Below, piece by piece: positions 1 to 64,000 of a stretch of 64,000 nt of DNA. Both the position numbers and the translations under genes were made by a program. Source of the DNA: an uncultured Tenacibaculum sp. (GTDB lineage: Bacteria; Bacteroidota; Bacteroidia; Flavobacteriales; Flavobacteriaceae); assembly GCA_947492185.1 (NCBI GenBank), contig CANLMR010000001.1, forward strand, positions 806,001 to 870,000, in the 5' to 3' direction. The notes under the pieces were generated by a model. That model had not been told where the DNA came from and did no database searches. It saw only the letters and a list, made by a program, of their open reading frames with translations. The first letter of the stretch is position 1. Every line of letters begins with the position of its first letter.

Positions 1-1
1 A

Positions 2-280
2 AAAGTTGATATTAATTATTCAGCTTGCTGTTCTAATACTGAGGAGTATTATTATTTAGAAAATAGTAAAGGAAAGTTAATAAAGCTTCCTTTAATCCAA
101 AATGTTCATTGTGATGGTCCTGAACCATACAAGGATTATATTTTCCCAAATGATAAATTTGGTCAAAAAAATAAAATACTATATGCAGAAATAACACCAA
201 ATATGAAAGGTGATGAAATTTCTATTGAAGTGCTTAAAGTATACTCTTGGAATGGAAATAAAATCAAACAAATAAAATAA
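2..280 (+). CDS. 3' end of a hypothetical protein (5' truncated by window edge)
   Basis: An open frame runs from the first bases of the window to a TAA at 278-280 (92 residues visible) with no start codon inside the window, so this is the C-terminal part of a longer gene. The residues are soluble-looking with a CC pair near the visible beginning and many charged and aromatic residues; no family is recognised. It reads in the same direction as the small gene 37 bp downstream, so the two may be co-transcribed. Function unknown. Confidence 0.6.
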   Translation, partial: KVDINYSACCSNTEEYYYLENSKGKLIKLPLIQNVHCDGPEPYKDYIFPNDKFGQKNKILYAEITPNMKGDEISIEVLKVYSWNGNKIKQIK

Positions 281-317
281 AATTTAATAGTAGTACACAT
301 TTTACAAAATATATAAT

Positions 318-629
318 ATGTCATTTTTTAATTTTTTATTGGGGCAAAAAAAATCAAATGAATCATATAATGCAATTGATAAAGATTTGCTGTCGAAAAA
401 GGAGCGTTTAATTAAATTTAATAGTGTTTTAGGTGATTATGCAGATAAGGTCTATCAGCGATGGTCTTCATCTAAAACAGAAGAAGAAAGAGGGAAATTC
501 ATAGAGATTTCATTCGGGTTGAATCGATTTTTGTATGAATTAGATGTTGATCTTCAGAGTAAAACGTATAGCGAAGGAGTTATAAAAGAATGTGAAGATT
601 TTGAAAAACAATTAGAGGCTATATTTTAA
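318..629 (+). CDS. hypothetical protein, 103 aa
   Basis: A short cytoplasmic-looking protein with no signal peptide or membrane segment. After a hydrophobic start (MSFFNFLLG) it is rich in Lys, Glu and aromatic residues and looks mostly helical (a region around residues 20-100 with alternating charge). It follows the truncated gene at the window edge after 37 bp and is convergent with the folK-dNK gene. No family recognised; coding status is supported by plausible composition and orientation only. Confidence 0.6.
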   Translation: MSFFNFLLGQKKSNESYNAIDKDLLSKKERLIKFNSVLGDYADKVYQRWSSSKTEEERGKFIEISFGLNRFLYELDVDLQSKTYSEGVIKECEDFEKQLEAIF

Positions 630-678
630 TTAACGACAAGAAGGAGATCTACTAAGGAGTAGATTAGATTGTTAATTA
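627..678. terminator. possible bidirectional terminator between convergent genes
   Basis: Nested inverted repeats: ATCTACT (647-653) with AGTAGAT (658-664) inside TAATTAAC (627-634) and GTTAATTA (671-678). The structure covers both stop codons of the convergent genes. There is no clear T tract, so termination is inferred from position and symmetry. Confidence 0.4.
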
Positions 679-1799
679 TGGTTTTTTATCTTCTTTAGGA
701 TAGTTTTATAGTCGTCTTTGTTATTCACAAAATCAAGCTCAGATACATCAATCACCAAAATATTTAAGTCTTGTTGTGTTTTGATGAAATTAGTGTAGCC
801 ATCGTGTATTTTTTCTAAATAAGCAGCTTCTATATTTTGTTCATATTCTCTTCCTCGTTTTTGGATGTTTTTAAGCAGCCTTTCGGTGTTTTGATATAAG
901 TATACATATACATCTGGTTTAACGATTTCTTTGTACATTAAATCAAACATTTTACGGTACAATTTATACTCGTCGTTTTGCAAGGTTACTTGAGCGAATA
1001 TCAAAGATTTGAATATATAGTAATCAGAAACAATAAAGTTTTTAAATAAATCGAATTGCGCTAGATCATCGGAAAGTTGTTGATAACGATCAGCTAAAAA
1101 ACTCATTTCTAAAGGAAATGCATACCGTTCTTCATCTTTGTAAAACTTTGGTAAAAAAGGATTATCTGCAAATCTTTCTAATACAATTTTGGCGTTAAAT
1201 TCATCCGACATCATGTTGGCTAATGTTGTCTTTCCTGCTCCAATATTACCTTCGATTGCTATATAATTATACTTTTCTGCTATTGAAATTGGTCGAACTA
1301 ATTGTGTATTAATTTTAGATATTTCAGAATTATCTGTACAATTTTGTAAGCAAATACCAATTTGTTTTTTTTCTATTGGGTGTATAAAAGTGTTTGCAAT
1401 TTCAGCTAAAGGAGCTAAAGCAAATTTTCGTTCTAACATTCTAGGATGTGGAACAATAAGGTTTTTAGAAAAGATAATTTCATCGTCAAACAGTAAAATG
1501 TCTAAATCAATTAAACGATCTGCATAGTCGTTACTTTCTTTACGAATTCGACCCAACTCTTTTTCTATATGCAGAAGTTTTTTAATTAATTCTTCTGGAG
1601 GTAAATAAGTAGATACTTTTATACAAGTATTGTAAAAATTATCGCTATCAAACCCCCAAGAAGCTGTTTCGTATATAGAAGCAATACTTAAAACACTACC
1701 AATTTCTTCAGCAATTAAATTAATTGCATTTTGTAGATTTTCAAGTTTATTTCCTTGATTTGTACCTAAAGATAAATATGTAATACGTTGTATTTTCAA
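672..1799 (-). CDS. folK: HPPK (FolK)-deoxynucleoside kinase fusion
   Basis: Two enzymes in one chain. The N-terminal half is 6-hydroxymethyl-7,8-dihydropterin pyrophosphokinase of folate synthesis: SLGTNQGNKLENL, YETASWGFD, and the signature DRLIDLDILLF followed by VPHPRM. The C-terminal half is a P-loop deoxynucleoside kinase: AIEGNIGAGKTT, the ERFADNPFL substrate-site segment, and a KRGREYE lid. Such HPPK-dNK fusions are known from flavobacteria. The open frame extends upstream to 1949 inside pnp, but that part crosses the pnp terminator; homology begins right after a TTG at 1799, chosen here as start. An ATG at 1835 inside the terminator T tract is the alternative. Confidence 0.9.
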   Translation of the reverse strand: MKIQRITYLSLGTNQGNKLENLQNAINLIAEEIGSVLSIASIYETASWGFDSDNFYNTCIKVSTYLPPEELIKKLLHIEKELGRIRKESNDYADRLIDLDILLFDDEIIFSKNLIVPHPRMLERKFALAPLAEIANTFIHPIEKKQIGICLQNCTDNSEISKINTQLVRPISIAEKYNYIAIEGNIGAGKTTLANMMSDEFNAKIVLERFADNPFLPKFYKDEERYAFPLEMSFLADRYQQLSDDLAQFDLFKNFIVSDYYIFKSLIFAQVTLQNDEYKLYRKMFDLMYKEIVKPDVYVYLYQNTERLLKNIQKRGREYEQNIEAAYLEKIHDGYTNFIKTQQDLNILVIDVSELDFVNNKDDYKTILKKIKNHN

Positions 1800-1837
1800 T
1801 GCAGATGAATATGATGACAAAGAAACAAAAAGCATAA

Positions 1838-1868
1838 AAAAAATCGTCAATTTTATTTGACGATTTTT
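1838..1868 (-). terminator. pnp terminator
   Basis: On the minus strand AAATCGTCAA, a short A/T loop and TTGACGATTT followed by a run of T, 20-50 bp after the pnp stop codon. It separates pnp from folK-dNK and argues against the upstream in-frame starts for folK. Confidence 0.85.
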
Positions 1869-1890
1869 ATATTCTTCTAAAAAGAAATTT

Positions 1891-4125
1891 CTAAGCTTCT
1901 TTTTTCTCTTCTCTAGGTTTTCTATCATCACGACGATTATCACGTCCACGATTATCTCTAGATCCTCTATCTTTATTATCTCTAGGTGGTCTTGCTACAT
2001 AACCTTCTGGTTTAGGTAATAATGCCTTTCGAGATACTTTTTCTTTACGAGTTTTAGGATCAACACCAAAGTATTTAACGTCAATAATATCACCAATATT
2101 AACCACATCAGTAACATTATTTGTGCGTTCCCAAGCTAATTCAGAAATATGTAATAACACTTCATTTCCTGGAGCTTCAATATATTCTACAACAGCACCG
2201 AAATCAAGAACTTTTACAACTTTAGTTTCGTAAACACTTCCTTTTTCTGGTTTAAAAGTAATAGAATCAATTCTAGCTAACACTTTATCAATACCTTCTT
2301 GGTTTGTTCCTAAAATTTCAACAATTCCTTCTTCAGTAGCTTCATCTTCATTAATTACAATTGTAGTTTCAGTTTCTTTCTGTAATTCTTGAATATGTTT
2401 ACCTCCAGGTCCAATAACAGCACCAATGTACTCTCCAGGAATACGCACAGTAACCATTTTAGGAGCGTGTGCTTTAACTTCTGTATTTGGAGTAGCGATT
2501 GTATCGGTTAATTTTTCTAAAATATGTAAACGTCCATCACGAGCTTGTTTTAATGCTTTTACTAAAATTTCGTAAGAAAGACCTTTAATTTTAATATCCA
2601 TTTGACATGCAGTAATTCCATCTGCTGTACCTGTAACTTTAAAATCCATATCTCCTAAGTGATCTTCATCACCTAAAATATCAGATAATACAGCATAACG
2701 ATCACCATCAGAAATTAACCCCATAGCAATTCCAGAAACTGGCTTTTTCAACTGTACACCAGCATCCATTAATGCCATTGTACCAGAACAAACAGTTGCC
2801 ATAGAAGAAGAACCGTTACTTTCTAATACTTCAGATACTACACGAACTGTATATGGACAATCGTCTGGTACCATTCCGCTTAATGCACGTTGAGCTAAAT
2901 TTCCATGACCAATTTCACGACGAGAAGTCCCTCTAATAGGTCTAGCTTCTCCGGTTGAAAATGGAGGGAAGTTATAATGTAAATAGAAACGCTCTTCATC
3001 TTGAACTGTTGGAGAGTCAATCATATTAGCGTCTCTTGAAGTTCCTAAGGTAACTGTAGCTAAAGCTTGAGTTTCTCCTCTTGTAAAAATAGATGAACCG
3101 TGAGTTCTTGGTAAATAGTCTACCTCACACCAAATCGGTCTAATATCTGTAGTTTTACGTCCATCTAAACGTAATCCTTCTTCTAAAGTTAAATCTCTAA
3201 CTGCTGCTTTATGAGCTTTACTAAAGTATTTAGAAACTAAATCTCCTTTTTCTTCTATTTCTTCTTCTGTAAACATCGCTAAAACTTCTTCTTTAACTTC
3301 AGAAAAAGCTAAACCTCTTTCTTGTTTAGAAGTTCCTTTTTTAGCGATATCGTAACATTTTTGATAAGCAGCTTCTTTAATCTTAGCTTCTAATTCTTCA
3401 TCTACTGCTTCACCTTCATATTCTCTTGTTTCTTTTTTACCAACAGCTTCAGCTAGTGCTACTTGAGCAGCACACTGAACTTTAATAGCTTCATGAGCAA
3501 ATTTAATTGCATCTGCCATTTCTTCTTCAGAAACTTCATCCATTTCACCTTCTACCATTGCAACAGAATCAGCAGAAGCTCCAATCATCATATCAATATC
3601 TGCTTCTTTTAATTGATCAAAACTAGGATTAATGATGAATTCACCATTTATTCTAGCAACACGTACCTCAGAAATAGGTGTTTCGAAAGGTATGTCAGAT
3701 AATTGTAAAGCAGTAGATGCTGCTAAACCAGCTAATGCATCAGGCATAACTTCTGGATCATGAGACATTAATTGAATCATAACCTGAGTTTCAGCATGAT
3801 AATCTTTTGGGAAAAGTGGACGTAAAACACGGTCTACTAATCTCATTGTTAATATTTCATCATTACTTGGTCTTGCTTCACGCTTCATAAAACCACCTGG
3901 ATATCTTCCAGCTGCAGCAAATTTTTCTCGATAATCAACAGTTAATGGTAAAAAATCAATACCTGGATTTGCAGTTCTTGCAGAAACTACAGTTGCCAAT
4001 AACATTGTGTCTCCCATTCTTACAACAACAGAACCGTCTGCTTGTTTTGCTAATTTTCCTGTTTCTAATGTGATAGTTCTTCCGTCTCCAAGTTCAATAA
4101 CTTGGTTAAATACTTTTGGAATCAT
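1891..4125 (-). CDS. pnp: polyribonucleotide nucleotidyltransferase (PNPase)
   Basis: Phosphorolytic 3'-5' exoribonuclease of RNA decay, normally a trimer. The 744-residue chain shows the full family order: first RNase PH-like domain (about 10-145), helical linker, second RNase PH-like domain (about 310-545) with the acidic catalytic segment [12 protein letters not shown] near 485-495, a KH domain with GPGG at about 572-575, an S1 domain (about 630-700), and an Arg/Asp/Asn-rich tail ([14 protein letters not shown]) that probably adds RNA affinity. It lies 146 bp downstream of rpsO on the same strand, the classic rpsO-pnp order, but with a terminator between them. Confidence 0.98.
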
Positions 4126-4231
4126 AAAATGTTTTTTTCTAATAAAAAATTACTCTTTGGTTGTTGTGTTGTGTGTGTTGTTGTTTCAATGGAAGTTGCT
4201 TGTAGAATACAACTTTTGCTAAGATAATAAA

Positions 4232-4260
4232 AAAAGAGGCTGAAAATTCCAGCCTCTTTT
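4232..4260 (-). terminator. rpsO terminator
   Basis: AAAAGAGGCTG (4232-4242) and CAGCCTCTTTT (4250-4260) form an 11-bp stem with a 7-nt loop, 12 bp after the rpsO stop. Read-through would feed pnp. Confidence 0.9.
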
Positions 4261-4271
4261 AATTTTAGGTA

Positions 4272-4541
4272 TTATTTTCTAATTCCTAATTCTTTAATGA
4301 TTGCACGATATCTGTTGATATCTTTTTTCTTAAGATAGTCTAACAAGCTTCTACGCTTACCTACCATCTTCACTAGCGAGCGCTCTGTGTTAAAATCCTT
4401 ACGGTTTTTCTTTAAGTGCTCAGTTAAGTGGTTAATTCTGTGTGTAAATAACGCAACTTGTCCTTCAGCAGAACCAGTATCTTGTGCGCCTTTACCGTGC
4501 TTAGCAAAAATCTCTTCTTTTACTTCTTTTGTTAAATACAT
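4272..4541 (-). CDS. rpsO: 30S ribosomal protein S15
   Basis: Primary 16S rRNA-binding protein of the small-subunit platform. At 89 residues it has the exact family length and the signatures TGSAEGQVALFTHRINHLTEHL and KKNRKDFNTERSL...KRRSLLDYLKK in shorter blocks typical of S15, ending with YRAIIKELGIRK. It is the first gene of the rpsO-pnp pair; a TACATTTG promoter box and a small hairpin are found upstream. Confidence 0.98.
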   Translation of the reverse strand: MYLTKEVKEEIFAKHGKGAQDTGSAEGQVALFTHRINHLTEHLKKNRKDFNTERSLVKMVGKRRSLLDYLKKKDINRYRAIIKELGIRK

Positions 4542-4571
4542 ACCAATATTGTTTAAATGATTTTAATGTAC

Positions 4572-4601
4572 CAATGATTTTTCATTGAAGTTGCAAATGT
4601 A
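4572..4601 (-). promoter_or_regulatory. rpsO promoter box and 5'-UTR hairpin
   Basis: On the minus strand TACATTTG (4601-4594) matches the Bacteroidota -7 consensus TAnnTTTG. Immediately downstream, at the expected RNA 5' end, CAATGA-AAAA-TCATTG (4587-4572) can form a hairpin. S15 is autoregulated through 5'-UTR structure in other bacteria, so this hairpin might be its site here (inference). Confidence 0.6.
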
Positions 4602-4725
4602 CAATTATTTTTCTAAAGATTATGATGAGCTTGTGCGATAATTAAATAATCTTTTTTTTAAAAAATTAAACCTTTTTAAAAACATGAAGTCAAAGAATCA
4701 GATTAACTTTTAATACTTATTAATT

Positions 4726-5568
4726 ATGACACTTAAGGTTTTAAATTTAAGAATTTTGACAATTATTGGAATGGTGGTACTTGCTTCTTGTTCTAATAAT
4801 GATGGAATGGACGCAGTGGAAACAGATTTAAATACAGATGATGTAGAAGCGGTAGTTTTAGCAGATGATATTACTTCAGATATTGATAATATTCTAGAAG
4901 ATGATGATAACGATTTTAATTTATTAGGAAGAGGAGTAGATGCAAGTAAAAGTAGTGTTGCGGATTGTGTAGTAAGAACTGTAGAACAAAATCCAAATGA
5001 TAATACAATAACTATTACGCTAGATTTTGGAGAAGGATGTATTGGTAAAAGAGGAAGAGAATTTAAAGGTAAGATTGTTATTGTGTACGAAAAGACTGAT
5101 ACAGGCTATTCCAAATCTGTAACTTTTGAAGATTTTTCTATAGATGGAAACCAGTTAGAAGGATCGAAATCGGTAGTTAAAATAAAGGAAAATGAAAATG
5201 GTAATAAAGAAGCTACACATACAGTAGATTTAACAATGACATTATCTACAGGTGAGGTTGTTAGTTTAGAAGGAACAAGAATAAGAGAGAAGATTGAAGG
5301 AGATGATACTTTTTTAAGAGGAGATGATGTATACTTAATTTCTGGTAATTGGAAATTCGTGAATAAAAATGGAGTTGAATTTATAGGAAATATTATAGAG
5401 AAGTTAAGAAGAGAGTACGCTTGTAAATATATTGTTAGTGGAGTAACAGAAATATCTAAAAACGGGAATGTTTATACTTTAGATTTCGGTGACGGATCTT
5501 GTGATAATAAAGCTACCTTGACAAATGCAGATGGAGAAAGTAGAGAGATTTCGTTAAGAAATAAATAG
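4726..5568 (+). CDS. hypothetical lipoprotein, 280 aa
   Basis: The N-terminus is a lipoprotein signal: a hydrophobic stretch ending LASC, then Ser-Asn-Asn and a very acidic segment, so the mature protein is probably a periplasmic or surface lipoprotein. The rest is beta-rich with two paired Cys-containing modules: DFGEGCIGKRGREFKGKI near residue 105 and DFGDGSCDNKATL near 255. The repetition of a DFG(E/D)G-Cys motif suggests two related beta domains. No characterised family is recognised. Stands alone between rpsO and the convergent accD. Confidence 0.8.
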   Translation: MTLKVLNLRILTIIGMVVLASCSNNDGMDAVETDLNTDDVEAVVLADDITSDIDNILEDDDNDFNLLGRGVDASKSSVADCVVRTVEQNPNDNTITITLDFGEGCIGKRGREFKGKIVIVYEKTDTGYSKSVTFEDFSIDGNQLEGSKSVVKIKENENGNKEATHTVDLTMTLSTGEVVSLEGTRIREKIEGDDTFLRGDDVYLISGNWKFVNKNGVEFIGNIIEKLRREYACKYIVSGVTEISKNGNVYTLDFGDGSCDNKATLTNADGESREISLRNK

Positions 5569-5592
5569 GTAGTGATAGTAGTTTTTCAGTTG

Positions 5593-5621
5593 AAAAAAAC
5601 CAGCCGATAGGCTGGTTTTTT
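5593..5621. terminator. bidirectional terminator between lipoprotein gene and accD
   Basis: A-run, ACCAGCC, GATA loop, GGCTGGT, T-run (5593-5621). A/T tracts on both sides allow use by both convergent genes. Confidence 0.9.
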
Positions 5622-5625
5622 ATGT

Positions 5626-6483
5626 TTATGCTCTTACAGGTTGATTTTGTATTAAATCTAAATACAAATTTACCTGTTTCTTTAAATCTTTTCTTTCGTA
5701 AATTCCATCTAAGAATCCATGTTCTAAAACAAATTCAGATCTTTGAAATCCTTCTGGTAATTCTTTTCCTGTAGTATCTTTAACTACTCTTGGACCAGCA
5801 AAAGCAATTAAAGCATTAGGTTCTGCAATATTAATATCACCTAACATTGCAAAAGAAGCAGTTGTTCCTCCAGTAGTTGGATCTGTACACAAAGAAACAT
5901 AAGGAATCTTTGCATCTGCTAATTGCGCTAATTTTGCAGAAGTTTTCACCAACTGCATTAGGGATAAAGAAGCTTCCATCATACGTGCTCCTCCAGATTT
6001 AGAAATCATTAAGAAAGGAATATTGTTTTTGATAGAGTAATCAATTGCTCTTGCTATTTTTTCTCCAACAACACTTCCCATTGATCCTCCAATAAATGAG
6101 AAATCCATTGAAGCAATTACTAAATCTTTACCAAACGATTTCCCAACTGCGGTTCTAACAGCGTCTTTTAAACCTGTTTTCTCTTGTGCAGCCTTTAAAC
6201 GATTTGGGTATTTTTTTGTATCCTCAAATTTTAAAGGATCCTTTGCAGTTAATTTCTCATTAAGTTCAGTAAACTCATTATTATCGAAGAATAATTCGAA
6301 GTATTCTTTACTGCCTACTCTTACGTGATAACCATCTTCAGGACTAACATAAAGATTTTTCTTTAACTCATCTGTGTCAATTATTTTTCCACTAGGAGTT
6401 TTGTACCATAAACCTTTAGGTGTGTCTTTCTTCTCTTCTGTAGGGGTTTGAATCCCTTTGTCTTTTCGTTTAAACCAAGCCAT
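5626..6483 (-). CDS. accD: acetyl-CoA carboxylase carboxyltransferase subunit beta
   Basis: Transfers the carboxyl group from biotin to acetyl-CoA with AccA, giving malonyl-CoA for fatty acid synthesis. The crotonase-like fold is clear: [48 protein letters not shown] and FAGPRVV. Length 285 is usual. The N-terminal region aligns with the E. coli zinc-ribbon segment ([10 protein letters not shown]... [13 protein letters not shown]) but all four zinc cysteines are absent. Transcribed alone; downstream of the divergent fbaA transcript by about 100 bp. Confidence 0.97.
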
Positions 6484-6586
6484 ATTACGGTGTATTATAG
6501 TATTTAGTTAGTTTGTTATTTCGCAGCGCAAAATAAGTAAAAAACTAATGCTAATTACTAAAAATAAACTAAAAGTATGTAAAAGC

Positions 6587-7645
6587 TTATAAAGTATCGA
6601 TGTTGTTTAAATCTTCGAAAGCCTTCTTTAAACGTGTTTTGAATGTCTTTTCACCTTCACGTAACCACTTACGAGGATCATAGTACTTTTTGTTAGGCAC
6701 ATCGTCTCCATCCGGATTACCAATTTGTGTTTGTAAGTAAGGTAAGTTCTCAGTCATATAATCTCTTACGCCTTCGTTAAAAGCATATTGAAGATCAGTG
6801 TCAATATTCATTTTAATTACTCCATAACCAATTGACTCACGAATTTCTTCAACAGTAGATCCTGATCCACCATGGAATACAAAATCAATAGTATTATGAG
6901 GAACATTATATTTTTCAGAAATATGTTCTTGAGAATTCTTTAAAATTTTTGGAGTTAATTTTACGTTTCCTGGTTTATAAACACCATGAACGTTTCCAAA
7001 AGCAGCAGCCACAGTAAATTGAGGACTTACTTTCATTAACTCTTCGTATGCAAATGCAACTTCCTCTGGTTGTGTATATAATTTAGAGCTATCTACATCT
7101 GTATTATCTACTCCATCTTCTTCACCACCAGTAATTCCTAATTCAATTTCTAAAGTCATACCCATTTTGCTCATTCTAGCTAAGTATTCTTTACAAATTT
7201 CAATGTTTTCTTCGATTGGTTCTTCAGAAAGATCAATCATATGAGAACTGAATAATGATTTACCTGTTTCAGCAAAATGTTTTTCACTTGCATCTAATAA
7301 TCCATCAATCCAAGGTAATAGTTTTTTAGCAGCATGATCTGTATGTAAAATAACAGGAATACCATATGCCTCTGCCATTAAATGAACATGTTTTGCTCCA
7401 GCAACAGCCCCAGCAATTGCAGCTTTTTGATCTTCATTAGATAATCCTTTTCCTGCATTAAATTGTGCGCCTCCATTTGAGAATTGAATAATTACAGGAG
7501 CATTTACTTCTTTTGCAGTCTCTAAAACCGTGTTAATAGAATTTGATCCTACAACATTTACTGCAGGCAAAGCGAATGCTTTTTCTTTTGCTAATTTGAA
7601 AATCTCTTGCACTTCTTGTCCAGTTGCAACTCCAGGTTTTATCAT
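6587..7645 (-). CDS. fbaA: class II fructose-bisphosphate aldolase
   Basis: Zinc-dependent aldolase of glycolysis and gluconeogenesis, cleaving fructose 1,6-bisphosphate to DHAP and glyceraldehyde 3-phosphate. Family signatures are all present: HTDHAAKKLLPW with metal-binding His and catalytic Asp, ELGITGGEEDGVDN, FGNVHGVYKPGNVKL, and FHGGSGST near the C-terminal phosphate site. The 352-residue length is that of the class IIA enzymes. A TAGTTTTG promoter box lies 35 bp upstream of the start. Confidence 0.97.
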   Translation of the reverse strand: MIKPGVATGQEVQEIFKLAKEKAFALPAVNVVGSNSINTVLETAKEVNAPVIIQFSNGGAQFNAGKGLSNEDQKAAIAGAVAGAKHVHLMAEAYGIPVILHTDHAAKKLLPWIDGLLDASEKHFAETGKSLFSSHMIDLSEEPIEENIEICKEYLARMSKMGMTLEIELGITGGEEDGVDNTDVDSSKLYTQPEEVAFAYEELMKVSPQFTVAAAFGNVHGVYKPGNVKLTPKILKNSQEHISEKYNVPHNTIDFVFHGGSGSTVEEIRESIGYGVIKMNIDTDLQYAFNEGVRDYMTENLPYLQTQIGNPDGDDVPNKKYYDPRKWLREGEKTFKTRLKKAFEDLNNIDTL

Positions 7646-7679
7646 TTTATTAGTTTTAGATTTGTGTTATGAATGGAAA

Positions 7680-7687
7680 CAAAACTA
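7680..7687 (-). promoter_or_regulatory. fbaA promoter -7 box
   Basis: TAGTTTTG on the minus strand, a match to the Bacteroidota TAnnTTTG box, 35 bp before the fbaA start codon. No convincing -33 TTG was assigned. Confidence 0.6.
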
Positions 7688-7752
7688 CATAATTTTTCCT
7701 TTAAATAAAGAAAAAGCCTAAGAGATTACGATTACGTTATAGTTAAGTTTTA

Positions 7753-10236
7753 TTAGAAAGGGTAGTTAATTCCTATGTTATATACAGCATTAGAAAAACC
7801 AAAATTTTGGAACCATCTATCGCCTATTAAATAAGGTTCTCTTATTTTAAATCCTAAATCTAAACGAGCAACTAAGAATTTAAAATCATAGCGTATTCCA
7901 AAACCAGTTCCAACAGCCATATCTGTAAGTGATTTTAGTCCAGAAAATCGAGATTCTTCATCAACTAAAGAAGAGTTGGTGATGTCCCATATATTACCCG
8001 CATCCATAAAAATGGCACTTTTTAAATTTCCGGCAATATCAAATCGATATTCGAATGAAGTCAAAAACTTTAAACTTCCAATATTATATTCTAATCCTGG
8101 TAATCTTCTACCTGGGCCTAAATCATAAGTTCTCCATGCTCTAATGTCGTTCGATCCTCCTGCAAAATAACTTCTAGAAAAAGGAATTGCAGAATTATTA
8201 TAAGTGATAATGGCTCCTAATAGTGTTCGATGTGCTAGAATATTATTTTGACCTAAGTCCCAGAATTTTTTGTATTCAATATCTGTTTTGAAATACTGAG
8301 CGACAGGAATTTTAAAAACAGTTTTTTGATTATTTACATTGGTTTGATTAGATAAAAGTCCCATTACATTACCAGAGTTTGCTAAACGAACTCTGAAATA
8401 AGAAAAGTCATTATCCTTAGCTTTTTCTTGATTATTATAAGTAAATGCGTAAGCTATTTCAGGAATTAAGAAATCTGATGTAATAATGTTATAGCGATTC
8501 AATATATTTCTATTGTCTTGATATTCTTGAGGATTTGATGTTTGGAAACTTGTATCATCTAAAACATCTTCCATAAACCTAACAATATTAGAGTTATTTG
8601 ATGGTGAGTTGGTTGGTAATGTGAAATTAGTATTTACATTATCAATTTCTAGTAATTTAGCATACTCTGAACTGTAAATAGTAAAGTAGTTATCTACATT
8701 TAAATTTCTTACATATTGAGCATTTAATAATTCTAATTGAATAGATTTTCTTTTATTAAAATTCCATCGGTAATCAATACCAAGAGAAATATTTTGTTTA
8801 TCTAATGCTATGTTTTTTTGAATATTTAAACCTGTAGAAAAAATGGTTCTAGGTTGCATTCTTTTAGGTACTAATTTATGAAGCCCAAAAGGTCCCATGA
8901 ATCTAGGAACTTCAAGTGAAGCATTTGTACCGATTTCCCAACCAGGCCCATTTCTTGAATTGAAATAGCCTCCTAAAAATGAAAGTTTAAAAATTTCAGC
9001 GCCTTTAAAAGCATTTCTGTTTGTAATAGAAAATTTTGCCGAAATATCGAAATTACGGATATTTGATCTTGATAATTCTGTATCAATTCCAATAGTGTAT
9101 TTTTCTATTGGAGTAAGAAAAATATTAGCTTCAAGAGCATTGTCGCCATCATTATAAGGGTTATATCTAATAGAAGTAGATTTAAAATTTCTTAAACCTC
9201 TTAAATGAGTTTGAGTTAAATTTCTTAGAGAGTCTGTATATATTTGATTCGGTTTAATAAATACAGATTGCTCTAGATATTTTGGATTATATTTTAATGT
9301 TTTATGAGCATAAAAATTAATTCCGTTATAACTTAAAGAGTCTAAGTAAGGTTCATTTCTTTTATTATAACTATAATCAGTATAAACGTTTATGTTCTTG
9401 ATTTTTTGAACTTTAAAAGGTTTAGAAACATAATTCCCATCCTTTTCAATTAAACGATCTAAAATTCCTAGCTCAACTTTTGTTTTTTGATAATTCTGTA
9501 AAGTATCATTAATAAATTCAATATAATTTTCAGTGAAATGGTATATTCCTTTGTTTCTAAAGAGTTTTACTAATCTATTTGCTTCATTAATGAAACTTTG
9601 ATTTTTGTATTGATTACCAACTTTTAAAAAACTTCTTTCTTTACTTAAGTTATAAATAGAATCTAATACAGAGGATCTTATATTGATTGAAATAGAATCT
9701 AGAAATGAAGGCTTGTTTTTTTCAACGAAATAAGAAATTGTCCCCTTTTTCTTTGTTATTGTATCTTTTTTAGACCATACTTTAGCTCTAAAATATCCTT
9801 CAGTTTGAAAGTAGGTTTGTAAATTTTTAACTGTGTTTTTCGTTTTTTTATCATCTATAATAACAGGTGCTTGTCCATTATTCAAATACCACTGATTTAA
9901 ACCAATAAAAGTATTAGCAACAGCAATACTTTGTTTCTCAGAAAAAATATCTTTAAAGGTATTGTACCATCCAGGATGATTTTCCTTCCATTCTTCTACA
10001 TCTTGAGAACCTTTAGGATTACCTAAATTGTAAAAATATAATGAAAGGGGAAGTCCAATAGCTCTGGCATTTCTACGTTGAAGTAAGAGTTCTTTTAATT
10101 TTTCATCATTTTTCTGTACGCTATCAATTGTTATCGTATTTTTAGTTAGTAACAACTCATTTTCTGGAACATGTTTAATGGTGTTACATGAACTCAAAAG
10201 CAGTATGAATAAAAAATAAAAAGAAAGTTTTTTCAT
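7753..10236 (-). CDS. tamL: Omp85-family outer-membrane lipoprotein, TamL-like
   Basis: A 16-stranded-barrel surface-antigen (BamA/TamA) protein with a lipoprotein signal: MKKLSFYFLFILLLSSC. Residues 20-400 carry POTRA-like repeats (for example the NLQTYFQTEGYFRAKVW and FRNKGIYHF segments); the C-terminal half is the D15 barrel with RSYFAGGSNDIRAWR, the conserved lid-loop type motif, and a final aromatic strand ending NIGINYPF. Lipidated TamA homologues called TamL occur across Bacteroidota and work with TamB in outer-membrane assembly; tamB is not in this window. The frame is open 6 codons further upstream, but the start at 10236 gives the better signal peptide. Divergent from the TrmH-type gene. 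Confidence 0.85.
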   Translation of the reverse strand: MKKLSFYFLFILLLSSCNTIKHVPENELLLTKNTITIDSVQKNDEKLKELLLQRRNARAIGLPLSLYFYNLGNPKGSQDVEEWKENHPGWYNTFKDIFSEKQSIAVANTFIGLNQWYLNNGQAPVIIDDKKTKNTVKNLQTYFQTEGYFRAKVWSKKDTITKKKGTISYFVEKNKPSFLDSISINIRSSVLDSIYNLSKERSFLKVGNQYKNQSFINEANRLVKLFRNKGIYHFTENYIEFINDTLQNYQKTKVELGILDRLIEKDGNYVSKPFKVQKIKNINVYTDYSYNKRNEPYLDSLSYNGINFYAHKTLKYNPKYLEQSVFIKPNQIYTDSLRNLTQTHLRGLRNFKSTSIRYNPYNDGDNALEANIFLTPIEKYTIGIDTELSRSNIRNFDISAKFSITNRNAFKGAEIFKLSFLGGYFNSRNGPGWEIGTNASLEVPRFMGPFGLHKLVPKRMQPRTIFSTGLNIQKNIALDKQNISLGIDYRWNFNKRKSIQLELLNAQYVRNLNVDNYFTIYSSEYAKLLEIDNVNTNFTLPTNSPSNNSNIVRFMEDVLDDTSFQTSNPQEYQDNRNILNRYNIITSDFLIPEIAYAFTYNNQEKAKDNDFSYFRVRLANSGNVMGLLSNQTNVNNQKTVFKIPVAQYFKTDIEYKKFWDLGQNNILAHRTLLGAIITYNNSAIPFSRSYFAGGSNDIRAWRTYDLGPGRRLPGLEYNIGSLKFLTSFEYRFDIAGNLKSAIFMDAGNIWDITNSSLVDEESRFSGLKSLTDMAVGTGFGIRYDFKFLVARLDLGFKIREPYLIGDRWFQNFGFSNAVYNIGINYPF

Positions 10237-10405
10237 TAACTTTACGCCTCGCATTTAGTCTTTTAATTTTGGGCTAGTTTTACGGCGGTGTATCCTAAAA
10301 AAGTAGATATTACCTAAGTTATAATTTAGTTTTAATACTTTTCCAAAAATAAATGATTTTTCAAAAATACCATTTTTATGGTTAAGTGCCGTTAAAAAAC
10401 TGCCA

Positions 10406-11146
10406 ATGAGTATATCCAAAAATCAAACCAAACTAATTAATAGTTTAAGACAAAAAAAATACAGGCAAGAGAATGGCTTGTTTATAGCTGAAGGAATTAA
10501 GGTAGTTAATGAACTTTTAACTTCTAATTTAGAAGTTGAGAAAATTTTCACAACTGAATTAAATGCTTTTACTACAGACGATAGCAATAAGATTGTTGAG
10601 ATAACAGAAATAGAACTTAAAAAAATAAGCGCATTTAAGACTCCTAATAAAGTTTTAGGAATTTTTAAAATCCCGTCAAAACAAGAGAATATAGGTCAAG
10701 GGTTAATTTTAGCGTTAGATACAATAAATGACCCAGGAAATTTAGGAACCATAATTCGATTATGCGATTGGTTTGGGGTACAACAACTTGTTTGTTCTAA
10801 GGATACTGTTGATTGTTATAACCAGAAAGTAATACAATCAACAATGGGTTCTATTACTCGTGTTAATATTGTGTATACAGATTTAAAGAATTTTCTAGAA
10901 AATACAGAATTACCTACGTTCACTGCAGATATGGATGGTAAGAACGTGTATAGAACAGAGTTGCCTAAAGAGGCTGTTTTAGTAATGGGTAATGAAGCTA
11001 ATGGGATTTCTAATGAAATCAATAATGTAATTCAGCAAAAACTAACGATTCCTAGATTTGGTGAAATTCAGAAAACAGAAAGTTTAAATGTTGCTACAGC
11101 TACTGCTATTCTATTAAGTGAATTTAAAAGAGGAATATCAGTTTAA
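10406..11146 (+). CDS. TrmH/SpoU-family RNA 2'-O-methyltransferase
   Basis: SAM-dependent ribose methyltransferase of the trefoil-knot SPOUT class acting on tRNA or rRNA. N-terminal substrate-binding domain (about 1-90; RQKKYRQENGLFIAEG) is followed by the SPOUT domain with motif 1 NDPGNLGTIIRLCDWFG, motif 2 VMGNEANGIS and motif 3 TESLNVATATAILL. Length 246 fits RlmB/TrmH-type proteins; the exact target nucleotide cannot be told. Its TAA overlaps the stop codon of the convergent radical SAM gene by 3-4 bp. Confidence 0.93.
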   Translation: MSISKNQTKLINSLRQKKYRQENGLFIAEGIKVVNELLTSNLEVEKIFTTELNAFTTDDSNKIVEITEIELKKISAFKTPNKVLGIFKIPSKQENIGQGLILALDTINDPGNLGTIIRLCDWFGVQQLVCSKDTVDCYNQKVIQSTMGSITRVNIVYTDLKNFLENTELPTFTADMDGKNVYRTELPKEAVLVMGNEANGISNEINNVIQQKLTIPRFGEIQKTESLNVATATAILLSEFKRGISV

Positions 11147-12375
11147 ATTTGAATAGTCCCCTTTTGTAAAAATGATTCTAATTCTTCTTGGTAAGGATTG
11201 AATTGATATTCAGTAATACTATTAAGATAGTTTCTTATTTCCACCGGATTTATAGCTTCAATATTTTCTTTTTCATGCAATTTAGGATAACATGAAATAA
11301 AGAATTTTTGAACATGGGCAATGAGTTTAATTAAATCGTTACAGTATACTGACGGATTATTAAAACCATTTGTTTTACTATGTCGATGAACTAACCTACC
11401 TCCTTTGCAAATTTCTTTAAGAGGACATTCTAAGCATTGATTGCAAAGTTTGGAGTTTAAATCGTTGAAATATAAATTTCCTAAAGAAGTATTTTGAATG
11501 TCTTCAAGATTGTTTGTTGTAATATTTAATCCTGTTTTTGTAAAACCGTGACCGCAAGCTTTTAGAGAATCTATAGCTTCTATTTCTCCGTTGGTTTCTA
11601 TTACCAATACTGTTGATTCATTTTTAGCATCTTCAGTAATTCTCATTAAGGAATTTAGTAACCCAAAAAACAATGGAATTTTAAATCGATTTGTATCATT
11701 AATCCAAATGTCAAAAAGTTTAATTAGCCAATCGGCCATTGTTGTTTTCTCTTTATCAAAAGGAAAGTTGTCATGAGTATAATCAGGAATCAAAAAATTT
11801 ACATAACTCACATTCATTTTTTTGAAGCTAGAATAAATTTCTTGAGGAGATTCGTTTGTATTTATTACACAAGCAATATCTGCATAATCCATTTCTTTTC
11901 TTAGAAGTTGCACACTCTTAAAAACATTATCGTAGCTGCCGTTTCCTTTATGGTCAACTCTATACATATCATGTGCTTTTTTCGTTCCATCTACGCTAAT
12001 ACTAGGAGCAATATTTAATTCTTTAAACAAATTGATCCATTCGGTATTGAGAAGAACACCATTAGTTTGAACGTCAAAATGAAAAGTAACATCTGGTAAT
12101 TCCTTTTTTATATTTTCCACTTTGTTAATAAAATCAATATAAAATTGTTTTGGAGCTAGTAAAGGTTCTCCTCCATGAAAGATAAAAGAGAATTCTTTTT
12201 TATTATATTTTTTGATATATGCTTTTGTTTTTTCAATAATATGATCTACAATTTCAGTAGACATAAATTTAGGTTGCTTTTTATAAGTGGTGTCACCCAA
12301 GTTATACATAAAACAATACGAACAATTTAGATTACATCTGCTTGCTATTTTTAAGGCTAAAGAATTAAAGGTCAT
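11143..12375 (-). CDS. radical SAM/SPASM peptide maturase (FxsB/GrrM-like)
   Basis: A peptide-modifying radical SAM enzyme. The 4Fe-4S SAM-binding motif C14-x3-C18-x2-C21 (ASRCNLNCSYCFMYNLGD) is followed by QPKFMS and IFHGGEPLLA, a combination typical of the FxsB/GrrM group that builds cyclophane crosslinks in RiPPs. The C-terminal SPASM domain (about 270-345) supplies further cysteines (LCNQCLECPLKEICKGG and a later VYCND) for auxiliary clusters. It sits 67 bp after a GG-leader peptide gene on the same strand, its likely substrate. No dedicated transporter or protease gene is adjacent. Reaction type is inferred from family resemblance. Confidence 0.9.
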   Translation of the reverse strand: MTFNSLALKIASRCNLNCSYCFMYNLGDTTYKKQPKFMSTEIVDHIIEKTKAYIKKYNKKEFSFIFHGGEPLLAPKQFYIDFINKVENIKKELPDVTFHFDVQTNGVLLNTEWINLFKELNIAPSISVDGTKKAHDMYRVDHKGNGSYDNVFKSVQLLRKEMDYADIACVINTNESPQEIYSSFKKMNVSYVNFLIPDYTHDNFPFDKEKTTMADWLIKLFDIWINDTNRFKIPLFFGLLNSLMRITEDAKNESTVLVIETNGEIEAIDSLKACGHGFTKTGLNITTNNLEDIQNTSLGNLYFNDLNSKLCNQCLECPLKEICKGGRLVHRHSKTNGFNNPSVYCNDLIKLIAHVQKFFISCYPKLHEKENIEAINPVEIRNYLNSITEYQFNPYQEELESFLQKGTIQI

Positions 12376-12442
12376 AATGAAAGTTTTTAAACAAGGAAAC
12401 TGTGAAGAACCACAATTTCCTTGAGAGATTTAATAAAGCGTA

Positions 12443-12667
12443 TTATAGTCTGAATCTTTCTTCTTCTTTTTCAGCAATAGCTACACATCTTTGTAGTTTA
12501 TGACTCCAAACTTGACCGTAAGGACATTTTCCACCACCACCACTTGTTGGGTAATAAATTACATCATCATCTGTAGGAATTGCTCCTCCTTTAATAAGCG
12601 ATAAATCGTTGATTTCTTTGTTTGAAAATTTCTCTAATCCTTTTGATAAAAAAAATGATTTTTTCAT
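12443..12667 (-). CDS. GG-leader RiPP precursor peptide, 74 aa
   Basis: A leader of the Bacteroidota type (MKKSFFLSKGLEKFSNKEIN, then LSLIKGG) ends with Gly27-Gly28, the cut site for C39-type peptidases. The 46-residue core contains four glycines in a row and a segment CPYGQVWSHKLQRC bounded by Cys48 and Cys61, then an acidic helix-like tail ending ERFRL. Aromatic-x-polar triplets Y50-G-Q and W54-S-H are plausible sites for three-residue cyclophanes. It precedes the radical SAM maturase, and a 490-bp region without genes lies upstream. Confidence 0.85.
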   Translation of the reverse strand: MKKSFFLSKGLEKFSNKEINDLSLIKGGAIPTDDDVIYYPTSGGGGKCPYGQVWSHKLQRCVAIAEKEEERFRL

Positions 12668-12754
12668 TTCTATAAAATTTAGTTTTTAGCTTACTCTAGT
12701 TTTTGATTGATGTTTTAATTTTACATTTTCAGCTTCCTGTAATTATTAAAACAA

Positions 12755-12786
12755 TTAGCTAGTTTATCTGGTATTGAACTAGCTTT
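12755..12786 (-). promoter_or_regulatory. inverted repeat in the 5' region of the RiPP precursor
   Basis: AGCTAGTT (12757-12764) and AACTAGCT (12777-12784) separated by 12 nt. It could be a leader hairpin or an operator for the RiPP cassette; role not determinable. Confidence 0.35.
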
Positions 12787-13103
12787 GTTTAAAAAATGTA
12801 CCAGCATTTGTTAAACTTTAATTGGTTGTACATGTTTATATAAACAAGAGCAAAATTTTGTTACCTATTTGTTTTTAAAAAAATGAAAATGGTAAGTATT
12901 ACCTCATTTCAAATCCTGTAATATTTTGCTTTTTGAATAGTTGAACCCAATACAAATATTTGATGAACTGATAAGAAAAAGAAGTCTTATGAGTTTCTAT
13001 TTATAAATAATGGAGCTACTTTTTATAAAAAGTAACCTCTATTATTAAGTTTAAAGTATTGTTGTTGAGATTTTTTAATTGAAAGCTTAAAAATGAATCA
13101 AAA

Positions 13104-13133
13104 AAAAACTCACTATAGCTATAGTGAGTTTTT
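13104..13133. terminator. terminator of the deoxynucleoside kinase gene
   Basis: A perfect 30-bp palindrome centred at 13118/13119 (arm ACTCACTATAG) flanked by A and T runs, 25 bp after the kinase stop. Symmetry permits bidirectional use. Confidence 0.85.
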
Positions 13134-13157
13134 GAATATTATGAAATCTAAAATGAT

Positions 13158-13772
13158 TTAGAATAATCCGTTTATTTGAGCATCAATTCTGTCAATAATA
13201 TATCCTAAATCTTCAGGTTTATCAACAAAGTCAAGTTTGTCAACTTCGATGATCAATAATTTCCCTTTGTTATAAGTGCTAATCCAAGCTTCGTAACGCT
13301 CATTAAGTCTGCTTAAATAATCGATGCTAATAGAACTTTCATAATCGCGTCCTCTCTTATGAATTTGACCTACAAGAGTTGAAATATCTGCACGTAGATA
13401 AATTAATAAATCAGGAGGAGTAACTAAGTTTTCCATAAGCTCAAATAGAGATGAATAGTTACTATAATCTCTATTGGTCATTAAGCCCATAGCATGCAAG
13501 TTAGGAGCAAAAATATGAGCATCTTCATAAATAGTTCTATCTTGAATGATAGCTTTTCCTGATTTACGAAGTTCTAAGATTTGACGAAATCTACTATTTA
13601 AAAAGTATACTTGTAAATTAAAAGACCAACGCTCCATTTCACTGTAAAAATCATCTAAATATGGATTTTCATCTACAGATTCAAAATGAGGGTCCCATTT
13701 GTAATGTTTAGCTAATAACTTAGTTAATGTAGTTTTACCAGCGCCAATATTTCCTGCAATTGCGATGTGCAT
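13158..13772 (-). CDS. deoxynucleoside kinase (dAdo/dGuo kinase-like)
   Basis: Salvage kinase that phosphorylates deoxynucleosides with ATP. It starts directly with the P-loop MHIAIAGNIGAGKTTLTKLL, followed by the substrate-site DENPYLDDFY, the DRTIYEDAHIF (DRS-like) motif and the lid KRGRDYESSI. The 204-residue length is standard for the stand-alone bacterial enzyme. It is a paralogue of the kinase half of the folK fusion at 672-1799. Base specificity cannot be read from sequence alone. Single-gene unit with its own terminator. Confidence 0.93.
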   Translation of the reverse strand: MHIAIAGNIGAGKTTLTKLLAKHYKWDPHFESVDENPYLDDFYSEMERWSFNLQVYFLNSRFRQILELRKSGKAIIQDRTIYEDAHIFAPNLHAMGLMTNRDYSNYSSLFELMENLVTPPDLLIYLRADISTLVGQIHKRGRDYESSISIDYLSRLNERYEAWISTYNKGKLLIIEVDKLDFVDKPEDLGYIIDRIDAQINGLF

Positions 13773-13827
13773 AAATCATAGTTTTGAGCCAGTCAAAATT
13801 ACATATAATTTTCAATTATTTTGAAGT

Positions 13828-14508
13828 TTAACAAGTTAATTTATATCCATAACCTCTAATATTAATAATTTCTACTGAAGGATCCTTTTTTAGTTTTTTT
13901 CTCAACTTAGAAATAAATACATCCATACTTCGGGCATTAAAGAAATCATCATTACCCCAAAGCTTATTTAAAATAAATGTTCGGTCTAAAACTTCGTTCT
14001 TTTTTTCTATTAAGTAATATAAAAGTTCGCATTCTCTATGTGTAAGAAGTTCTGCATTGTCTTTATAATACAATTTTTGCTTTTCGTAGTTTAAGGTAAA
14101 CTCACCAATAGGGATTTTTTCTAAATTTCTTTTTAATGAAACACGATCTAATAAGCTGTATGCTCTTACAATTAATTCTTCCATTGAAAAAGGTTTCTTT
14201 AAATAATCATTGCCTCCATGTTGAAACCCATCTACAACATCTTTGGTTTGAGATTTTGCTGTTAGGAAAATAATAGGAATAGTACTATTTTCTTGTCGAA
14301 TCTCTTTTGCTAAAGTAAATCCATCTTTTTTTGGCATCATCACATCCAAAACTAATATTTCGGGTTTTTCTTTTACATATAATTCATAAGCTTCCTCTCC
14401 ATTTAAAGCATGAATCACTTCAAAGTTTCTTGTCTCTAAACTTTCTTTTACGATTTGTCCTAAACTCGGTTCATCTTCTGCCAGTAATAACTTTATTTTT
14501 TCACTCAT
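13828..14508 (-). CDS. OmpR-family response regulator
   Basis: Two-component transcription factor. The receiver domain has the acidic pocket (AEDEP) and phospho-acceptor Asp55 in VLDVMMPKKDGF, then the T/K residues FLTAKS and LKKPF. The C-terminal winged helix (about 130-226) includes LTHRECELLYYLIEKKNEV and the DNA-contact segment RSMDVFISKLRKKLKKD. Its start overlaps the end of the histidine kinase gene by 8 bp, so the kinase and regulator are made from one message. Likely controls the divergent gene group at 16.2-21.1 kb. Confidence 0.95.
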   Translation of the reverse strand: MSEKIKLLLAEDEPSLGQIVKESLETRNFEVIHALNGEEAYELYVKEKPEILVLDVMMPKKDGFTLAKEIRQENSTIPIIFLTAKSQTKDVVDGFQHGGNDYLKKPFSMEELIVRAYSLLDRVSLKRNLEKIPIGEFTLNYEKQKLYYKDNAELLTHRECELLYYLIEKKNEVLDRTFILNKLWGNDDFFNARSMDVFISKLRKKLKKDPSVEIINIRGYGYKLTC

Positions 14509-16117
14509 TAGTTAGGTCGATTTTAAAGACGGTTTTTCCAGGTTTTGCTTGCAGATTTAAAGAACCGCCATGTTTTTCAATAATTTTTTTAGTGTAATAT
14601 AACCCAATACCAAAACCTTTTACATCGTGTGTATTTCCTTTTGGAATGCGATAAAATTTATCAAATATTTTTTCTTGCTGATTTTTGTCGATTCCTTTTC
14701 CGTTATCAGAAACGGAAATAGTAATGTTGTCTCTTTCGACTATTAATAAAATATCAATTTTATCACCACCATATTTTACTGCATTATCAATTAAGTTTGA
14801 TACTGCATTTTCAAAATGAAACTCATCAATATTTAATACTAAAGATTTAGCGTTAGAAGAGAAATGAATTTCCTTAATGTTTGTTAGTAGTTGATGTTTA
14901 TTAGAAAGTTTTTCTATTAAATTAATTATTTCAATTTGTTCTTTTTTAAGTAAAAGCTTCTCGCTATCTAATGTTGCTGTTTCCAAAAGTTTTTCAACCA
15001 TTAAGTGTAATTTCTTAATCTGGTTTTCAGAGATTGAAACATACTTTTTAGTTTTTTCAGTGTCCTCTATTGCATTAAAATTATTAATAGCTTCTAAAGC
15101 GGTAGAAACAGTTGTTATTGGAGTTTTGAATTCGTGAGTAATGTTACTTATTAAGTCATTTTTAATTTCAGCTAATTCCTTTTGTTCGTTTATAATTTTC
15201 AACAAGTAAAATAAACTTGAAATTACAGCCAATGATAATAATAATGATAAAAGTATTCCTGTAGAGCTTCTTCGTAAAGCTTCAGCAGAAGGATTTGTAT
15301 ACTTCATTTTGAATTGTTTATCTGGACCTAAAAAAGTAGATTTAGATTCGATAATTTCAAACTGTTTTATAGGTACAGGTAAGAAATCAGATTGTAAAGT
15401 GTCGGACTTAAAATATTCAAATCCATAATTCACATTAATATTCTTTTTAACCAATTCTTTTCTTAAAATAGAATCAATTTTTATTGGATTAATTGTGTCA
15501 TTTTGAACAGCTACAAAAATGGTTTGTAATCCTTTTATAAGTTTTAAACTATCTGTGGCTTGTTTACCTCTAAAAACTCTAACATCAGAAACTGTGTTTC
15601 CTTCAATATGAGTTCCAGTTTTTTCATTTTTATGGAATTGTGTAAAACCTTTTATTGGAGTTTTTTTATCTATGTTTTTATCAAGTTTAAAAATAGTATC
15701 ACACATAATACTATCAATTACTGATGTAGTTCTGTTGAAATCATTTTCGTCATCAGTTTCAAACTTTATTGATGTAATTTGGAAATCTAATTTCGGAGTT
15801 GTGTCTTTTTTTTGAAGACGATTATCGGTTTTTCCATTAGTACTATCAATTTTTGAAAAGATATTTCGCCAAACATTTTTCATTCTATTTTGACGGGTAG
15901 AATCTTTTTTGTCAGTAACAATCGCAAAGTAATTTTTCTTTGATAAATCAGCAAAATATTGCTCAACAGCATTATCTAAACTAATTTGAATTTCATTCAT
16001 TACACGCTGTTTGTTCTCTTGATAATTTTTATAATTCCAATAGAACTGAACAGCAATTGTTGTAAGAATTGTTGCCGTAATAAAATATAGAATCCAATTA
16101 TATTTTTTTGATTTCAT
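14501..16117 (-). CDS. membrane sensor histidine kinase
   Basis: Partner of the response regulator. The N-terminal membrane helix (about 7-27, ending before FYWNYKNYQENKQR) is followed by a large extracytoplasmic sensor region, a second helix (STGILLSLLLSLAVISSLFYLL region), the phospho-acceptor H-box NITHEFKTPITTV, and the HATPase: NLIDNAVKYGG (N), DNGKGID (G1) and GFGIGLYY (G2). The frame extends upstream to 16174, but the ATG at 16117 gives the expected short N-tail and sits just after a TACTTTTG promoter box. Confidence 0.93.
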   Translation of the reverse strand: MKSKKYNWILYFITATILTTIAVQFYWNYKNYQENKQRVMNEIQISLDNAVEQYFADLSKKNYFAIVTDKKDSTRQNRMKNVWRNIFSKIDSTNGKTDNRLQKKDTTPKLDFQITSIKFETDDENDFNRTTSVIDSIMCDTIFKLDKNIDKKTPIKGFTQFHKNEKTGTHIEGNTVSDVRVFRGKQATDSLKLIKGLQTIFVAVQNDTINPIKIDSILRKELVKKNINVNYGFEYFKSDTLQSDFLPVPIKQFEIIESKSTFLGPDKQFKMKYTNPSAEALRRSSTGILLSLLLSLAVISSLFYLLKIINEQKELAEIKNDLISNITHEFKTPITTVSTALEAINNFNAIEDTEKTKKYVSISENQIKKLHLMVEKLLETATLDSEKLLLKKEQIEIINLIEKLSNKHQLLTNIKEIHFSSNAKSLVLNIDEFHFENAVSNLIDNAVKYGGDKIDILLIVERDNITISVSDNGKGIDKNQQEKIFDKFYRIPKGNTHDVKGFGIGLYYTKKIIEKHGGSLNLQAKPGKTVFKIDLTNE

Positions 16118-16121
16118 ACCC

Positions 16122-16129
16122 CAAAAGTA
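16122..16129 (-). promoter_or_regulatory. histidine kinase-regulator promoter -7 box
   Basis: TACTTTTG on the minus strand, a match to TAnnTTTG, with a TTG 21 nt upstream. The box ends only 4 nt before the chosen ATG at 16117, so the transcript may be nearly leaderless. Confidence 0.6.
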
Positions 16130-16155
16130 CACTTTATATATATACAAAATCAATC

Positions 16156-16183
16156 GGTTAACACTAGTTAACACTAGTTAACC
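16156..16183. promoter_or_regulatory. three GTTAAC boxes at exact 10-bp spacing (candidate operator)
   Basis: GTTAAC occurs at 16157-16162, 16167-16172 and 16177-16182, separated by ACTA, in the divergent promoter region between the kinase-regulator pair and the secreted-protein genes. One box per helical turn is the arrangement bound by OmpR-family regulators, and the boxes sit about 40-65 bp upstream of the inferred kinase transcription start. Confidence 0.6.
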
Positions 16184-16240
16184 AAGAAAGCTGCTTTTTG
16201 ATAACATATTTGTACCATGAAATTAAAAAACCAAAAAATC

Positions 16241-16585
16241 ATGAAAAAAATATTAATCGCATTTGCCTTTTTATCGGTATTGAATTTAAACGCTCAAAAA
16301 GAAAGTGCTAAAGCAGAAATAATAGACAATAGTATAACATCTTTAGTTTTTACTGTTGACTCTGTAGAGGAATTAGAAACTATTGATTGGAAAGATGTAA
16401 AAGATATTTTTAAAAATAACAATGAAAAAGATTCTATAAAATTAGGATATAGAGTTCGTTTTAATGAAACCAAGAAAAATGACCATGAATTCAAGCATAG
16501 TTTTGAGATAAAAGGCAAAGCTGGAGATATTGATGAATCAATAAAAATTGCAAAAAAAGTAATTAAAGTTATATCAAACCTTTAA
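16241..16585 (+). CDS. small secreted hypothetical protein
   Basis: A Sec signal peptide (MKKILIAFAFLSVLNLNAQ) precedes a mature part of about 95 residues that is charged and mixed alpha/beta. The frame also has an ATG at 16217, adding eight Lys/Asn-rich residues; the internal ATG is preferred because it leaves a 5' leader and a standard signal. It is first in a same-strand group with two GLPGLI genes and a TonB-receptor-like gene, divergent from the kinase-regulator pair, so it is likely a regulon member. No family recognised. Confidence 0.75.
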   Translation: MKKILIAFAFLSVLNLNAQKESAKAEIIDNSITSLVFTVDSVEELETIDWKDVKDIFKNNNEKDSIKLGYRVRFNETKKNDHEFKHSFEIKGKAGDIDESIKIAKKVIKVISNL

Positions 16586-16614
16586 AACAAAAAAATAAAC
16601 ATAACACCTAAAAA

Positions 16615-17460
16615 ATGAATATCATGAGAATTACATTATTTCTATCATTAGTATTGTTGTCCTTAATTTCAGGAGCACAAAACTTTCAAGGAAAAGCTAC
16701 TTATAAAACTCATAGAAATATGGATATTAAAATGAGTACGGATAGTAATGCGCCTAATAAAGCACTTCAGAAACAACTACAAGATCAAATTAGGAAAATG
16801 TCGCAAAAGACATTTACTCTGAATTTTAATAAGTCTGTATCTACGTATACTCAAAATAAAGAGCTAAAGCCAGAAACTCAAACTGGAGGAGTAAGCATTG
16901 TAATGATTGGTAATGGTGGAGGTAATGATGTGTTATATAAAGATGTTGTTAAAAAAGAGTATAAGAATAAGACAGAAATTAGTGGGAAAAACTTTTTAAT
17001 CGAAGATAAACTTGAGAGTGCACCATGGGAAATGACAGCTGAAACAAAAAAGATAGGAAAATATACTTGTTACAAAGCTACAAGATCAAGAGAGGAAGAA
17101 CGCATGAGTTTTACTATGACAGATGGAGAAAAGGAAGAAACTAAGAAAATGGTAACTGTAAAAACTGAAGCTTGGTATACTCCTGAAATTCCAGTGAGTA
17201 ATGGACCAGGAATGTTTTGGGGTTTACCAGGTCTAATTCTCGAAGTTCATGAAGGGAAACAAACTATTGTTTGTACAGAACTAGTTTTAAATCCTTCTGA
17301 AAAAGTAACTATAAAAAAACCTAAAAAAGGAAAGAAGGTTTCTCAAGAAAAATTTGATAAAATCATGAGAGAGAAAACTGAAGAAATGATGGAGCGTTTT
17401 AGGAATAATCGTAAGTCTAAAAAAGACGGTGAATCTATTAGTATAGAAATTCAAGGATAG
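16615..17460 (+). CDS. GLPGLI family secreted protein
   Basis: Named for the motif seen here as SNGPGMFWGLPGLILEV near residue 200. A signal peptide (MRITLFLSLVLLSLISGAQ) points to export. The C-terminal tail is strongly basic (KKPKKGKK, RNNRKSKK). The biochemical role of GLPGLI proteins is not established; they are frequent in Bacteroidota beside TonB-type receptors, as in this cluster. Start may be 16615 or the ATG at 16624. The paralogue follows after 77 bp. Confidence 0.9.
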   Translation: MNIMRITLFLSLVLLSLISGAQNFQGKATYKTHRNMDIKMSTDSNAPNKALQKQLQDQIRKMSQKTFTLNFNKSVSTYTQNKELKPETQTGGVSIVMIGNGGGNDVLYKDVVKKEYKNKTEISGKNFLIEDKLESAPWEMTAETKKIGKYTCYKATRSREEERMSFTMTDGEKEETKKMVTVKTEAWYTPEIPVSNGPGMFWGLPGLILEVHEGKQTIVCTELVLNPSEKVTIKKPKKGKKVSQEKFDKIMREKTEEMMERFRNNRKSKKDGESISIEIQG

Positions 17461-17537
17461 TGATTAAACCTTTAGCTTTTTTTTAAGTCTAAGAAAAGAT
17501 AACTAACATTATCTTTAACAAAATTAAGCTAATCAAT

Positions 17538-18404
17538 ATGAAATCATTTGTAACCTATTTGTTTATTTTCTTTACAGTAACCTGTTTTGCTCAGAAAGAT
17601 TTTTACGGGAAAGCAGTTTACCAATCTAAAACTTCATTCGACTTAGAACAGTGGAATAACCGAGAAATGTCGGAGCAACAAAAGAAAAGAATTATGGAGC
17701 GTATGAAGAATATGCTTGAAAAAACATATGTTCTTCAATTTAATAAAAGTGCTTCAGTATATAAAGAAGAAGAAAAATTAGATGCGCCAGGTAGAGGAGG
17801 TGGATTTAGATTTGGAGGTTTTTCAGCTGAATTACAGTATAAAAGTATTACAGAGAAAAAGTTTTTAGAAGAACGAGAGTTTTTTGGAAAGAAGTTTTTG
17901 ATAGAAGATAATTCTGAAATGCCGCAATGGGAAATGACTGGAGAAACTAAACAAATAGGAAACTATTTATGTTATAAGGCAACGATGTTAAAGAAAACAG
18001 ATGAGTTCGATTGGCAAAATATGCGAAGAAGAGGTCGTGGTAGAGGTAGAGATAGAGGAAAAGGAGAAAAGAAACAGGATACGGCTAATGTGAAAAAAGT
18101 AACTGATGAGATTGAAATACCAAAAGAAGTTTTTGTGACAGCATGGTATACTCCTCAGATTCCAGTAAGTAACGGGCCAGGAGAATATTGGGGATTACCA
18201 GGGCTTATTTTAGAAATAAATTCAGGAAAAACTACTGTTTTATGTACGCAAATTGTACTTAACCCAAAAGAAAGAATAGAAATTGAAGCTCCAACTAAAG
18301 GCGACAAAGTAACCAGAAAAGAATACAATAAAATTGTAAAGAAAAAAATGGAAGAAATGCGTGAAATGTGGAGAGGAAGAAGAGGACGAAATTCTAGACG
18401 TTAG
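17538..18404 (+). CDS. GLPGLI family secreted protein, Arg/Gly-rich
   Basis: Paralogue of the preceding gene: same signal-peptide design (cleavage after CFAQ), the same PQWEMTGETKQIGNYLCYKA block and the SNGPGEYWGLPGLILEI motif. It differs by Arg/Gly-rich insertions (GRGGGFRFGGF near 85, RRRGRGRGRDRGKG near 160, and RGRRGRNSRR at the C-terminus), which make the mature protein very basic. It ends 18 bp before the TonB-receptor-like gene, so the two are almost certainly co-transcribed. Function unknown. Confidence 0.9.
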   Translation: MKSFVTYLFIFFTVTCFAQKDFYGKAVYQSKTSFDLEQWNNREMSEQQKKRIMERMKNMLEKTYVLQFNKSASVYKEEEKLDAPGRGGGFRFGGFSAELQYKSITEKKFLEEREFFGKKFLIEDNSEMPQWEMTGETKQIGNYLCYKATMLKKTDEFDWQNMRRRGRGRGRDRGKGEKKQDTANVKKVTDEIEIPKEVFVTAWYTPQIPVSNGPGEYWGLPGLILEINSGKTTVLCTQIVLNPKERIEIEAPTKGDKVTRKEYNKIVKKKMEEMREMWRGRRGRNSRR

Positions 18405-18422
18405 ATAACCAAAATTTTAATA

Positions 18423-21149
18423 ATGAAACAAATATTATTCTGGGCAATTATTTTAATTGCTAGCCATACTAGTGCCCAAATTAAACTATCAGGTGTTGTA
18501 AAAGATGATAGTGGGAACAAATTAGAAATGGCAAATATGATTGCAATTAACCAGCAAACTAAAAAAATTGACTCTTATGGATTTACTGATTCTTTTGGTA
18601 ATTATAAGTTAAACCTAAATAAAAATTCCAATTATATAATTAAAGCTAGTTATGTAGGAATGAAAACTGGAGAAATTCAAATTACAACTAAAGAAATTAA
18701 CATAACAAAAGATATCGTTTTAATATTTGATAATGCGTTAGATGAAGTTGAAATTGTTTCTAAAATGCCAGTAACAGTAAAAGGAGATACAATTATATAT
18801 AACGCAGATTCTTTTAAAAGCGGAACAGAAAAGAAACTTGGAGATGTATTAAAGAAACTACCTGGAGTTGAAGTAAATGATGAAGGTGAAATTCAAGTTG
18901 AAGGAAAAACTGTGAGTAAGGTAATGGTTGAAGGTAAAGATTTTTTCGATGGTGATTCTAAGTTAGCTACAAAGAATATTCCTGCTGATGCAATTGATAA
19001 AGTACAAGTGTTAAAAAATCACAGTGAAGTTCGTCAAATGAGTAGTGTAACCGACAATGAAGATAATATTGTTATTAATTTAAAGCTTAAAGAAGGAAAG
19101 AAAAACTTTTGGTTTGGAGAAGTTTCAGCAGGTATTGGAATGGCGACTGATGATACTAGATATATCGTTCATCCAAAACTATTTTATTACAGTCCTAAAT
19201 ATAGTTTGAATCTTATTACCGATTTCAATAACATTGGTGAAGTTCCATTTACGCGTCGTGATTACTTTAAGTTTACAGGAGGATTCCGTGGAGGTGGAGG
19301 AAGAGGTACAGGATTTAATGTTGCATCTTCAGATATAGGGTTTCTTACACTAAGAAATAACAGAGCAAAAGAAATTGAATCTCGTTTTGGAGCATTAAAC
19401 TTTAGCTATTCTCCTAAGAAAAATTGGGATTTAAGTGGATTTGCTATTTATTCTGGTTCTGATACCGATTTAGAAGAAAATACAGTTCGAAATTATTTGA
19501 ATCCAGATGAGAATAATCCGCAATCTATAGCAACTGAGACAACACAAAGTATAACAAATCAACAAAGTGATTTAGGTTTGATTAAATTGAGTTCAAGTTA
19601 TAAGGCTAATGCAGACAATCAATTCGATTATGATGTATTTGCTAAGATTTCTGATCAAAGTGAAACTCAACTATTAACTTCTAATCGAACAACAATTGAT
19701 GGAACATTTACTTCAATACCAATTAATCAATTAACAACTCAAAACCCATATTCTATAAGTCAGAATTTGAATTATTATTATACGTTAAATGATAATAACA
19801 TCTTTGCTTTTGAAGCTCAACATTTATGGCAAAATGAAGATCCATTTTATAATGCTCAATTAGCTCAATTATCATTTTTTAATCAGTTAGGATTAACAAA
19901 CCAATCGTTGTTTGATGTATCTCAGAACAAAAGAGTAAAAACAAATAAACTAGATGCAAAGTTGGATTACTTCTATGTAATTAATTCTAAAAGTAATTTG
20001 AATGTTACATTAGGAACAACAGTAAGTAACCAACAGTTTAATTCTGATGTTTTCCAAGTGTTAGATAGTGGAGATCAAACGAATATTAATAATCCAAATG
20101 CGATTAATGATGTAGAATATACTTTTGATGATTATTATGCGGGGTTACATTATAAGTTTATTACTGGGATATTCACATTTAATCAAGGTGTTACAGCACA
20201 TAAATATGCAGCGGTGAATACACAATTAGGAAGTGTTTTTGATAATAGTTTTACAAAAATTCTTCCAGATGCATCTATAAAAGTAGCGCTGAAAAAATCA
20301 GAAACATTGCGACTAAACTATAGTCAACAAGTAAGTTTTACTGATATTAATAGAGTGGCTGAAGGGTTTGTGTTTAATAACTATAACCGACTATATAGCG
20401 GTAATAGAGCGTTGGAAAGTTCGCTATCACACAATGTAAATTTGAGCTACTTTAGTTTTAACATGTTTAACTACACAAATGTTTTCGCAAGTGTAAATTA
20501 TAGTAAACTAATTGATGCTGTTAAGGGAGCGACTGTGTTTAGTGGAGTAGATCAAGTATCGAGTTCTATTAATTCTGCTTTTCCAGATGAAACAATTTCT
20601 GCGAATGCAAACTTCCAAAAAAGCTATAGAAAGTTTAAAGTTACATTAGGAGGGAATGTTGCTTACTCAGTTTCTAACAACTTGTTCTTTTCAGGGCAAA
20701 CAGGTAAGAATGAAAATAGAGAGTCTAATTCATTAACGCAATCATATAGAACAAGGTTTAGCACAAACTTTAGAGAGTTTCCAAACTTTGATGTGGGATA
20801 TAATTTAAGTATAAATAAATACGATCAAGGTGGGATTGTGAATACATTTACAACACATAGTCCGTTTATTAACTTCGATACATTTATTACAGATGATTTA
20901 GTTTTCAATACAAGTTATACTTATAATAACTTTAGAAACCAATCAACTACATTGAATGACTATAGTTTTTGGGATGCAGATTTAACGTATCAAAAAGGAG
21001 ATAGTAAATGGGAATATAAAATAAAAGCGACTAACTTGTTAAATACAAAGTCTTTAAATCAAGATGACTCGAATACGATTTTTAATAGTTCTTCGATTTA
21101 CATTGTACAACCACGTTTTGTAACATTTAATGTTACGTATAATTTATAA
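18423..21149 (+). CDS. TonB-dependent-receptor-like outer-membrane barrel with carboxypeptidase-regulatory domain
   Basis: Order: signal peptide (ends SHTSAQ), carboxypeptidase-D regulatory-like beta domain (LSGVVKDDSGNKLEMANM, about 20-110), plug-like segment (LGDVLKKLPGVEVNDEGE ... VMVEGKDFF, about 115-220), then a long barrel of aromatic-ended strands up to FNVTYNL. It resembles the outer-membrane beta-barrel branch of TonB receptors found with GLPGLI proteins. A Gly/Arg-rich loop (GGFRGGGGRGTGF) near 290 mirrors the Arg/Gly-rich inserts in the neighbouring GLPGLI protein. Ligand unknown. Last gene of the cluster, followed by a strong terminator. Confidence 0.9.
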   Translation: MKQILFWAIILIASHTSAQIKLSGVVKDDSGNKLEMANMIAINQQTKKIDSYGFTDSFGNYKLNLNKNSNYIIKASYVGMKTGEIQITTKEINITKDIVLIFDNALDEVEIVSKMPVTVKGDTIIYNADSFKSGTEKKLGDVLKKLPGVEVNDEGEIQVEGKTVSKVMVEGKDFFDGDSKLATKNIPADAIDKVQVLKNHSEVRQMSSVTDNEDNIVINLKLKEGKKNFWFGEVSAGIGMATDDTRYIVHPKLFYYSPKYSLNLITDFNNIGEVPFTRRDYFKFTGGFRGGGGRGTGFNVASSDIGFLTLRNNRAKEIESRFGALNFSYSPKKNWDLSGFAIYSGSDTDLEENTVRNYLNPDENNPQSIATETTQSITNQQSDLGLIKLSSSYKANADNQFDYDVFAKISDQSETQLLTSNRTTIDGTFTSIPINQLTTQNPYSISQNLNYYYTLNDNNIFAFEAQHLWQNEDPFYNAQLAQLSFFNQLGLTNQSLFDVSQNKRVKTNKLDAKLDYFYVINSKSNLNVTLGTTVSNQQFNSDVFQVLDSGDQTNINNPNAINDVEYTFDDYYAGLHYKFITGIFTFNQGVTAHKYAAVNTQLGSVFDNSFTKILPDASIKVALKKSETLRLNYSQQVSFTDINRVAEGFVFNNYNRLYSGNRALESSLSHNVNLSYFSFNMFNYTNVFASVNYSKLIDAVKGATVFSGVDQVSSSINSAFPDETISANANFQKSYRKFKVTLGGNVAYSVSNNLFFSGQTGKNENRESNSLTQSYRTRFSTNFREFPNFDVGYNLSINKYDQGGIVNTFTTHSPFINFDTFITDDLVFNTSYTYNNFRNQSTTLNDYSFWDADLTYQKGDSKWEYKIKATNLLNTKSLNQDDSNTIFNSSSIYIVQPRFVTFNVTYNL

Positions 21150-21168
21150 TTAGTTTTTGGGATTAATC

Positions 21169-21199
21169 AAAAAAGGCGAGTTTATTAACTCGCCTTTTT
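21169..21199 (+). terminator. terminator of the GLPGLI/barrel operon
   Basis: GGCGAGTT (21175-21182), TATT loop, AACTCGCC (21187-21194), then T5; flanking A run also permits use from the opposite strand by the first metalloprotease gene. Confidence 0.9.
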
Positions 21200-21227
21200 A
21201 TTTTATGTGTTACTAAAGAACCTTAAT

Positions 21228-24200
21228 TTATTTTACAATTAGTTTTTTAGTAGTACGTTTATTTCCATTTTGTACTTGTAACAAATACAATCCAGCATTA
21301 ATTCCTTCAAGGTTTAATTCTTCAGAGAAAGTGTTAGCTGTATTTTTAAACTCTCTTTCTTCAACTAATCTTCCTCTAATATCGAATAATCTAACTCCAA
21401 CGCTTTCTGTATTAATAACTTCAAAGGTTATATTGAAATTACCATTTGATGGATTTGGATAAACATTAAAATTAGTAAAATCAAAATTATCAACAGAGGC
21501 AGTTGTATTAATTACATTTACCGAATAATCTTCTGTTTCACCCCATTCTGAAGCATGATCAGTATCACAAGCTCCATCTGTAAGGATAAAGTTGGTACCA
21601 TCAAAATATTGAGCAATCACTCTCATTCTGGTAGTTCCGTTAACAGCATCTGTAGGAACAGCAATATTGGCCGTTCTAGTACCAACAGCACCCGAAACAC
21701 TTCCTAAATCATATCTTTCAGTACTGACATCAAAATTAAAATCTTGATTCCAATCGATAAATACATAACAATGATCTTGGAAACCATCAGGATCAAAAGT
21801 TACACTTACTTGGTAGCTATCTCCAGCATTAACATCTGTAGAAATAGTAGCTGTATAATCTATATATCCATCTACGATATCATTCCCTGTTGTGTTATTA
21901 ATAGTATTAAACGTAACATTGGTGATATGATCGCCACCTCCAGCTTCGTCAGTAAATGTAGAAGCGCAATAAGAAGGGTTATTAGTTGTAAAGCTAAAAG
22001 CACTTGTGTAATTTCCTTCACCACAAGCATTCTTTCCACGAACTCTCCAGAAATATTGTGTTAAAGCACTTAGTGGGGGTGTAACTGTATACGCATTTGT
22101 AGCTGAATTAGCATTAAGGATTATATTGGTAAAAGCATTATCAGTTGCAATTTGAATGTCATATGATTCAGCTTCAGAAATACTTCCCCAAGATAAGTCA
22201 GGAACAATACTTACGTCAGTTGATCCATTTGTAGGAGCAGTAAGCGAGAAGTTAGAAAAACTACCATCAGATATTTCTAGTTCAGCATCAACTGATTGGT
22301 TGACTGAAGTTGAAGTTCCGTTTATAGTAATGTTATAGTTGTTTGCAGTTACACCATCTAGATTAGAAACTGTCATTTTAACAGTTCCATTACTAGTAAT
22401 AGTAGTAGGGTTAAAAGTAACAGTTGATCCAGAAGGCGTATTAGCAGCATTAAAAGAAATTGTTTCATTAAAACCATTAACAAACTCAACATTTAAATCA
22501 TATTCAGCAGTTGCTCCACCTGAATTACAAACAATTTGTTTCGAGGTAGTATTTGTTAGTACAAAAGTAGGAACAGTAGAAACAATTGAAAAATTAGTAC
22601 TATTCATATTATAGAAAATGTTGTCAACAGCTTCAACGATAATTCTTGCAGTGCTTGTTACATTGTTTGGAACTGTGATGTTATGCGTTCCATCATTTGG
22701 TGTACTATTTGCTAGAATGATAGGGAAAGTTGTTCCGCCATCAGTAGAAAGTAAAATTCGTACATTTTGACAATTGATTGGAGCTTGATCTGTAGTTGAT
22801 TTATTCCAAGTAATAGTTTGGGTAGTACCTACATTCCAAGTAACCGTAGTGTTCTGTGAAGTTACAGTGAAAGGATCAGCATCAGTAACTGTAATCTTAA
22901 CATCATCTCTATCAGCAGCTCCTCCGCCAGCATTGTTATCTCTTACTAATAATGCAAAATTCATTTCTCTTGCTACAGTTGGAATTACTTCCCAAGTTGT
23001 TGAAAGTGATCCATTTTTAACTGTCCTTATTGCCGGTAAATATCTATTTGGAGAGGTAGAAGGATCTAAAGATCTAAACAATGGGCCACCAGTATTTCCT
23101 GAAACCGGAGGCATAGTTGCAATCTCAGTATCCATTTGTTCCCAACAATATGTTAAGCTACCTGTTCCATCAGTATCAGTGGCATTTCCTCTTAATACCA
23201 AAGGTGTTCCTTTTGGTACACTTACATCTTCTCCGGCATTAGCAACTGGAGAAGAATTACTTGTTGAAGTAGTAGTGGCACAAGAAGTTGTTTGAATGTA
23301 ATTCCACATACTTGTGATGCTAATAGTATGAAAATAGTCATCACTATTGTTTTGAACGTCTGTAGGACAGATTCCTGCATAAGCCATAATTGTAGATCCG
23401 CTACCAGGTTCAACAGCATTATTATCAGATCTATTCCCTCCACAAGAATTGTTAAATGTATGTGGTGCTCCAAATTGATGTCCAATTTCATGAGCTACAA
23501 AATCAACATCATATGGGTCATTAATAGGAGTGCCAGTTCCGGTAACACCTCTTCCTTTTTGACCATTAGTGCAAACGACTCCTAAACCTGCTAAACCACC
23601 TGCTCCTGTACTAAAAGTATGTCCTATGTCGTAATTAGCAGCTCCTATAACAGCATCACATCTAGATTGACTTTCATTAATTAATGTTCCAGCAGTTGCA
23701 TTAGTAAAATTATCCGTTATTGCATTCAAAAAGATCAAAGGGTTCTCTCCACCAACTAACACGATATTCATTTGAACAGCCAAGTCAATTTCATAAATAC
23801 CATTTACTCTGGTCATAGTTGTGTTCATTGCAGATAATACTGCGGCTCTTTGTTGTACGTCAGTCCCAGTAGAAACTCCTTGTTGATTAATATGAAATTG
23901 GGCATATTCACCCGTACAAGCTAATGCTAAACGATATGTTCTTAACTGTCCATCATCAGCAGTTCTTTTAGCGTTTTTAGTTCTTATTTCTTGTTTTACC
24001 TTGTTTTCATCAAAAAGACAATGATTTTGCTGATTTTGATTTTCAATATCAGATCTGTTGTAAGAAATATATGTCTTATTATCCTTGGTGTATGGATCTA
24101 CATAAAATGTTGGATGATTTCCTGAAAAAATAGTTATGTGTACACCATCAGTACCAATGGAGATTTTTCCAGTTTCAGTTTTATCATTAATTCCTTTTAT

Positions 24201-24518
24201 AGAGTATGATTTAATGAAACCATATTTAGGATGTAAAGGTTCAGTGAAGTTTGAACTTTCAAGAATAGTATACTTTTCTATATTACCATTATAACTTGGT
24301 AAGTTAACAGTTCTATTACCTCCTTTAGATTGGGTAGTAAGTTCATTTTTAAAGCTTTCTAAATCTAAATTATATATAGAATACTTTTTAGGTTGTGTTT
24401 TTCGAAGTGTTTTTTCAGCACGAAAAGCAAGATTCTTGGAATCCATTTTTTTCCATGAACTTTGTGCATTAGTAAGGGCTGCGCAAAAAAACACTAATAC
24501 AAGTGTAATTCTTTTCAT
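21228..24518 (-). CDS. T9SS-exported reprolysin-like metalloprotease with FN3 and GEVED domains
   Basis: Secreted zinc protease of 1096 residues. Signal peptide (ends LTNAQ), propeptide (about 20-185), then the catalytic domain with HEIGHQFGAPH at 343-353 (HExxHxxGxxH) and a Met-turn GSTIMAYAGIC. Downstream are a PKD/Ig-like region, an FN3-like module (residues near 790-860), a GEVED-type domain with WGETEDYSV near 1000, and the type A T9SS sorting domain (VYPNPSNGNFNITF ... GLYLLQVQNGNKRTTKKLIVK in pieces). It is the largest of three tandem paralogues and the only one with the FN3 and GEVED modules. Substrate unknown. Confidence 0.93.
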   Translation of the reverse strand: MKRITLVLVFFCAALTNAQSSWKKMDSKNLAFRAEKTLRKTQPKKYSIYNLDLESFKNELTTQSKGGNRTVNLPSYNGNIEKYTILESSNFTEPLHPKYGFIKSYSIKGINDKTETGKISIGTDGVHITIFSGNHPTFYVDPYTKDNKTYISYNRSDIENQNQQNHCLFDENKVKQEIRTKNAKRTADDGQLRTYRLALACTGEYAQFHINQQGVSTGTDVQQRAAVLSAMNTTMTRVNGIYEIDLAVQMNIVLVGGENPLIFLNAITDNFTNATAGTLINESQSRCDAVIGAANYDIGHTFSTGAGGLAGLGVVCTNGQKGRGVTGTGTPINDPYDVDFVAHEIGHQFGAPHTFNNSCGGNRSDNNAVEPGSGSTIMAYAGICPTDVQNNSDDYFHTISITSMWNYIQTTSCATTTSTSNSSPVANAGEDVSVPKGTPLVLRGNATDTDGTGSLTYCWEQMDTEIATMPPVSGNTGGPLFRSLDPSTSPNRYLPAIRTVKNGSLSTTWEVIPTVAREMNFALLVRDNNAGGGAADRDDVKITVTDADPFTVTSQNTTVTWNVGTTQTITWNKSTTDQAPINCQNVRILLSTDGGTTFPIILANSTPNDGTHNITVPNNVTSTARIIVEAVDNIFYNMNSTNFSIVSTVPTFVLTNTTSKQIVCNSGGATAEYDLNVEFVNGFNETISFNAANTPSGSTVTFNPTTITSNGTVKMTVSNLDGVTANNYNITINGTSTSVNQSVDAELEISDGSFSNFSLTAPTNGSTDVSIVPDLSWGSISEAESYDIQIATDNAFTNIILNANSATNAYTVTPPLSALTQYFWRVRGKNACGEGNYTSAFSFTTNNPSYCASTFTDEAGGGDHITNVTFNTINNTTGNDIVDGYIDYTATISTDVNAGDSYQVSVTFDPDGFQDHCYVFIDWNQDFNFDVSTERYDLGSVSGAVGTRTANIAVPTDAVNGTTRMRVIAQYFDGTNFILTDGACDTDHASEWGETEDYSVNVINTTASVDNFDFTNFNVYPNPSNGNFNITFEVINTESVGVRLFDIRGRLVEEREFKNTANTFSEELNLEGINAGLYLLQVQNGNKRTTKKLIVK

Positions 24519-24575
24519 TTGGGTTAAATGTTACTTAATTAAAATTAGTTTTTTATAAATTATATAATGTTATAT

Positions 24576-24648
24576 AATTAACGAATTTGTAAGGGATGTT
24601 AAAAATATGAATAAAAACGGCTTTTTAATAGGATTATTTATGAAAAAA
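24576..24648. repeat. duplicated lipB 5'-flank relic, copy 1
   Basis: This segment upstream of the first protease matches 27011-27081 closely and also the real lipB start region (29463-29527): it contains ATGAATAAAA followed by a CTTTTTAATAGGATTATTT stretch comparable to the first codons of lipB. It has no usable reading frame. Interpreted as a remnant carried along by tandem duplication. Confidence 0.6.
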
Positions 24649-24690
24649 CTCCAAATTCTATCATAAATTTAAAAGATAATTATAATTTAT

Positions 24691-24726
24691 AAAAAAAGCA
24701 GACTTAATTAAGAGTCTGCTTTTTTA
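24691..24726 (-). terminator. terminator of the second metalloprotease gene
   Basis: AGCAGACT (24697-24704) and AGTCTGCT (24713-24720) with flanking A and T runs, directly after the stop of the gene that ends at 24745 (minus strand). Confidence 0.88.
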
Positions 24727-24744
24727 TTAATTTTATAAGAAAAC

Positions 24745-26955
24745 TTATTTTACAATTAGTTTTTTAGTAGTTCGCTTGTTTTCGTTTTGTACTTGTAATA
24801 AATATAATCCAGCATTAATTCCTTGAAGATTTAATTCTTCTGAGAATGTGCTTGGTGTATTCTTGTATGCTTTTTCTTCAACTAATCTACCTCTAATATC
24901 GAATAATTTAATATCAACACTATCTGTATTAATTACTTCAAAAGTAATATTGAAATTACCATTTGAAGGATTAGGATACACATTGAAATTAGTAAAATCA
25001 AAATCATCAACTGAGGCTGTTGGGTTATCTAGAATACGGAAGTTAGTACTATTAACATTATAGAAGATATTATCAACACCCTGAATCATAATTCTTGCAT
25101 TCTTAGTAGGCATATTGGGAAGTATTATATCTTGAGTTCCATCATTCGGAGTACTATCTATAATCACTGTAGGGAAAGTTAATCCTCCATCAGTAGATAA
25201 TCTAATTTGAACATTTTGACAGTTTATTGGAGCTTGATCTGTTGATGCTACGTCCCATGTAAATGTTTGCATTGTAGCACCAGTTACTGAAGTACCAGTA
25301 TTAAATGAAGTTACCAAAAACCCACTAGAGTTTACTACTGTAATTTTCATGTCATCTCTAGCACTTGATCCTCCTCCAGTATGATTATCTCTAACATTAA
25401 ATGAAAAGTCCATTTCTCTTGCTGAGGTTGGTATTACTTCCCAAGTAGAAAAAGTTGATCCAGATAAAACAGTAGAAAGCGCAGGTAAATATCTAACAGG
25501 TGAATCATTAGGTAAAACTGATCTAAACAATGGACCAAATGGACTACTAGAAACAGGAGGCATACCTGAAACTTCATTATCTATTTGTTCCCAATTATAA
25601 GTTAAACTACCAGTGCCATCAGGGTCGGTTGCAGTACCTGTCAAAATTAAAGGTGTTGAAGCTGGTACTGTATAATCTAAACCTGCGTTGGCTGTTGGTG
25701 CTGAATTGCCAGTTGGAGAAGTAGCAGCGCAAAAGGTTCCTTGCATAGTATCCCACATTTCATCAATACTTATTGAGTGAAAATAATCATCTGCATTAGG
25801 TTGAACATTAGGAAAACATATACCAGCATAACTCATTATAGTAGATCCACTACCAGGTTCAACTGAAGTTGTACTATTTCTGTTACAAGAATTGTTTTGT
25901 GTATGATTAGCTCCAAATTGATGTCCTAATTCATGACAAGCAAAGTCTACATCGAAAGGATCTCCTTTAGGTATTACTCTACCAGTAACTCCTCCTGCTT
26001 TAACTCCTCCACAAACAGAAGGTGTGTATGCTAAACCAGAATCAGCTCCTTGATAAAATAAATGACCCAAATCGTAATTAGCTGTTCCAATTAATGTATT
26101 ACAGCGAGATACATTTTCATCAATCATTAAACCAATATTATCATTGGTATATCCATCCGCAATCGGATCTAAAAATAGAACAGGGTTTTCTCCACCAACT
26201 AGAACTAAATCTAACTTTACAGCTAATTCTTTTTCAAAAATTTGGTTAATTCTTGTTAATGATGTATTCATTGCAGATAAAACTGCAGCTTCTTGTTCAG
26301 TTTGTGTACCAGAAGATACTCCTTGATCATTCACATGATAAGCAGCATATTCTCCAGTACATGCTAAAGCAAATCTATAGGTTCTTAAGTTTCCGTCATT
26401 TGGATTTCTATTTTGAGAAACCTTTTCTCTTTTCGTAATGTCTTCCTTAACTAAACATTCAAAATTAGTTTCTGTTTTATCAATGCTTTTTCTATCATAG
26501 GCAATATAGTTTTTATTGTCTTTAGTGTATGGATCTACATAAAATGTACCTTTTTTTGGTGAACTGATTATCATATGTACCCCATCTGTACCTATTGAGA
26601 TTTTTCCAAATTCATTTTTGTCTGAAATACTTTGAATATTGTAGGTTCTTATAAAACCATACTTAGGGTGGAGTGGTTCAGTGAATTGAGAGTACTCTTT
26701 AACTATATAATCAGTTAAGTTTCCATCATAGCCTGGTAGTTTGATTATTTTATTATTGCCTTTTGATTGAACTGTAAGTTCATTTTTGAAGTTTTCAATA
26801 TCTAGGCTGTAGATAGAGAATTTTTTAGGTTGTGTTTTCCTTACGGCTTTTTCAGAGCGAAAAGCAATGTTCTCAGAATCCAATTTTTTCCATGAATCTT
26901 GAGCATTAGTTAGGGCTGCGCAAAAAAGCACTAATACTAGTGTAATTCTTCTCAT
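24745..26955 (-). CDS. T9SS-exported reprolysin-like metalloprotease (paralogue 2)
   Basis: Same plan as its neighbours but shorter (736 residues): signal peptide (MRRITLVLVLFCAALTNAQ), propeptide, catalytic domain with HELGHQFGANH and Met-turn GSTIMSYAGIC, a beta-sandwich region (NSAPTANAGLDYTVPAS onward), then directly the sorting domain (VYPNPSNGNFNITF; ends KRTTKKLIVK). The FN3 and GEVED modules of paralogue 1 are missing. The propeptide contains a Cys before the KR-rich segment that could act as a cysteine switch (inference). Own terminator and own upstream region, so probably transcribed separately. Confidence 0.93.
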   Translation of the reverse strand: MRRITLVLVLFCAALTNAQDSWKKLDSENIAFRSEKAVRKTQPKKFSIYSLDIENFKNELTVQSKGNNKIIKLPGYDGNLTDYIVKEYSQFTEPLHPKYGFIRTYNIQSISDKNEFGKISIGTDGVHMIISSPKKGTFYVDPYTKDNKNYIAYDRKSIDKTETNFECLVKEDITKREKVSQNRNPNDGNLRTYRFALACTGEYAAYHVNDQGVSSGTQTEQEAAVLSAMNTSLTRINQIFEKELAVKLDLVLVGGENPVLFLDPIADGYTNDNIGLMIDENVSRCNTLIGTANYDLGHLFYQGADSGLAYTPSVCGGVKAGGVTGRVIPKGDPFDVDFACHELGHQFGANHTQNNSCNRNSTTSVEPGSGSTIMSYAGICFPNVQPNADDYFHSISIDEMWDTMQGTFCAATSPTGNSAPTANAGLDYTVPASTPLILTGTATDPDGTGSLTYNWEQIDNEVSGMPPVSSSPFGPLFRSVLPNDSPVRYLPALSTVLSGSTFSTWEVIPTSAREMDFSFNVRDNHTGGGSSARDDMKITVVNSSGFLVTSFNTGTSVTGATMQTFTWDVASTDQAPINCQNVQIRLSTDGGLTFPTVIIDSTPNDGTQDIILPNMPTKNARIMIQGVDNIFYNVNSTNFRILDNPTASVDDFDFTNFNVYPNPSNGNFNITFEVINTDSVDIKLFDIRGRLVEEKAYKNTPSTFSEELNLQGINAGLYLLQVQNENKRTTKKLIVK

Positions 26956-27010
26956 TGGGATTAATTTTACTTAATTAAAAATTAGTTTTTAAATGTTATT
27001 AATGTTTAAT

Positions 27011-27081
27011 AATCAACAAGTTTGTAAGGGACGCTAAAAATAAGAATAAAAATGGCTTTTTAATAGAATTATATGAAAAAA
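27011..27081. repeat. duplicated lipB 5'-flank relic, copy 2
   Basis: Second copy of the relic sequence upstream of protease paralogue 2. Here the former ATG is AAG (27042) and the following bases (GAATAAAAATGGCTTTTTAA) align to copy 1 and more distantly to the lipB start region. Confidence 0.6.
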
Positions 27082-27128
27082 TGAGTATTAAAATGCATTT
27101 CCCTCTAAAAATTGATTAAATAATGTGC

Positions 27129-27164
27129 AAAAAAAAGTAGACTTATTAAGTCTACTTTTTTTTT
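27129..27164 (-). terminator. terminator of the third metalloprotease gene
   Basis: AAGTAGACTT (27135-27144), ATT loop, AAGTCTACTT (27148-27157), followed by a T run on either strand; lies just after the stop of the gene ending at 27184. Confidence 0.88.
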
Positions 27165-27183
27165 GTTTTATATGGCAAAAAAA

Positions 27184-29400
27184 TTATTTCACAACTAGTT
27201 TTCTAGTGGTTTTTTTATTCCCATTTTGAATTTGTAATAAGTACAAACCTGAATTAATGTTATCAAAGCTTAATTCTTCAGAAAATGTACTTGGAGTGTT
27301 TTTAAATTTTTGGGTTTCAATTAATCTTCCTCTAATATCGAATAGTTTAATATCTGTGTTATCAGTATCAATTACTTCAAAAGTAATCTTAAAGTTTCCA
27401 TTTGATGGGTTTGGGTAAATTGAAAAATTAGTAAAATCAAAATCATCCACAGAAGCTGTTGGATTATCTAAAATTCTGAAATTAGATGCGTTAACGTTGT
27501 AAAAAATATTATCAACTCCTTCAATCATAATCCTAGCATTTTTAGTGGGAATATTTGGTATAGTTACATCTTGAACTCCATCATTAGGTGTGCTATCCAT
27601 AATAATATTTGGATAAGTTAAACCGCCATCCGTTGATAATCTAATTCTAACATTTTGACAGTTAATTGGAGCTTGATCTGTTGACGCTACATCCCAAGTG
27701 ATATTTTGACTTGTTGCTCCATTAATTGTTACTGAAGAGCTAAAAGAAATTACTTTAAAACCAGCCGAATTTGCTATAGTAACTTTCATGTCATCTCTAG
27801 CACTTGATCCTCCACCAGAATTATTATCTCTTACACTGAATGAAAAATTCATTTCCCTTTCAGTAGAGGGAATAACTTCCCAAGTTGAAAAAGTATCTCC
27901 TAATAAAACAGTTGCTAACTCTGGTAAATATCGTACTGGAGACGATCCAGGTTGTACCGACCTAAATGTTGGACCAGCTGTATTAGAAGGTTCAGGAGGC
28001 ATGCTTGAAATATCATTGTCTAATTGTTCCCAATTATATGTTAAACTACTTGTTCCGTCTACGTCTGTTGCTGCACCAGTAAGTTTTAATGGAGTTCTAG
28101 CTGGAACAGTATAATCTAATCCAGCATCAGCTGTTGGCGCAGTATTTCCTGTAGCAGAAGTGGTTCCACAAAATGTACCTTGAATAGTATTCCACATTTC
28201 ATCTATACTGACAGAATGAAAATAGTCATCAGAATTTACTTGAACATTAGGAAAACAAATACCTGCATAACTCATTATTGTAGAACCACTACCAGGTTCA
28301 ACAGAAGTTGTACTGTTTCTGTTACATGAATTATTTTGAGTGTGATTTGCACCAAATTGGTGCCCTATTTCATGACAAATAATATTTACATAGAAAGAAT
28401 CACCAATAGGTACGTCCGTTCCAGATACACCACCAGCTTTGAAATTTAAACATACAGAAGGAGTGTAAGCTAAACCATTTATATTATCATCTTTATGTAG
28501 TAAGTGACCTAAGTCATAGTTAGTCATTCCAATTATAGAGTTACACCTAGTAATATTCTCATCTATCATTGAACTAATGTCATCGCCAGTATAACCATCT
28601 ACAGTTGGATCTAAGAATAAAACAGGATTTTCTCCACCAACAAGCACCATATCTAATTTAACTGCCATTTCTCTTTCAAAAATTTGGTTAACTCTAGATA
28701 GAGCAGTATTCATAGCAGATAAAACAGCTGCTTTTCTTTCAGTTTCAGTACCTGATGATACTCCTTGATCATTTATATGGTAAGTGGCATATTCACCAGT
28801 ACAAGCTAATGCAAATCTATATGTTCTTAAATTTCCATCGTTTGGGTTTCTCTTTTTCTGTATCTTCTCTTCCTCTTTAGAAATTTTACTTTTAACTAAA
28901 CATTCAAAATCACTTTCAATTTCATTTATGTTTTTTCTGTTATATGCAATGTAACTCTGATTATCCTTTGTATAAGGGTCTACATAAAAAGTACCTTTAT
29001 TTGTTGAATTAACAACCATATGTACCCCATCTGTACCTACTGAGATTTTTCCAAATTCATTTTCGTTCGAAGAATTTTGAATAATATAAGTCTTTATAAA
29101 ACCATATTTTGGGTGAAGTGGCTCTGTAAATTGAGAATATTCTTTAACTAAATAATCAGTTAAATTCCCATCGAAACCTGGTAATTTAATTATTTTATTG
29201 TTACCTTTTAGTTGACTAGTCAGTTCGTTTTTAAAATTTTCAATATTTAGACTATAGATTGTGAATTCTTTAGGTTGAACTTTACGAAAAGTTTTTTCAC
29301 TACGAAATGCAAAGTTTTCAGAATCCATTTTTTTCCACGAACTTTGTGCGTTAGTTAGGGCTGCGCAAAAAAGCATTACTACAAGTGTAATTTTGTTCAT
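27184..29400 (-). CDS. T9SS-exported reprolysin-like metalloprotease (paralogue 3)
   Basis: 738 residues with the domain order of paralogue 2: signal peptide (ends LTNAQ), propeptide, catalytic domain with HEIGHQFGANH and GSTIMSYAGICF, beta-sandwich region, and C-terminal sorting domain (IYPNPSNGNFKITF; last residues TTRKLVVK). Just before the zinc motif the sequence is YVNIICHEIGH where the others read VDFxxHE, a small difference near the active site. This is the copy adjacent to lipB and may represent the ancestral position of the array. Divergent from lipB. Confidence 0.93.
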   Translation of the reverse strand: MNKITLVVMLFCAALTNAQSSWKKMDSENFAFRSEKTFRKVQPKEFTIYSLNIENFKNELTSQLKGNNKIIKLPGFDGNLTDYLVKEYSQFTEPLHPKYGFIKTYIIQNSSNENEFGKISVGTDGVHMVVNSTNKGTFYVDPYTKDNQSYIAYNRKNINEIESDFECLVKSKISKEEEKIQKKRNPNDGNLRTYRFALACTGEYATYHINDQGVSSGTETERKAAVLSAMNTALSRVNQIFEREMAVKLDMVLVGGENPVLFLDPTVDGYTGDDISSMIDENITRCNSIIGMTNYDLGHLLHKDDNINGLAYTPSVCLNFKAGGVSGTDVPIGDSFYVNIICHEIGHQFGANHTQNNSCNRNSTTSVEPGSGSTIMSYAGICFPNVQVNSDDYFHSVSIDEMWNTIQGTFCGTTSATGNTAPTADAGLDYTVPARTPLKLTGAATDVDGTSSLTYNWEQLDNDISSMPPEPSNTAGPTFRSVQPGSSPVRYLPELATVLLGDTFSTWEVIPSTEREMNFSFSVRDNNSGGGSSARDDMKVTIANSAGFKVISFSSSVTINGATSQNITWDVASTDQAPINCQNVRIRLSTDGGLTYPNIIMDSTPNDGVQDVTIPNIPTKNARIMIEGVDNIFYNVNASNFRILDNPTASVDDFDFTNFSIYPNPSNGNFKITFEVIDTDNTDIKLFDIRGRLIETQKFKNTPSTFSEELSFDNINSGLYLLQIQNGNKKTTRKLVVK

Positions 29401-29487
29401 CAGAATTATATTTTAATTTAATTAATATTGTTTTAAGACTTGTTTATTGTGAAATTTATAACAATTAACAAGAAGATTGCCAAAAAT

Positions 29488-30201
29488 ATGAATAAAAGCG
29501 TTTGTTTAGTCGAATTATTTCAAAAAGATTACAAGGAAACTTGGGATTATCAAGCGGATTTGTTGCAAGGAATTATCGATATTAAGATTAAAAACAGAAG
29601 GGAAGAACAAAATGTTTCTACTAAAAATTATTTTTTGTTTGTAGAGCATCCTCATGTATATACTTTAGGGAAAAGTGGAGATATGAGTAATTTGTTACTA
29701 AATGAAAAGCAATTAAGGGATAAAGGAATTTCTTTTTATAAGATTAATAGAGGAGGAGATATTACCTATCATGGTCCAGGTCAAATTGTTGGATATCCGA
29801 TTTTAGATTTAGAGAATTTCTTTACAGATATTCATAAATACCTACGATTTTTAGAGGAAGTAATTATAAAAGTAATTGCTGAATACGGTTTAAAAGGAGA
29901 ACGAAGTGAAGGTGAAACTGGTGTTTGGTTAGATGTTGGAACTCCATTTGCGAGAAAAATATGTGCAATGGGAATACGAACTAGCCGTTGGGTAACAATG
30001 CATGGTTTTGCACTGAACGTAAATACAGATCTTGGGTATTTTGATCACATAATACCTTGCGGAATTAAGGGAAAAGCTGTTACCTCTATGGAGGCAGAAT
30101 TAGGTGAAAAACTAGATATTGAAGAAGTAAAAATAAAAATATTGAAATACTTCAAAGAATTATTTGAAGTAGATGAATTTATAAAAAAAGCGAGCTTATA
30201 G
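29488..30201 (+). CDS. lipB: lipoyl(octanoyl) transferase
   Basis: Moves octanoate from acyl carrier protein to lipoyl domains of 2-oxoacid dehydrogenases, the first step of lipoate assembly. Signatures: GKSGDMSNLL, RGGDITYHGPGQIVGYPI, catalytic Lys157 in ARKICAMGIR and catalytic Cys191 in IIPCGIKGKAVTS. The frame is open from 29440, but the ATG at 29488 gives the usual N-terminus (NKSVCLVELFQKDY) and length of 237 residues. The upstream 16 codons lie in the shared promoter region with protease paralogue 3. The stop codon lies inside the terminator stem. Confidence 0.95.
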   Translation: MNKSVCLVELFQKDYKETWDYQADLLQGIIDIKIKNRREEQNVSTKNYFLFVEHPHVYTLGKSGDMSNLLLNEKQLRDKGISFYKINRGGDITYHGPGQIVGYPILDLENFFTDIHKYLRFLEEVIIKVIAEYGLKGERSEGETGVWLDVGTPFARKICAMGIRTSRWVTMHGFALNVNTDLGYFDHIIPCGIKGKAVTSMEAELGEKLDIEEVKIKILKYFKELFEVDEFIKKASL

Positions 30202-30213
30202 CTCGCTTTTTTA
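30184..30213 (+). terminator. lipB terminator overlapping the stop codon
   Basis: GCGAGCT (30190-30196), TAT, AGCTCGC (30200-30206) with A and T runs outside. The last two lipB codons and the TAG form the loop side of the hairpin. Confidence 0.88.
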
Positions 30214-30231
30214 TAAAAATAATTCATTGAT

Positions 30232-30876
30232 TTACTTTCTAGCTTTTAAATCGAAAGAAAATTCAATTAAATCATTAATAGCTCTATCTTTTAAGTTATC
30301 AAAGAATTTTCCTGATCCATATTTTACACCAAAGTCAGTTCTATCAACCATAAACTTATCACTTTTTAAAGAGATGTCATTTCCGTTTTCACTTAAACTA
30401 GCTGGAACAGTAATGCTTTTTGTTACATCTTTTATAGTTAAGTTACCAGTAATGTGTAGTTTTCCATCTTTAATTTCAGAACTAGCTACTACAAACTTAG
30501 CTGTTGGGAATTTTTCAACATCAAAGAAGTCAGCAGCTTTTAAGTGTCCTTCTAATTTTTCTTTCCCTTTACCTGCTTCTAAATCTGAATTAGTAATAGT
30601 ATTCATATTAATTACAAACTCACCAGCTTTTACAGTACCATTTTCAACATCAAACAATCCTTTTTCTATGTTGATTGTTCCATTATGTGCATCACCAATC
30701 TTCTTATCTCCTTTCCATGTAATTGTAGATTCAGATACATTTACATTATAAGAATTGATAGGGTTAGTAACTTTCTCTTCAACTTTTACTTCTTCTTTAG
30801 TTTCAACTTTTTTCTCTCCTTTACAAGAAGTTAATGCGATAGCAACAACTGCTAATGATAAAATTAGTTTTTTCAT
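30232..30876 (-). CDS. YceI-family lipoprotein
   Basis: Lipoprotein signal (MKKLILSLAVVAIALTSC) followed by a Lys/Glu/Val linker and a YceI-like lipocalin-type barrel (SYNVNVSESTITWKGDKK onward; GHLKAADFFDVEKFPTA, ITGNLTIKDVTKSI, KFMVDRTDFGVKYG). The family binds amphiphilic molecules such as polyisoprenoids; the ligand here is unknown. Length 214 is typical with a lipoprotein linker. Preceded by a TATATTTG promoter box, so it is probably a single-gene unit. Confidence 0.93.
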   Translation of the reverse strand: MKKLILSLAVVAIALTSCKGEKKVETKEEVKVEEKVTNPINSYNVNVSESTITWKGDKKIGDAHNGTINIEKGLFDVENGTVKAGEFVINMNTITNSDLEAGKGKEKLEGHLKAADFFDVEKFPTAKFVVASSEIKDGKLHITGNLTIKDVTKSITVPASLSENGNDISLKSDKFMVDRTDFGVKYGSGKFFDNLKDRAINDLIEFSFDLKARK

Positions 30877-30910
30877 TTTTTTATGGATTAAATTAATTTA
30901 TTTTCCATGG

Positions 30911-30918
30911 CAAATATA
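30911..30918 (-). promoter_or_regulatory. YceI gene promoter -7 box
   Basis: TATATTTG on the minus strand, matching TAnnTTTG, 35 bp before the start codon. Confidence 0.6.
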
Positions 30919-30941
30919 TTTAATATCTGTCATGTACAAAA

Positions 30942-31394
30942 CTATTTTTTGTCTTTTGTATCAATAATTATAGTTACAGGTCCATCATTCAATAATTCTA
31001 CTTTCATATCTGCTCCAAATTCGCCAGTCTGAATTTTCCTCCCAATAAGATCTTCAAACGTAGAAATAAATTGTTTGTATAAAGGTATTGCTACATCGGG
31101 TTTAGCAGCAAGAATATAACTTGGTCTGTTTCCTTTTTTTGTAGATGCCTGAAGTGTGAATTGGCTGACTATAATTGCATCTCCATTTATATCTATTAAC
31201 GATTTATTCATGACCTTATTTTCGTCATTAAATATTCTTAGATTGGCAATTTTTTTAGTTAACCATTGAATATCTTCTTTGGTATCTTCACTAACTATTC
31301 CAACTAAAATTAGTAGACCAGAATTAATAGAGGCTACCTTTTTATTCTCAATGGTAACACTGGCTTTAGTTACTCTTTGAATTACAGCTCTCAT
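30942..31394 (-). CDS. dtd: D-aminoacyl-tRNA deacylase
   Basis: Removes D-amino acids (and glycine mischarged on tRNA-Ala) from tRNA. At 150 residues it has the usual length, starts MRAVIQRVTKASVTI, and carries the SQFTLQAST catalytic motif, the NRPSYILAA segment and the GEFGADMKVELLNDGPVTI motif containing the cross-subunit Gly-cisPro-like region of the family (here NDGPVT). It begins 6 bp after rsgA on the same strand, so the two are co-transcribed. Confidence 0.95.
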   Translation of the reverse strand: MRAVIQRVTKASVTIENKKVASINSGLLILVGIVSEDTKEDIQWLTKKIANLRIFNDENKVMNKSLIDINGDAIIVSQFTLQASTKKGNRPSYILAAKPDVAIPLYKQFISTFEDLIGRKIQTGEFGADMKVELLNDGPVTIIIDTKDKK

Positions 31395-31400
31395 GTTAAA

Positions 31401-32351
31401 TTATTTTCCAGATAAAATATCGGTTCTGTAGTTTTCTTCTTCTCCTTCTAAAATTTGTAAATAACTTTTATAGCGAGACCAAGAAATTTCTTCATTTTCT
31501 AAAGCTTCTTTAACCGCACAATGTGGTTCATTAATATGAATACAGTTGTTAAATTTACATTCATGTTTTAAAGCAAAAAATTCTGGAAAATAATCTCCTA
31601 ATTCATCTTTATCCATATCAACAACTCCAAAACCTTTTATACCTGGTGTATCAATAATATGGGCATTAAAACTTAGCTCAAACATTTCAGCAAAAGTTGT
31701 AGTGTGCTGACCTTGTTTATGTTGTTTAGTAATTTCCTTAGTTCTTAGATTTAAAGTAGGTTCTATGTGGTTTAATAATGTGGTTTTTCCTACTCCAGAA
31801 TGCCCTGAAAACATACTTGTTTTTCCTGTCATCATTTCTTTAATTATACCGACATTAGTTCCATCTGTGGCAGATACTTCAATGCACTTATAACCAATTG
31901 GTTCGTAAATATCTTTTAGGTATAATATTTCAGCTTTTTGTTCAATTTCATAAGTGTCAATCTTATTAAAAACTAAAACTACTTCAATGGAATATGCTTC
32001 AGCAGTAACTAAAAAACGATCTATAAATGTTGTAAATGTAGGTGGGTTATCAATAGTTACTAATAAAAATACTTGATCTATATTAGAAGCAATAATGTGT
32101 GTTTGCTTAGATAAGTTTACAGATTTACGAACAATGTAGTTTTTGCGATCAAAAATTTCAGTGATAATTCCAGTTTCTTCATCACTTTTAGTATCAATAT
32201 CAAACTGAACTTTATCTCCAACAGCAATCGGATTGGTACTTTTAATACCTTTTATTCGGAATTTTCCTTTAATTCTACATTTTAAAAACCGACCTTCCTC
32301 AGTCTTTACCCAATACCAACTTCCTGTAGATTTATACACCGTACCTGTCAT
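31401..32351 (-). CDS. rsgA: small ribosomal subunit biogenesis GTPase RsgA
   Basis: Late 30S assembly GTPase with circularly permuted G motifs. Order seen: N-terminal OB fold (VYKSTGSWYWVKTEEGR), G4 (VFNKIDTYE), G5-like region, G1 (SGHSGVGKTTLLNHI), G2 (QHTTTFAEMF), G3 (DTPGIKGFG), then the C-terminal zinc site CKFNNCIHINEPHC. Length 316 is normal. It lies between the DUF5995 gene (41 bp upstream) and dtd (6 bp downstream). Confidence 0.97.
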   Translation of the reverse strand: MTGTVYKSTGSWYWVKTEEGRFLKCRIKGKFRIKGIKSTNPIAVGDKVQFDIDTKSDEETGIITEIFDRKNYIVRKSVNLSKQTHIIASNIDQVFLLVTIDNPPTFTTFIDRFLVTAEAYSIEVVLVFNKIDTYEIEQKAEILYLKDIYEPIGYKCIEVSATDGTNVGIIKEMMTGKTSMFSGHSGVGKTTLLNHIEPTLNLRTKEITKQHKQGQHTTTFAEMFELSFNAHIIDTPGIKGFGVVDMDKDELGDYFPEFFALKHECKFNNCIHINEPHCAVKEALENEEISWSRYKSYLQILEGEEENYRTDILSGK

Positions 32352-32392
32352 GTAACAAAGATGAGAATAAAAATTGAATCTCTTAGATAAGA

Positions 32393-33145
32393 TTAATGCA
32401 TTAAATCTTTTATTTTTTGAGGTACAGTTCCTTTTTCTCCTAGTCGAATTATGCCAAAAATAATATTTGCGATTATACCAGGATTACTTATTAAAGAAGC
32501 TGTTTTTGCTATTTTTTTATCTCTTTCTTGAATAGCCTTTTCTATATTAGAAGGTGAAGTATTAGCAAGTTGAACTGCAAAATCCCATGCTCCATCACGA
32601 GCTATTTCCATGCTGAAATCAACTAAAAAATTATCTACTTTTCTAGTAAACTTTAAAATCTTTCTTAAAAAAGGCCAAATCGTAGCTAAGTCATTTTCTA
32701 CATCAATAACTAACGAAGACAAAATTTCATTGATTTTATCAAAATCGTTTTTCAAATTTTCAATTGGTTCTCCTTCCGAAACTTTAGCTGCAGCAATTCC
32801 TAAATCTAGGTTTATGTGTGCATTCATTCCAATAAGCAAATGTTGTAATACAATTGGCCAGAATTTTTTAGATAACATAAAAGCTTTTAACCATGAAGAG
32901 GTTACTGTTTTGTTCTGCGAAAAATCATAGTAAGCATCTATATATCTTTTGGCGAAAATCATGTCTAGCTTTTCCATTCTTGGTCCATCTTCAAAAACAC
33001 CATTTTGAATTCCTTCTTTTACTTTAAGGGTTACTTTTTGATATAACGCAGCAAAATAACCTAGTGGACTTTTTTCTCGAAATGAGGTATCGATAATGTC
33101 TTGTAGAATCGCAATAACATCATCAATTGTATGAATTGGTTTCAT
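32393..33145 (-). CDS. DUF5995 family protein
   Basis: A 250-residue helical, cytoplasmic-looking protein. The segment LLIGMNAHINLDLGIAAAKV near residues 105-125 and the flanking long helices fit the DUF5995 family; that assignment is from memory of the pattern. The His/Asn/Asp in MNAHINLDLG might bind a metal (inference). It is first in a same-strand run with rsgA and dtd, but no shared function is evident. Confidence 0.75.
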   Translation of the reverse strand: MKPIHTIDDVIAILQDIIDTSFREKSPLGYFAALYQKVTLKVKEGIQNGVFEDGPRMEKLDMIFAKRYIDAYYDFSQNKTVTSSWLKAFMLSKKFWPIVLQHLLIGMNAHINLDLGIAAAKVSEGEPIENLKNDFDKINEILSSLVIDVENDLATIWPFLRKILKFTRKVDNFLVDFSMEIARDGAWDFAVQLANTSPSNIEKAIQERDKKIAKTASLISNPGIIANIIFGIIRLGEKGTVPQKIKDLMH

Positions 33146-33178
33146 TTAAATAGGAAGTTTGGTTACGGGAATGTACAT

Positions 33179-33207
33179 AAAAAAAAGCGCAAATATTGCG
33201 CTTTTTA
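33179..33207 (-). terminator. terminator of the aromatic amino acid operon
   Basis: AAAAAGCGCAA (33182-33192), ATA loop, TTGCGCTTTTT (33196-33206), right after the DAHP synthase stop codon on the minus strand. Confidence 0.9.
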
Positions 33208-33210
33208 TAA

Positions 33211-34293
33211 TTATGAATTGATAATTTTCTTCTGATGATTAATACTTTCTTGGTGAATAGCTTTAAATATTCTAAGTACAAATTCTTCGCTTAAATTATT
33301 TTCTTCACCTTCTAGAATCATTTTGCCTAGAATTTCGTTCCAACGTTTGGTTTGGAGAATAGCAACGTTCTTATTTTTCTTTAAAGAACCAATTTGATCA
33401 GAAATTTTCATACGTTTTCCTAACATCTCTATTAATTGATGATCAACTACATCAATTTGAGTTCTTAGTGTATTTAAAGCATTGCTATAATCAGCTTCTG
33501 TATCCGTTTCTTTTCTGATTTTTAAATCTACCATCATTTGGATTAACGTATCAGGTGTAATTTGTTGTTTAGCATCACTCCAAGCGTTATCTGGATCATA
33601 GTGAGTCTCTACCATTAAACCATCAAAGTTTAAATCTAGTGCTGTTTGACAGATATCAAAAATAATATCTCTACGCCCAGCAATATGAGATGGATCACAT
33701 ATTAATGGTAAATCAGGGAAACGATTTTGTAATTCAATAGGAATTTGCCAGTTAGGATTGTTTCTATATCTAGTTTTCTCATACGTAGAGAAACCTCTAT
33801 GAATAACCCCTAATTTTTTGATGTTTGCAGAGTATAAACGTTCAATAGCTCCTAACCATAAAGCTAAATCTGGATTTACAGGGTTCTTAACTAAAACAAT
33901 TTTATCCGTTCCGTTTAAAGCATCTGCAATTTCTTGTACGATAAATGGACTTACAGTTGTTCTTGCTCCAATCCATAAAACATCAATATCGTGTTCTAAA
34001 GCTAATTTTACGTGATCTTTATTCGCAACTTCTGTAGAGGTCAATAATCCAGTTTCTTTTTTAGCTTTTTGTAACCATTTTAAACCTAATGCACCAACAC
34101 CTTCGAAATTTCCAGGTCTTGTTCTAGGTTTCCAAATTCCGGCTCTTAATACTGTTGCATCAGTATCTTTCAATTCATGAGCAATTTTTAATACTTGCTC
34201 TTCTGTTTCTGCACTACAAGGTCCTGCAATTACTAATGGATGACTTAATTTGAAATCATCTAACCACGTTCTTAATTTTTTGGTATTTTCCAT
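33211..34293 (-). CDS. bifunctional DAHP synthase-chorismate mutase
   Basis: N-terminal 3-deoxy-D-arabino-heptulosonate 7-phosphate synthase of the type I-beta/KDOPS-like group (VIAGPCSAETEEQVL, LRAGIWKPRTRPGNFEG, CDPSHIAGRRD), about residues 1-260, fused to a C-terminal AroQ chorismate mutase (about 270-355; LRTQIDVVDHQLIEMLGKRM, KRWNEILGKMI). It thus catalyses the first step of the shikimate pathway and the step from chorismate to prephenate. The mutase part may allow feedback by prephenate, as known for such fusions. Last gene of the attenuator-controlled operon, 12 bp after tyrA. Confidence 0.96.
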   Translation of the reverse strand: MENTKKLRTWLDDFKLSHPLVIAGPCSAETEEQVLKIAHELKDTDATVLRAGIWKPRTRPGNFEGVGALGLKWLQKAKKETGLLTSTEVANKDHVKLALEHDIDVLWIGARTTVSPFIVQEIADALNGTDKIVLVKNPVNPDLALWLGAIERLYSANIKKLGVIHRGFSTYEKTRYRNNPNWQIPIELQNRFPDLPLICDPSHIAGRRDIIFDICQTALDLNFDGLMVETHYDPDNAWSDAKQQITPDTLIQMMVDLKIRKETDTEADYSNALNTLRTQIDVVDHQLIEMLGKRMKISDQIGSLKKNKNVAILQTKRWNEILGKMILEGEENNLSEEFVLRIFKAIHQESINHQKKIINS

Positions 34294-34305
34294 TTTTTTG
34301 TCTTT

Positions 34306-35169
34306 TTAAGGAAGCTTAACTTCTTGAATTCCGTTTAAAATTTGTTTAATATGATTGGTGTTTTTCATTTCAGAGTAGATTTCTGAAAAATTATTTTGTT
34401 CTAATAGCGTTTTAAAATTTTGTAAATTTTGAATGTATTCATTTAAGGTTTCTATTACATTATTTTTATTCTGTTCAAATATTGGTGTCCACATGGCTGG
34501 TGAACTTTTTGCCAAACGCACAGTAGAAGCAAATCCACTACCCGCCATATCGAAAATATCACGTTCATTTTTCTCTTTTTCAATAACAGTTTTACCTAAC
34601 ATAAAAGAGCTAATATGTGATAAATGAGATACATAAGCAATATGTTTGTCATGAGATTTAGGATCCATATATCGAATACGCATTCCTAATTTTGAGAAAA
34701 TCTCTAAAGCTTTTTCTTGAAGTTTGAAAGCGGTTTTTTCTACTTCACAAATTATATTTGTTTTTCCGCGATATAAATCTGTTAAAGCTGCTCTCGGACC
34801 AGAAAATTCTGTTCCAGCAATAGGGTGTGTTGCTAAGAAATTCCTTCTTTTTGGATGATCAGCTATTGAATCACAAACCAATTCCTTTGTTGATCCTACA
34901 TCTAAAACTAAACAATTGTCTGGAATATGATTTAATACCTCTGGAATAAAATGTAATGAAACATCTACAGGAATTGATACAATTACAATATCAGCGATAG
35001 CTAAATCTTCATTTGTTGCTTTTTTGTCAATGATCTCTAAAGACAAAGCCTCTTCTAAATGATCTTCATTTCTGTCTATTCCATAAATAACAACATCGTC
35101 AAATTCCTTTCGAATATCTAGCGCTAAACTTCCGCCAATTAATCCTACACCAACTATAAATACATTCAT
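34306..35169 (-). CDS. tyrA: prephenate dehydrogenase
   Basis: Oxidative decarboxylation of prephenate to 4-hydroxyphenylpyruvate for tyrosine. N-terminal Rossmann motif VGVGLIGGSLALDI, the catalytic/substrate block THPIAGTEFSGP and the SHLSHISSFML helix are all present; the 287-residue length indicates the dehydrogenase alone with no chorismate mutase or ACT domain. It follows the aminotransferase by 1 bp and precedes the DAHP synthase-mutase fusion. Confidence 0.95.
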   Translation of the reverse strand: MNVFIVGVGLIGGSLALDIRKEFDDVVIYGIDRNEDHLEEALSLEIIDKKATNEDLAIADIVIVSIPVDVSLHFIPEVLNHIPDNCLVLDVGSTKELVCDSIADHPKRRNFLATHPIAGTEFSGPRAALTDLYRGKTNIICEVEKTAFKLQEKALEIFSKLGMRIRYMDPKSHDKHIAYVSHLSHISSFMLGKTVIEKEKNERDIFDMAGSGFASTVRLAKSSPAMWTPIFEQNKNNVIETLNEYIQNLQNFKTLLEQNNFSEIYSEMKNTNHIKQILNGIQEVKLP

Positions 35170-35170
35170 A

Positions 35171-36325
35171 CTACACTAAATTATCTATCCTTTGAATTGC
35201 TGTTTTTATATCCTCTTCTTTTACGCATAAAGAAAAACGTATATATCCTTCACCTTGACTTCCAAAAATGCTTCCAGGTGCAACAAATAAATTGTACTTG
35301 TGAAGAAGGTTGTCAATAAAATCCTCTGATTTTTGGTTAGAGGGAATTTTTGTCCAAACAAACATTCCTGAACCATCTTTTTTACAATCAAGGCCTAATT
35401 TTCCTACAAGCTCATGAATTAATGCTCTTCTTGTTTCATAAATTGAGTTAGTGCTATTAAACCATTCTTTAGAAAGCTGTAAAGCTGCTATAGCTCCTTT
35501 TTGAATTCCGTAAAACATTCCAGAATCCATCTGAGTTTTTACCTTTAAGATTTCATTTAAGAACTCCTTTTTTCCGGATAACATTCCTACTCTCCAACCT
35601 GCCATGTTAAAAGATTTACTCAGAGAATTTAATTCTAAGGCTATCTCTTTTGCTCCTTCAACTTGTAAAATACTCGTAGGTTTTTCATTTAATATAAAAC
35701 TATACGGATTGTCATTTACAACAACAATGTTATGCTTTTTAGCAAACTCTATAATATTTTTGAACGTATTTTCAGAAGCATTTGTTCCGGTTGGCATATG
35801 TGGGTAATTGATCCACATTAGTTTTACGTTACTTAAATCCTCTTGCTCTAAAGCTTCAAAATTTGGTTGATAGTTGTGCTCTTCAACTAAATCATAATAT
35901 ATCGGATTTGCACCCACAAGTTTGGTCACAGAACTGTAAGTTGGATAACCTGGATTAGGAATTAGAACACTGTCTCCTTCATTTAAAATGGCTAATGAAA
36001 TATGCATAATTCCTTCCTTACTACCCATTAAAGGAAGTATTTCGCTGTTAGCATCCAGAGAAACATTATAATTCGTTTTGTAAAAAGAACTAACAGCTGC
36101 TCTAAACTCAGGAATTCCTTGATAGCTTTGGTATTTATGCGCGCCAGCTTCTGACATACTTTCTATAATTGCTTCAATTACTTCAGTAGGCGGAGCTAAA
36201 TCAGGGCTGCCAATTCCCATATTGATGATTGGCTTTCCTTCAGCAATTAATCCTCTGACTTCCCTTAACTTTTTTGAGAAGTAGTATTCTTCAACGGTTT
36301 GTAAACGGTTTGCAAATTCTATCAT
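35171..36325 (-). CDS. class I PLP-dependent aminotransferase (probably aromatic)
   Basis: Fold type I aminotransferase of 384 residues. Motifs: INMGIGSPDLAPP, the NYPHMPTGTNAS loop, VVNDNPYSFI, and the PLP Lys in SLSKSFNMAGWRVG. Sequence alone does not fix the substrate, but its place between pheA and tyrA with a 4-bp ATGA overlap to pheA makes transamination of phenylpyruvate and 4-hydroxyphenylpyruvate the likely role. Confidence 0.93.
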   Translation of the reverse strand: MIEFANRLQTVEEYYFSKKLREVRGLIAEGKPIINMGIGSPDLAPPTEVIEAIIESMSEAGAHKYQSYQGIPEFRAAVSSFYKTNYNVSLDANSEILPLMGSKEGIMHISLAILNEGDSVLIPNPGYPTYSSVTKLVGANPIYYDLVEEHNYQPNFEALEQEDLSNVKLMWINYPHMPTGTNASENTFKNIIEFAKKHNIVVVNDNPYSFILNEKPTSILQVEGAKEIALELNSLSKSFNMAGWRVGMLSGKKEFLNEILKVKTQMDSGMFYGIQKGAIAALQLSKEWFNSTNSIYETRRALIHELVGKLGLDCKKDGSGMFVWTKIPSNQKSEDFIDNLLHKYNLFVAPGSIFGSQGEGYIRFSLCVKEEDIKTAIQRIDNLV

Positions 36326-37146
36326 GATCTTCCGTTTTTATATTCTCCTAATATTTTAAAATCTGTAGCCATAATTTCTATAATAGCTTTAGCTTTAGTG
36401 TAATCTTCATATGCATCGAAGGTCACGTCTACGAAAAAGGCATATTTCCAAGGTGTCTCGATTTTTGGTAATGACTGAATTTTAGTAAGGTTTAACTTGC
36501 AATCGCTCATGACATTCAAGATTGCAGCTAAACTTCCTCTTTTGTGGTCTAACTCAAATTTTAATGATGCTTTGTTGATAGATTCTATTCCGTTTTCTGG
36601 TTTAGAAGTCTGAAGAATTACAAATCGAGTTGCATTATTTTTTATGGTTTGAATCTCATCTTCTAACACTTCAAGTTTAAAAATATCAGCAGCAATTTTG
36701 GGTGCAATAGCAGCAACGCCTAATAGTTTTTTCTCTGAAATGCGTTTTGCAATCTCTGCTGTATCAACATCTTCAACTAATTTTATGTGTTTGTGTTGCT
36801 TAAAGAATTCTTTACACTGCAATAATGCCATTGGATGCGAACAGACCTCTTTTATTTCCGAAATATCCTGATTTGGCAATGCCATTAAATGATGATGGAT
36901 TGGTAGGTAATGTTCTCCAGAAATGTGAAGATTATTGTTGTCAATTAAAGCGTAATTAGGAATGATAGATCCAGCAATTGTATTTTCAATGGCCATAATT
37001 GCTTGATCTGATTCGTTATTAACTAAACTATCTACAAGCACATCAAATGACAAACATTCTTTTAGTGAAATATCTTTATTGAAAAATTGAGTTGCAACAA
37101 TATGGTGGTTGCTTCCTTCTATTCCTTGTATGGCTATTTTCTTCAT
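36322..37146 (-). CDS. pheA: prephenate dehydratase
   Basis: Converts prephenate to phenylpyruvate for phenylalanine. The N-terminal PDT domain shows IQGIEGSNHHIVATQFF, AIENTIAGSIIPNY and the TRFVIL motif; the C-terminal ACT domain (about 195-270; KRGSLAAILNVMSDCKLNLTKIQSLP) binds Phe for feedback control. No chorismate mutase domain is attached. First gene of the operon pheA-aminotransferase-tyrA-DAHPS/CM and directly behind a leader with terminator hairpin whose T tract ends about 9 bp before this start codon. Confidence 0.96.
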   Translation of the reverse strand: MKKIAIQGIEGSNHHIVATQFFNKDISLKECLSFDVLVDSLVNNESDQAIMAIENTIAGSIIPNYALIDNNNLHISGEHYLPIHHHLMALPNQDISEIKEVCSHPMALLQCKEFFKQHKHIKLVEDVDTAEIAKRISEKKLLGVAAIAPKIAADIFKLEVLEDEIQTIKNNATRFVILQTSKPENGIESINKASLKFELDHKRGSLAAILNVMSDCKLNLTKIQSLPKIETPWKYAFFVDVTFDAYEDYTKAKAIIEIMATDFKILGEYKNGRS

Positions 37147-37154
37147 TTTAGATC

Positions 37155-37185
37155 AAAAAAAAAGCCTCGATGTTATCGAGACTTT
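37155..37185 (-). terminator. attenuator terminator before pheA
   Basis: On the minus strand AAGTCTCGAT (37184-37175), AAC, ATCGAGGCTT (37171-37162) followed by a T run to 37155. It is a sense-strand intrinsic terminator lying between the leader peptide and pheA, so it can only serve to stop leader transcripts before the operon. Its 5' arm is also complementary to an upstream segment (see the antiterminator). Confidence 0.88.
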
Positions 37186-37231
37186 ATATTTATATTATTT
37201 TTAGTTACCTAAACACATAACACAAAGTCTC
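37178..37231 (-). promoter_or_regulatory. antiterminator hairpin of the aromatic operon attenuator
   Basis: GAGACTTTGTGTT (37231-37219, minus strand, inside the leader peptide codons 20-24) can pair with AATATAAAGTCTC (37190-37178) over 13 positions including two G-U pairs. The second arm is the 5' arm of the terminator, so the two structures exclude each other. A ribosome stalled in the Phe/Tyr run would leave the first arm free; a ribosome reaching the stop codon would cover it. Confidence 0.8.
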
Positions 37232-37289
37232 TCCTCTTACTATAAAAGTAAAAGTAAAAATAGAAACCTTGCCATACATTTTGTAACAT
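37209..37289 (-). CDS. Phe/Tyr leader peptide (26 aa) of the aromatic operon attenuator
   Basis: A 26-codon frame starts at the ATG 37289-37287 and ends at TAG 37211-37209. Residues 9-16 are FYFYFYFY, four Phe and four Tyr codons alternating; Trp6 and Phe22 add further aromatics. It lies in the leader of the operon that makes both Phe and Tyr. The spacing (about 13 nt from codon 16 to the antiterminator arm) fits ribosome-stalling control. A second ATG in another frame (37279) would give a peptide with fewer Phe and is considered less likely. Confidence 0.85.
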   Translation of the reverse strand: MLQNVWQGFYFYFYFYSKRRDFVLCV

Positions 37290-37460
37290 AACTTTTTCGT
37301 TGTTGTTTTATTTGTAGCAAATCTTAGAAATAAATTTCAGTAAACCAAATTTTTTTTTCGATTTTTTTACTGTAACGTTTTCGCGTTCAGTTTTCAATAT
37401 AATTTTTATTGATTACTACTTTTCATATATTTAAAGTAATTAACCTTTAAATTTTATTTT

Positions 37461-37724
37461 ATGATCAAAAATTTTTTAAAAATCAACGGAATTCAATTAC
37501 TAGAAAAGAAGAATCAAAAAAAAATAATTGGCGGTTTTACTAGAAAAAAGGGATGTTCTGCTCAATATGGAGATTGTATTCAAGATGCAGACAATACATT
37601 GAATAATAGTTTGAATGATTGTGTTTTAGGATCTTCTTCGTGTATTAGCAGTGCGGCAGTTACTTATGGGAATTCCATGTCAGGTTGTACTAGTTCATAC
37701 AACAACTGTCTACATAATGAATGA
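37461..37724 (+). CDS. GG-leader peptide with a 22-residue periodic Cx6C core, 87 aa
   Basis: The leader (MIKNFLKINGIQLLEKKNQK, then KIIGG) ends with Gly24-Gly25 as in bacteriocin-like and RiPP precursors of Bacteroidota. The core has six cysteines at 32, 39, 54, 61, 76 and 83: three Cx6C pairs repeated every 22 residues exactly. The core is Ser/Asn/Gly-rich with few charges. No maturase, transporter or immunity gene is adjacent. A secreted, disulfide-bonded or otherwise modified peptide is likely; activity unknown. Confidence 0.8.
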   Translation: MIKNFLKINGIQLLEKKNQKKIIGGFTRKKGCSAQYGDCIQDADNTLNNSLNDCVLGSSSCISSAAVTYGNSMSGCTSSYNNCLHNE

Positions 37725-37771
37725 TTTTAAATCAATTTAAGTATTTGATATTTGTATTAAATATAGAAAAT

Positions 37772-37801
37772 AAAAAAGCTCTCAAAAAATTGAGAGCTTT
37801 T
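37772..37801. terminator. terminator between the peptide gene and tRNA-Asp
   Basis: AAGCTCTCAA (37776-37785) and TTGAGAGCTT (37790-37799) with A and T runs on the two sides; serves the plus-strand peptide gene and the minus-strand tRNA, ending 3 bp from the tRNA 3' end. Confidence 0.85.
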
Positions 37802-37803
37802 CG

Positions 37804-37877
37804 CGGTCTGGACGGGACTCGAACCCGCGACCCCATGCGTGACAGGCATGTATTCTAACCAGCTGAACTACCAGACC
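37804..37877 (-). tRNA. tRNA-Asp (anticodon GTC)
   Basis: The minus strand folds into a cloverleaf: acceptor arms GGTCTGG and CCAGACC with discriminator G, D arm with AGTTCAGCTGG, anticodon loop CTGTCAC (GTC), and T arm GGGTTCGAGTCCC. The 3' CCA is not encoded. Length 74. Stands alone, not in an rRNA or tRNA cluster. Confidence 0.97.
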
Positions 37878-37943
37878 GTTGCGTTATTGCGGGTGCAAAT
37901 ATAGCATGCTTTTTTATTTATACAAACTTTTTTAGAAAAAAAA

Positions 37944-38870
37944 TCAAAATTTATTTCTACTCACTAGATATGTAGTTAGTATTTTGTTATAATTCTCATT
38001 AATATCTACAGGAACATAATTGATTTTATATTGTAGACACTTATTTTTCAGGTTATCGAAAAATTCGGTTATCGCTTTGTTGTACGACTCTTTTATACTA
38101 TCAGCATATAAATTAATTTGTTGCCCGGATTCAACATCAACAAACTTTTTAGGAGAGTTTTCAAAATCAAAATTATATTCTAACTGTTTGTCAAAGGTGT
38201 GAAATAAGATAACTTCGTGCTTGTTGTATTTTAAATGACGTAAGGCATCAAATAATTCATCATTATCTTTTGTAGGTTGAAACATGTCCGTGAACAAAAA
38301 AATCATTGATCTACGATGAATTTTCTGAGCAATTTCATGTAAATATTGATATGTCTCTGTAGTCTTAGATTGTTTGTGTTGATTTAGTAAAGTTTCTAAT
38401 TGGTGAGTAAGTACTTTTCTATGACGATCACTTCCTTTTTCTGGAGCATAATACTCATAAGTATCAGAGTATATACTTAAGCCAACTGCATCTCTTTGTT
38501 TTTTTAGCAACTCTATTAAAGATGCTGCTGCCACAATAGAAAAACCAATTTTGTTTAAACTATCTAGATGCTGTGTTTTTTTAACAGGATAATGCATCGA
38601 TGAAGAGTTGTCTATGATAATATGACATCTTAAATTGGTTTCTTCCTCGTATTTTTTGGTATATAGTTTTTCTGTTTTAGCAAATAACTTCCAATCTATG
38701 TGTTTTGTGTCTTCTCCTTTATTATATAATTTATGTTCAGAAAACTCTACAGAAAAGCCATGGTAAGGACTTTTATGCATACCTGTAATAAAACCTTCAA
38801 CAACTTGTTTTGCAAGAAGATCTAAGTTTTTAATTTCGGAAGATTGTAATTCAGAAAGATTTAAAGCCAT
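37944..38870 (-). CDS. DUF58 domain-containing protein (VWA-like)
   Basis: A 308-residue soluble protein with the DUF58 hallmarks: GMHKSPYHGFSVEFSEHK, YNKGEDTKHIDWKLFAKT and the von Willebrand A-like metal site DNSSSMHYP, with a second acidic loop FLFTDMFQP. DUF58 proteins are usually encoded next to MoxR AAA ATPases and membrane VWA proteins in a chaperone-like locus; no moxR is present here. The gene may be on its own behind the trxA terminator. Confidence 0.9.
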   Translation of the reverse strand: MALNLSELQSSEIKNLDLLAKQVVEGFITGMHKSPYHGFSVEFSEHKLYNKGEDTKHIDWKLFAKTEKLYTKKYEEETNLRCHIIIDNSSSMHYPVKKTQHLDSLNKIGFSIVAAASLIELLKKQRDAVGLSIYSDTYEYYAPEKGSDRHRKVLTHQLETLLNQHKQSKTTETYQYLHEIAQKIHRRSMIFLFTDMFQPTKDNDELFDALRHLKYNKHEVILFHTFDKQLEYNFDFENSPKKFVDVESGQQINLYADSIKESYNKAITEFFDNLKNKCLQYKINYVPVDINENYNKILTTYLVSRNKF

Positions 38871-38881
38871 TTACCGAAAAT

Positions 38882-38913
38882 AAAAAAGGTTTGACATTTG
38901 TCAAACCTTTTTT
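38882..38913 (-). terminator. trxA terminator
   Basis: AAAAAGGTTTGAC, ATTT loop, GTCAAACCTTTTT: a long stem with T tract, 20 bp past the trxA stop on the minus strand. Confidence 0.9.
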
Positions 38914-38933
38914 ATGAAATAATTTTTTACTAA

Positions 38934-39251
38934 TTATAATGCAGCGTCAATTTTATCAGTATACGCTTTCTTAGGAGCAGCTCCAACTTGCTTAGCAACA
39001 ACCTCTCCGTTTTTGAAAACTAAAACAGTAGGAATATTCCTTACTCCATATTTAGCAGCAAACTCTTGGTTTGCGTCTACGTCTACTTTACCAACTACCG
39101 CTTTGCCTTCGTATTCTTTGCTGATTTCGTCAATGATTGGCCCAACCATTCTACAAGGTCCACACCAAGTTGCCCAAAAATCAACTAATACAGGCTTGTC
39201 AGACTTCAATACTGTCTCTTCGAATGTTGTATCTGTAATTTCTAATGCCAT
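38934..39251 (-). CDS. trxA: thioredoxin
   Basis: General cytoplasmic protein disulfide reductase. At 105 residues it has the classic length, the active site W-C30-G-P-C33-R with the preceding VDFWATW, and the cis-Pro loop VRNIPTVLVF. Single-gene unit with a TACATTTG promoter box 30 bp upstream and a strong terminator. Confidence 0.98.
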   Translation of the reverse strand: MALEITDTTFEETVLKSDKPVLVDFWATWCGPCRMVGPIIDEISKEYEGKAVVGKVDVDANQEFAAKYGVRNIPTVLVFKNGEVVAKQVGAAPKKAYTDKIDAAL

Positions 39252-39278
39252 TCTTTTGTCTTTAAACGTTAATGCTCA

Positions 39279-39286
39279 CAAATGTA
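39279..39286 (-). promoter_or_regulatory. trxA promoter -7 box
   Basis: TACATTTG on the minus strand, same octamer as at rpsO, 28 bp before the start codon. Confidence 0.6.
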
Positions 39287-39392
39287 CTAATTTATTTTTC
39301 TATTCTCAATCTTAAAAACATTGGTTTTTTTTATGTATAAATCAATTTTATAAATATGTTTGCTTTGATATTTTTATAGTTGGATAATAATA

Positions 39393-39400
39393 GTAAATTT
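39393..39400 (+). promoter_or_regulatory. metK promoter -7 box
   Basis: TAAATTTG matches TAnnTTTG. The expected transcript start (about 39405) falls directly before the riboswitch-like element, so the aptamer would form the very 5' end of the RNA. Confidence 0.6.
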
Positions 39401-39408
39401 GCTGGCAA

Positions 39409-39493
39409 CTTAAGAGGAAAGATTTGGTAGTGATTGCAACCTCATAAAAAAATGCTAAAGCAGTAATGTTTGGCTTGTTTTGCGACCAAATCT
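39409..39493 (+). promoter_or_regulatory. SAM-II-type riboswitch (long-loop form) upstream of metK
   Basis: The leader shows the SAM-II core: P1 formed by GAGG (39413-39416) and CCTC (39439-39442), a loop with GATTT and ATTGCAA just before the 3' P1 strand, an A-rich connector, and the invariant GCTAAA (39453-39458), whose GC-AA can pair with TTGC in the loop. AGATTTGGT (39419-39427) is fully complementary to ACCAAATCT (39484-39492), giving a pseudoknot or alternative stem across a long spacer, as in the long-loop SAM-II variants of Bacteroidota. metK makes SAM, the ligand, so feedback repression is expected. Confidence 0.75.
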
Positions 39494-39524
39494 CCACTTA
39501 CTAACTTAAATATAAAAACATAAT

Positions 39525-40778
39525 ATGTCATACTTTTTTACATCAGAGAGTGTATCTGAAGGGCATCCAGATAAAGTAGCGGATCAAATAAGTGACGCTT
39601 TGATAGATAATTTTTTAGCTTTTGATCCAAATTCAAAAGTAGCTTGTGAAACATTAGTAACCACTGGTCAGGTTGTATTAGCTGGAGAGGTAAAGTCGAA
39701 TATTTATTTAGATGTTCAAAAAATAGCAAGAAATGTAATTAACAAAATAGGATATACTAAGAGTGAGTATATGTTTGATGGTAATTCTTGTGGTGTGTTT
39801 TCTGCTATTCATGAGCAATCAGATGATATTAATAGAGGAGTAGATAGAATGAAGAAAGAGGAGCAAGGTGCTGGAGATCAGGGAATGATGTTTGGTTATG
39901 CTACTAATGAAACAGAAAACTATATGCCTTTGGCTTTAGATTTATCTCATTTAATTTTAAAGGAGTTAGCAGATTTACGTAGAGAAGGAAATGAAATTAA
40001 ATACTTACGTCCAGATGCAAAAAGTCAGGTTACAATTGAGTATTCTGATGATAATATTCCTCAAAGAGTAGAGGCAATAGTAGTTTCAACTCAGCATGAT
40101 GATTTTGGAGGAGATAACGAAATGTTAACCAAAATTAGAAAGGATATTAAAGAAATTCTAATGCCTAGAGTAATTAGTAAGTTACCAACTCAAATTCAAG
40201 CTTTATTCAATGACGATATCAAATATCATATTAATCCAACAGGAAAATTTGTGATTGGAGGGCCTCATGGAGATACTGGATTAACGGGTCGTAAGATTAT
40301 TGTAGATACTTATGGAGGTAAAGGAGCACATGGAGGTGGAGCTTTTTCAGGTAAAGATCCAAGTAAAGTAGACAGAAGTGCTGCTTATGCAACACGTCAT
40401 ATAGCTAAAAATTTAGTCGCAGCAGGAGTTGCTGACGAAGTTTTAGTTCAAGTTTCTTATGCAATTGGAGTAGTTGAGCCAATGGGAATCTTTGTTGATA
40501 CTTATGGAACAGCGAAAGTAGATTTAACTGATGGAGAAATAGCAGCAAAGGTTTCTGAAATTTTTGATATGCGACCACATGCTATAGAAGATAGGTTAAA
40601 ATTAAGAACTCCTATGTATAGTGAAACTGCTGCATATGGGCATATGGGGAGAAAAAATGAAGTTATTTCTAAGACTTTCGAACAACCAAATGGTGAAACT
40701 AAACAAGTTGAAGTTGAATTGTTTACTTGGGAAAAGTTAGATTATGTAGATAAAGTTAAATCAGCTTTTGGTTTATAG
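39525..40778 (+). CDS. metK: S-adenosylmethionine synthetase
   Basis: Makes SAM from methionine and ATP. Family blocks: [54 protein letters not shown] and [16 protein letters not shown], in usual order over 417 residues. No membrane segment. Monocistronic: own promoter box and riboswitch-like leader, and a terminator 35-70 bp after the stop. Confidence 0.98.
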
Positions 40779-40811
40779 TATTTATTGTAAATCAAGCTTC
40801 TTAATATAGCT

Positions 40812-40847
40812 TAAAAGCGTTTTGTTATTCGACAAAACGCTTTTTTG
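40812..40847 (+). terminator. metK terminator
   Basis: AAAAGCGTTTTGT, TATTCG loop, ACAAAACGCTTTT then T2: a 13-bp stem after the metK stop. Confidence 0.9.
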
Positions 40848-40984
40848 TTTAGATGAATCGTCTAAATAGCTCTGTGAATGTTACAATATTAAAACATTAA
40901 AACGTATAAAAACCTAAAAGTCAGATATTTGTGTGAAAAAATATTTGTGTAACAATTTTGAAAGACTTAACTGTATTGTTGCTT

Positions 40985-40992
40985 TATCTTTG
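40985..40992 (+). promoter_or_regulatory. promoter -7 box of the 33-codon gene
   Basis: TATCTTTG matches TAnnTTTG exactly; a TTTTG lies 24 bp upstream, slightly farther than the usual 17-23. The ATG of the small gene is 48 bp downstream. Confidence 0.6.
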
Positions 40993-41039
40993 TATCAGTA
41001 AATAAAGAAAAAAGTTAAAAGAAATAAAATATAATAATC

Positions 41040-41141
41040 ATGGGGAAATTATTACTTAAGAAAATTACATTAATAACTAAAAGAGTTTTAATAGTTTTAG
41101 CAGAAACTGGAAGAGGGGCTAGTTATGCTTTAAAGCACTAA
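41040..41141 (+). CDS. stand-alone 33-aa cationic small protein
   Basis: ATG at 41040 to TAA at 41141. The peptide begins MGKLLLKKITL, continues as an amphipathic or membrane-active helix (ITKRVLIVLA) and ends TGRGASYALKH; net charge is clearly positive. It is the only frame in a unit that has its own TAnnTTTG box and its own strong terminator, which argues that it is a real gene. It could instead be part of a small RNA. No family recognised. Confidence 0.6.
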   Translation: MGKLLLKKITLITKRVLIVLAETGRGASYALKH

Positions 41142-41161
41142 AAGAAATAGAAAGTTTTAAT

Positions 41162-41198
41162 AAAAAAAGCACTACTAATATTAGTAGTGCTTTTTTTT
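41162..41198. terminator. bidirectional terminator between the 33-codon gene and sppA
   Basis: The arms GCACTACTAA and TTAGTAGTGC (41169-41190) form a perfect palindrome, with A7 on one side and T8 on the other. Confidence 0.9.
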
Positions 41199-41217
41199 AC
41201 TTCTTTAAGATTTACTT

Positions 41218-42963
41218 TTATTTAATATTAATCATATATGGCATTCTTGCTTGAACTCCTTCCATATTTTTGAATTCATTTATTTGCTTAAATAATTCAT
41301 AATTCTCAGTTCCAATAGCTTCTTTAATTATTTCTTCTTTATTCACTTTTCCAAAAGGAGAAAAATTAAACATTTCTTTGTAATCTCTTTTGTAATTTGG
41401 ATAGTTTTTTACTTTATAACTTTTTATATCTGCTAATTGAACAGCTACATCTATAGCTTCTTGTAACCCTCCTAATTCATCAACTAGTCCATTTTCAAGA
41501 GCTTCTTTACCAGTCCAAACTCTACCTTGAGCTATAGCGTCAACTTTTTCAAAAGACATTTTTCTTCCAGTTGCTACTCGGTTAACAAAAGTTGTGTATA
41601 TCTGTTCTACACCTTCTTTCGTTACATCGTAGAATTTTTTATCCATTGGTTCAAATAAACTATATGAAGCACTTTTATTTGTAGATACTTGTTCTGCATT
41701 GATTCCCATTTTTTTAGATAATTCATAAGCATTAGGAATCGCTCCAAATACACCAATTGAACCTGTGATTGTGGTAGGTTCGGCAACAATTACATCTGCA
41801 TTACATGCAATATAATAACCTCCTGAAGCTGCTAAGTTACCCATAGAAACAACTAAAGGCTTTTCTTTTTTAGCTAATTCTAATTCTCTCCAAATTAATT
41901 CAGAGGCTAATGCACTACCTCCAGGTGAATTTACACGTAAAACAATAGCTTTAACTTTTTTGTCTTTTACAGCTTTTTTAATTGCTTTATTAATGATTCC
42001 TTGACCTATTATATCCTCATTACCCTCTCCATACATAATTTGTCCCTGAGCGTATATTACTGCAATTTTATCTTTAGCTGTTGAAGAAATTCTTCCTTTT
42101 CCAGATTTTATATAATCTACAAGATCAATAGTATTTGGTTTAGAGTCAACAGCATTTTTAAGTTTGTCTAAATATTGGTCTTTATAAATTATTCCGTCTA
42201 TAAGTTTGTTCTTTAAAGCTAATTCTGCATTTCTTCCTTCAGAATTATCAGCAATAGCATTTAATTGCTGAATAGAGATGTTTCTGGTCTTACTGATGTT
42301 GCTAGTGAATTCTGACCAAATAGAAGTTAAAAAAGAAGTAATTTGTTCTCTGTTAGCTTCACTCATTTTATTATCTAAATATGGTTCAACAGCACTTTTA
42401 TATTTACCATGACGGATAACTTCCATTTTTACCCCATATTTATCTTCAAAATCTTTATAGTATAATATTTCAGTTGATAAACCAGAAAAATCTATTTGTC
42501 CTACAGGATTTAAAAATAAACTATCTGCAACTGAACTTAAGTAGTAGTTTTTTTGAGAATAAACATCATTATATGCATAAATGAATTTTCCTGATTCTTT
42601 AAATTCTTCTAATTTTTTTCTAATTGCTTGGGTTTGAGCCATACCGGCATTTATAAAATTAGTTTTTATACTTATACCTTTAATGTTGTTATCTAATTGG
42701 GCATTATCAATAGCATTTAGAATTTTATTAAGAGATAGTTTCTCATCGTCAAGTTCTAAGGCTTGAGCTATTGGGCTTGTATCTTTAGGAGAATAATCTT
42801 TTATCTGTTTCGCTAAATCTAATTCTAAAACGGAGTTAGGTTTTACTATAATTTCTTCTCCTCCGCCTGCTATTGCAGCAATAAGTAAAAACAAACAGAA
42901 TAAAAGGAAAAGACTAATAAAAAAACCTAATATAGAGGCTAATAAATTGCGTAAAAACTTCAT
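41218..42963 (-). CDS. sppA: signal peptide peptidase SppA, 67 kDa type
   Basis: Membrane-bound serine protease that degrades cleaved signal peptides. One N-terminal membrane helix (about 8-32), then two tandem S49 domains. The catalytic Lys (K189 in GKYKSAVEPYL) is in the first domain and the catalytic Ser (S380 in NLAASGGYYIACNAD) in the second, as in the E. coli enzyme. Length 581 fits the long form. A TATATTTG box lies 25 bp upstream; the gene appears to be transcribed alone. Confidence 0.96.
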   Translation of the reverse strand: MKFLRNLLASILGFFISLFLLFCLFLLIAAIAGGGEEIIVKPNSVLELDLAKQIKDYSPKDTSPIAQALELDDEKLSLNKILNAIDNAQLDNNIKGISIKTNFINAGMAQTQAIRKKLEEFKESGKFIYAYNDVYSQKNYYLSSVADSLFLNPVGQIDFSGLSTEILYYKDFEDKYGVKMEVIRHGKYKSAVEPYLDNKMSEANREQITSFLTSIWSEFTSNISKTRNISIQQLNAIADNSEGRNAELALKNKLIDGIIYKDQYLDKLKNAVDSKPNTIDLVDYIKSGKGRISSTAKDKIAVIYAQGQIMYGEGNEDIIGQGIINKAIKKAVKDKKVKAIVLRVNSPGGSALASELIWRELELAKKEKPLVVSMGNLAASGGYYIACNADVIVAEPTTITGSIGVFGAIPNAYELSKKMGINAEQVSTNKSASYSLFEPMDKKFYDVTKEGVEQIYTTFVNRVATGRKMSFEKVDAIAQGRVWTGKEALENGLVDELGGLQEAIDVAVQLADIKSYKVKNYPNYKRDYKEMFNFSPFGKVNKEEIIKEAIGTENYELFKQINEFKNMEGVQARMPYMINIK

Positions 42964-42986
42964 TTCTTGTGATTAAAATTCGGGGG

Positions 42987-42994
42987 CAAATATA
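42987..42994 (-). promoter_or_regulatory. sppA promoter -7 box
   Basis: TATATTTG on the minus strand, about 24 bp before the sppA ATG. Confidence 0.6.
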
Positions 42995-43010
42995 CATTTT
43001 TAACATGAGT

Positions 43011-43418
43011 TTACCATTGTAGACGCATACGGTACTTTCTTTGAGCAAACTCAAAGTAGTTGAATAGCTTGTAGTTTACATCGTAACCATAATCGATATG
43101 AGGGTCGTAAAGTATTATGTTTTCGTAAATATTTGGATTAAATCTAGAAGGATCACCAACTCTAGAATTCCAAACAGAAACATAAAAACGATTTTTGTTT
43201 TCAAGGAATATTTGAGAATGATAACCTGCAGGTCTAGCTACAGTAACTAAGTAATTGTTGAACCCAGGGTCTATAATAGTAATTTCATATTCTAGACTAT
43301 CATTTTTTATAACAACAGGTTCTTCTTTAGTGTTATTTTGTTTATTTTTTGAAACAGCACTACACGAAGCCATAAATAAAGCTAGTAAGTAGATTATATG
43401 TTGAATTCTAATTTTCAT
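43011..43418 (-). CDS. DUF6146-like lipoprotein, 135 aa
   Basis: Lipoprotein signal ending FMASC, a short Lys/Asn/Glu linker, then a compact domain with IIDPGFNNYLVTVARP, YVSVWNSRVGDPSRFNP and FNYFEFAQRKYRMRLQW at the end. The pattern matches a small Bacteroidota lipoprotein family that I recall as DUF6146; function unknown. It lies 84 bp after the dsbD gene with a terminator between, so probably its own transcript. Confidence 0.75.
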   Translation of the reverse strand: MKIRIQHIIYLLALFMASCSAVSKNKQNNTKEEPVVIKNDSLEYEITIIDPGFNNYLVTVARPAGYHSQIFLENKNRFYVSVWNSRVGDPSRFNPNIYENIILYDPHIDYGYDVNYKLFNYFEFAQRKYRMRLQW

Positions 43419-43442
43419 TGCTAATTATATTCCTTTATAAAG

Positions 43443-43476
43443 ATAAAAAAAAGATACATCACAGCAATGTATCTTT
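43443..43476 (-). terminator. dsbD terminator
   Basis: Minus strand: AAAGATACAT (43476-43467), 7-nt loop, ATGTATCTTT (43459-43450), then a T run. Located 27 bp after the dsbD stop. Confidence 0.85.
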
Positions 43477-43502
43477 CTGCTTTTTAAGGTGTTAATGTTT
43501 TG

Positions 43503-45551
43503 TTATTTTAATAAGTCAGATTGATTGAATAAATTGTTTAATGTGTTTTTGGATTTCTCCTTTCCATCTAATAACCACTTTAAATATTCATCCTCATTTG
43601 GTGTATATCCAACGGGATTGTTTAATATCTGTTTTCCATCAGAACTTAATAAAACATAATATGGTTGTGTATTGGTTTTAAAAAATATCGTTTGAAAATG
43701 CGACCATTTATGTCCATAATTGCTTAATTTTCTTGTTCCTCCATTAATTCTATTCACAACAATTTGTTCCTCTTCTGGAAGTTCTTTCTTATCATCTACA
43801 TAAAGCGAAATTAGCACATAGTCGTTACGTAGAACATTATCCACTTTTTGAATTGGCCATACATGTTCTTCCATTTTACGACAGTTTACACAAGCATATC
43901 CTGTAAAATCCAACATAATTGGTCTATTCTCTTTTTTAGCATAAGCTAAGCCTTCTTTTAAATCTTTAAAACAAGTTAAATTATTAGGACAACTATTTGG
44001 GTGTAAAATACTATATCCGACAGGAGGCGCTAAGCCGCTTAATAACGATAAAGGTGTAAATGTTTTAGTTTCCTTGTTGAATCTAAAACCAGTTGCTAAA
44101 TAGATTGCAAAAGCTAAAGAAAGAATTCCTAATCCAATTCTTGGGATTCCTATTTTTTGCATTGGAGAGTCGTGAGGAAATTTAATTTTTCCAAATAAAT
44201 AAAATGCTAATCCAGCAAAAATTAAAATCCAGATAATTAAGAAAGGTTCTATTTTTAATAAGTTCCAGTGCGCAACTAAATCTGCATTTGATAAAAACTT
44301 AAATGCTAATGCTAATTCTAAGAAACCTAAAACAACTTTAACGGTTGTCATCCAACCACCAGATTTTGGTAATGAATTAAGCCATCCTGGGAATGCTGCA
44401 AACAAAGCAAAGGGTAATGCAATTGCTAATGAAAAACCCAACATTCCTACTACAGGAGCTATACCTCCTTTAGAAGCAGCTTCAACCAGTAAAGTTCCAA
44501 CTATAGGGCCAGTACAAGAGAATGAAACTACAGCTAATGCTAAAGCCATGAAGAAAATTCCAATAAACCCACTTTTATCAGCCTGATCGTCAATTTTTGT
44601 AGACCAAGAACTTGGAAGTGTTAATTCATAAAACCCGAAGAATGAAAAGGCAAAAAACACAAGTATGGCAAAGAAAATAATGTTAAACCAAATGTTAGTA
44701 GATAACCTGTTTAATGCATCTGCTCCAAAAATTACAGTAATTAAACTACCTAATAAAACATATATAGCTATAATCGATATCCCATAAAAAATAGCATTTC
44801 TAATTCCTGCAGATTTGGTTTTACTTTGTTTAGTAAAGTAACTTACAGTCATAGGAATCATAGGAAAAACACATGGAGTAAGTAAAGCAGCAAAACCAGA
44901 TAAGAAAGCAATCAAGAAAATTCCTAAAAGAGAGGAATCGCTATTTTTCTGTTTGATAGAATTATTTGAAGTATTCGGATAAGTTGTATTTAATTCGTTT
45001 TCAGGTTGCAGCATTTCTTTTTTTGAAATACCATATAGTAGGGTAGAAGCTTCTTCATCGCTCATCTCAGCTTTAGCTGTATTTGTTTTTTTAGTAGCTG
45101 TATTCGAACCAAAAGAAAAAATTAAATCTTCAGTTTTTGGAGGTAAACAACGAGTGTCATCACATACCATAAACTGAACTTGAGCGTCAATTTTTATATC
45201 TTTCTTCAGTAGTTTTACCTTTTGTTTAAAGGTTGCTTTAAAAGAAAAATATTTAATCTTCATTTTGAAGATTTTATCGTCTTCAGTTATTCCTTCTTCT
45301 TCAGAGGTTTTACCTATAAGTTCATATCCATCATTAGATTGAAAAGTAAAAATAGTAGGTCTAGGACCACCGCTTGGAATTTCTTGTCCATATAAGTGCC
45401 AACCATTATCAATAGTTGCCGTTGCTACTAAATAAGATTCTTCTTCAGATATTTTTTCTATACTAGTTTTCCAGCTTACAGGCTCAAAAACCTGAGAAAA
45501 ACTAATAAAAGTGGACATTAATGTTATATATAGAAAGAAGATTTTCTTCAT
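43503..45551 (-). CDS. dsbD: thiol:disulfide interchange protein DsbD-like
   Basis: Carries electrons from cytoplasmic thioredoxin across the inner membrane. Layout: signal peptide, N-terminal DsbD-alpha domain (about 25-150, with VCDDTRCLPP cysteines), eight-helix DsbD membrane domain (about 205-500, with FLSGFAALLTPCVFPMIPMT and a second membrane Cys in FSCTGPIVG), and a C-terminal thioredoxin domain with C554-VN-C557 (GYACVNCRKME). 682 residues is somewhat longer than the E. coli protein. Likely supplies reducing power to periplasmic redox and cytochrome-maturation proteins. Confidence 0.93.
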   Translation of the reverse strand: MKKIFFLYITLMSTFISFSQVFEPVSWKTSIEKISEEESYLVATATIDNGWHLYGQEIPSGGPRPTIFTFQSNDGYELIGKTSEEEGITEDDKIFKMKIKYFSFKATFKQKVKLLKKDIKIDAQVQFMVCDDTRCLPPKTEDLIFSFGSNTATKKTNTAKAEMSDEEASTLLYGISKKEMLQPENELNTTYPNTSNNSIKQKNSDSSLLGIFLIAFLSGFAALLTPCVFPMIPMTVSYFTKQSKTKSAGIRNAIFYGISIIAIYVLLGSLITVIFGADALNRLSTNIWFNIIFFAILVFFAFSFFGFYELTLPSSWSTKIDDQADKSGFIGIFFMALALAVVSFSCTGPIVGTLLVEAASKGGIAPVVGMLGFSLAIALPFALFAAFPGWLNSLPKSGGWMTTVKVVLGFLELALAFKFLSNADLVAHWNLLKIEPFLIIWILIFAGLAFYLFGKIKFPHDSPMQKIGIPRIGLGILSLAFAIYLATGFRFNKETKTFTPLSLLSGLAPPVGYSILHPNSCPNNLTCFKDLKEGLAYAKKENRPIMLDFTGYACVNCRKMEEHVWPIQKVDNVLRNDYVLISLYVDDKKELPEEEQIVVNRINGGTRKLSNYGHKWSHFQTIFFKTNTQPYYVLLSSDGKQILNNPVGYTPNEDEYLKWLLDGKEKSKNTLNNLFNQSDLLK

Positions 45552-45647
45552 AATAGAGTGTTTTTAATGCTATAAGACGTAAATGTAATCTTTTTCATAC
45601 AAATAACTAAAAACGGATTTTATTAAATTTAACTCAAAATTTTAGTA

Positions 45648-46211
45648 ATGAAAAAACGCTGTCATTGGGTTACAAATGATCCATTATATATTGCTTATCA
45701 CGATGAAGAATGGGGTGTTCCAATTTATGATGATGCCACTTTGTTCGAGTTTTTAGTTTTGGAAACCTTTCAAGCAGGATTAAGTTGGATAACTATTTTA
45801 AAGAAAAGAGAAAATTTTCGAGAAGCATTTGATCAGTTCGATTATAAGAAAATAGTGAATTATGATGATGCTAAATTTCAAGAATTAATCAATAATGCAG
45901 GAATCATTCGAAATAAGTTAAAGGTTAAAGCAACAATTTCTAATGCAGATGCATTTATAAAAGTTCAGGGAGAATTTGGCTCTTTTTCCAAATATATTTG
46001 GGCTTTTACGAATGGTAAACCCGTAAAAAATGCATTTGAGAATAGAGAAGATGTGCCAGCCACAACTCAGTTATCAGATAAAATTTCGAAAGACCTAAAG
46101 AAAAGAGGATTTAAATTCGTTGGATCTACTGTAATCTATGCCTTTATGCAAGCTACAGGTATAGTAAATGATCATACGACAGATTGTTTTAGATACAATG
46201 AATGTAATTAA
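45648..46211 (+). CDS. tag: DNA-3-methyladenine glycosylase I
   Basis: Base-excision enzyme removing 3-methyladenine. Signatures of the Tag family: CHWVTNDPLYIAYHDEEWG at the N-terminus (zinc-site Cys and His), LFEFLVLETFQAGLSW, and the C-terminal GIVNDHTTDCFRY containing the second zinc-binding His and Cys. Length 187 is exactly as expected. Single gene, followed by a strong terminator. Confidence 0.97.
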   Translation: MKKRCHWVTNDPLYIAYHDEEWGVPIYDDATLFEFLVLETFQAGLSWITILKKRENFREAFDQFDYKKIVNYDDAKFQELINNAGIIRNKLKVKATISNADAFIKVQGEFGSFSKYIWAFTNGKPVKNAFENREDVPATTQLSDKISKDLKKRGFKFVGSTVIYAFMQATGIVNDHTTDCFRYNECN

Positions 46212-46221
46212 TCAAGATAAA

Positions 46222-46248
46222 GAAAACCGGGAGTTACCCGGTTTTTTT
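46222..46248. terminator. tag terminator
   Basis: AAAACCGGG (46223-46231), AGTTA loop, CCCGGTTTT (46237-46245), then T; useable in both directions. Confidence 0.9.
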
Positions 46249-46251
46249 ATT

Positions 46252-47175
46252 TTAGTTTTTGGTGTAGGTCCATTTTGTGGAATCTTGGCCAGACCCAACA
46301 TTTCCTGAAAAGTTAGTAACATTATTACCATTATCTCGAACAACAATATTAAAAGAAGTTGTACTTCCTGAGAAATTATTTACCCATACAGTATATGTTC
46401 CAGATGGTCCACCATTTGGCCAAGTTATATTTTCTGAATTTCCTCCACTACAACTTCCAGTACAATCAACATCTAAGCTTCCTCCACTTGAAGAAGTAGT
46501 GTTTGTAAAACTAATAGTTGTTCCGTTAGGATCGGTAACATATAAGTCAAGATCTGAACTCCCATTCCATGTTAAATTAAATCTTGGACTTCCATCTTGT
46601 CCTGAAAGACCACAATCAGCTGGATTAACTAGTCCTTGACAAGAAGGTTCATCACAATTTCCGCACATCATGGCAACATCTCTAATATTAGCTCTAGAAA
46701 TTTGACCTCCTGAAGTACTAGCGAATTCATAACACTTTATATCATGACAAATTTTAGATAAGTCATCGCAAATAGTAGCAAGCATGGCAAAGTCAAAACT
46801 GCCTGTTCCACTTGTGCTTCCTTGAGTATTAATTGGTACAAAATAAATTGGGCCAGAGGTTCCAAATCGCATTCCTACAGCATTTACATTTCCGTTAGGA
46901 GCATTAAAAGAGATATTATTTGTCATTGATTGTCCACCAGCAATAGGTATAGTAGCATTATTATTACTTGTTATAGTAATAGAATCGTCAATTTCAACTT
47001 GATTAGGATCTACGGTAAAAGTTCCAGGAGGTAGTTGCAGAGCATTGTTCATTAAATTGGCTACTTCGGTGGGATTAGAAATTCCGTCTCCTACAGGATC
47101 GCTATCACTTCCTCCACAACTTATTATGGAAAGTGAAGCTAGCATTGCTAAACTTAGGCTAATTATTTTTTTCAT
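46252..47175 (-). CDS. secreted lipoprotein with a DUF2135-like C-terminal domain
   Basis: Lipoprotein signal (MKKIISLSLAMLASLSIISC) followed by Gly/Ser/Asp. The middle region is Cys-rich (ICDDLSKICHDIKC, CGNCDEPSCQG) and the C-terminal part reads FNLTWNGSSDLDLYVTDPNG, then SSGGSLDVDCTG and GGPSGTYTVWVNNF, the pattern of the YfaP/DUF2135 beta-sandwich. It follows the barrel gene after 19 bp, and both probably act at the outer membrane. Ligand or role unknown. Confidence 0.8.
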   Translation of the reverse strand: MKKIISLSLAMLASLSIISCGGSDSDPVGDGISNPTEVANLMNNALQLPPGTFTVDPNQVEIDDSITITSNNNATIPIAGGQSMTNNISFNAPNGNVNAVGMRFGTSGPIYFVPINTQGSTSGTGSFDFAMLATICDDLSKICHDIKCYEFASTSGGQISRANIRDVAMMCGNCDEPSCQGLVNPADCGLSGQDGSPRFNLTWNGSSDLDLYVTDPNGTTISFTNTTSSSGGSLDVDCTGSCSGGNSENITWPNGGPSGTYTVWVNNFSGSTTSFNIVVRDNGNNVTNFSGNVGSGQDSTKWTYTKN

Positions 47176-47194
47176 GATTACTGTATTTGGTTAA

Positions 47195-47698
47195 TTAAAT
47201 TTGAAATCTAATTGAAGCTCCTGCAGAAATTTTAGAGCCTTCTAAGAATTGTTTAGTAACATCCACTCCAATTACAATTCCATCAGAAATGAAGTAAGAC
47301 AACGTTCCTCCTGCTGCGAAGTAAAATTGAGCATCAGTATCCGCATCAGATTGAACGGTTAAATATCCTGCCCCTGCTGTAGGACCGAAATCTAAACCAT
47401 CTGTAATAGAAATATCATATTTTATTAGAACATCAAAGGTTAAGGCATAGTCAATAATATCTTCAATGATTTTTGCTGGAGCTAGATAAGTTAGTTGTGC
47501 TATATAACCGAAGCCTTCAGAACTATCTCCAAAATCATTATTAGTTACAAGTCCAATACCAAAGTCGTAACCTTCACTTATTGTTGAAAATTGATAAGAT
47601 AGTCCTAAACTGCTTTCTACTGGTGTAGAGTTTTGCCCTGTTAAATAATTAGTAGATAACATGCATACGATAATTGCGAGTAAAAATTTATTTTTCAT
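47195..47698 (-). CDS. small outer-membrane beta-barrel-like protein
   Basis: Signal peptide (MKNKFLLAIIVCMLSTNYLTGQ) then about 145 residues of alternating hydrophobic/polar beta strands with repeated Gly/aromatic turns (YDFGIGLVTNNDF, YIAQLTYL, GLDFGPTAGAGYLTV) and a final strand ending in SIRFQI, typical of an 8-stranded outer-membrane barrel. The frame is open to 47755 but the ATG at 47698 gives a clean signal peptide and lies 24 bp after a promoter box. Co-transcribed with the DUF2135-like lipoprotein gene. Confidence 0.8.
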   Translation of the reverse strand: MKNKFLLAIIVCMLSTNYLTGQNSTPVESSLGLSYQFSTISEGYDFGIGLVTNNDFGDSSEGFGYIAQLTYLAPAKIIEDIIDYALTFDVLIKYDISITDGLDFGPTAGAGYLTVQSDADTDAQFYFAAGGTLSYFISDGIVIGVDVTKQFLEGSKISAGASIRFQI

Positions 47699-47721
47699 GT
47701 GTTTGGTGTTTTTATTCAGGT

Positions 47722-47729
47722 CAAAATTA
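47722..47729 (-). promoter_or_regulatory. promoter -7 box of the barrel-lipoprotein operon
   Basis: TAATTTTG on the minus strand, matching TAnnTTTG, 24 bp before the chosen start codon at 47698. Confidence 0.6.
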
Positions 47730-47817
47730 TAGTCAGAGATGTTTTTGGCTTTCACTACAAATAAGTAATTTAGTACCTATTCTAATTGATAAATAAGAAT
47801 TTAGAATTATAAAAAGT

Positions 47818-48735
47818 ATGGCTAAAAAGACTAAAGATCCAGGATTTGGGTATGGATCTGCTGAGAATGTAAAAGGTATAATTAATAAAGACGGAACAAC
47901 AAATATTGTTCATGTAAATAGATCCCTTAAAGTTGATGATTTATACACGTTCTTTATTGGGTTAAGTTGGTGGAAATTTTTTCTATTTGTTGTTCTTGGA
48001 TATACATTGCTAAATATTCTTTTTGGAATTATATATGTTCTTATAGGAATAGAACAAATAACACCATCAAAAGGAAATTTATTTAGAGATTTTTTAAACG
48101 GTTTTTTCTTTAGTGCTCAAACATTAACAACTGTTGGTTATGGAGGAATAGCTCCAAAAGGACTTACAGCTAATATTATAGCTGCATTTGAAGCTCTTAT
48201 TGGGTTGATGAGTTTTTCATTTATTACAGGTTTGTTATATGGGCGATTTTCAAAACCTAAAGCCGCTATTCGTTTTAGTAGTAATTTAATTTTAAGAGAT
48301 TTTAATGAAGGAAGAGCATTGATGTTTAGGTTAATGAATAGTAGGAAAACATTAATGATAGAGCCTGAAGTTTCTGTAACACTTTCAATGAATCAAGAAG
48401 ATGAATCGGGTCAATATAAAAGAAGTTTTTATGTATTGAATCTAGAGAGAAAGAAGATTACGTATTTACCAACAATATGGACTATAGTACACCCAATAGA
48501 TGAAAAAAGTCCATTATTTAATCTTTCGAATGAAGAAATAGAAAAACTAAATGCTGGTTTGTATATTTTAGTACAATATCATGAAGAATCGTTTGGGCAG
48601 AAAGTATATCAAACATCTTCTTATAAATTCACTCAAGTTGTTTCTAATGTAAAGTATACTCAATCTTCTAGTATTGATGAAGATGGTTATACTGTTTTAG
48701 ATCACGATAAGTTAAGTGAAGTAGAACCGATATAA
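47818..48735 (+). CDS. inward-rectifier-type (Kir) potassium channel
   Basis: Bacterial Kir (KirBac-like) channel, a tetramer in the inner membrane. Two membrane helices (about 50-80 and 115-140) flank the pore loop AQTLTTVGYGGIAPKG with the K+ selectivity filter TVGYGG. The cytoplasmic immunoglobulin-like gating domain (about 150-300) contains FSKPKAAIRFSSNLILRDFN and ends in an acidic tail. Length 305 is as expected. Its stop codon abuts that of the convergent small membrane protein. Confidence 0.95.
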   Translation: MAKKTKDPGFGYGSAENVKGIINKDGTTNIVHVNRSLKVDDLYTFFIGLSWWKFFLFVVLGYTLLNILFGIIYVLIGIEQITPSKGNLFRDFLNGFFFSAQTLTTVGYGGIAPKGLTANIIAAFEALIGLMSFSFITGLLYGRFSKPKAAIRFSSNLILRDFNEGRALMFRLMNSRKTLMIEPEVSVTLSMNQEDESGQYKRSFYVLNLERKKITYLPTIWTIVHPIDEKSPLFNLSNEEIEKLNAGLYILVQYHEESFGQKVYQTSSYKFTQVVSNVKYTQSSSIDEDGYTVLDHDKLSEVEPI

Positions 48736-48924
48736 TTAGTGTATCAAAAGTTTTGATAAAAATAACAAAGCAATGGTTACTGCCAATCCTATAGCTACAT
48801 ATAAGGCAGCATTTTGGTAATGTTTTTTATTGTTTTTGGCATCTTTTTTATAGCTAATAACCATCAAGATAACAAAGGCAATAAAAAATAAACTTGCGAA
48901 AATTATTCTACCAGTTGTAAACAT
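48736..48924 (-). CDS. small two-helix membrane protein, 62 aa
   Basis: Two membrane helices (about residues 6-24 and 42-60) separated by a short polar loop with YKKDAKNNKKHYQN, N- and C-termini likely on the same side. Similar short proteins with a GRIIFA...KKHY pattern are common in Flavobacteriaceae; function unknown. Start at 48924 (MFTTGRII) preferred over the upstream ATG at 48948. Convergent with the Kir gene, ends touch. Confidence 0.7.
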   Translation of the reverse strand: MFTTGRIIFASLFFIAFVILMVISYKKDAKNNKKHYQNAALYVAIGLAVTIALLFLSKLLIH

Positions 48925-49015
48925 TTTTAAGGCTATTAGTAAAGACATAAATTACTTGAATTAAGATGATAAATGTTATTGTAAACTTTGTACTTTTAGC
49001 AAAAGTACTAATTAA

Positions 49016-49738
49016 ATGAATAAAGCAATTGTTTTTGGTGCAACTTCTGGTATAGGAAAACAACTTACCGAAATTTTAATCGAAAATGGCTATAAAGTGG
49101 CAATTACAGGAAGACGTTTAGAAAAACTACAAGAATTATTAGATAGATATCCAAATGATATAATTGTAAAACAAAATGATATTCAACAGGTAGATGAAGT
49201 AGAAAAGGTTTTTAATGAAATTGTAAAGGAGTTTGGAAAAGTTGATTTGATAATACAATCTTCTGGAGTAGGGCACATAAATCCTGAGTTAGAATGGGAT
49301 AAAGAAAATGAAACAATCTTAACCAATGTTTTAGGTGTTACTAAACTTTACGATTTAGCCTATAATTTATTCAAAAAGCAAGAATTTGGTCATTTAGTTG
49401 GTATCACTTCAATAGCTTCGTTACGAGGAAATAGAGGAGCTCCTGCATATTTTGCATCAAAGGCTTATCAAAAAGCATATCTAGAAAGTTTATATATCAA
49501 AACAAAAACGATAACTACTAATAAGGTATTCATAACAGATATTCGTCCAGGTTTCGTGGATACAGCAATGGCTTTGGGAGATGGAATTTTTTGGATGGTC
49601 TCACTAGAAAAGGCTACAAAACAAATTTTTAAGGCAATAAAAAACAAAAAACGAGTTGCTTATATTTCTAAGCGATGGGCTATTATTGCATTTATTTTAA
49701 AACATGTACCAACCTGGTTACTAAAAAAGGCTACTTAA
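49016..49738 (+). CDS. SDR-family oxidoreductase
   Basis: Short-chain dehydrogenase with a Rossmann fold over 240 residues: nucleotide-binding FGATSGIGKQL, QSSGVGHINPELEW, the Ser of the active site in SIASLRGNRGAPAYFASKAYQKA (Tyr and Lys present as Y-x3-K), and the C-terminal FITDIRPGFVDTAM. Substrate unknown. It is followed after 2 bp by the HAD gene and then the MazG-like gene, forming a three-gene operon. Confidence 0.93.
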   Translation: MNKAIVFGATSGIGKQLTEILIENGYKVAITGRRLEKLQELLDRYPNDIIVKQNDIQQVDEVEKVFNEIVKEFGKVDLIIQSSGVGHINPELEWDKENETILTNVLGVTKLYDLAYNLFKKQEFGHLVGITSIASLRGNRGAPAYFASKAYQKAYLESLYIKTKTITTNKVFITDIRPGFVDTAMALGDGIFWMVSLEKATKQIFKAIKNKKRVAYISKRWAIIAFILKHVPTWLLKKAT

Positions 49739-49740
49739 TA

Positions 49741-50421
49741 ATGAAAAAAAGAAAACTCATTGTCTTAGATATAGATGATACATTAACAAGTAGTGAGGAA
49801 AAACATACAAACTCACTTTTATATGCTATGGATAAATTTGGAATTAAAAATGTTGACACTGATTGGAGAAATTATGCAAACGCAACAGATAGCTACATTT
49901 TTAAGGTCAATTATGAAAAAACATTTAATAAAGAATTTTCTTTGGAAATAATTCCAGAATTTGAAAAAATAATGACCGATTATTTCATAGGGTTTCCTGA
50001 TTCGAAAGAAGTTTTAGGAGCTAAGAAAATAGTTGATTTTTTTATAGAAAAAACAGATTATGGAGTTTGTTTTGCAACTGGTTCTATATTAAAACCGGCT
50101 TATCTTAAATTAGAGCAAGCAGGTGTTGAGTTTGATAAAGAAGTTTTAGAAGCATCTAATACTATTTTTACTAGAGAAAAAATAGTGCAATCTGCAATTA
50201 ATAAAGCAAAAATTTTTTATAAAGTTGAGGATTTTGAGCATGTTATTTCTTTTGGAGATGGACTTTGGGATGTAACAACTGCTGCAAATTTAGATTTACA
50301 TTTTGTAGGAGTAAATACTAAAAATGTTGAAGATTTTAAGAAGAAAAATGTAAAATATCATATTAATAATTGGGAAGATTTCAGTTTAGATGAAGTTGAG
50401 AAAGTATTTAATATTAGCTAA
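49741..50421 (+). CDS. HAD-superfamily hydrolase
   Basis: Phosphatase-like hydrolase with the nucleophile motif VLDIDDTLTSSEEK near the N-terminus (DxDxT), a helical cap, motif II Ser/Thr region ATGSILKPAY, a Lys in the third motif, and the acidic motif FGDGLWDVTTA near 175. The frame extends upstream to 49675 inside the SDR gene; the ATG at 49741 gives the canonical start. Substrate unknown; likely a phosphoglycolate- or nucleotide-type phosphatase. Confidence 0.9.
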   Translation: MKKRKLIVLDIDDTLTSSEEKHTNSLLYAMDKFGIKNVDTDWRNYANATDSYIFKVNYEKTFNKEFSLEIIPEFEKIMTDYFIGFPDSKEVLGAKKIVDFFIEKTDYGVCFATGSILKPAYLKLEQAGVEFDKEVLEASNTIFTREKIVQSAINKAKIFYKVEDFEHVISFGDGLWDVTTAANLDLHFVGVNTKNVEDFKKKNVKYHINNWEDFSLDEVEKVFNIS

Positions 50422-50437
50422 ATAATAGATTATAAAA

Positions 50438-50824
50438 ATGAAAGAAAAAATACAAGCAGTTACAGAATTTCATGAGGCATTTGGTTTAGGTTTGCACAAT
50501 TCTCCAACAGTAAATATAGGAGAAGACCGAAAACTACTTCGTTTTAACTTAATGAAAGAGGAAAATGAAGAATATTTAGAAGCGGTAAATAATAATGATT
50601 TAGTTGAAACTGCAGATGCGTTAGGAGATATGTTATATATTTTATGCGGAACTATAATCGAACATGGAATGCAATATAAGATAGATGAAGTTTTTAATGA
50701 AATTCAACGTAGTAATATGAGTAAATTAGGACAAGATGGTAAACCTATCTACAGAGAAGATGGTAAAGTAATGAAAGGTCCTAATTATTTTAAACCTAAT
50801 ATTAAAGAAGTTTTAGAAAGGTAG
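50438..50824 (+). CDS. MazG-like nucleotide pyrophosphohydrolase (PRA-PH superfamily)
   Basis: All-alpha NTP pyrophosphatase of 128 residues with the metal-binding pattern KEENEEYLEA and ETADALGDMLYIL (ExxE...ExxD-type acidic residues) of the MazG/PRA-PH superfamily. It hydrolyses a nucleoside triphosphate or related compound to the monophosphate; exact substrate unknown. Last gene of the SDR-HAD-MazG operon; convergent with the thioredoxin-like gene 12 bp away. Confidence 0.88.
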   Translation: MKEKIQAVTEFHEAFGLGLHNSPTVNIGEDRKLLRFNLMKEENEEYLEAVNNNDLVETADALGDMLYILCGTIIEHGMQYKIDEVFNEIQRSNMSKLGQDGKPIYREDGKVMKGPNYFKPNIKEVLER

Positions 50825-50835
50825 TAATAGTAAAA

Positions 50836-51783
50836 TTACATTCCACCGTCGTTAAATTTGGTTAAATCTGGTTCAGCTATTTTTTGTAACGCAGCTTCTA
50901 GTTGTGTTACGCTGCTTACCATTTTTTCAATATTACCATCTTCATCGATAATTAGGTGTGTAGGATATTGCTTAGCTTCAATTTCATCATCCATATACGA
51001 TTTTTGATTCGCAACCACAGGATACCTAAATTCATTCTTAGTAAGGAATTGTAATAGTTTATCTGATTTATCAAAAGCTAAACTTAAGAAAATTACATCC
51101 TCATATGCTTCATATTTATCGTATAATCTGTTTAGTTTTGGAAACTCTTTAATACTCGGTTTTGAGTTGATATGCCAACAAGTGATAATTATAATTTTTC
51201 CATTTGTTGAAGCACTAGAATAACGATTACCATTAATATCTTCAAAGTTAAATTCTGGTAGTTTAGTACTTTCTTTTGAGAAGTAAGAGTAAGCAATGTC
51301 AGCTTTGTTTTTTATGTTGCTAAGTAAGCCTTTGTCTTTAATATCATCAATTGGATAAAGTTGATACATTTGATCACCTGAAAGTAGTTTAATAGGTGCA
51401 AAGTTTCCAGATGTTAAATCACTTAAAAAATCTCCTTTTTCTATTTCTTCACCATCAGTATCTAAAGGAATGAAATCAGAAGAAAGATTAATATTATCTT
51501 TAAAATAGGTTTCCCATTCATCACTACCTGCTAAAATGGTATCAACATTAGGGAACATGTCGCTATTACTTGTAATTGTGTTAGAATCATCACTGCTAGA
51601 GTTAGTATCATCTTCATTTTGATCAGATGAGTCTTCTGAAGATTGAGTACCTGAATTTAAAGCAGTTGTTTCCTCGGGTAGAAAATCTAATTCATCATTT
51701 TGCTTGTGAAAATTAGATAATACATAAAAGGTGATGCCGAAGGCAACAGCCATTGTAACAATAGTAATTAGAATGTTTTTCAT
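50836..51783 (-). CDS. TlpA/redoxin-fold protein lacking both active-site cysteines
   Basis: N-terminal membrane anchor (about 5-23), an acidic low-complexity linker (about 38-75, SSEDSSDQNEDDTNSSSDDS), then a TlpA-like thioredoxin fold. Where related proteins have NCPPC this one reads N-S207-K-P-S210 in CWHINSKPSIKEFP, so the CxxC is replaced by SxxS, while the cis-Pro loop KQYPTHLII is kept. It is probably a membrane-tethered periplasmic thioredoxin-like protein that is not a dithiol redox enzyme. Confidence 0.85.
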   Translation of the reverse strand: MKNILITIVTMAVAFGITFYVLSNFHKQNDELDFLPEETTALNSGTQSSEDSSDQNEDDTNSSSDDSNTITSNSDMFPNVDTILAGSDEWETYFKDNINLSSDFIPLDTDGEEIEKGDFLSDLTSGNFAPIKLLSGDQMYQLYPIDDIKDKGLLSNIKNKADIAYSYFSKESTKLPEFNFEDINGNRYSSASTNGKIIIITCWHINSKPSIKEFPKLNRLYDKYEAYEDVIFLSLAFDKSDKLLQFLTKNEFRYPVVANQKSYMDDEIEAKQYPTHLIIDEDGNIEKMVSSVTQLEAALQKIAEPDLTKFNDGGM

Positions 51784-51866
51784 AATAAATTAGCCCGAAC
51801 CTAACACAAATATATAAAAAAACATTTCAGATGTTAATTTTTAGTTATCAATTACTTAACAATAAA

Positions 51867-52925
51867 CTAAATTTTCATTCTCCATCCATAAGGATCATTT
51901 GAAATATTGTACTGAATGTTCATTAATTGCTCTTTAAAGCGTTTAGCGTAAGAATCTTCTATTTTAGGTAAGTCAAAGTCTTTTCCTGCATGACTAAAAC
52001 CAATAATCGGGTTTACTACTGTAGCTGTACCCGAACCAAAAATTTCTTTTAATTCACCTTTTTTTGCAGCTTCTTTAATTTCTGTTACTGAAACTCTTCT
52101 AATTTCTACAGGAATATTATTGTCTTCTGCTAATTGAATTAATGATTTTCTTGTAATACCATCCAAAATTCTATCGTTATTTGGAGCTGTAATTAATTTG
52201 TCTCCAATTCTAAAGAAAATATTCATTGTACCTGCTTCTTCAAGATATTCATGAGAGTCTGCATCAGTCCAAATAATTTGTTGATATCCCTTTTCGTGTG
52301 CTAGTTTGGTAGGGTAAAATTGTGCGGCATAATTACCTGCAGCTTTTGCAAAACCAACTCCTCCATTTGCAGCTCTACTAAATTTTTCTGCAATTAAAAC
52401 TCTTACTTCTCCAGCATAATAAGATTGAGCAGGAGATAGGATGATCATAAATTTATATTCACTTGCTGGTGAAGCAGAAATCGCAGGTTGAGTAGCTACA
52501 ACAAAAGGACGGATATACATAGAGTTACCAACTCCTTTTTTAATCCATTCTTTATCAATATTCAATAATTGTTTTAATCCATCAAAAAAATAATCTTCTG
52601 GAAACTCAGGGATAGCAAGACGCTCAGATGATTTGTTAATTCTCTTGAAGTTTTCATCAGGTCTGAATAAAAATACGTCATCATTATCATCTTTGTAGGC
52701 TTTCATTCCTTCGAAAACAGCTTGTCCGTAGTGAAAAACTCTAGCAGATGGAGAAATAGTAATATCCCCGTAAGGTTTAATAATAGGAGTTTGCCATTTT
52801 CCATCCTTATATTCGCATTCAAACATGTGGTCTGTAAAGACTGTTCCAAAAACTAAATTATTGAAATCAACAGAGTCAATTTTAGATTGGGAAATAGGAA
52901 CTATTTTAATGTTAGAAGTGCTCAT
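51867..52925 (-). CDS. ilvE: branched-chain amino acid aminotransferase
   Basis: Fold type IV PLP enzyme for Leu, Ile and Val metabolism, 352 residues. The long class II BCAT form: VFEGMKAYKDDNDDVFLFRP, RPFVVATQPAIS, and the characteristic EAGTMNIFFRIGDKLITAP followed by ILDGITRKSLIQLAEDN; the PLP Lys is in the FAKAAGNYAAQFYPTKLAHEKG stretch. Divergent from the DUF4920 gene with about 120 bp between them. Confidence 0.96.
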   Translation of the reverse strand: MSTSNIKIVPISQSKIDSVDFNNLVFGTVFTDHMFECEYKDGKWQTPIIKPYGDITISPSARVFHYGQAVFEGMKAYKDDNDDVFLFRPDENFKRINKSSERLAIPEFPEDYFFDGLKQLLNIDKEWIKKGVGNSMYIRPFVVATQPAISASPASEYKFMIILSPAQSYYAGEVRVLIAEKFSRAANGGVGFAKAAGNYAAQFYPTKLAHEKGYQQIIWTDADSHEYLEEAGTMNIFFRIGDKLITAPNNDRILDGITRKSLIQLAEDNNIPVEIRRVSVTEIKEAAKKGELKEIFGSGTATVVNPIIGFSHAGKDFDLPKIEDSYAKRFKEQLMNIQYNISNDPYGWRMKI

Positions 52926-53012
52926 AGATAAAGATTTAGTTAATACTGCTAAAGTACAAAATAGAGACGAGTTTAGCAGTGAATTTTAGGGTATCAAAGC
53001 ATCATAAAATTG

Positions 53013-53020
53013 TATCTTTG
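53013..53020 (+). promoter_or_regulatory. DUF4920-mnmD promoter -7 box
   Basis: TATCTTTG matches TAnnTTTG, 29 bp before the DUF4920 start codon. Confidence 0.6.
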
Positions 53021-53048
53021 TAGCTTTAATTTATTTAATTAGCTTATA

Positions 53049-53549
53049 ATGAAAAACTTACTAATTTTATTTTGTGGTTTAATTTTGACTTTTATTTCTT
53101 GTAAAACAGAAAAAAAAGAAACACCAGCGGTAAAAGAAACTCCTAAAACTGAATTTGCATCATTTGGAGAGAAAATTTCAAATGATGGGGCATTAACAAA
53201 AGAAGAGGCTCTTACGAAGTATGGAACACTGAAAGTTGGAGATACGGTAGTAGTGAAATTTGCTTCTAAGATTAATGAAGTATGCTCTAAAAAAGGATGT
53301 TGGATGAAAGTTCCTGTTTCAGATTCTGAAGAGGTAATGATTAGATTTAAAGATTACGGATTTTTTATGCCTTTAGATAGTAACGGAAAAGAAGTAATTG
53401 TTGAAGGAAAAGCATTTATCAAAGAAACTTCTGTGGATGAATTAAAGCACTATGCTGAAGATGCTGGAAAATCTAAAGAAGAAATAGCAAAAATTACTGA
53501 ACCTAAGTTAGAAAAGGCATTTTTAGCACACGGAGTTTTATTAAAATAA
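53049..53549 (+). CDS. DUF4920 lipoprotein
   Basis: Lipoprotein signal (MKNLLILFCGLILTFISC) followed by a Lys/Glu linker and a DUF4920-type domain: FGEKISNDGALTKEEAL, then VVVKFASKINEVCSKKGCWMKV (a CxxxxCW motif that could bind a metal or form a disulfide) and MIRFKDYGFFMPLDSNGKE. Function unknown. One bp upstream of mnmD, so they share a transcript. Confidence 0.9.
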   Translation: MKNLLILFCGLILTFISCKTEKKETPAVKETPKTEFASFGEKISNDGALTKEEALTKYGTLKVGDTVVVKFASKINEVCSKKGCWMKVPVSDSEEVMIRFKDYGFFMPLDSNGKEVIVEGKAFIKETSVDELKHYAEDAGKSKEEIAKITEPKLEKAFLAHGVLLK

Positions 53550-53550
53550 T

Positions 53551-54204
53551 TTGGAAAGAGAAATTATTATAACTTCTGATGGTTCAACAACCATACATAT
53601 CCCTGCTTGGAATGAACAATATCATTCCAAGCATGGTGCTATTCAGGAAGCTTATCATGTATTCATAAAACATGGTTTAGAATTTGTTACTCAAGATCAG
53701 CTTTCTATTTTGGAAATTGGTTTTGGCACAGGTTTAAATTGTTTTATCACCTATTTAGAATCTGAAAAGGATATCAATTATGTTGGTGTTGAAGCGTATC
53801 CTGTAGATGAAAAAGAAATTGGAAAACTCAATTATGTATCAGAATTAAAAGCAAAAAATAAATCTGATATTTTTAATAAGATTCATAGTGTATCTTGGGA
53901 AGAAAAGCATACGATTGATGACAGATTCCAACTTGAAAAACGTCAACAGTTTTTTAAAGATATAAATGATAAAGATGCATTTAACTTAATTTATTTCGAT
54001 GCTTTTGGAGCTAGGGTTCAACCAGAATTATGGACGGAAGAAATTTTTAGTATAATGTTTGACGCTTTAAAAAATGAAGGAGTTTTGGTTACGTATGCGG
54101 CAAAAGGAAGCGTAAGAAGAGCAATGGAAGCAGTAGGTTTTATTGTAGAAAGATTACCTGGACCACCTGGTAAAAGAGAAATGTTGAGAGCAATTAAAAA
54201 ATAA
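53551..54204 (+). CDS. mnmD: tRNA 5-methylaminomethyl-2-thiouridine methyltransferase MnmD
   Basis: SAM-dependent enzyme finishing the wobble-uridine modification mnm5s2U34; stand-alone MnmD as in many bacteria other than gamma-proteobacteria (which use MnmC fusion). Motifs: LSILEIGFGTGLNCF (SAM binding), YFDAFGARVQPELWT and YAAKGSVRRAM plus the PGPPGKREM segment near the C-terminus. Start codon is TTG 1 bp after the DUF4920 stop, chosen because the family N-terminus follows directly. Confidence 0.93.
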   Translation: MEREIIITSDGSTTIHIPAWNEQYHSKHGAIQEAYHVFIKHGLEFVTQDQLSILEIGFGTGLNCFITYLESEKDINYVGVEAYPVDEKEIGKLNYVSELKAKNKSDIFNKIHSVSWEEKHTIDDRFQLEKRQQFFKDINDKDAFNLIYFDAFGARVQPELWTEEIFSIMFDALKNEGVLVTYAAKGSVRRAMEAVGFIVERLPGPPGKREMLRAIKK

Positions 54205-54223
54205 TTAGGATAAATTAGATTAT

Positions 54224-54355
54224 ATGAAATTTCAAAAGCGATTTGGAAACAGAAGAAGAACAAAACCTCAAAAAGGATTGTTTTTAGTAATACTATTAGC
54301 AATTGCTTTATTTCTTTTCTTTAATGCTGAAAGACTTTTAAGTCGAATATTATAA
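54224..54355 (+). CDS. 43-aa single-helix membrane protein
   Basis: ATG at 54224, TAA at 54355. A strongly basic start (MKFQKRFGNRRRTKPQKG) followed by a hydrophobic helix (LFLVILLAIALFLFF) and a short polar tail. It sits between mnmD and the TrmN6-like gene with 1 bp to the next ATG, so it is translationally embedded in an operon. No family or function is recognised, but the compact spacing supports it. Confidence 0.65.
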   Translation: MKFQKRFGNRRRTKPQKGLFLVILLAIALFLFFNAERLLSRIL

Positions 54356-54356
54356 A

Positions 54357-55076
54357 ATGAAACCATTTCAATTCAAGGAATTTACTGTACATCAGGATAA
54401 AACGGCTATGAAAATAGGAACTGATGGTGTTTTATTAGGGGCGTGGACGTCAATTACAGATTTTCCAGATTCTATTTTAGATATTGGTTCTGGAACTGGA
54501 GTTATAGCATTAATGCTTGCTCAAAGAACCGATGCAATAACTGTAGATGCAGTTGAACTTAATGAAAGTGCTTACGAACAAACTGTAGAGAATTTTGAAA
54601 AATCTGATTGGGGAGATCGTTTGTTTTGTTACAATGCTTCTTTCCAAGAGTTTGCTGAAGAACTTGCCGAGGAAGAAGAATCGTATGATTTGATTGTTTC
54701 AAACCCTCCTTTTTACACTGATGAATTTGAAACTAAAGATAATGCTCGAAATGAAGCTCGTTTTACATCTTCTTTAGGTTTTGAAGATTTACTAAAAGGT
54801 GTTTCAGATTTACTTGCTCAAAATGGTGTTTTTGCAATTATAATTCCTTTTAAAGAAGAAGAAAGTTTTGTTGCTTTAGCTTCTTCTCAAGGATTACATT
54901 TGAATAGAGTTTGTAGAGTTAGAGGTAATTTAAATTCTGAAATTAAAAGAAGTTTACTGGAATTTTCTAATGTTAAAAAAGATCTTGTTTCGGAAGAATT
55001 AACAATCGAAAAAGAAAGGCATCAGTATACTGATGCCTATATCAATTTGACGAAAGATTTCTATTTGAAAATGTAA
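54357..55076 (+). CDS. tRNA1(Val) (adenine37-N6)-methyltransferase-like
   Basis: Class I SAM methyltransferase with the N6-adenine motif. SAM-binding ILDIGSGTGVIALML and catalytic LIVSNPPFYTDEFET are followed by a block with ALASSQGLHLNRVCRVRG found in YfiC/TrmN6 proteins that methylate A37 of tRNA1Val. Length 239 fits. It is 1 bp after the small membrane gene, and its stop codon abuts the convergent LLM gene. Confidence 0.9.
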   Translation: MKPFQFKEFTVHQDKTAMKIGTDGVLLGAWTSITDFPDSILDIGSGTGVIALMLAQRTDAITVDAVELNESAYEQTVENFEKSDWGDRLFCYNASFQEFAEELAEEEESYDLIVSNPPFYTDEFETKDNARNEARFTSSLGFEDLLKGVSDLLAQNGVFAIIIPFKEEESFVALASSQGLHLNRVCRVRGNLNSEIKRSLLEFSNVKKDLVSEELTIEKERHQYTDAYINLTKDFYLKM

Positions 55077-56000
55077 TTATTCAAAATTTGGTAATATCTG
55101 TTTACCTAATTCTTTCAGTACTTTTTCTACAGGTCTTGTGCCGTATTTTAAATTTAGAATAACATGATTCACTCCATGTTTTTCTAATAGTTTTAAGTGA
55201 TTTAATAAAAAAGTTGGTCCACATTTGAAACCAAGGTGTATATTTTTAGGAGACACATTATCATTTTCCAGAAAATCAACATACAAAGATTGTGTGTAAG
55301 GTTTCCAGTCATGATTATATTTAGCAAGACTCATTTTCCAATCCGTCATTTGCTGCTCTAAGAAGTAAAAATTACGAGGATAGTAAATCCAGCCGTCTGC
55401 ATTTTCAGCAATCCAATCTAGACTTTGTCCAGAATGCCCTGTGACTAATACAGGAGCTTTATTTTCATATTTTGGAAGTACATCAATATTACCTTTTACA
55501 ATTCCATAACTTTTCGATTGATAATGTGGAAAAGACTCCTGTAATGATTTTATATATCCAAAATTCTCACGAAATAAATTGGCTTTATTATGAAGATCTT
55601 TATTAAATGCAGGATACTCAATTGGACGATCTCCTGAAGCAACTCCTAAAATTAATCTGCCGTTGGATAGCTTTTGTATGCTATTAACGGATTTGACTGT
55701 GTGAACTGGATGGCGCAAAGGTAAAATTACGCTTCCAGTAGCCAAAGCAATATCTTTTGTGTGATTCATAATGTGAGTAATATAAACCCATGGATCATAC
55801 ATTTGACCAGCATCTCCAAATGTTGGATCATTAAAAGGGACGTCTCTAAACCACAATGATTTAAAACCAATTTCTTCTGCGTATTTTGCTAATTCTTCTT
55901 GGTTTTCCATTTTTGGAATAGAACCTTGATAAGATTCAATAGGAAACACCAAGCCTAAACTTAATTTTCCTTTTTGATATACTTTGTTAAAAACACTCAT
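55077..56000 (-). CDS. LLM-class flavin-dependent oxidoreductase
   Basis: Luciferase-like monooxygenase family TIM barrel of 307 residues, probably FMN-dependent. Visible blocks: SLGLVFPIE at the start, FKSLWFRDVPF, LATGSVILPLRHPVHTVKS, and ILGVASGDRP. The operon with nitroreductase and SDR, controlled by an HxlR-type regulator, suggests a role in detoxifying or metabolising electrophilic compounds. Substrate unknown. Last of four genes, 3 bp after the SDR stop. Confidence 0.9.
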   Translation of the reverse strand: MSVFNKVYQKGKLSLGLVFPIESYQGSIPKMENQEELAKYAEEIGFKSLWFRDVPFNDPTFGDAGQMYDPWVYITHIMNHTKDIALATGSVILPLRHPVHTVKSVNSIQKLSNGRLILGVASGDRPIEYPAFNKDLHNKANLFRENFGYIKSLQESFPHYQSKSYGIVKGNIDVLPKYENKAPVLVTGHSGQSLDWIAENADGWIYYPRNFYFLEQQMTDWKMSLAKYNHDWKPYTQSLYVDFLENDNVSPKNIHLGFKCGPTFLLNHLKLLEKHGVNHVILNLKYGTRPVEKVLKELGKQILPNFE

Positions 56001-56003
56001 TGG

Positions 56004-56807
56004 TTAAATAACTTTTTCTAATAAGTTGTCGGTTACAGATAACAACGTTTGAATTTTATATTCATCATATGCGTCTTGATGAGCTTCACCAAAACTCCCT
56101 CTATCATTGTCAAAATAACTGCCAGAGTGATCTTTTAAATTTTCTGAGATGGCAAGTTCAAAAAGAATATTAGCTCCTTTATCTGCAGAAGACCAATGAC
56201 TTCCATATGCTTCTTTAACCATTTTAGTATTTAATAAAGAACCCGGGTTTACAGCGATGGTTAGAATATCTTGATGTTTCTTAGCAAAATCAAAACTCCA
56301 CATGGTTAATGCAAGTTTACTTTGTGCGTAAGATTCTTGCATAGAGATATCAGTCTTTCCTTCTAGAGCATTCAAATCTACAGTTGATTGCGCTGCTGAA
56401 CTTAAATTAATCACTCTCGAAGAATTACTTTTTTGAAGAACTGGTAATAAGTGTTTTGTAAATGCATAAGGAGCAAGATAGTTAACGGCAAACCTTAAAT
56501 CTAAACCTAGGTAATTTTTATGTGTGCTTTTAAATACACCTGCATTATTTATCAAAACATCTATACAATCTATTTTTGAATTGATGTTTTGTGCTAATTT
56601 AATAACTTGATTTAAATCAGAAAAATCTGCTGTGAAACCAAAAATATTTTCATTTTTAGTAGCCTTTTTCAATTCTGAAATAGTGTTTGCTACCTTTTCA
56701 GCATTTCTTCCATGAATATAGATTTTATGTTCTTGCTCTGCTAACAATTGGGCTGTAAGCTTACCAATACCATCCGTACTACCAGTAATTAAAATATTTT
56801 TATTCAT
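56004..56807 (-). CDS. SDR-family oxidoreductase
   Basis: Short-chain dehydrogenase with ITGSTDGIGKLTAQLLAEQ, LINNAGVFKS, active-site Ser in VINLSSAAQST and YAQSKLALTM (Y-x3-K), and a C-terminal VNPGSLLNTKM. Length 267. Resembles WW-domain/retinol dehydrogenase-like SDRs acting on carbonyls. Member of the HxlR-linked operon, between the broken DUF1330 gene and the LLM gene. Confidence 0.92.
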   Translation of the reverse strand: MNKNILITGSTDGIGKLTAQLLAEQEHKIYIHGRNAEKVANTISELKKATKNENIFGFTADFSDLNQVIKLAQNINSKIDCIDVLINNAGVFKSTHKNYLGLDLRFAVNYLAPYAFTKHLLPVLQKSNSSRVINLSSAAQSTVDLNALEGKTDISMQESYAQSKLALTMWSFDFAKKHQDILTIAVNPGSLLNTKMVKEAYGSHWSSADKGANILFELAISENLKDHSGSYFDNDRGSFGEAHQDAYDEYKIQTLLSVTDNLLEKVI

Positions 56808-56830
56808 TGTTCTTTTTTTCTAGATAAAGT

Positions 56831-57133
56831 TTAAGCTAAATCGTCTTTTGCTTCTATTAAATAATGATGACTTTCAGAACCTGCAGTTCTTGCTTCTAAA
56901 TGCGGAACATATTCTGGGTCATTCATAAATGCTAACGCTGCATCTTTAGATGGCTAACTAATTACAATACGCAAAGCTGCTTGTTGTTCGTTTCCTTCTA
57001 CTTGTTCATGAGAAGCTGTTCTAGCTAAATATGTACCTCCATGTTTTTTTACAAGTTTATTCGCTGTAGGTAAATAATCTGGTATCCAAGTGTTGTTTGT
57101 TGGTGTAAAATCTAATACTGGAAAATAGCTCAT
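56831..57133 (-). pseudogene. DUF1330-like gene interrupted by a stop codon
   Basis: A 101-codon frame starts ATG (57133) with MSYFPVLDFTP and reads DUF1330 features (KKHGGTYLART, QAALRIVIS, PSKDAALAFMNDPEYVPHL) to a TAA at 56831, but codon 60 is TAG (56956-56954). Homologues usually have a Trp or Phe at that point (I-x-W/F-PS), so a single TGG to TAG change is the simplest explanation. Downstream frame remains intact. It lies in line with the nitroreductase and SDR genes, 31 and 23 bp away. Confidence 0.8.
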
Positions 57134-57164
57134 AATATGATAATTTTAAGTTTGGTAATTCTAT

Positions 57165-57839
57165 TTATTTCCAAGTAATAATACTTTCAAAATCTCTTCT
57201 AGATTTTGGTCTTGCAGGATCTTCTTTGCGATGTCCAAAAGCAACCATATATGATAACCCATATTTAGAAGTATCAATGTCAAATTTTTCTTGAAGTAGT
57301 TGTTCAACTTTTTCTTCATGGAATCCTTCTATAGGGCAACTATCAATTCCAACTAAAGCTGCCGCTGTCATCATATTTCCTAAAGCGATATAAGTTTGTT
57401 TTGATGCCCAATCGAATAATTTTTTATCACTATCTAGGTTGAAATCTCGTTCTTGAAATTCTTTATAAAACTTCGAGTACATTTCCATAACATCTTCTGG
57501 TAACTGTTTAACATCTTTCATCATATGTGTAATGTATTCGCTATCCCATTTCGTCATAGGAGCTTTCATACTTAACCCTAGAACAAAATGACTTGCAGTG
57601 TCTAATTTTAAAGGAGCTCCCCAAGCAACAGGTTTTAGTAATTCTCTTAATTCCTGATCTTGTACTACTACAAAATGCCAAGGTTCAAAACCAAATGAAC
57701 TTGGAGATAAATTTGCCGTTTTTAAAATGAAGTTAATATCATCCTCAGAAAGTTTTTTGGTAGCATCGAATTCTTTAGTTGCATGTCTAAATTGAAAAGC
57801 ATTTATAACTTCTTCTTTTGAAATATGTGTTTTATTCAT
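57165..57839 (-). CDS. nitroreductase-family NAD(P)H-dependent oxidoreductase
   Basis: FMN-dependent nitro/quinone reductase of the NfsB-like group, 224 residues. Visible family traits: FQFRHATKEFDATKKLSEDD, NLSPSSFGFEPWHFVVV (FMN-site region), LGNMMTAAALVGIDSCPIEGF and AFGHRKEDPARPKSRRDFESI. First gene of the operon under the HxlR regulator; promoter box TAATTTTG 31 bp upstream of the ATG overlaps the shared operator region. Confidence 0.95.
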   Translation of the reverse strand: MNKTHISKEEVINAFQFRHATKEFDATKKLSEDDINFILKTANLSPSSFGFEPWHFVVVQDQELRELLKPVAWGAPLKLDTASHFVLGLSMKAPMTKWDSEYITHMMKDVKQLPEDVMEMYSKFYKEFQERDFNLDSDKKLFDWASKQTYIALGNMMTAAALVGIDSCPIEGFHEEKVEQLLQEKFDIDTSKYGLSYMVAFGHRKEDPARPKSRRDFESIITWK

Positions 57840-57850
57840 GATTTTTTTAA

Positions 57851-57889
57851 ACTATAAAAATTATAGTCACAAAATTATTTATAGTTTTG
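57851..57889. promoter_or_regulatory. divergent promoters and candidate HxlR operator
   Basis: A perfect inverted repeat ACTATAAAAATTATAGT (57851-57867) lies downstream of the minus-strand box TAATTTTG (57877-57870), at the expected transcription start of the nitroreductase gene. The opposite promoter box TAGTTTTG (57882-57889) for the regulator contains a further ATAGTTT half-site. The layout fits repression of both directions by the divergent HxlR protein. Confidence 0.6.
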
Positions 57890-57937
57890 TATCCATGCAA
57901 TAACGGTCAAAAAGGATAGTTTAAAATTTACAGTATT

Positions 57938-58288
57938 ATGCATCAATTTAAAGGGAAAGAATATCCATGTTGTACGAGTTTAACCATGGGAATAATAGGA
58001 GGAAAGTGGAAAACCGTGATTTTATTTTATTTAATAGGAGGTAAACTTCGTTACAATGAATTACGAAAAAAAATGGGAACAGTTACGGAAAGAACATTGA
58101 GTTTACAGTTACAACAATTACAGGAAGATGGTGTAATTCAACGTGAAGTCTTTCATAGTAAACCGCCATTAAAAGTGGAGTATTCATTAACAGAATTCGG
58201 AAAAACATTAATTCCGATACTAGAAGCAATTGCTAATTGGGGAGATTATGCTTTAGCGAATCATTCCGAAGAAAAGAGTGCTGAATGA
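57938..58288 (+). CDS. HxlR-family winged-helix transcriptional regulator
   Basis: A 116-residue DNA-binding protein with the HxlR pattern: MGIIGGKWKTVILFYL, LRYNELRKKMGTVTERTLSLQLQQL, and VEYSLTEFGKTLIPIL. Two adjacent Cys (C11, C12) at the N-terminus before the IGGKW helix sit where YodB/QorR-type redox sensors carry their reactive Cys, so sensing of quinones or other electrophiles is plausible. Divergent from the nitroreductase operon, its likely target. Confidence 0.93.
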   Translation: MHQFKGKEYPCCTSLTMGIIGGKWKTVILFYLIGGKLRYNELRKKMGTVTERTLSLQLQQLQEDGVIQREVFHSKPPLKVEYSLTEFGKTLIPILEAIANWGDYALANHSEEKSAE

Positions 58289-58294
58289 TTTTTT

Positions 58295-58918
58295 TTATTT
58301 AGTTGAATTGAATAAAGTTTCTACAATGACCTTAGCTGCCATTTTACTTCCTTTTTCTGATGGATGAAATTCATCCTGACAGTAGAGCGAATAATCCTTA
58401 TATTTTTCAATATGAGCTTTCCATTCTTTTCCAACAGGCAATAAAATAGCGTTGTTTAGTTTTGCTGCGTCTGCATGATTTTTAATGACACTATTAAAAG
58501 TGTGGTAATAATACATGGCTGGCCAAACCATAAAATAGCATAGTTTTGTGTTACTTGATTTACAGAGATTGCTATACTTTCTTCCATATTGAATTAGCAT
58601 TTTTCTACCATCTTTTTGAGAAGAAGGACCTTGCTGAAGAATAACATAATCATATTTTTTACGGTGAATGAGTCTTTTTACTTTTCCATCATCCCAATGA
58701 TCTTCTATTGCGTAATTAGGATGAGCAACCATCTTAGTTTTGATGTTTAAATTCTTTTCATTCTTAGCATATTCTGTAACTAACTTAGGTAAATCATTAT
58801 AATAAGTAAGACTATTTCCAATAAATAAAATAGAATACTCTTGATCAATTTTAGACTTTGATTGGCAGTTTAGAGTAAGAAAACTAACTATAAAAACAAA
58901 AATAAAGAGTTTTTTCAT
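58295..58918 (-). CDS. SGNH/GDSL-family hydrolase, secreted
   Basis: Signal peptide with a lipobox-like FLTLNC, then SILFIGNSLTYYNDL (block I with GNS), a block III-like segment VILQQGPSSQ and DEFHPSEKGSKM with catalytic Asp/His (block V). Length 207 suits a minimal esterase-like hydrolase acting on acylated carbohydrate or lipid. Precise substrate unknown. Four bp after the secreted protein gene on the same strand, so probably one transcript. Confidence 0.9.
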   Translation of the reverse strand: MKKLFIFVFIVSFLTLNCQSKSKIDQEYSILFIGNSLTYYNDLPKLVTEYAKNEKNLNIKTKMVAHPNYAIEDHWDDGKVKRLIHRKKYDYVILQQGPSSQKDGRKMLIQYGRKYSNLCKSSNTKLCYFMVWPAMYYYHTFNSVIKNHADAAKLNNAILLPVGKEWKAHIEKYKDYSLYCQDEFHPSEKGSKMAAKVIVETLFNSTK

Positions 58919-58922
58919 TTGT

Positions 58923-59324
58923 TTATTCTACACGTGTTAATAGCATTGAATTTTTATTGATAGCTTCATTAGGTTTTGCAGGAATGGTTAATTTCATTGT
59001 GTTCTTATCTTTAAATTCGATAATGAAATTAACTTTTTTAATTAAATTATCTTCCATGTCAGAAATTATGATGTCAATCTCGATGGGTTGCTTCGTTGCT
59101 TTATAATTGTATATGGCTTTTGCTTTTTTTCCTCGTAAAATAAAACTTTTTCCACCCATTTTTTCACCATTAACTTCCATAGTAAGATATCCATCTTTAT
59201 CAAAAATCAAATAACCTATTTCACCTTTATCTTCTCCTTTCCATTTCCCAATAATATCGAAATTTGCATGTTTAGAGGTAAAAGAGAAAAAAGGGATTAA
59301 TAATAGAAGTATATACTTTTTCAT
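58923..59324 (-). CDS. small secreted hypothetical protein, 133 aa
   Basis: Signal peptide (MKKYILLLLIPFFSFTS) followed by a compact beta-rich domain with IIGKWKGEDKGEIGYLIFDKDG, which resembles lipocalin-like/calycin small proteins of Bacteroidota (GxW start), and LTRVE end. No catalytic residues seen. Overlapping transcription with the SGNH hydrolase gene suggests a joint extracytoplasmic role. Confidence 0.75.
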   Translation of the reverse strand: MKKYILLLLIPFFSFTSKHANFDIIGKWKGEDKGEIGYLIFDKDGYLTMEVNGEKMGGKSFILRGKKAKAIYNYKATKQPIEIDIIISDMEDNLIKKVNFIIEFKDKNTMKLTIPAKPNEAINKNSMLLTRVE

Positions 59325-59395
59325 AATTTAAATTGTTTTTAAGCAAAATAAATAGTTCTGAGGTTAGTAATAGTTAAATTATATATAAAATTGGA

Positions 59396-60468
59396 TTAGA
59401 TTTTATGTTTAATATTTTCGGGAATAACATCTTTATGTACTAAAAGAGAAATCGTTTTCAATAAAAGAGCATTTTTAGACATGTAAACAAATCCTCCTTG
59501 TTCATTGTCTCCTTCTGAATTTTTTAGAATGTAAAATATTTTCCCATCTTCATTTTTTGCTTTACCAATTAAATGCATATTATGATCGTCGGTTGTAGAT
59601 TTATCTTCAAAAGTTTCCTGACGAAGTTCTTGAGATATTTTAATACTCTCCTGTTTTTTATTCAAAACAGCAATTCCCTCATCAAATTTAAAATTTGGTT
59701 CACTTGCATCTCCATCCCATGCTAAAGAATATCCATTTTGTAAAGCATTTTCAATGATTGTTTCAAAATCATTTATAGGTAAGTTTAAGTAGGTGTTATT
59801 CCCCCAGTTTGCTGGAATATTCAAAATGGATTTTTTATAAAAAGAAATATGACTATAACTCGTGATTTCTATATAGTTTTCTGGAGCAATTCCAATGTAA
59901 GAATCTGCAAAAGTTTTTGGAGTATAGCTTTTACCTTTATAATTAAATTTAGAAGGAATTTTCCCGAGATAAGCTTCTAGTGTTCCTTGTAAAGCATTTC
60001 TCCAGCTATTTGGTTTAATTCTGCCATAGCCACTCGTTGCAACAGAACTCATCATAGCTTCTATTAAATTATCCATTTCAACATGATCATGTTGCCAATC
60101 ATCTTTAATTCTTCCAGTATAAATTTTTCAGGAATGGCACCGAAATTTTGATATGCTTTTAAAACACTAAAAGTTAAATCACCTGCATTCATCCATGTCT
60201 TTCCTTTTGTTTCAACGTATTTTTCGGCTTTTTGAATGTAAGTAGGAGTAACAAAAAACATTGGTGATAATATTATAGGATTTTTTCCTAATCGAATTGC
60301 TTCGGTTTCTATAAAAGAAGTAGTTGCAAAACTCCAACAAGTTCCAGAAGATTGTTGATTTTTTAAAGGAGTAGATTCTAAAAGAATGATTTTTGTGAAC
60401 TTTTTAGATTGTTGGCAATAACTAAAAGAAAAAGTCAAAATGAGTAAGTAGATAAACGCGTTTTTCAT
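59396..60468 (-). pseudogene. papain-like (C1) peptidase, split by a frameshift
   Basis: The 5' part (60468-60064) has a signal peptide (ends FSFSYCQQ) and the catalytic Cys in NQQSSGTCWSFAT; the 3' part, in another frame, has the catalytic His in TDDHNMHLIG and Asn in ILKNSEGD. The frames join if one T is restored in the TTT at 60123-60121 (minus strand), giving EKFYTGRIKDDWQHDHVEM across the junction. Architecture resembles bleomycin-hydrolase-like C1 enzymes of Bacteroidota. Either a recent one-base deletion or a sequencing error in a short homopolymer. Confidence 0.85.
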
Positions 60469-60702
60469 GTCTTTTTATTTTAAATAAAGACAAATGAAAT
60501 ATGGTTTTGTTACTTTTTTTTTAAAAAAGGTAGGGTGTTTTTGTACTTAAGTGTTTTATACCCGTGAAGCCGATCTTCTATATGAGATTTCTATGGGTAA
60601 GGGCATAATAAATTTTTAAGTAAGATTTGCTTCCAACTAAGTTTGGTCAATGGGTTGTAAATTGTTTAATCGACAAATTAACAACCCATTTCTATTTGAA
60701 TA
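60469..60702. other. 234-bp intergenic region
   Basis: No coding frame recognised. Contains a hairpin AATGGGTTGT (60649-60658)/ACAACCCATT (60681-60690) just after the saccharopine-type gene, a possible terminator with a large loop, and otherwise A/T-rich sequence. Confidence 0.4.
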
Positions 60703-62076
60703 TTATCCTATTACGGCTTCAGGGTTATAGCCTAAATAAGGAACATCTTTTTCAATGAAATTAATCCCGTATTCTTCTAATTCCTTTAAAATAGGTTCAT
60801 AAACTTCTTTATTTATAGGAAGTTGAACACCAGGAGTAGTTATATCACCATTTAAAATTTTAAGTGTAGCCATTGCAACTGGTAATCCCACCGTTTTAGC
60901 CATAGCTGTATAGGTCTGGTCATCACCTTTAATAATCATACTACTTTCTATTTGATGTTTACCATTTTTATCTTGGTAACCAAACTTATGGTGCATTACA
61001 ATCATATCTTTATCATTTGCTTGCAAGGTCCAAGAATCCATTAATATTTTTTGGAGAATTTGTGCAGGAGTAGCGTTTTTCAATTCTACTTTTTTATTTT
61101 CATTAAATATATCAAGCTCAACAAACTTATCCCACATTACATCATCTTGATCAATTTTTAAATATGATCTAAATTTTAATTCTACTGAATCAGAAGGAGA
61201 ATACGCCAAGAAAGAATTGGTGAAATCACGATAACTCATGTTTTCAGAATCTTCGATGGTGTAACTATCATCTGTCATTCCTAATTGAACAAATACATTC
61301 CAGGCTCTAGAAAAACCAACTTTTCTAATGGTACCTCTATACATTGTAGGAATATTATCTAATCCATAAATGCTTGTGTATTTCAAAGAATCCCTATTAG
61401 CATAGGCTTCAAACTTACCACTACCGTTTATGGTTAAAAACTCTGTTCTTCTAAATAACTTGTGATACGGAATATATTTGTAAGCACCTTCTTGAATGAA
61501 TTTTGAAGCACCACCTTGACCAGCTAAAACAACATTTCTTGGATTCCAAGTGAATTTATAGTTCCATAAGTTGTTGTCACTTTCGGGAGCAACAAGTCCT
61601 CCACAGAAAGATTCGAAAAGCAACATTTCACCACCTTTTTCACGTATTCTATCAATTACATCCATCGCGCTCATATGATCTATTCCTGGATCCAAACCAA
61701 TTTCATTCATGAAAACAAGTCCTTTTTGTTTAGCTTTATCATCTAAAGTCTTCATTTCTTTAGAAATATAAGAGGCAGTAACCATATGTTTGTTGAATTC
61801 AATACAGTTTTTTGCGACTTCAATATGTAAATGAGCAGGAAGCATTGAAATTACAATATCTGATTTTTGAATAGCTTTTATGCGATTTTCCTCATTAAAA
61901 ACATCCAATTCCATAGCTGAAGCATTAGGATGGTTATTTATTTTTTTCTTTGCATTTTCTAATGAAAGATCACCAATTGTGATATGTAAATTTTCACTAG
62001 AAGATTTATCAAGTAAATATTTTATTAACGAAGAACTTGATCGTCCTGCTCCAATAATCAGTATATTTCTCATCAA
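60703..62076 (-). CDS. saccharopine dehydrogenase-family protein
   Basis: NAD(P)-dependent oxidoreductase of the saccharopine dehydrogenase/homospermidine synthase superfamily, 457 residues. Rossmann motif ILIIGAGRSSSSLI at the N-terminus, then SDIVISMLPAHLHIEVA, MNEIGLDPGIDHMSAMD and the C-terminal dimer/substrate region with FCGGLVAPESDNNLWNYKFTW. Likely reduces an imine of lysine or polyamine metabolism. Divergent from the DUF423 gene. Confidence 0.92.
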   Translation of the reverse strand: MMRNILIIGAGRSSSSLIKYLLDKSSSENLHITIGDLSLENAKKKINNHPNASAMELDVFNEENRIKAIQKSDIVISMLPAHLHIEVAKNCIEFNKHMVTASYISKEMKTLDDKAKQKGLVFMNEIGLDPGIDHMSAMDVIDRIREKGGEMLLFESFCGGLVAPESDNNLWNYKFTWNPRNVVLAGQGGASKFIQEGAYKYIPYHKLFRRTEFLTINGSGKFEAYANRDSLKYTSIYGLDNIPTMYRGTIRKVGFSRAWNVFVQLGMTDDSYTIEDSENMSYRDFTNSFLAYSPSDSVELKFRSYLKIDQDDVMWDKFVELDIFNENKKVELKNATPAQILQKILMDSWTLQANDKDMIVMHHKFGYQDKNGKHQIESSMIIKGDDQTYTAMAKTVGLPVAMATLKILNGDITTPGVQLPINKEVYEPILKELEEYGINFIEKDVPYLGYNPEAVIG

Positions 62077-62155
62077 TTTATATAGTAAATTTGCTAGGCT
62101 TTTATTATGAAACCTTAATTATTTGAAAGTTTAATATTTAACAAATATAACAATA

Positions 62156-62536
62156 ATGTATAAAAATTTAACAATAATTACACTTTTAGGTGCTGTCACC
62201 ATTATTTTGGGAGCTTTTGGAGCTCATGCCTTGAAAGAAACCCTACCTCAAGAAAGTTTACAAAGTTTTGAGACGGCAGTACGTTATCAGATGTATCATG
62301 TATTAGTTTTATTAGGAATTAATTTAAACGGGTATTTATCATTAACATTTAAAAGAAAAGTAACATGGATTTTTTTAATTGGACTTTCACTTTTTTCAGG
62401 ATCTATTTATGCAATTTACTTAGGAGGTATTCCTGCTAAATATATATGGTTTATTACGCCTTTAGGAGGGGTAGTTCTAATTGTAGGTTGGCTGCTTTTA
62501 AGCTATGAGTTTTATTTAAAATCTCGCCAAAAATAA
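62156..62536 (+). CDS. DUF423 membrane protein
   Basis: Inner-membrane protein of 126 residues with four hydrophobic helices and the family's ILGAFGAHALKETLP and MYHVLVLLGINL motifs. Role unknown. Stands between the saccharopine-type gene and pckA. Confidence 0.93.
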   Translation: MYKNLTIITLLGAVTIILGAFGAHALKETLPQESLQSFETAVRYQMYHVLVLLGINLNGYLSLTFKRKVTWIFLIGLSLFSGSIYAIYLGGIPAKYIWFITPLGGVVLIVGWLLLSYEFYLKSRQK

Positions 62537-62584
62537 TTTTTCAATAAAAAATACTTAAGAACAAGCAGTTTAAACAAAAAGATT

Positions 62585-62592
62585 TATTTTTG
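62585..62592 (+). promoter_or_regulatory. pckA promoter -7 box
   Basis: TATTTTTG matches TAnnTTTG, 32 bp before the pckA ATG. No -33 element assigned. Confidence 0.5.
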
Positions 62593-62624
62593 TCGAAAAT
62601 AAAACACAACTAAAAAGAATATAG

Positions 62625-64000
62625 ATGACAAATCTTGAAACGAAAACGATTTCGTTAGATTCATTAGGTATTAAGAGTTCTACGGTTCGTTATCAGTTAA
62701 CTTCAGAGGAGTTACACGGTTTAACTATTGAAAAAGGACAAGGTAAAGAGTCTGCGTTTGGTGCCATTGCAGTTAACACTGGAGAATTTACAGGAAGGTC
62801 TCCTATGGATAGATTCATAGTTAAAGACGAAATCACCAAAGATCAGATTTGGTGGGGTGATATCAACATTCCATTCGATTCAGAAAAATTCGACAAATTA
62901 TACGATAAGGTAACTGCTTATTTGTCTGATAAAGAAGTTTTTGTAAGAGATAGTTATGCTTGTGCTGACGAAGATTATAAGTTAAATATTAGAGTTGTAA
63001 ACGAATATCCATGGAGTAACATGTTTGCTTATAACATGTTTTTACGTCCAACGGCTGAAGAATTAAAAGATTTTTCTCCAGAATGGACAGTAATCAATGC
63101 ACCAGGATTTATGGCAGATGCTGAGGTTGATGGAACACGTCAACACAACTTTGCAATCTTAAACTTTTCTAGAAAAGTAGCTTTAATTGGTGGTACTGGA
63201 TATACAGGAGAAATTAAGAAAGGAATTTTTTCTGCTTTAAATTTTATTTTACCAGTATATAAGAACACTTTACCAATGCACTGTTCTGCTAATGTTGGCA
63301 AAGATGGAGATACAGCAATTTTCTTTGGATTATCTGGAACAGGAAAAACAACATTATCTACTGATCCAAACAGAAGTTTAATTGGAGATGATGAGCACGG
63401 ATGGACTTCTGAAAATACAGTTTTTAACTTTGAAGGAGGTTGTTATGCGAAGGTTATTGATCTTTCTCAAGAAAAAGAACCTGAAATTTACGGAGCAATT
63501 AAAAAAGGAGCAATCCTTGAAAATATTGTAATGGATGATAAAGGAAATGTAGATTTCGCTGATACGTCTATTACTCAAAATACTCGTGTGAGTTATCCAA
63601 TTCACCACATCGAAAATATTAGAGTTCCTTCTATAGGTAAGAACCCTAAAAATATTTTCTTCTTAACAGCAGATGCATTCGGTGTGTTACCTCCGATTTC
63701 AAAATTAACTCCAGGTCAGGCTGCTTATCACTTTATTTCTGGATATACAGCAAAGGTTGCTGGAACAGAAGCTGGTGTTACTGAGCCATTACCAAGTTTC
63801 TCTGCTTGTTTTGGAGCACCATTTATGCCATTACACCCAACTCGTTATGCAGAAATGTTAAGCGAGAAAATGAAAGAAACTGGTGTTAATGTTTGGTTAG
63901 TCAATACAGGATGGTTTGCTGGTCCTTATGGAGTAGGAAACAGAATGAAATTAAAATATACACGCGCAATGATTGAGGCAGCTCTTACTGGAGGTTTACC
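62625..64000 (+). CDS. pckA: phosphoenolpyruvate carboxykinase (ATP), 3' truncated by window edge
   Basis: Gluconeogenic enzyme converting oxaloacetate and ATP to PEP, CO2 and ADP. The frame is open from ATG 62625 to the last base, 458 codons plus two bases, covering most of the roughly 530-residue family length. Visible motifs: GEFTGRSPMDRFIV, GGTGYTGEIKKGIF, kinase-1a P-loop GLSGTGKTTLSTDP, metal-site IGDDEHGW and RVSYPIHHI. Starts MTNLETKTI; 88 bp after DUF423. Confidence 0.96.
   Translation, partial: MTNLETKTISLDSLGIKSSTVRYQLTSEELHGLTIEKGQGKESAFGAIAVNTGEFTGRSPMDRFIVKDEITKDQIWWGDINIPFDSEKFDKLYDKVTAYLSDKEVFVRDSYACADEDYKLNIRVVNEYPWSNMFAYNMFLRPTAEELKDFSPEWTVINAPGFMADAEVDGTRQHNFAILNFSRKVALIGGTGYTGEIKKGIFSALNFILPVYKNTLPMHCSANVGKDGDTAIFFGLSGTGKTTLSTDPNRSLIGDDEHGWTSENTVFNFEGGCYAKVIDLSQEKEPEIYGAIKKGAILENIVMDDKGNVDFADTSITQNTRVSYPIHHIENIRVPSIGKNPKNIFFLTADAFGVLPPISKLTPGQAAYHFISGYTAKVAGTEAGVTEPLPSFSACFGAPFMPLHPTRYAEMLSEKMKETGVNVWLVNTGWFAGPYGVGNRMKLKYTRAMIEAALTGGL

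Follow-up and report, generated by a model that had tools for sequence, protein, structure and literature searches.

Our analysis indicates that positions 37155 to 37289, on the minus strand of the window (by which we mean the whole stretch of 64,000 nucleotides analyzed), very probably hold a leader-peptide transcription attenuator that would sense Phe or Tyr before the pheA operon. A short frame, its Phe and Tyr codons and two mutually exclusive RNA helices can be read from the letters themselves, together with their conservation and co-variation among relatives. The mechanism is well supported by this comparison, and the response to starvation is what it predicts.

Leader, switch and operon in the window

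The leader frame runs from 37289 to 37209 on the minus strand and has 26 codons followed by TAG. Its translation from the window, MLQNVWQGFYFYFYFYSKRRDFVLCV, carries the alternation FYFYFYFY at codons 9-16 (37242-37265; TTC TAT TTT TAC TTT TAC TTT TAT, that is, Phe-Tyr four times), as the original prediction had it. After the frame comes an intrinsic terminator on the same strand, a hairpin of 11 pairs with a 3-nt loop (37161-37185, segments 3 and 4) followed by a run of six T (37155-37160; nine T if those closing the stem are included). It had been placed about 9 bp before the pheA ATG (37146); the gap after the T run is 8 nt. The 5' arm of the antiterminator, segment 2 (37212-37232, minus strand), pairs with segment 3 (37195-37177, same strand), which contains most of the 5' arm of the terminator. 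The proposed mutual exclusion of the two hairpins is borne out by this overlap and by the strength of the antiterminator duplex (-17.5 kcal/mol), which none of 100 shuffles equaled. The antiterminator arm was also predicted correctly, and its distance from the last Tyr codon, given as about 13 nt, has to be amended: the arm starts at 37232, 12 nt after the first base of that codon.

Besides, segment 1 (37261-37280, minus strand), which precedes the F/Y run and extends into its beginning, is a predicted protector arm that pairs with segment 2 at -15.2 kcal/mol (0/200 shuffles), a helix absent from the original prediction. It is clear in the window and weak elsewhere, the protector duplex reaching p ≤ 0.05 in 85 of the 228 leaders described below; the MFE folds paired arm 2 upstream in 196 of these 228 loci, a count without shuffle control. 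Taken whole, the window leader folds at -37.8 kcal/mol (z = -5.1, 0/200 shuffles).

Four genes follow on the minus strand that overlap or stand 1-12 nt apart. They are pheA, prephenate dehydratase (36322-37146; Pfam PF00800); a class I/II aminotransferase (35171-36325; PF00155) with a 4-nt overlap with pheA; tyrA, prephenate dehydrogenase (34306-35169; PF02153/PF20463 and NCBIfam NF006307 above its cut-off); and a DAHP synthase fused to chorismate mutase (33211-34293; PF00793 and PF01817). Judged by these domain matches, the operon is the predicted branch to both Phe and Tyr, in agreement with the earlier claim that it makes both amino acids. The aminotransferase was found directly 3' of pheA in all the 138 loci that were read with 300 nt or more of sequence beyond pheA.

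Conservation across relatives

We compared 252 pheA loci of the class of the window, which we take to be Bacteroidia after GTDB. The families carry the labels of the search tool (f1, f2, etc.); 203 loci were counted to f1 and 49 to 26 other families. Family f1 corresponds to Flavobacteriaceae, since Tenacibaculum skagerrakense, a member of the Flavobacteriaceae, belongs there; this was also the nearest named relative among the matches listed (pheA 93% identical). The set was built from five parts: 30 loci from 43 matches; 28 from the best 30 family matches plus 60 more of that list; 20 of 66 places, with five from f1; the best 80 among 586 named loci, placed in f1 by similarity; and 34 of 36 class-level places outside f1 and f5. 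A pheA match was found in 268 of 299 family genomes, and the family loci were taken from the higher-scoring ones. The records include Tenacibaculum, Kordia, Arenibacter, Psychroserpens and many Flavobacterium species, as well as uncultured or metagenome-derived Polaribacter, Maribacter and Winogradskyella.

Up to 400 nt 5' of each pheA, oriented, were examined. A leader was called when a frame starting with ATG or GTG, 10-45 codons long and containing a stretch in which four or more of eight residues were F/Y, was followed within 75 nt by a terminator, a rule that would also pass frames with F only or Y only. The rule was fixed after inspection of the first 58 loci, and the controls were run under the same rule. 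With it, the F/Y-rich frame and the sense terminator expected in related genomes were found to be kept before 228 of the 252 pheA genes; dinucleotide shuffles gave 3 calls in 1008, and reverse strands 5 in 252. These loci are not independent, there being 206 distinct peptides and 222 distinct upstream stretches among the 228, and some named loci duplicate other genomes in the set. By family, the leader was called in 200 of 203 f1 loci and in 28 of 49 outside f1, distributed over 17 of the 26 other families; the best 80 of the 586 named loci gave 78 calls. Among 118 family loci taken alone, 116 had a terminator within 400 nt of pheA (3/354 in shuffles). Four extra loci of the class, outside the 252, were all called (L281-L284). 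Beyond the class, 16 loci of the phylum gave three formal calls, two of them convincing (L267 and L268); the third, L270 (534 nt from the end of its stretch), resembles chance.

Applied to the 400 nt 5' of 55 genes of the window, the rule recovered the pheA locus and one weak case, MLDYIYYKYKTKTSELLKN, before the ORF at 21228-24518. Over the whole genome of the same organism the F/Y-run pattern matched ten times; two overlapping matches are the pheA leader, and none of the other eight had a leader-terminator call. The pattern was discarded as a test of conservation: it matched in 247 of the 299 family genomes and the reversed control was also common, the search being uninformative because protein genes match too.

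No call was obtained, within 400 nt upstream and under this rule, in 24 of the 252 loci. They belong to f27 (five), f5 (four), f1 (three), f16, f30 and f46 (two each) and to f12, f67, f38, f62, f76 and f39 (one each). In two of the f1 loci, L054 and L152, the element is present further upstream, and in the third, L164, the F/Y-run pattern had no match within 1500 nt. Visual inspection showed F/Y frames with imperfect hairpins in both f46 loci and in the f62 locus. The two f16 loci without a call, L129 and L130, come from 0.6-Mb genomes, and the f5 ones are L135-L138; in f16, a family of reduced genomes, and in f5, with a pheA about 31-35% identical, the leader has apparently been lost.

Two observations on the architecture of single loci can be added. 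In L054 the element lies behind repeated insertions, positions 900-1497 being repeat units with short GC hairpins (CCCGCC...GGCGGG type) before pheA, and L055 has a stretch related to these repeats. In L244 (f62) and L246 (f75) two successive F/Y-rich frames were seen by eye, each with a hairpin and a T run, which may be tandem attenuators.

Amino acids read by the leader

Neither Phe nor Tyr has fewer than two codons in any of the 228 called leaders. With the last F/Y codon of each leader aligned as position 0 (necessarily F or Y), positions -3, -2 and -1 were F or Y in 98, 99 and 98% of the leaders. Phe and Tyr swap at fixed positions, -3 for instance being 65% Y and 33% F, as expected if a shortage of either amino acid must be felt. 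The last F lies at most three codons and the last Y at most five codons from the end of the run, both falling within the last five codons in 224 of 228 leaders. Since Phe and Tyr codons interleave near the end of the run, either shortage would act alike, as an OR input.

Tryptophan deserves consideration as a third input. A Trp codon appears in 147 of the 228 leaders, clustered at -10, -9 and -5 from the last F/Y codon, which is what a leader reading all three aromatic amino acids might look like. However, 81 leaders lack Trp, same-genus relatives among them (NFTRFYFY type), the same genome has a WWW leader of its own before a trpE-like gene, and the Trp codon may be retained for the pairing of segment 1. 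We consider such a triple reading unlikely, and Trp sensing is rated minor because several same-genus relatives have no Trp codon.

The opposite simplification, that the leader senses Phe alone and the Tyr codons are neutral filler of a U-rich stretch, can point to the higher frequency of Phe (24% of leader residues vs. 15.6% for Tyr) and to the fact that 195 of the 228 runs end with it. Against this stand the Tyr codons found in every leader (at least two in 228/228, with no F-only leader among them), their location at positions -5 to 0, interchangeable with Phe, and the presence of tyrA in the operon. Sensing of Phe alone is thus quite improbable, and joint sensing of Phe and Tyr is the reading that we retain.

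Placement and co-variation of the arms

Tested against shuffles of arm 2, the antiterminator duplex reached p ≤ 0.05 in 225 of the 228 loci, and in 227 at least five bases of arm 3 pair both ways. Counted from the first base of the last F/Y codon, the antiterminator begins 9-16 nt further on in 224 loci, with 12 or 13 nt as the most frequent distances. We modeled the ribosome as a footprint from -18 to +11 around the A site and scored the first 10 nt of arm 2. With the ribosome stalled at the last F, 20% or less of arm 2 was covered in 215 of 228 leaders, and in 224 with a stall at the last Y; with the ribosome at the stop codon, at least half of the arm was covered in 212. When the front edge was set at +15 instead of +12, arm 2 was free in 116 (last F) and 201 (last Y) of the 228. 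Among the 228 called leaders (L010, L012 and L015, for example), the stop codon precedes arm 2 or coincides with its start in 43 and lies inside or after it in 185, which would give two layouts by which a finished ribosome covers the arm.

The sequence of the switch itself varies between families (GAGAC/GTCTC, GGGAC/GTCCC, GGATT/AATCC, GCGGTC/GACCGC), and its co-variation could be followed in two ways. The antiterminator was judged by swap tests on 23 representatives, 17 of them one per other called family and six from f1, including L005 (GTCTC type, as L001). Arms 2 and 3 paired at -16.4 kcal/mol with their own partner vs. -9.6 when swapped (0/5000 permutations), and arms 3 and 4 at -15.9 vs. 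-8.4 kcal/mol. Taken one by one, the representatives found an equally good or better partner in a fraction of 0 to 0.41 of the foreign arms 3 (mean 0.05). At 221 of 228 loci the 7-nt core of the terminator forms 6-7 pairs within the arm-2 window of the same locus, and foreign cores do so in 35% of 4560 trials; therefore the short core alone discriminates weakly.

The other way was a MAFFT alignment of 39 family leaders, on which only the terminator helix was scored because many arms 2 of the GGGAC type were one column off. In this helix 97.7% of the cells were paired, 17 cells had changed on both sides and the covariation score was 0.262 vs. 0.193 in shuffled alignments, each of these values being reached by 0 of 500 shuffles. 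Two further measures were less selective: the number of pairs with change on both sides, three, was reached by 36 of 500 shuffles, and that of further pair types by 359. The compensatory changes in the stems for which the original prediction had asked are therefore found, in the swapped arms as in the both-side changes of the terminator.

Proposed mechanism

From this arrangement the following sequence of events is proposed. The leader would be translated and, when charged Phe-tRNA or Tyr-tRNA is low, the ribosome would stall on the F/Y codons. With the last F/Y codon in the A site and a front edge about 12 nt further on, it would halt just before arm 2, leaving this free to form the antiterminator, so that RNA polymerase would read on into the Phe/Tyr operon. 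A ribosome that reaches the stop codon would cover arm 2 and the terminator would form. In the absence of translation, the protector helix between segments 1 and 2 would form, followed by termination.

Stepwise folding of the window RNA gave the antiterminator with a stalled ribosome until arm 4 was made, and the terminator with the ribosome at the stop codon. In the absence of a ribosome, the full-length RNA folded as protector plus terminator; before arm 4 was made, it folded as antiterminator and not as protector. At equilibrium the terminator of the finished RNA was preferred in every state, that with the stalled ribosome included, and therefore the model needs co-transcriptional folding, like the classical attenuators.

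Alternatively, the hairpin might just terminate transcription in the ordinary way or be a conserved small RNA, with the short frame being accidental or serving only translational coupling to pheA. There is indeed a second terminator-like hairpin near the pheA leader on the minus strand, directly 3' of a tRNA-Asp gene. However, in 228 of 252 loci the terminator stands between leader and pheA, on the pheA strand, and the overlapping alternative helix is significant in nearly all of them (p ≤ 0.05 in 225/228). The in-frame F/Y content is also far above that of shuffles: an earlier count found five or more F/Y in eight at 116 of the 118 family loci, vs. 150 of 1180 shuffles (13%). An accidental frame in U-rich sequence was ruled out by the shuffles, the reverse strands and the other genes of the window, and this explanation as a whole appears very improbable. 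Although the nascent chain is strongly aromatic, an arrest peptide of the type of TnaC, which would bind the free aromatic amino acid and stop the ribosome, was rejected as extremely improbable, given that beyond F/Y and, in many leaders, a single W the peptide shows no conservation (206 different sequences among 228, lengths 16-29) and its C terminus differs between clades.

Attenuation by Phe or Tyr can also be given a broader evolutionary form. The leader would be a class-wide, probably ancestral OR gate of the Bacteroidia, in which the arms turned over and the code, the stall distance of 12-13 nt and the exclusive helices stayed, with Trp read as well where a Trp codon precedes the run. 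Taken with all its parts, this picture is a speculative one and seems to us rather doubtful.

Regarding the start of transcription, TAnnTTTG, the -7 box of Bacteroidetes, was present in the 90 nt upstream of the leader in 57 of 226 loci vs. 16.7 expected from shuffles. In the window, the same scan of 90 nt found just the off-spaced TAAGATTTG at 37326-37318, and we claim no promoter there.

Relation to known leaders

There are similar systems in other bacteria. The enterobacterial pheA leader, pheL, also combines a short frame with an antiterminator/terminator switch before pheA. Its regulatory codons are for Phe alone; unlike it, the flavobacterial leader has mixed Phe/Tyr codons and precedes an operon of pheA, aminotransferase, tyrA and DAHP synthase. 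More than one regulatory amino acid is found in the thr (Thr/Ile) and ilv (Ile/Val/Leu) leaders, which share the principle of two amino acids with the Phe/Tyr leader and differ in the residues.

No Rfam family reached its threshold with the pheA leader of the window, nor was there a match at gathering in 20 further loci. The best weak match was RF01859, Phe_leader, over the full length of the model (28.9 bits vs. a curated 55). A T-box or known riboswitch was discarded, there being no Rfam match at gathering in the pheA leader, no T-box at gathering anywhere in the window and none in the list at E ≤ 10. RF01692, Bacteroid-trp, did not match the pheA leader either; it describes a Trp-reading peptide leader that precedes an aromatic amino-acid operon, likewise in this phylum, and it is listed in the available text of PMC2864571.

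Two more leaders that share the design of the pheA leader were found in the same genome. On contig 2 (L263) a His leader, MTFIQLHHHHHHICTQANR, stands before hisG and is followed, by eye, by a hairpin and a T run; it had no Rfam match at gathering. The other (L265, 751-869), MKTIQLNNWWWKSLNLR, is a Trp leader and precedes a trpE-like gene of the chorismate-binding type, again with a hairpin and T run by eye. It matches RF01692 with 51.8 bits (cut-off 49), described in Rfam as a Bacteroidete tryptophan peptide leader. Together with the Phe/Tyr leader, they suggest that classical attenuation is a standing control of amino acids in the phylum; the literature searched contained no experimental study of attenuation in it.

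There is prior evidence of attenuation at this operon. In Bacteroides thetaiotaomicron, a putative attenuator was listed in 2005, from Merino's database, for pheA > hisHb > aroA-aroQ > tyrA (PMC1173090), the same type of operon in the same phylum; a terminator and an antiterminator were predicted, and the available text gives no peptide, codons or conservation. For Flavobacterium psychrophilum, a structured 5' transcribed element before pheA was reported in 2021, present in other genera of Flavobacteriaceae, and leader-peptide attenuation was suggested for amino-acid operons (PMC9723704); its position before pheA is as here, and the main-text section contains neither codons nor a statement on Phe/Tyr. 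Leader-like small frames of B. thetaiotaomicron are mentioned in the accessible part of PMC7366714. The words Bacteroidetes, Flavobacter and pheA do not occur in the main text of PMC2965389, and the available text of PMC4833913 has nothing on a pheA leader. In the freely readable passages and sections covered by our searches, we found no statement of a joint Phe/Tyr leader code or of its wide conservation. The earlier opinion that a joint FY leader had not been described in Bacteroidota can stand, to that extent, for the joint code and has to be withdrawn for attenuation itself, in view of the available texts of PMC1173090 and PMC9723704. The mechanism is of a known type; the interest of this leader is in its joint Phe/Tyr code and in how deep the conservation goes. 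A joint leader across much of a class offers a tangible, readily testable example of two-amino-acid sensing, and its co-varying three-arm switches are a natural series for models of RNA folding.

Other features of the window

A divergent, Cys-containing frame of 87 residues (37461-37724, plus strand) has a Gly-Gly motif that recalls precursors of secreted peptides; an NCBIfam search with it gave no match. Further on, a SAM-II riboswitch (Rfam RF01726, 64.7 bits) was detected at 39408-39468 on the plus strand, 56 nt 5' of the ORF at 39525-40778, which we take to resemble S-adenosylmethionine synthetase. At 4539-4601, on the minus strand, there is a ribosomal protein leader, S15-Flavobacteria (RF03161).
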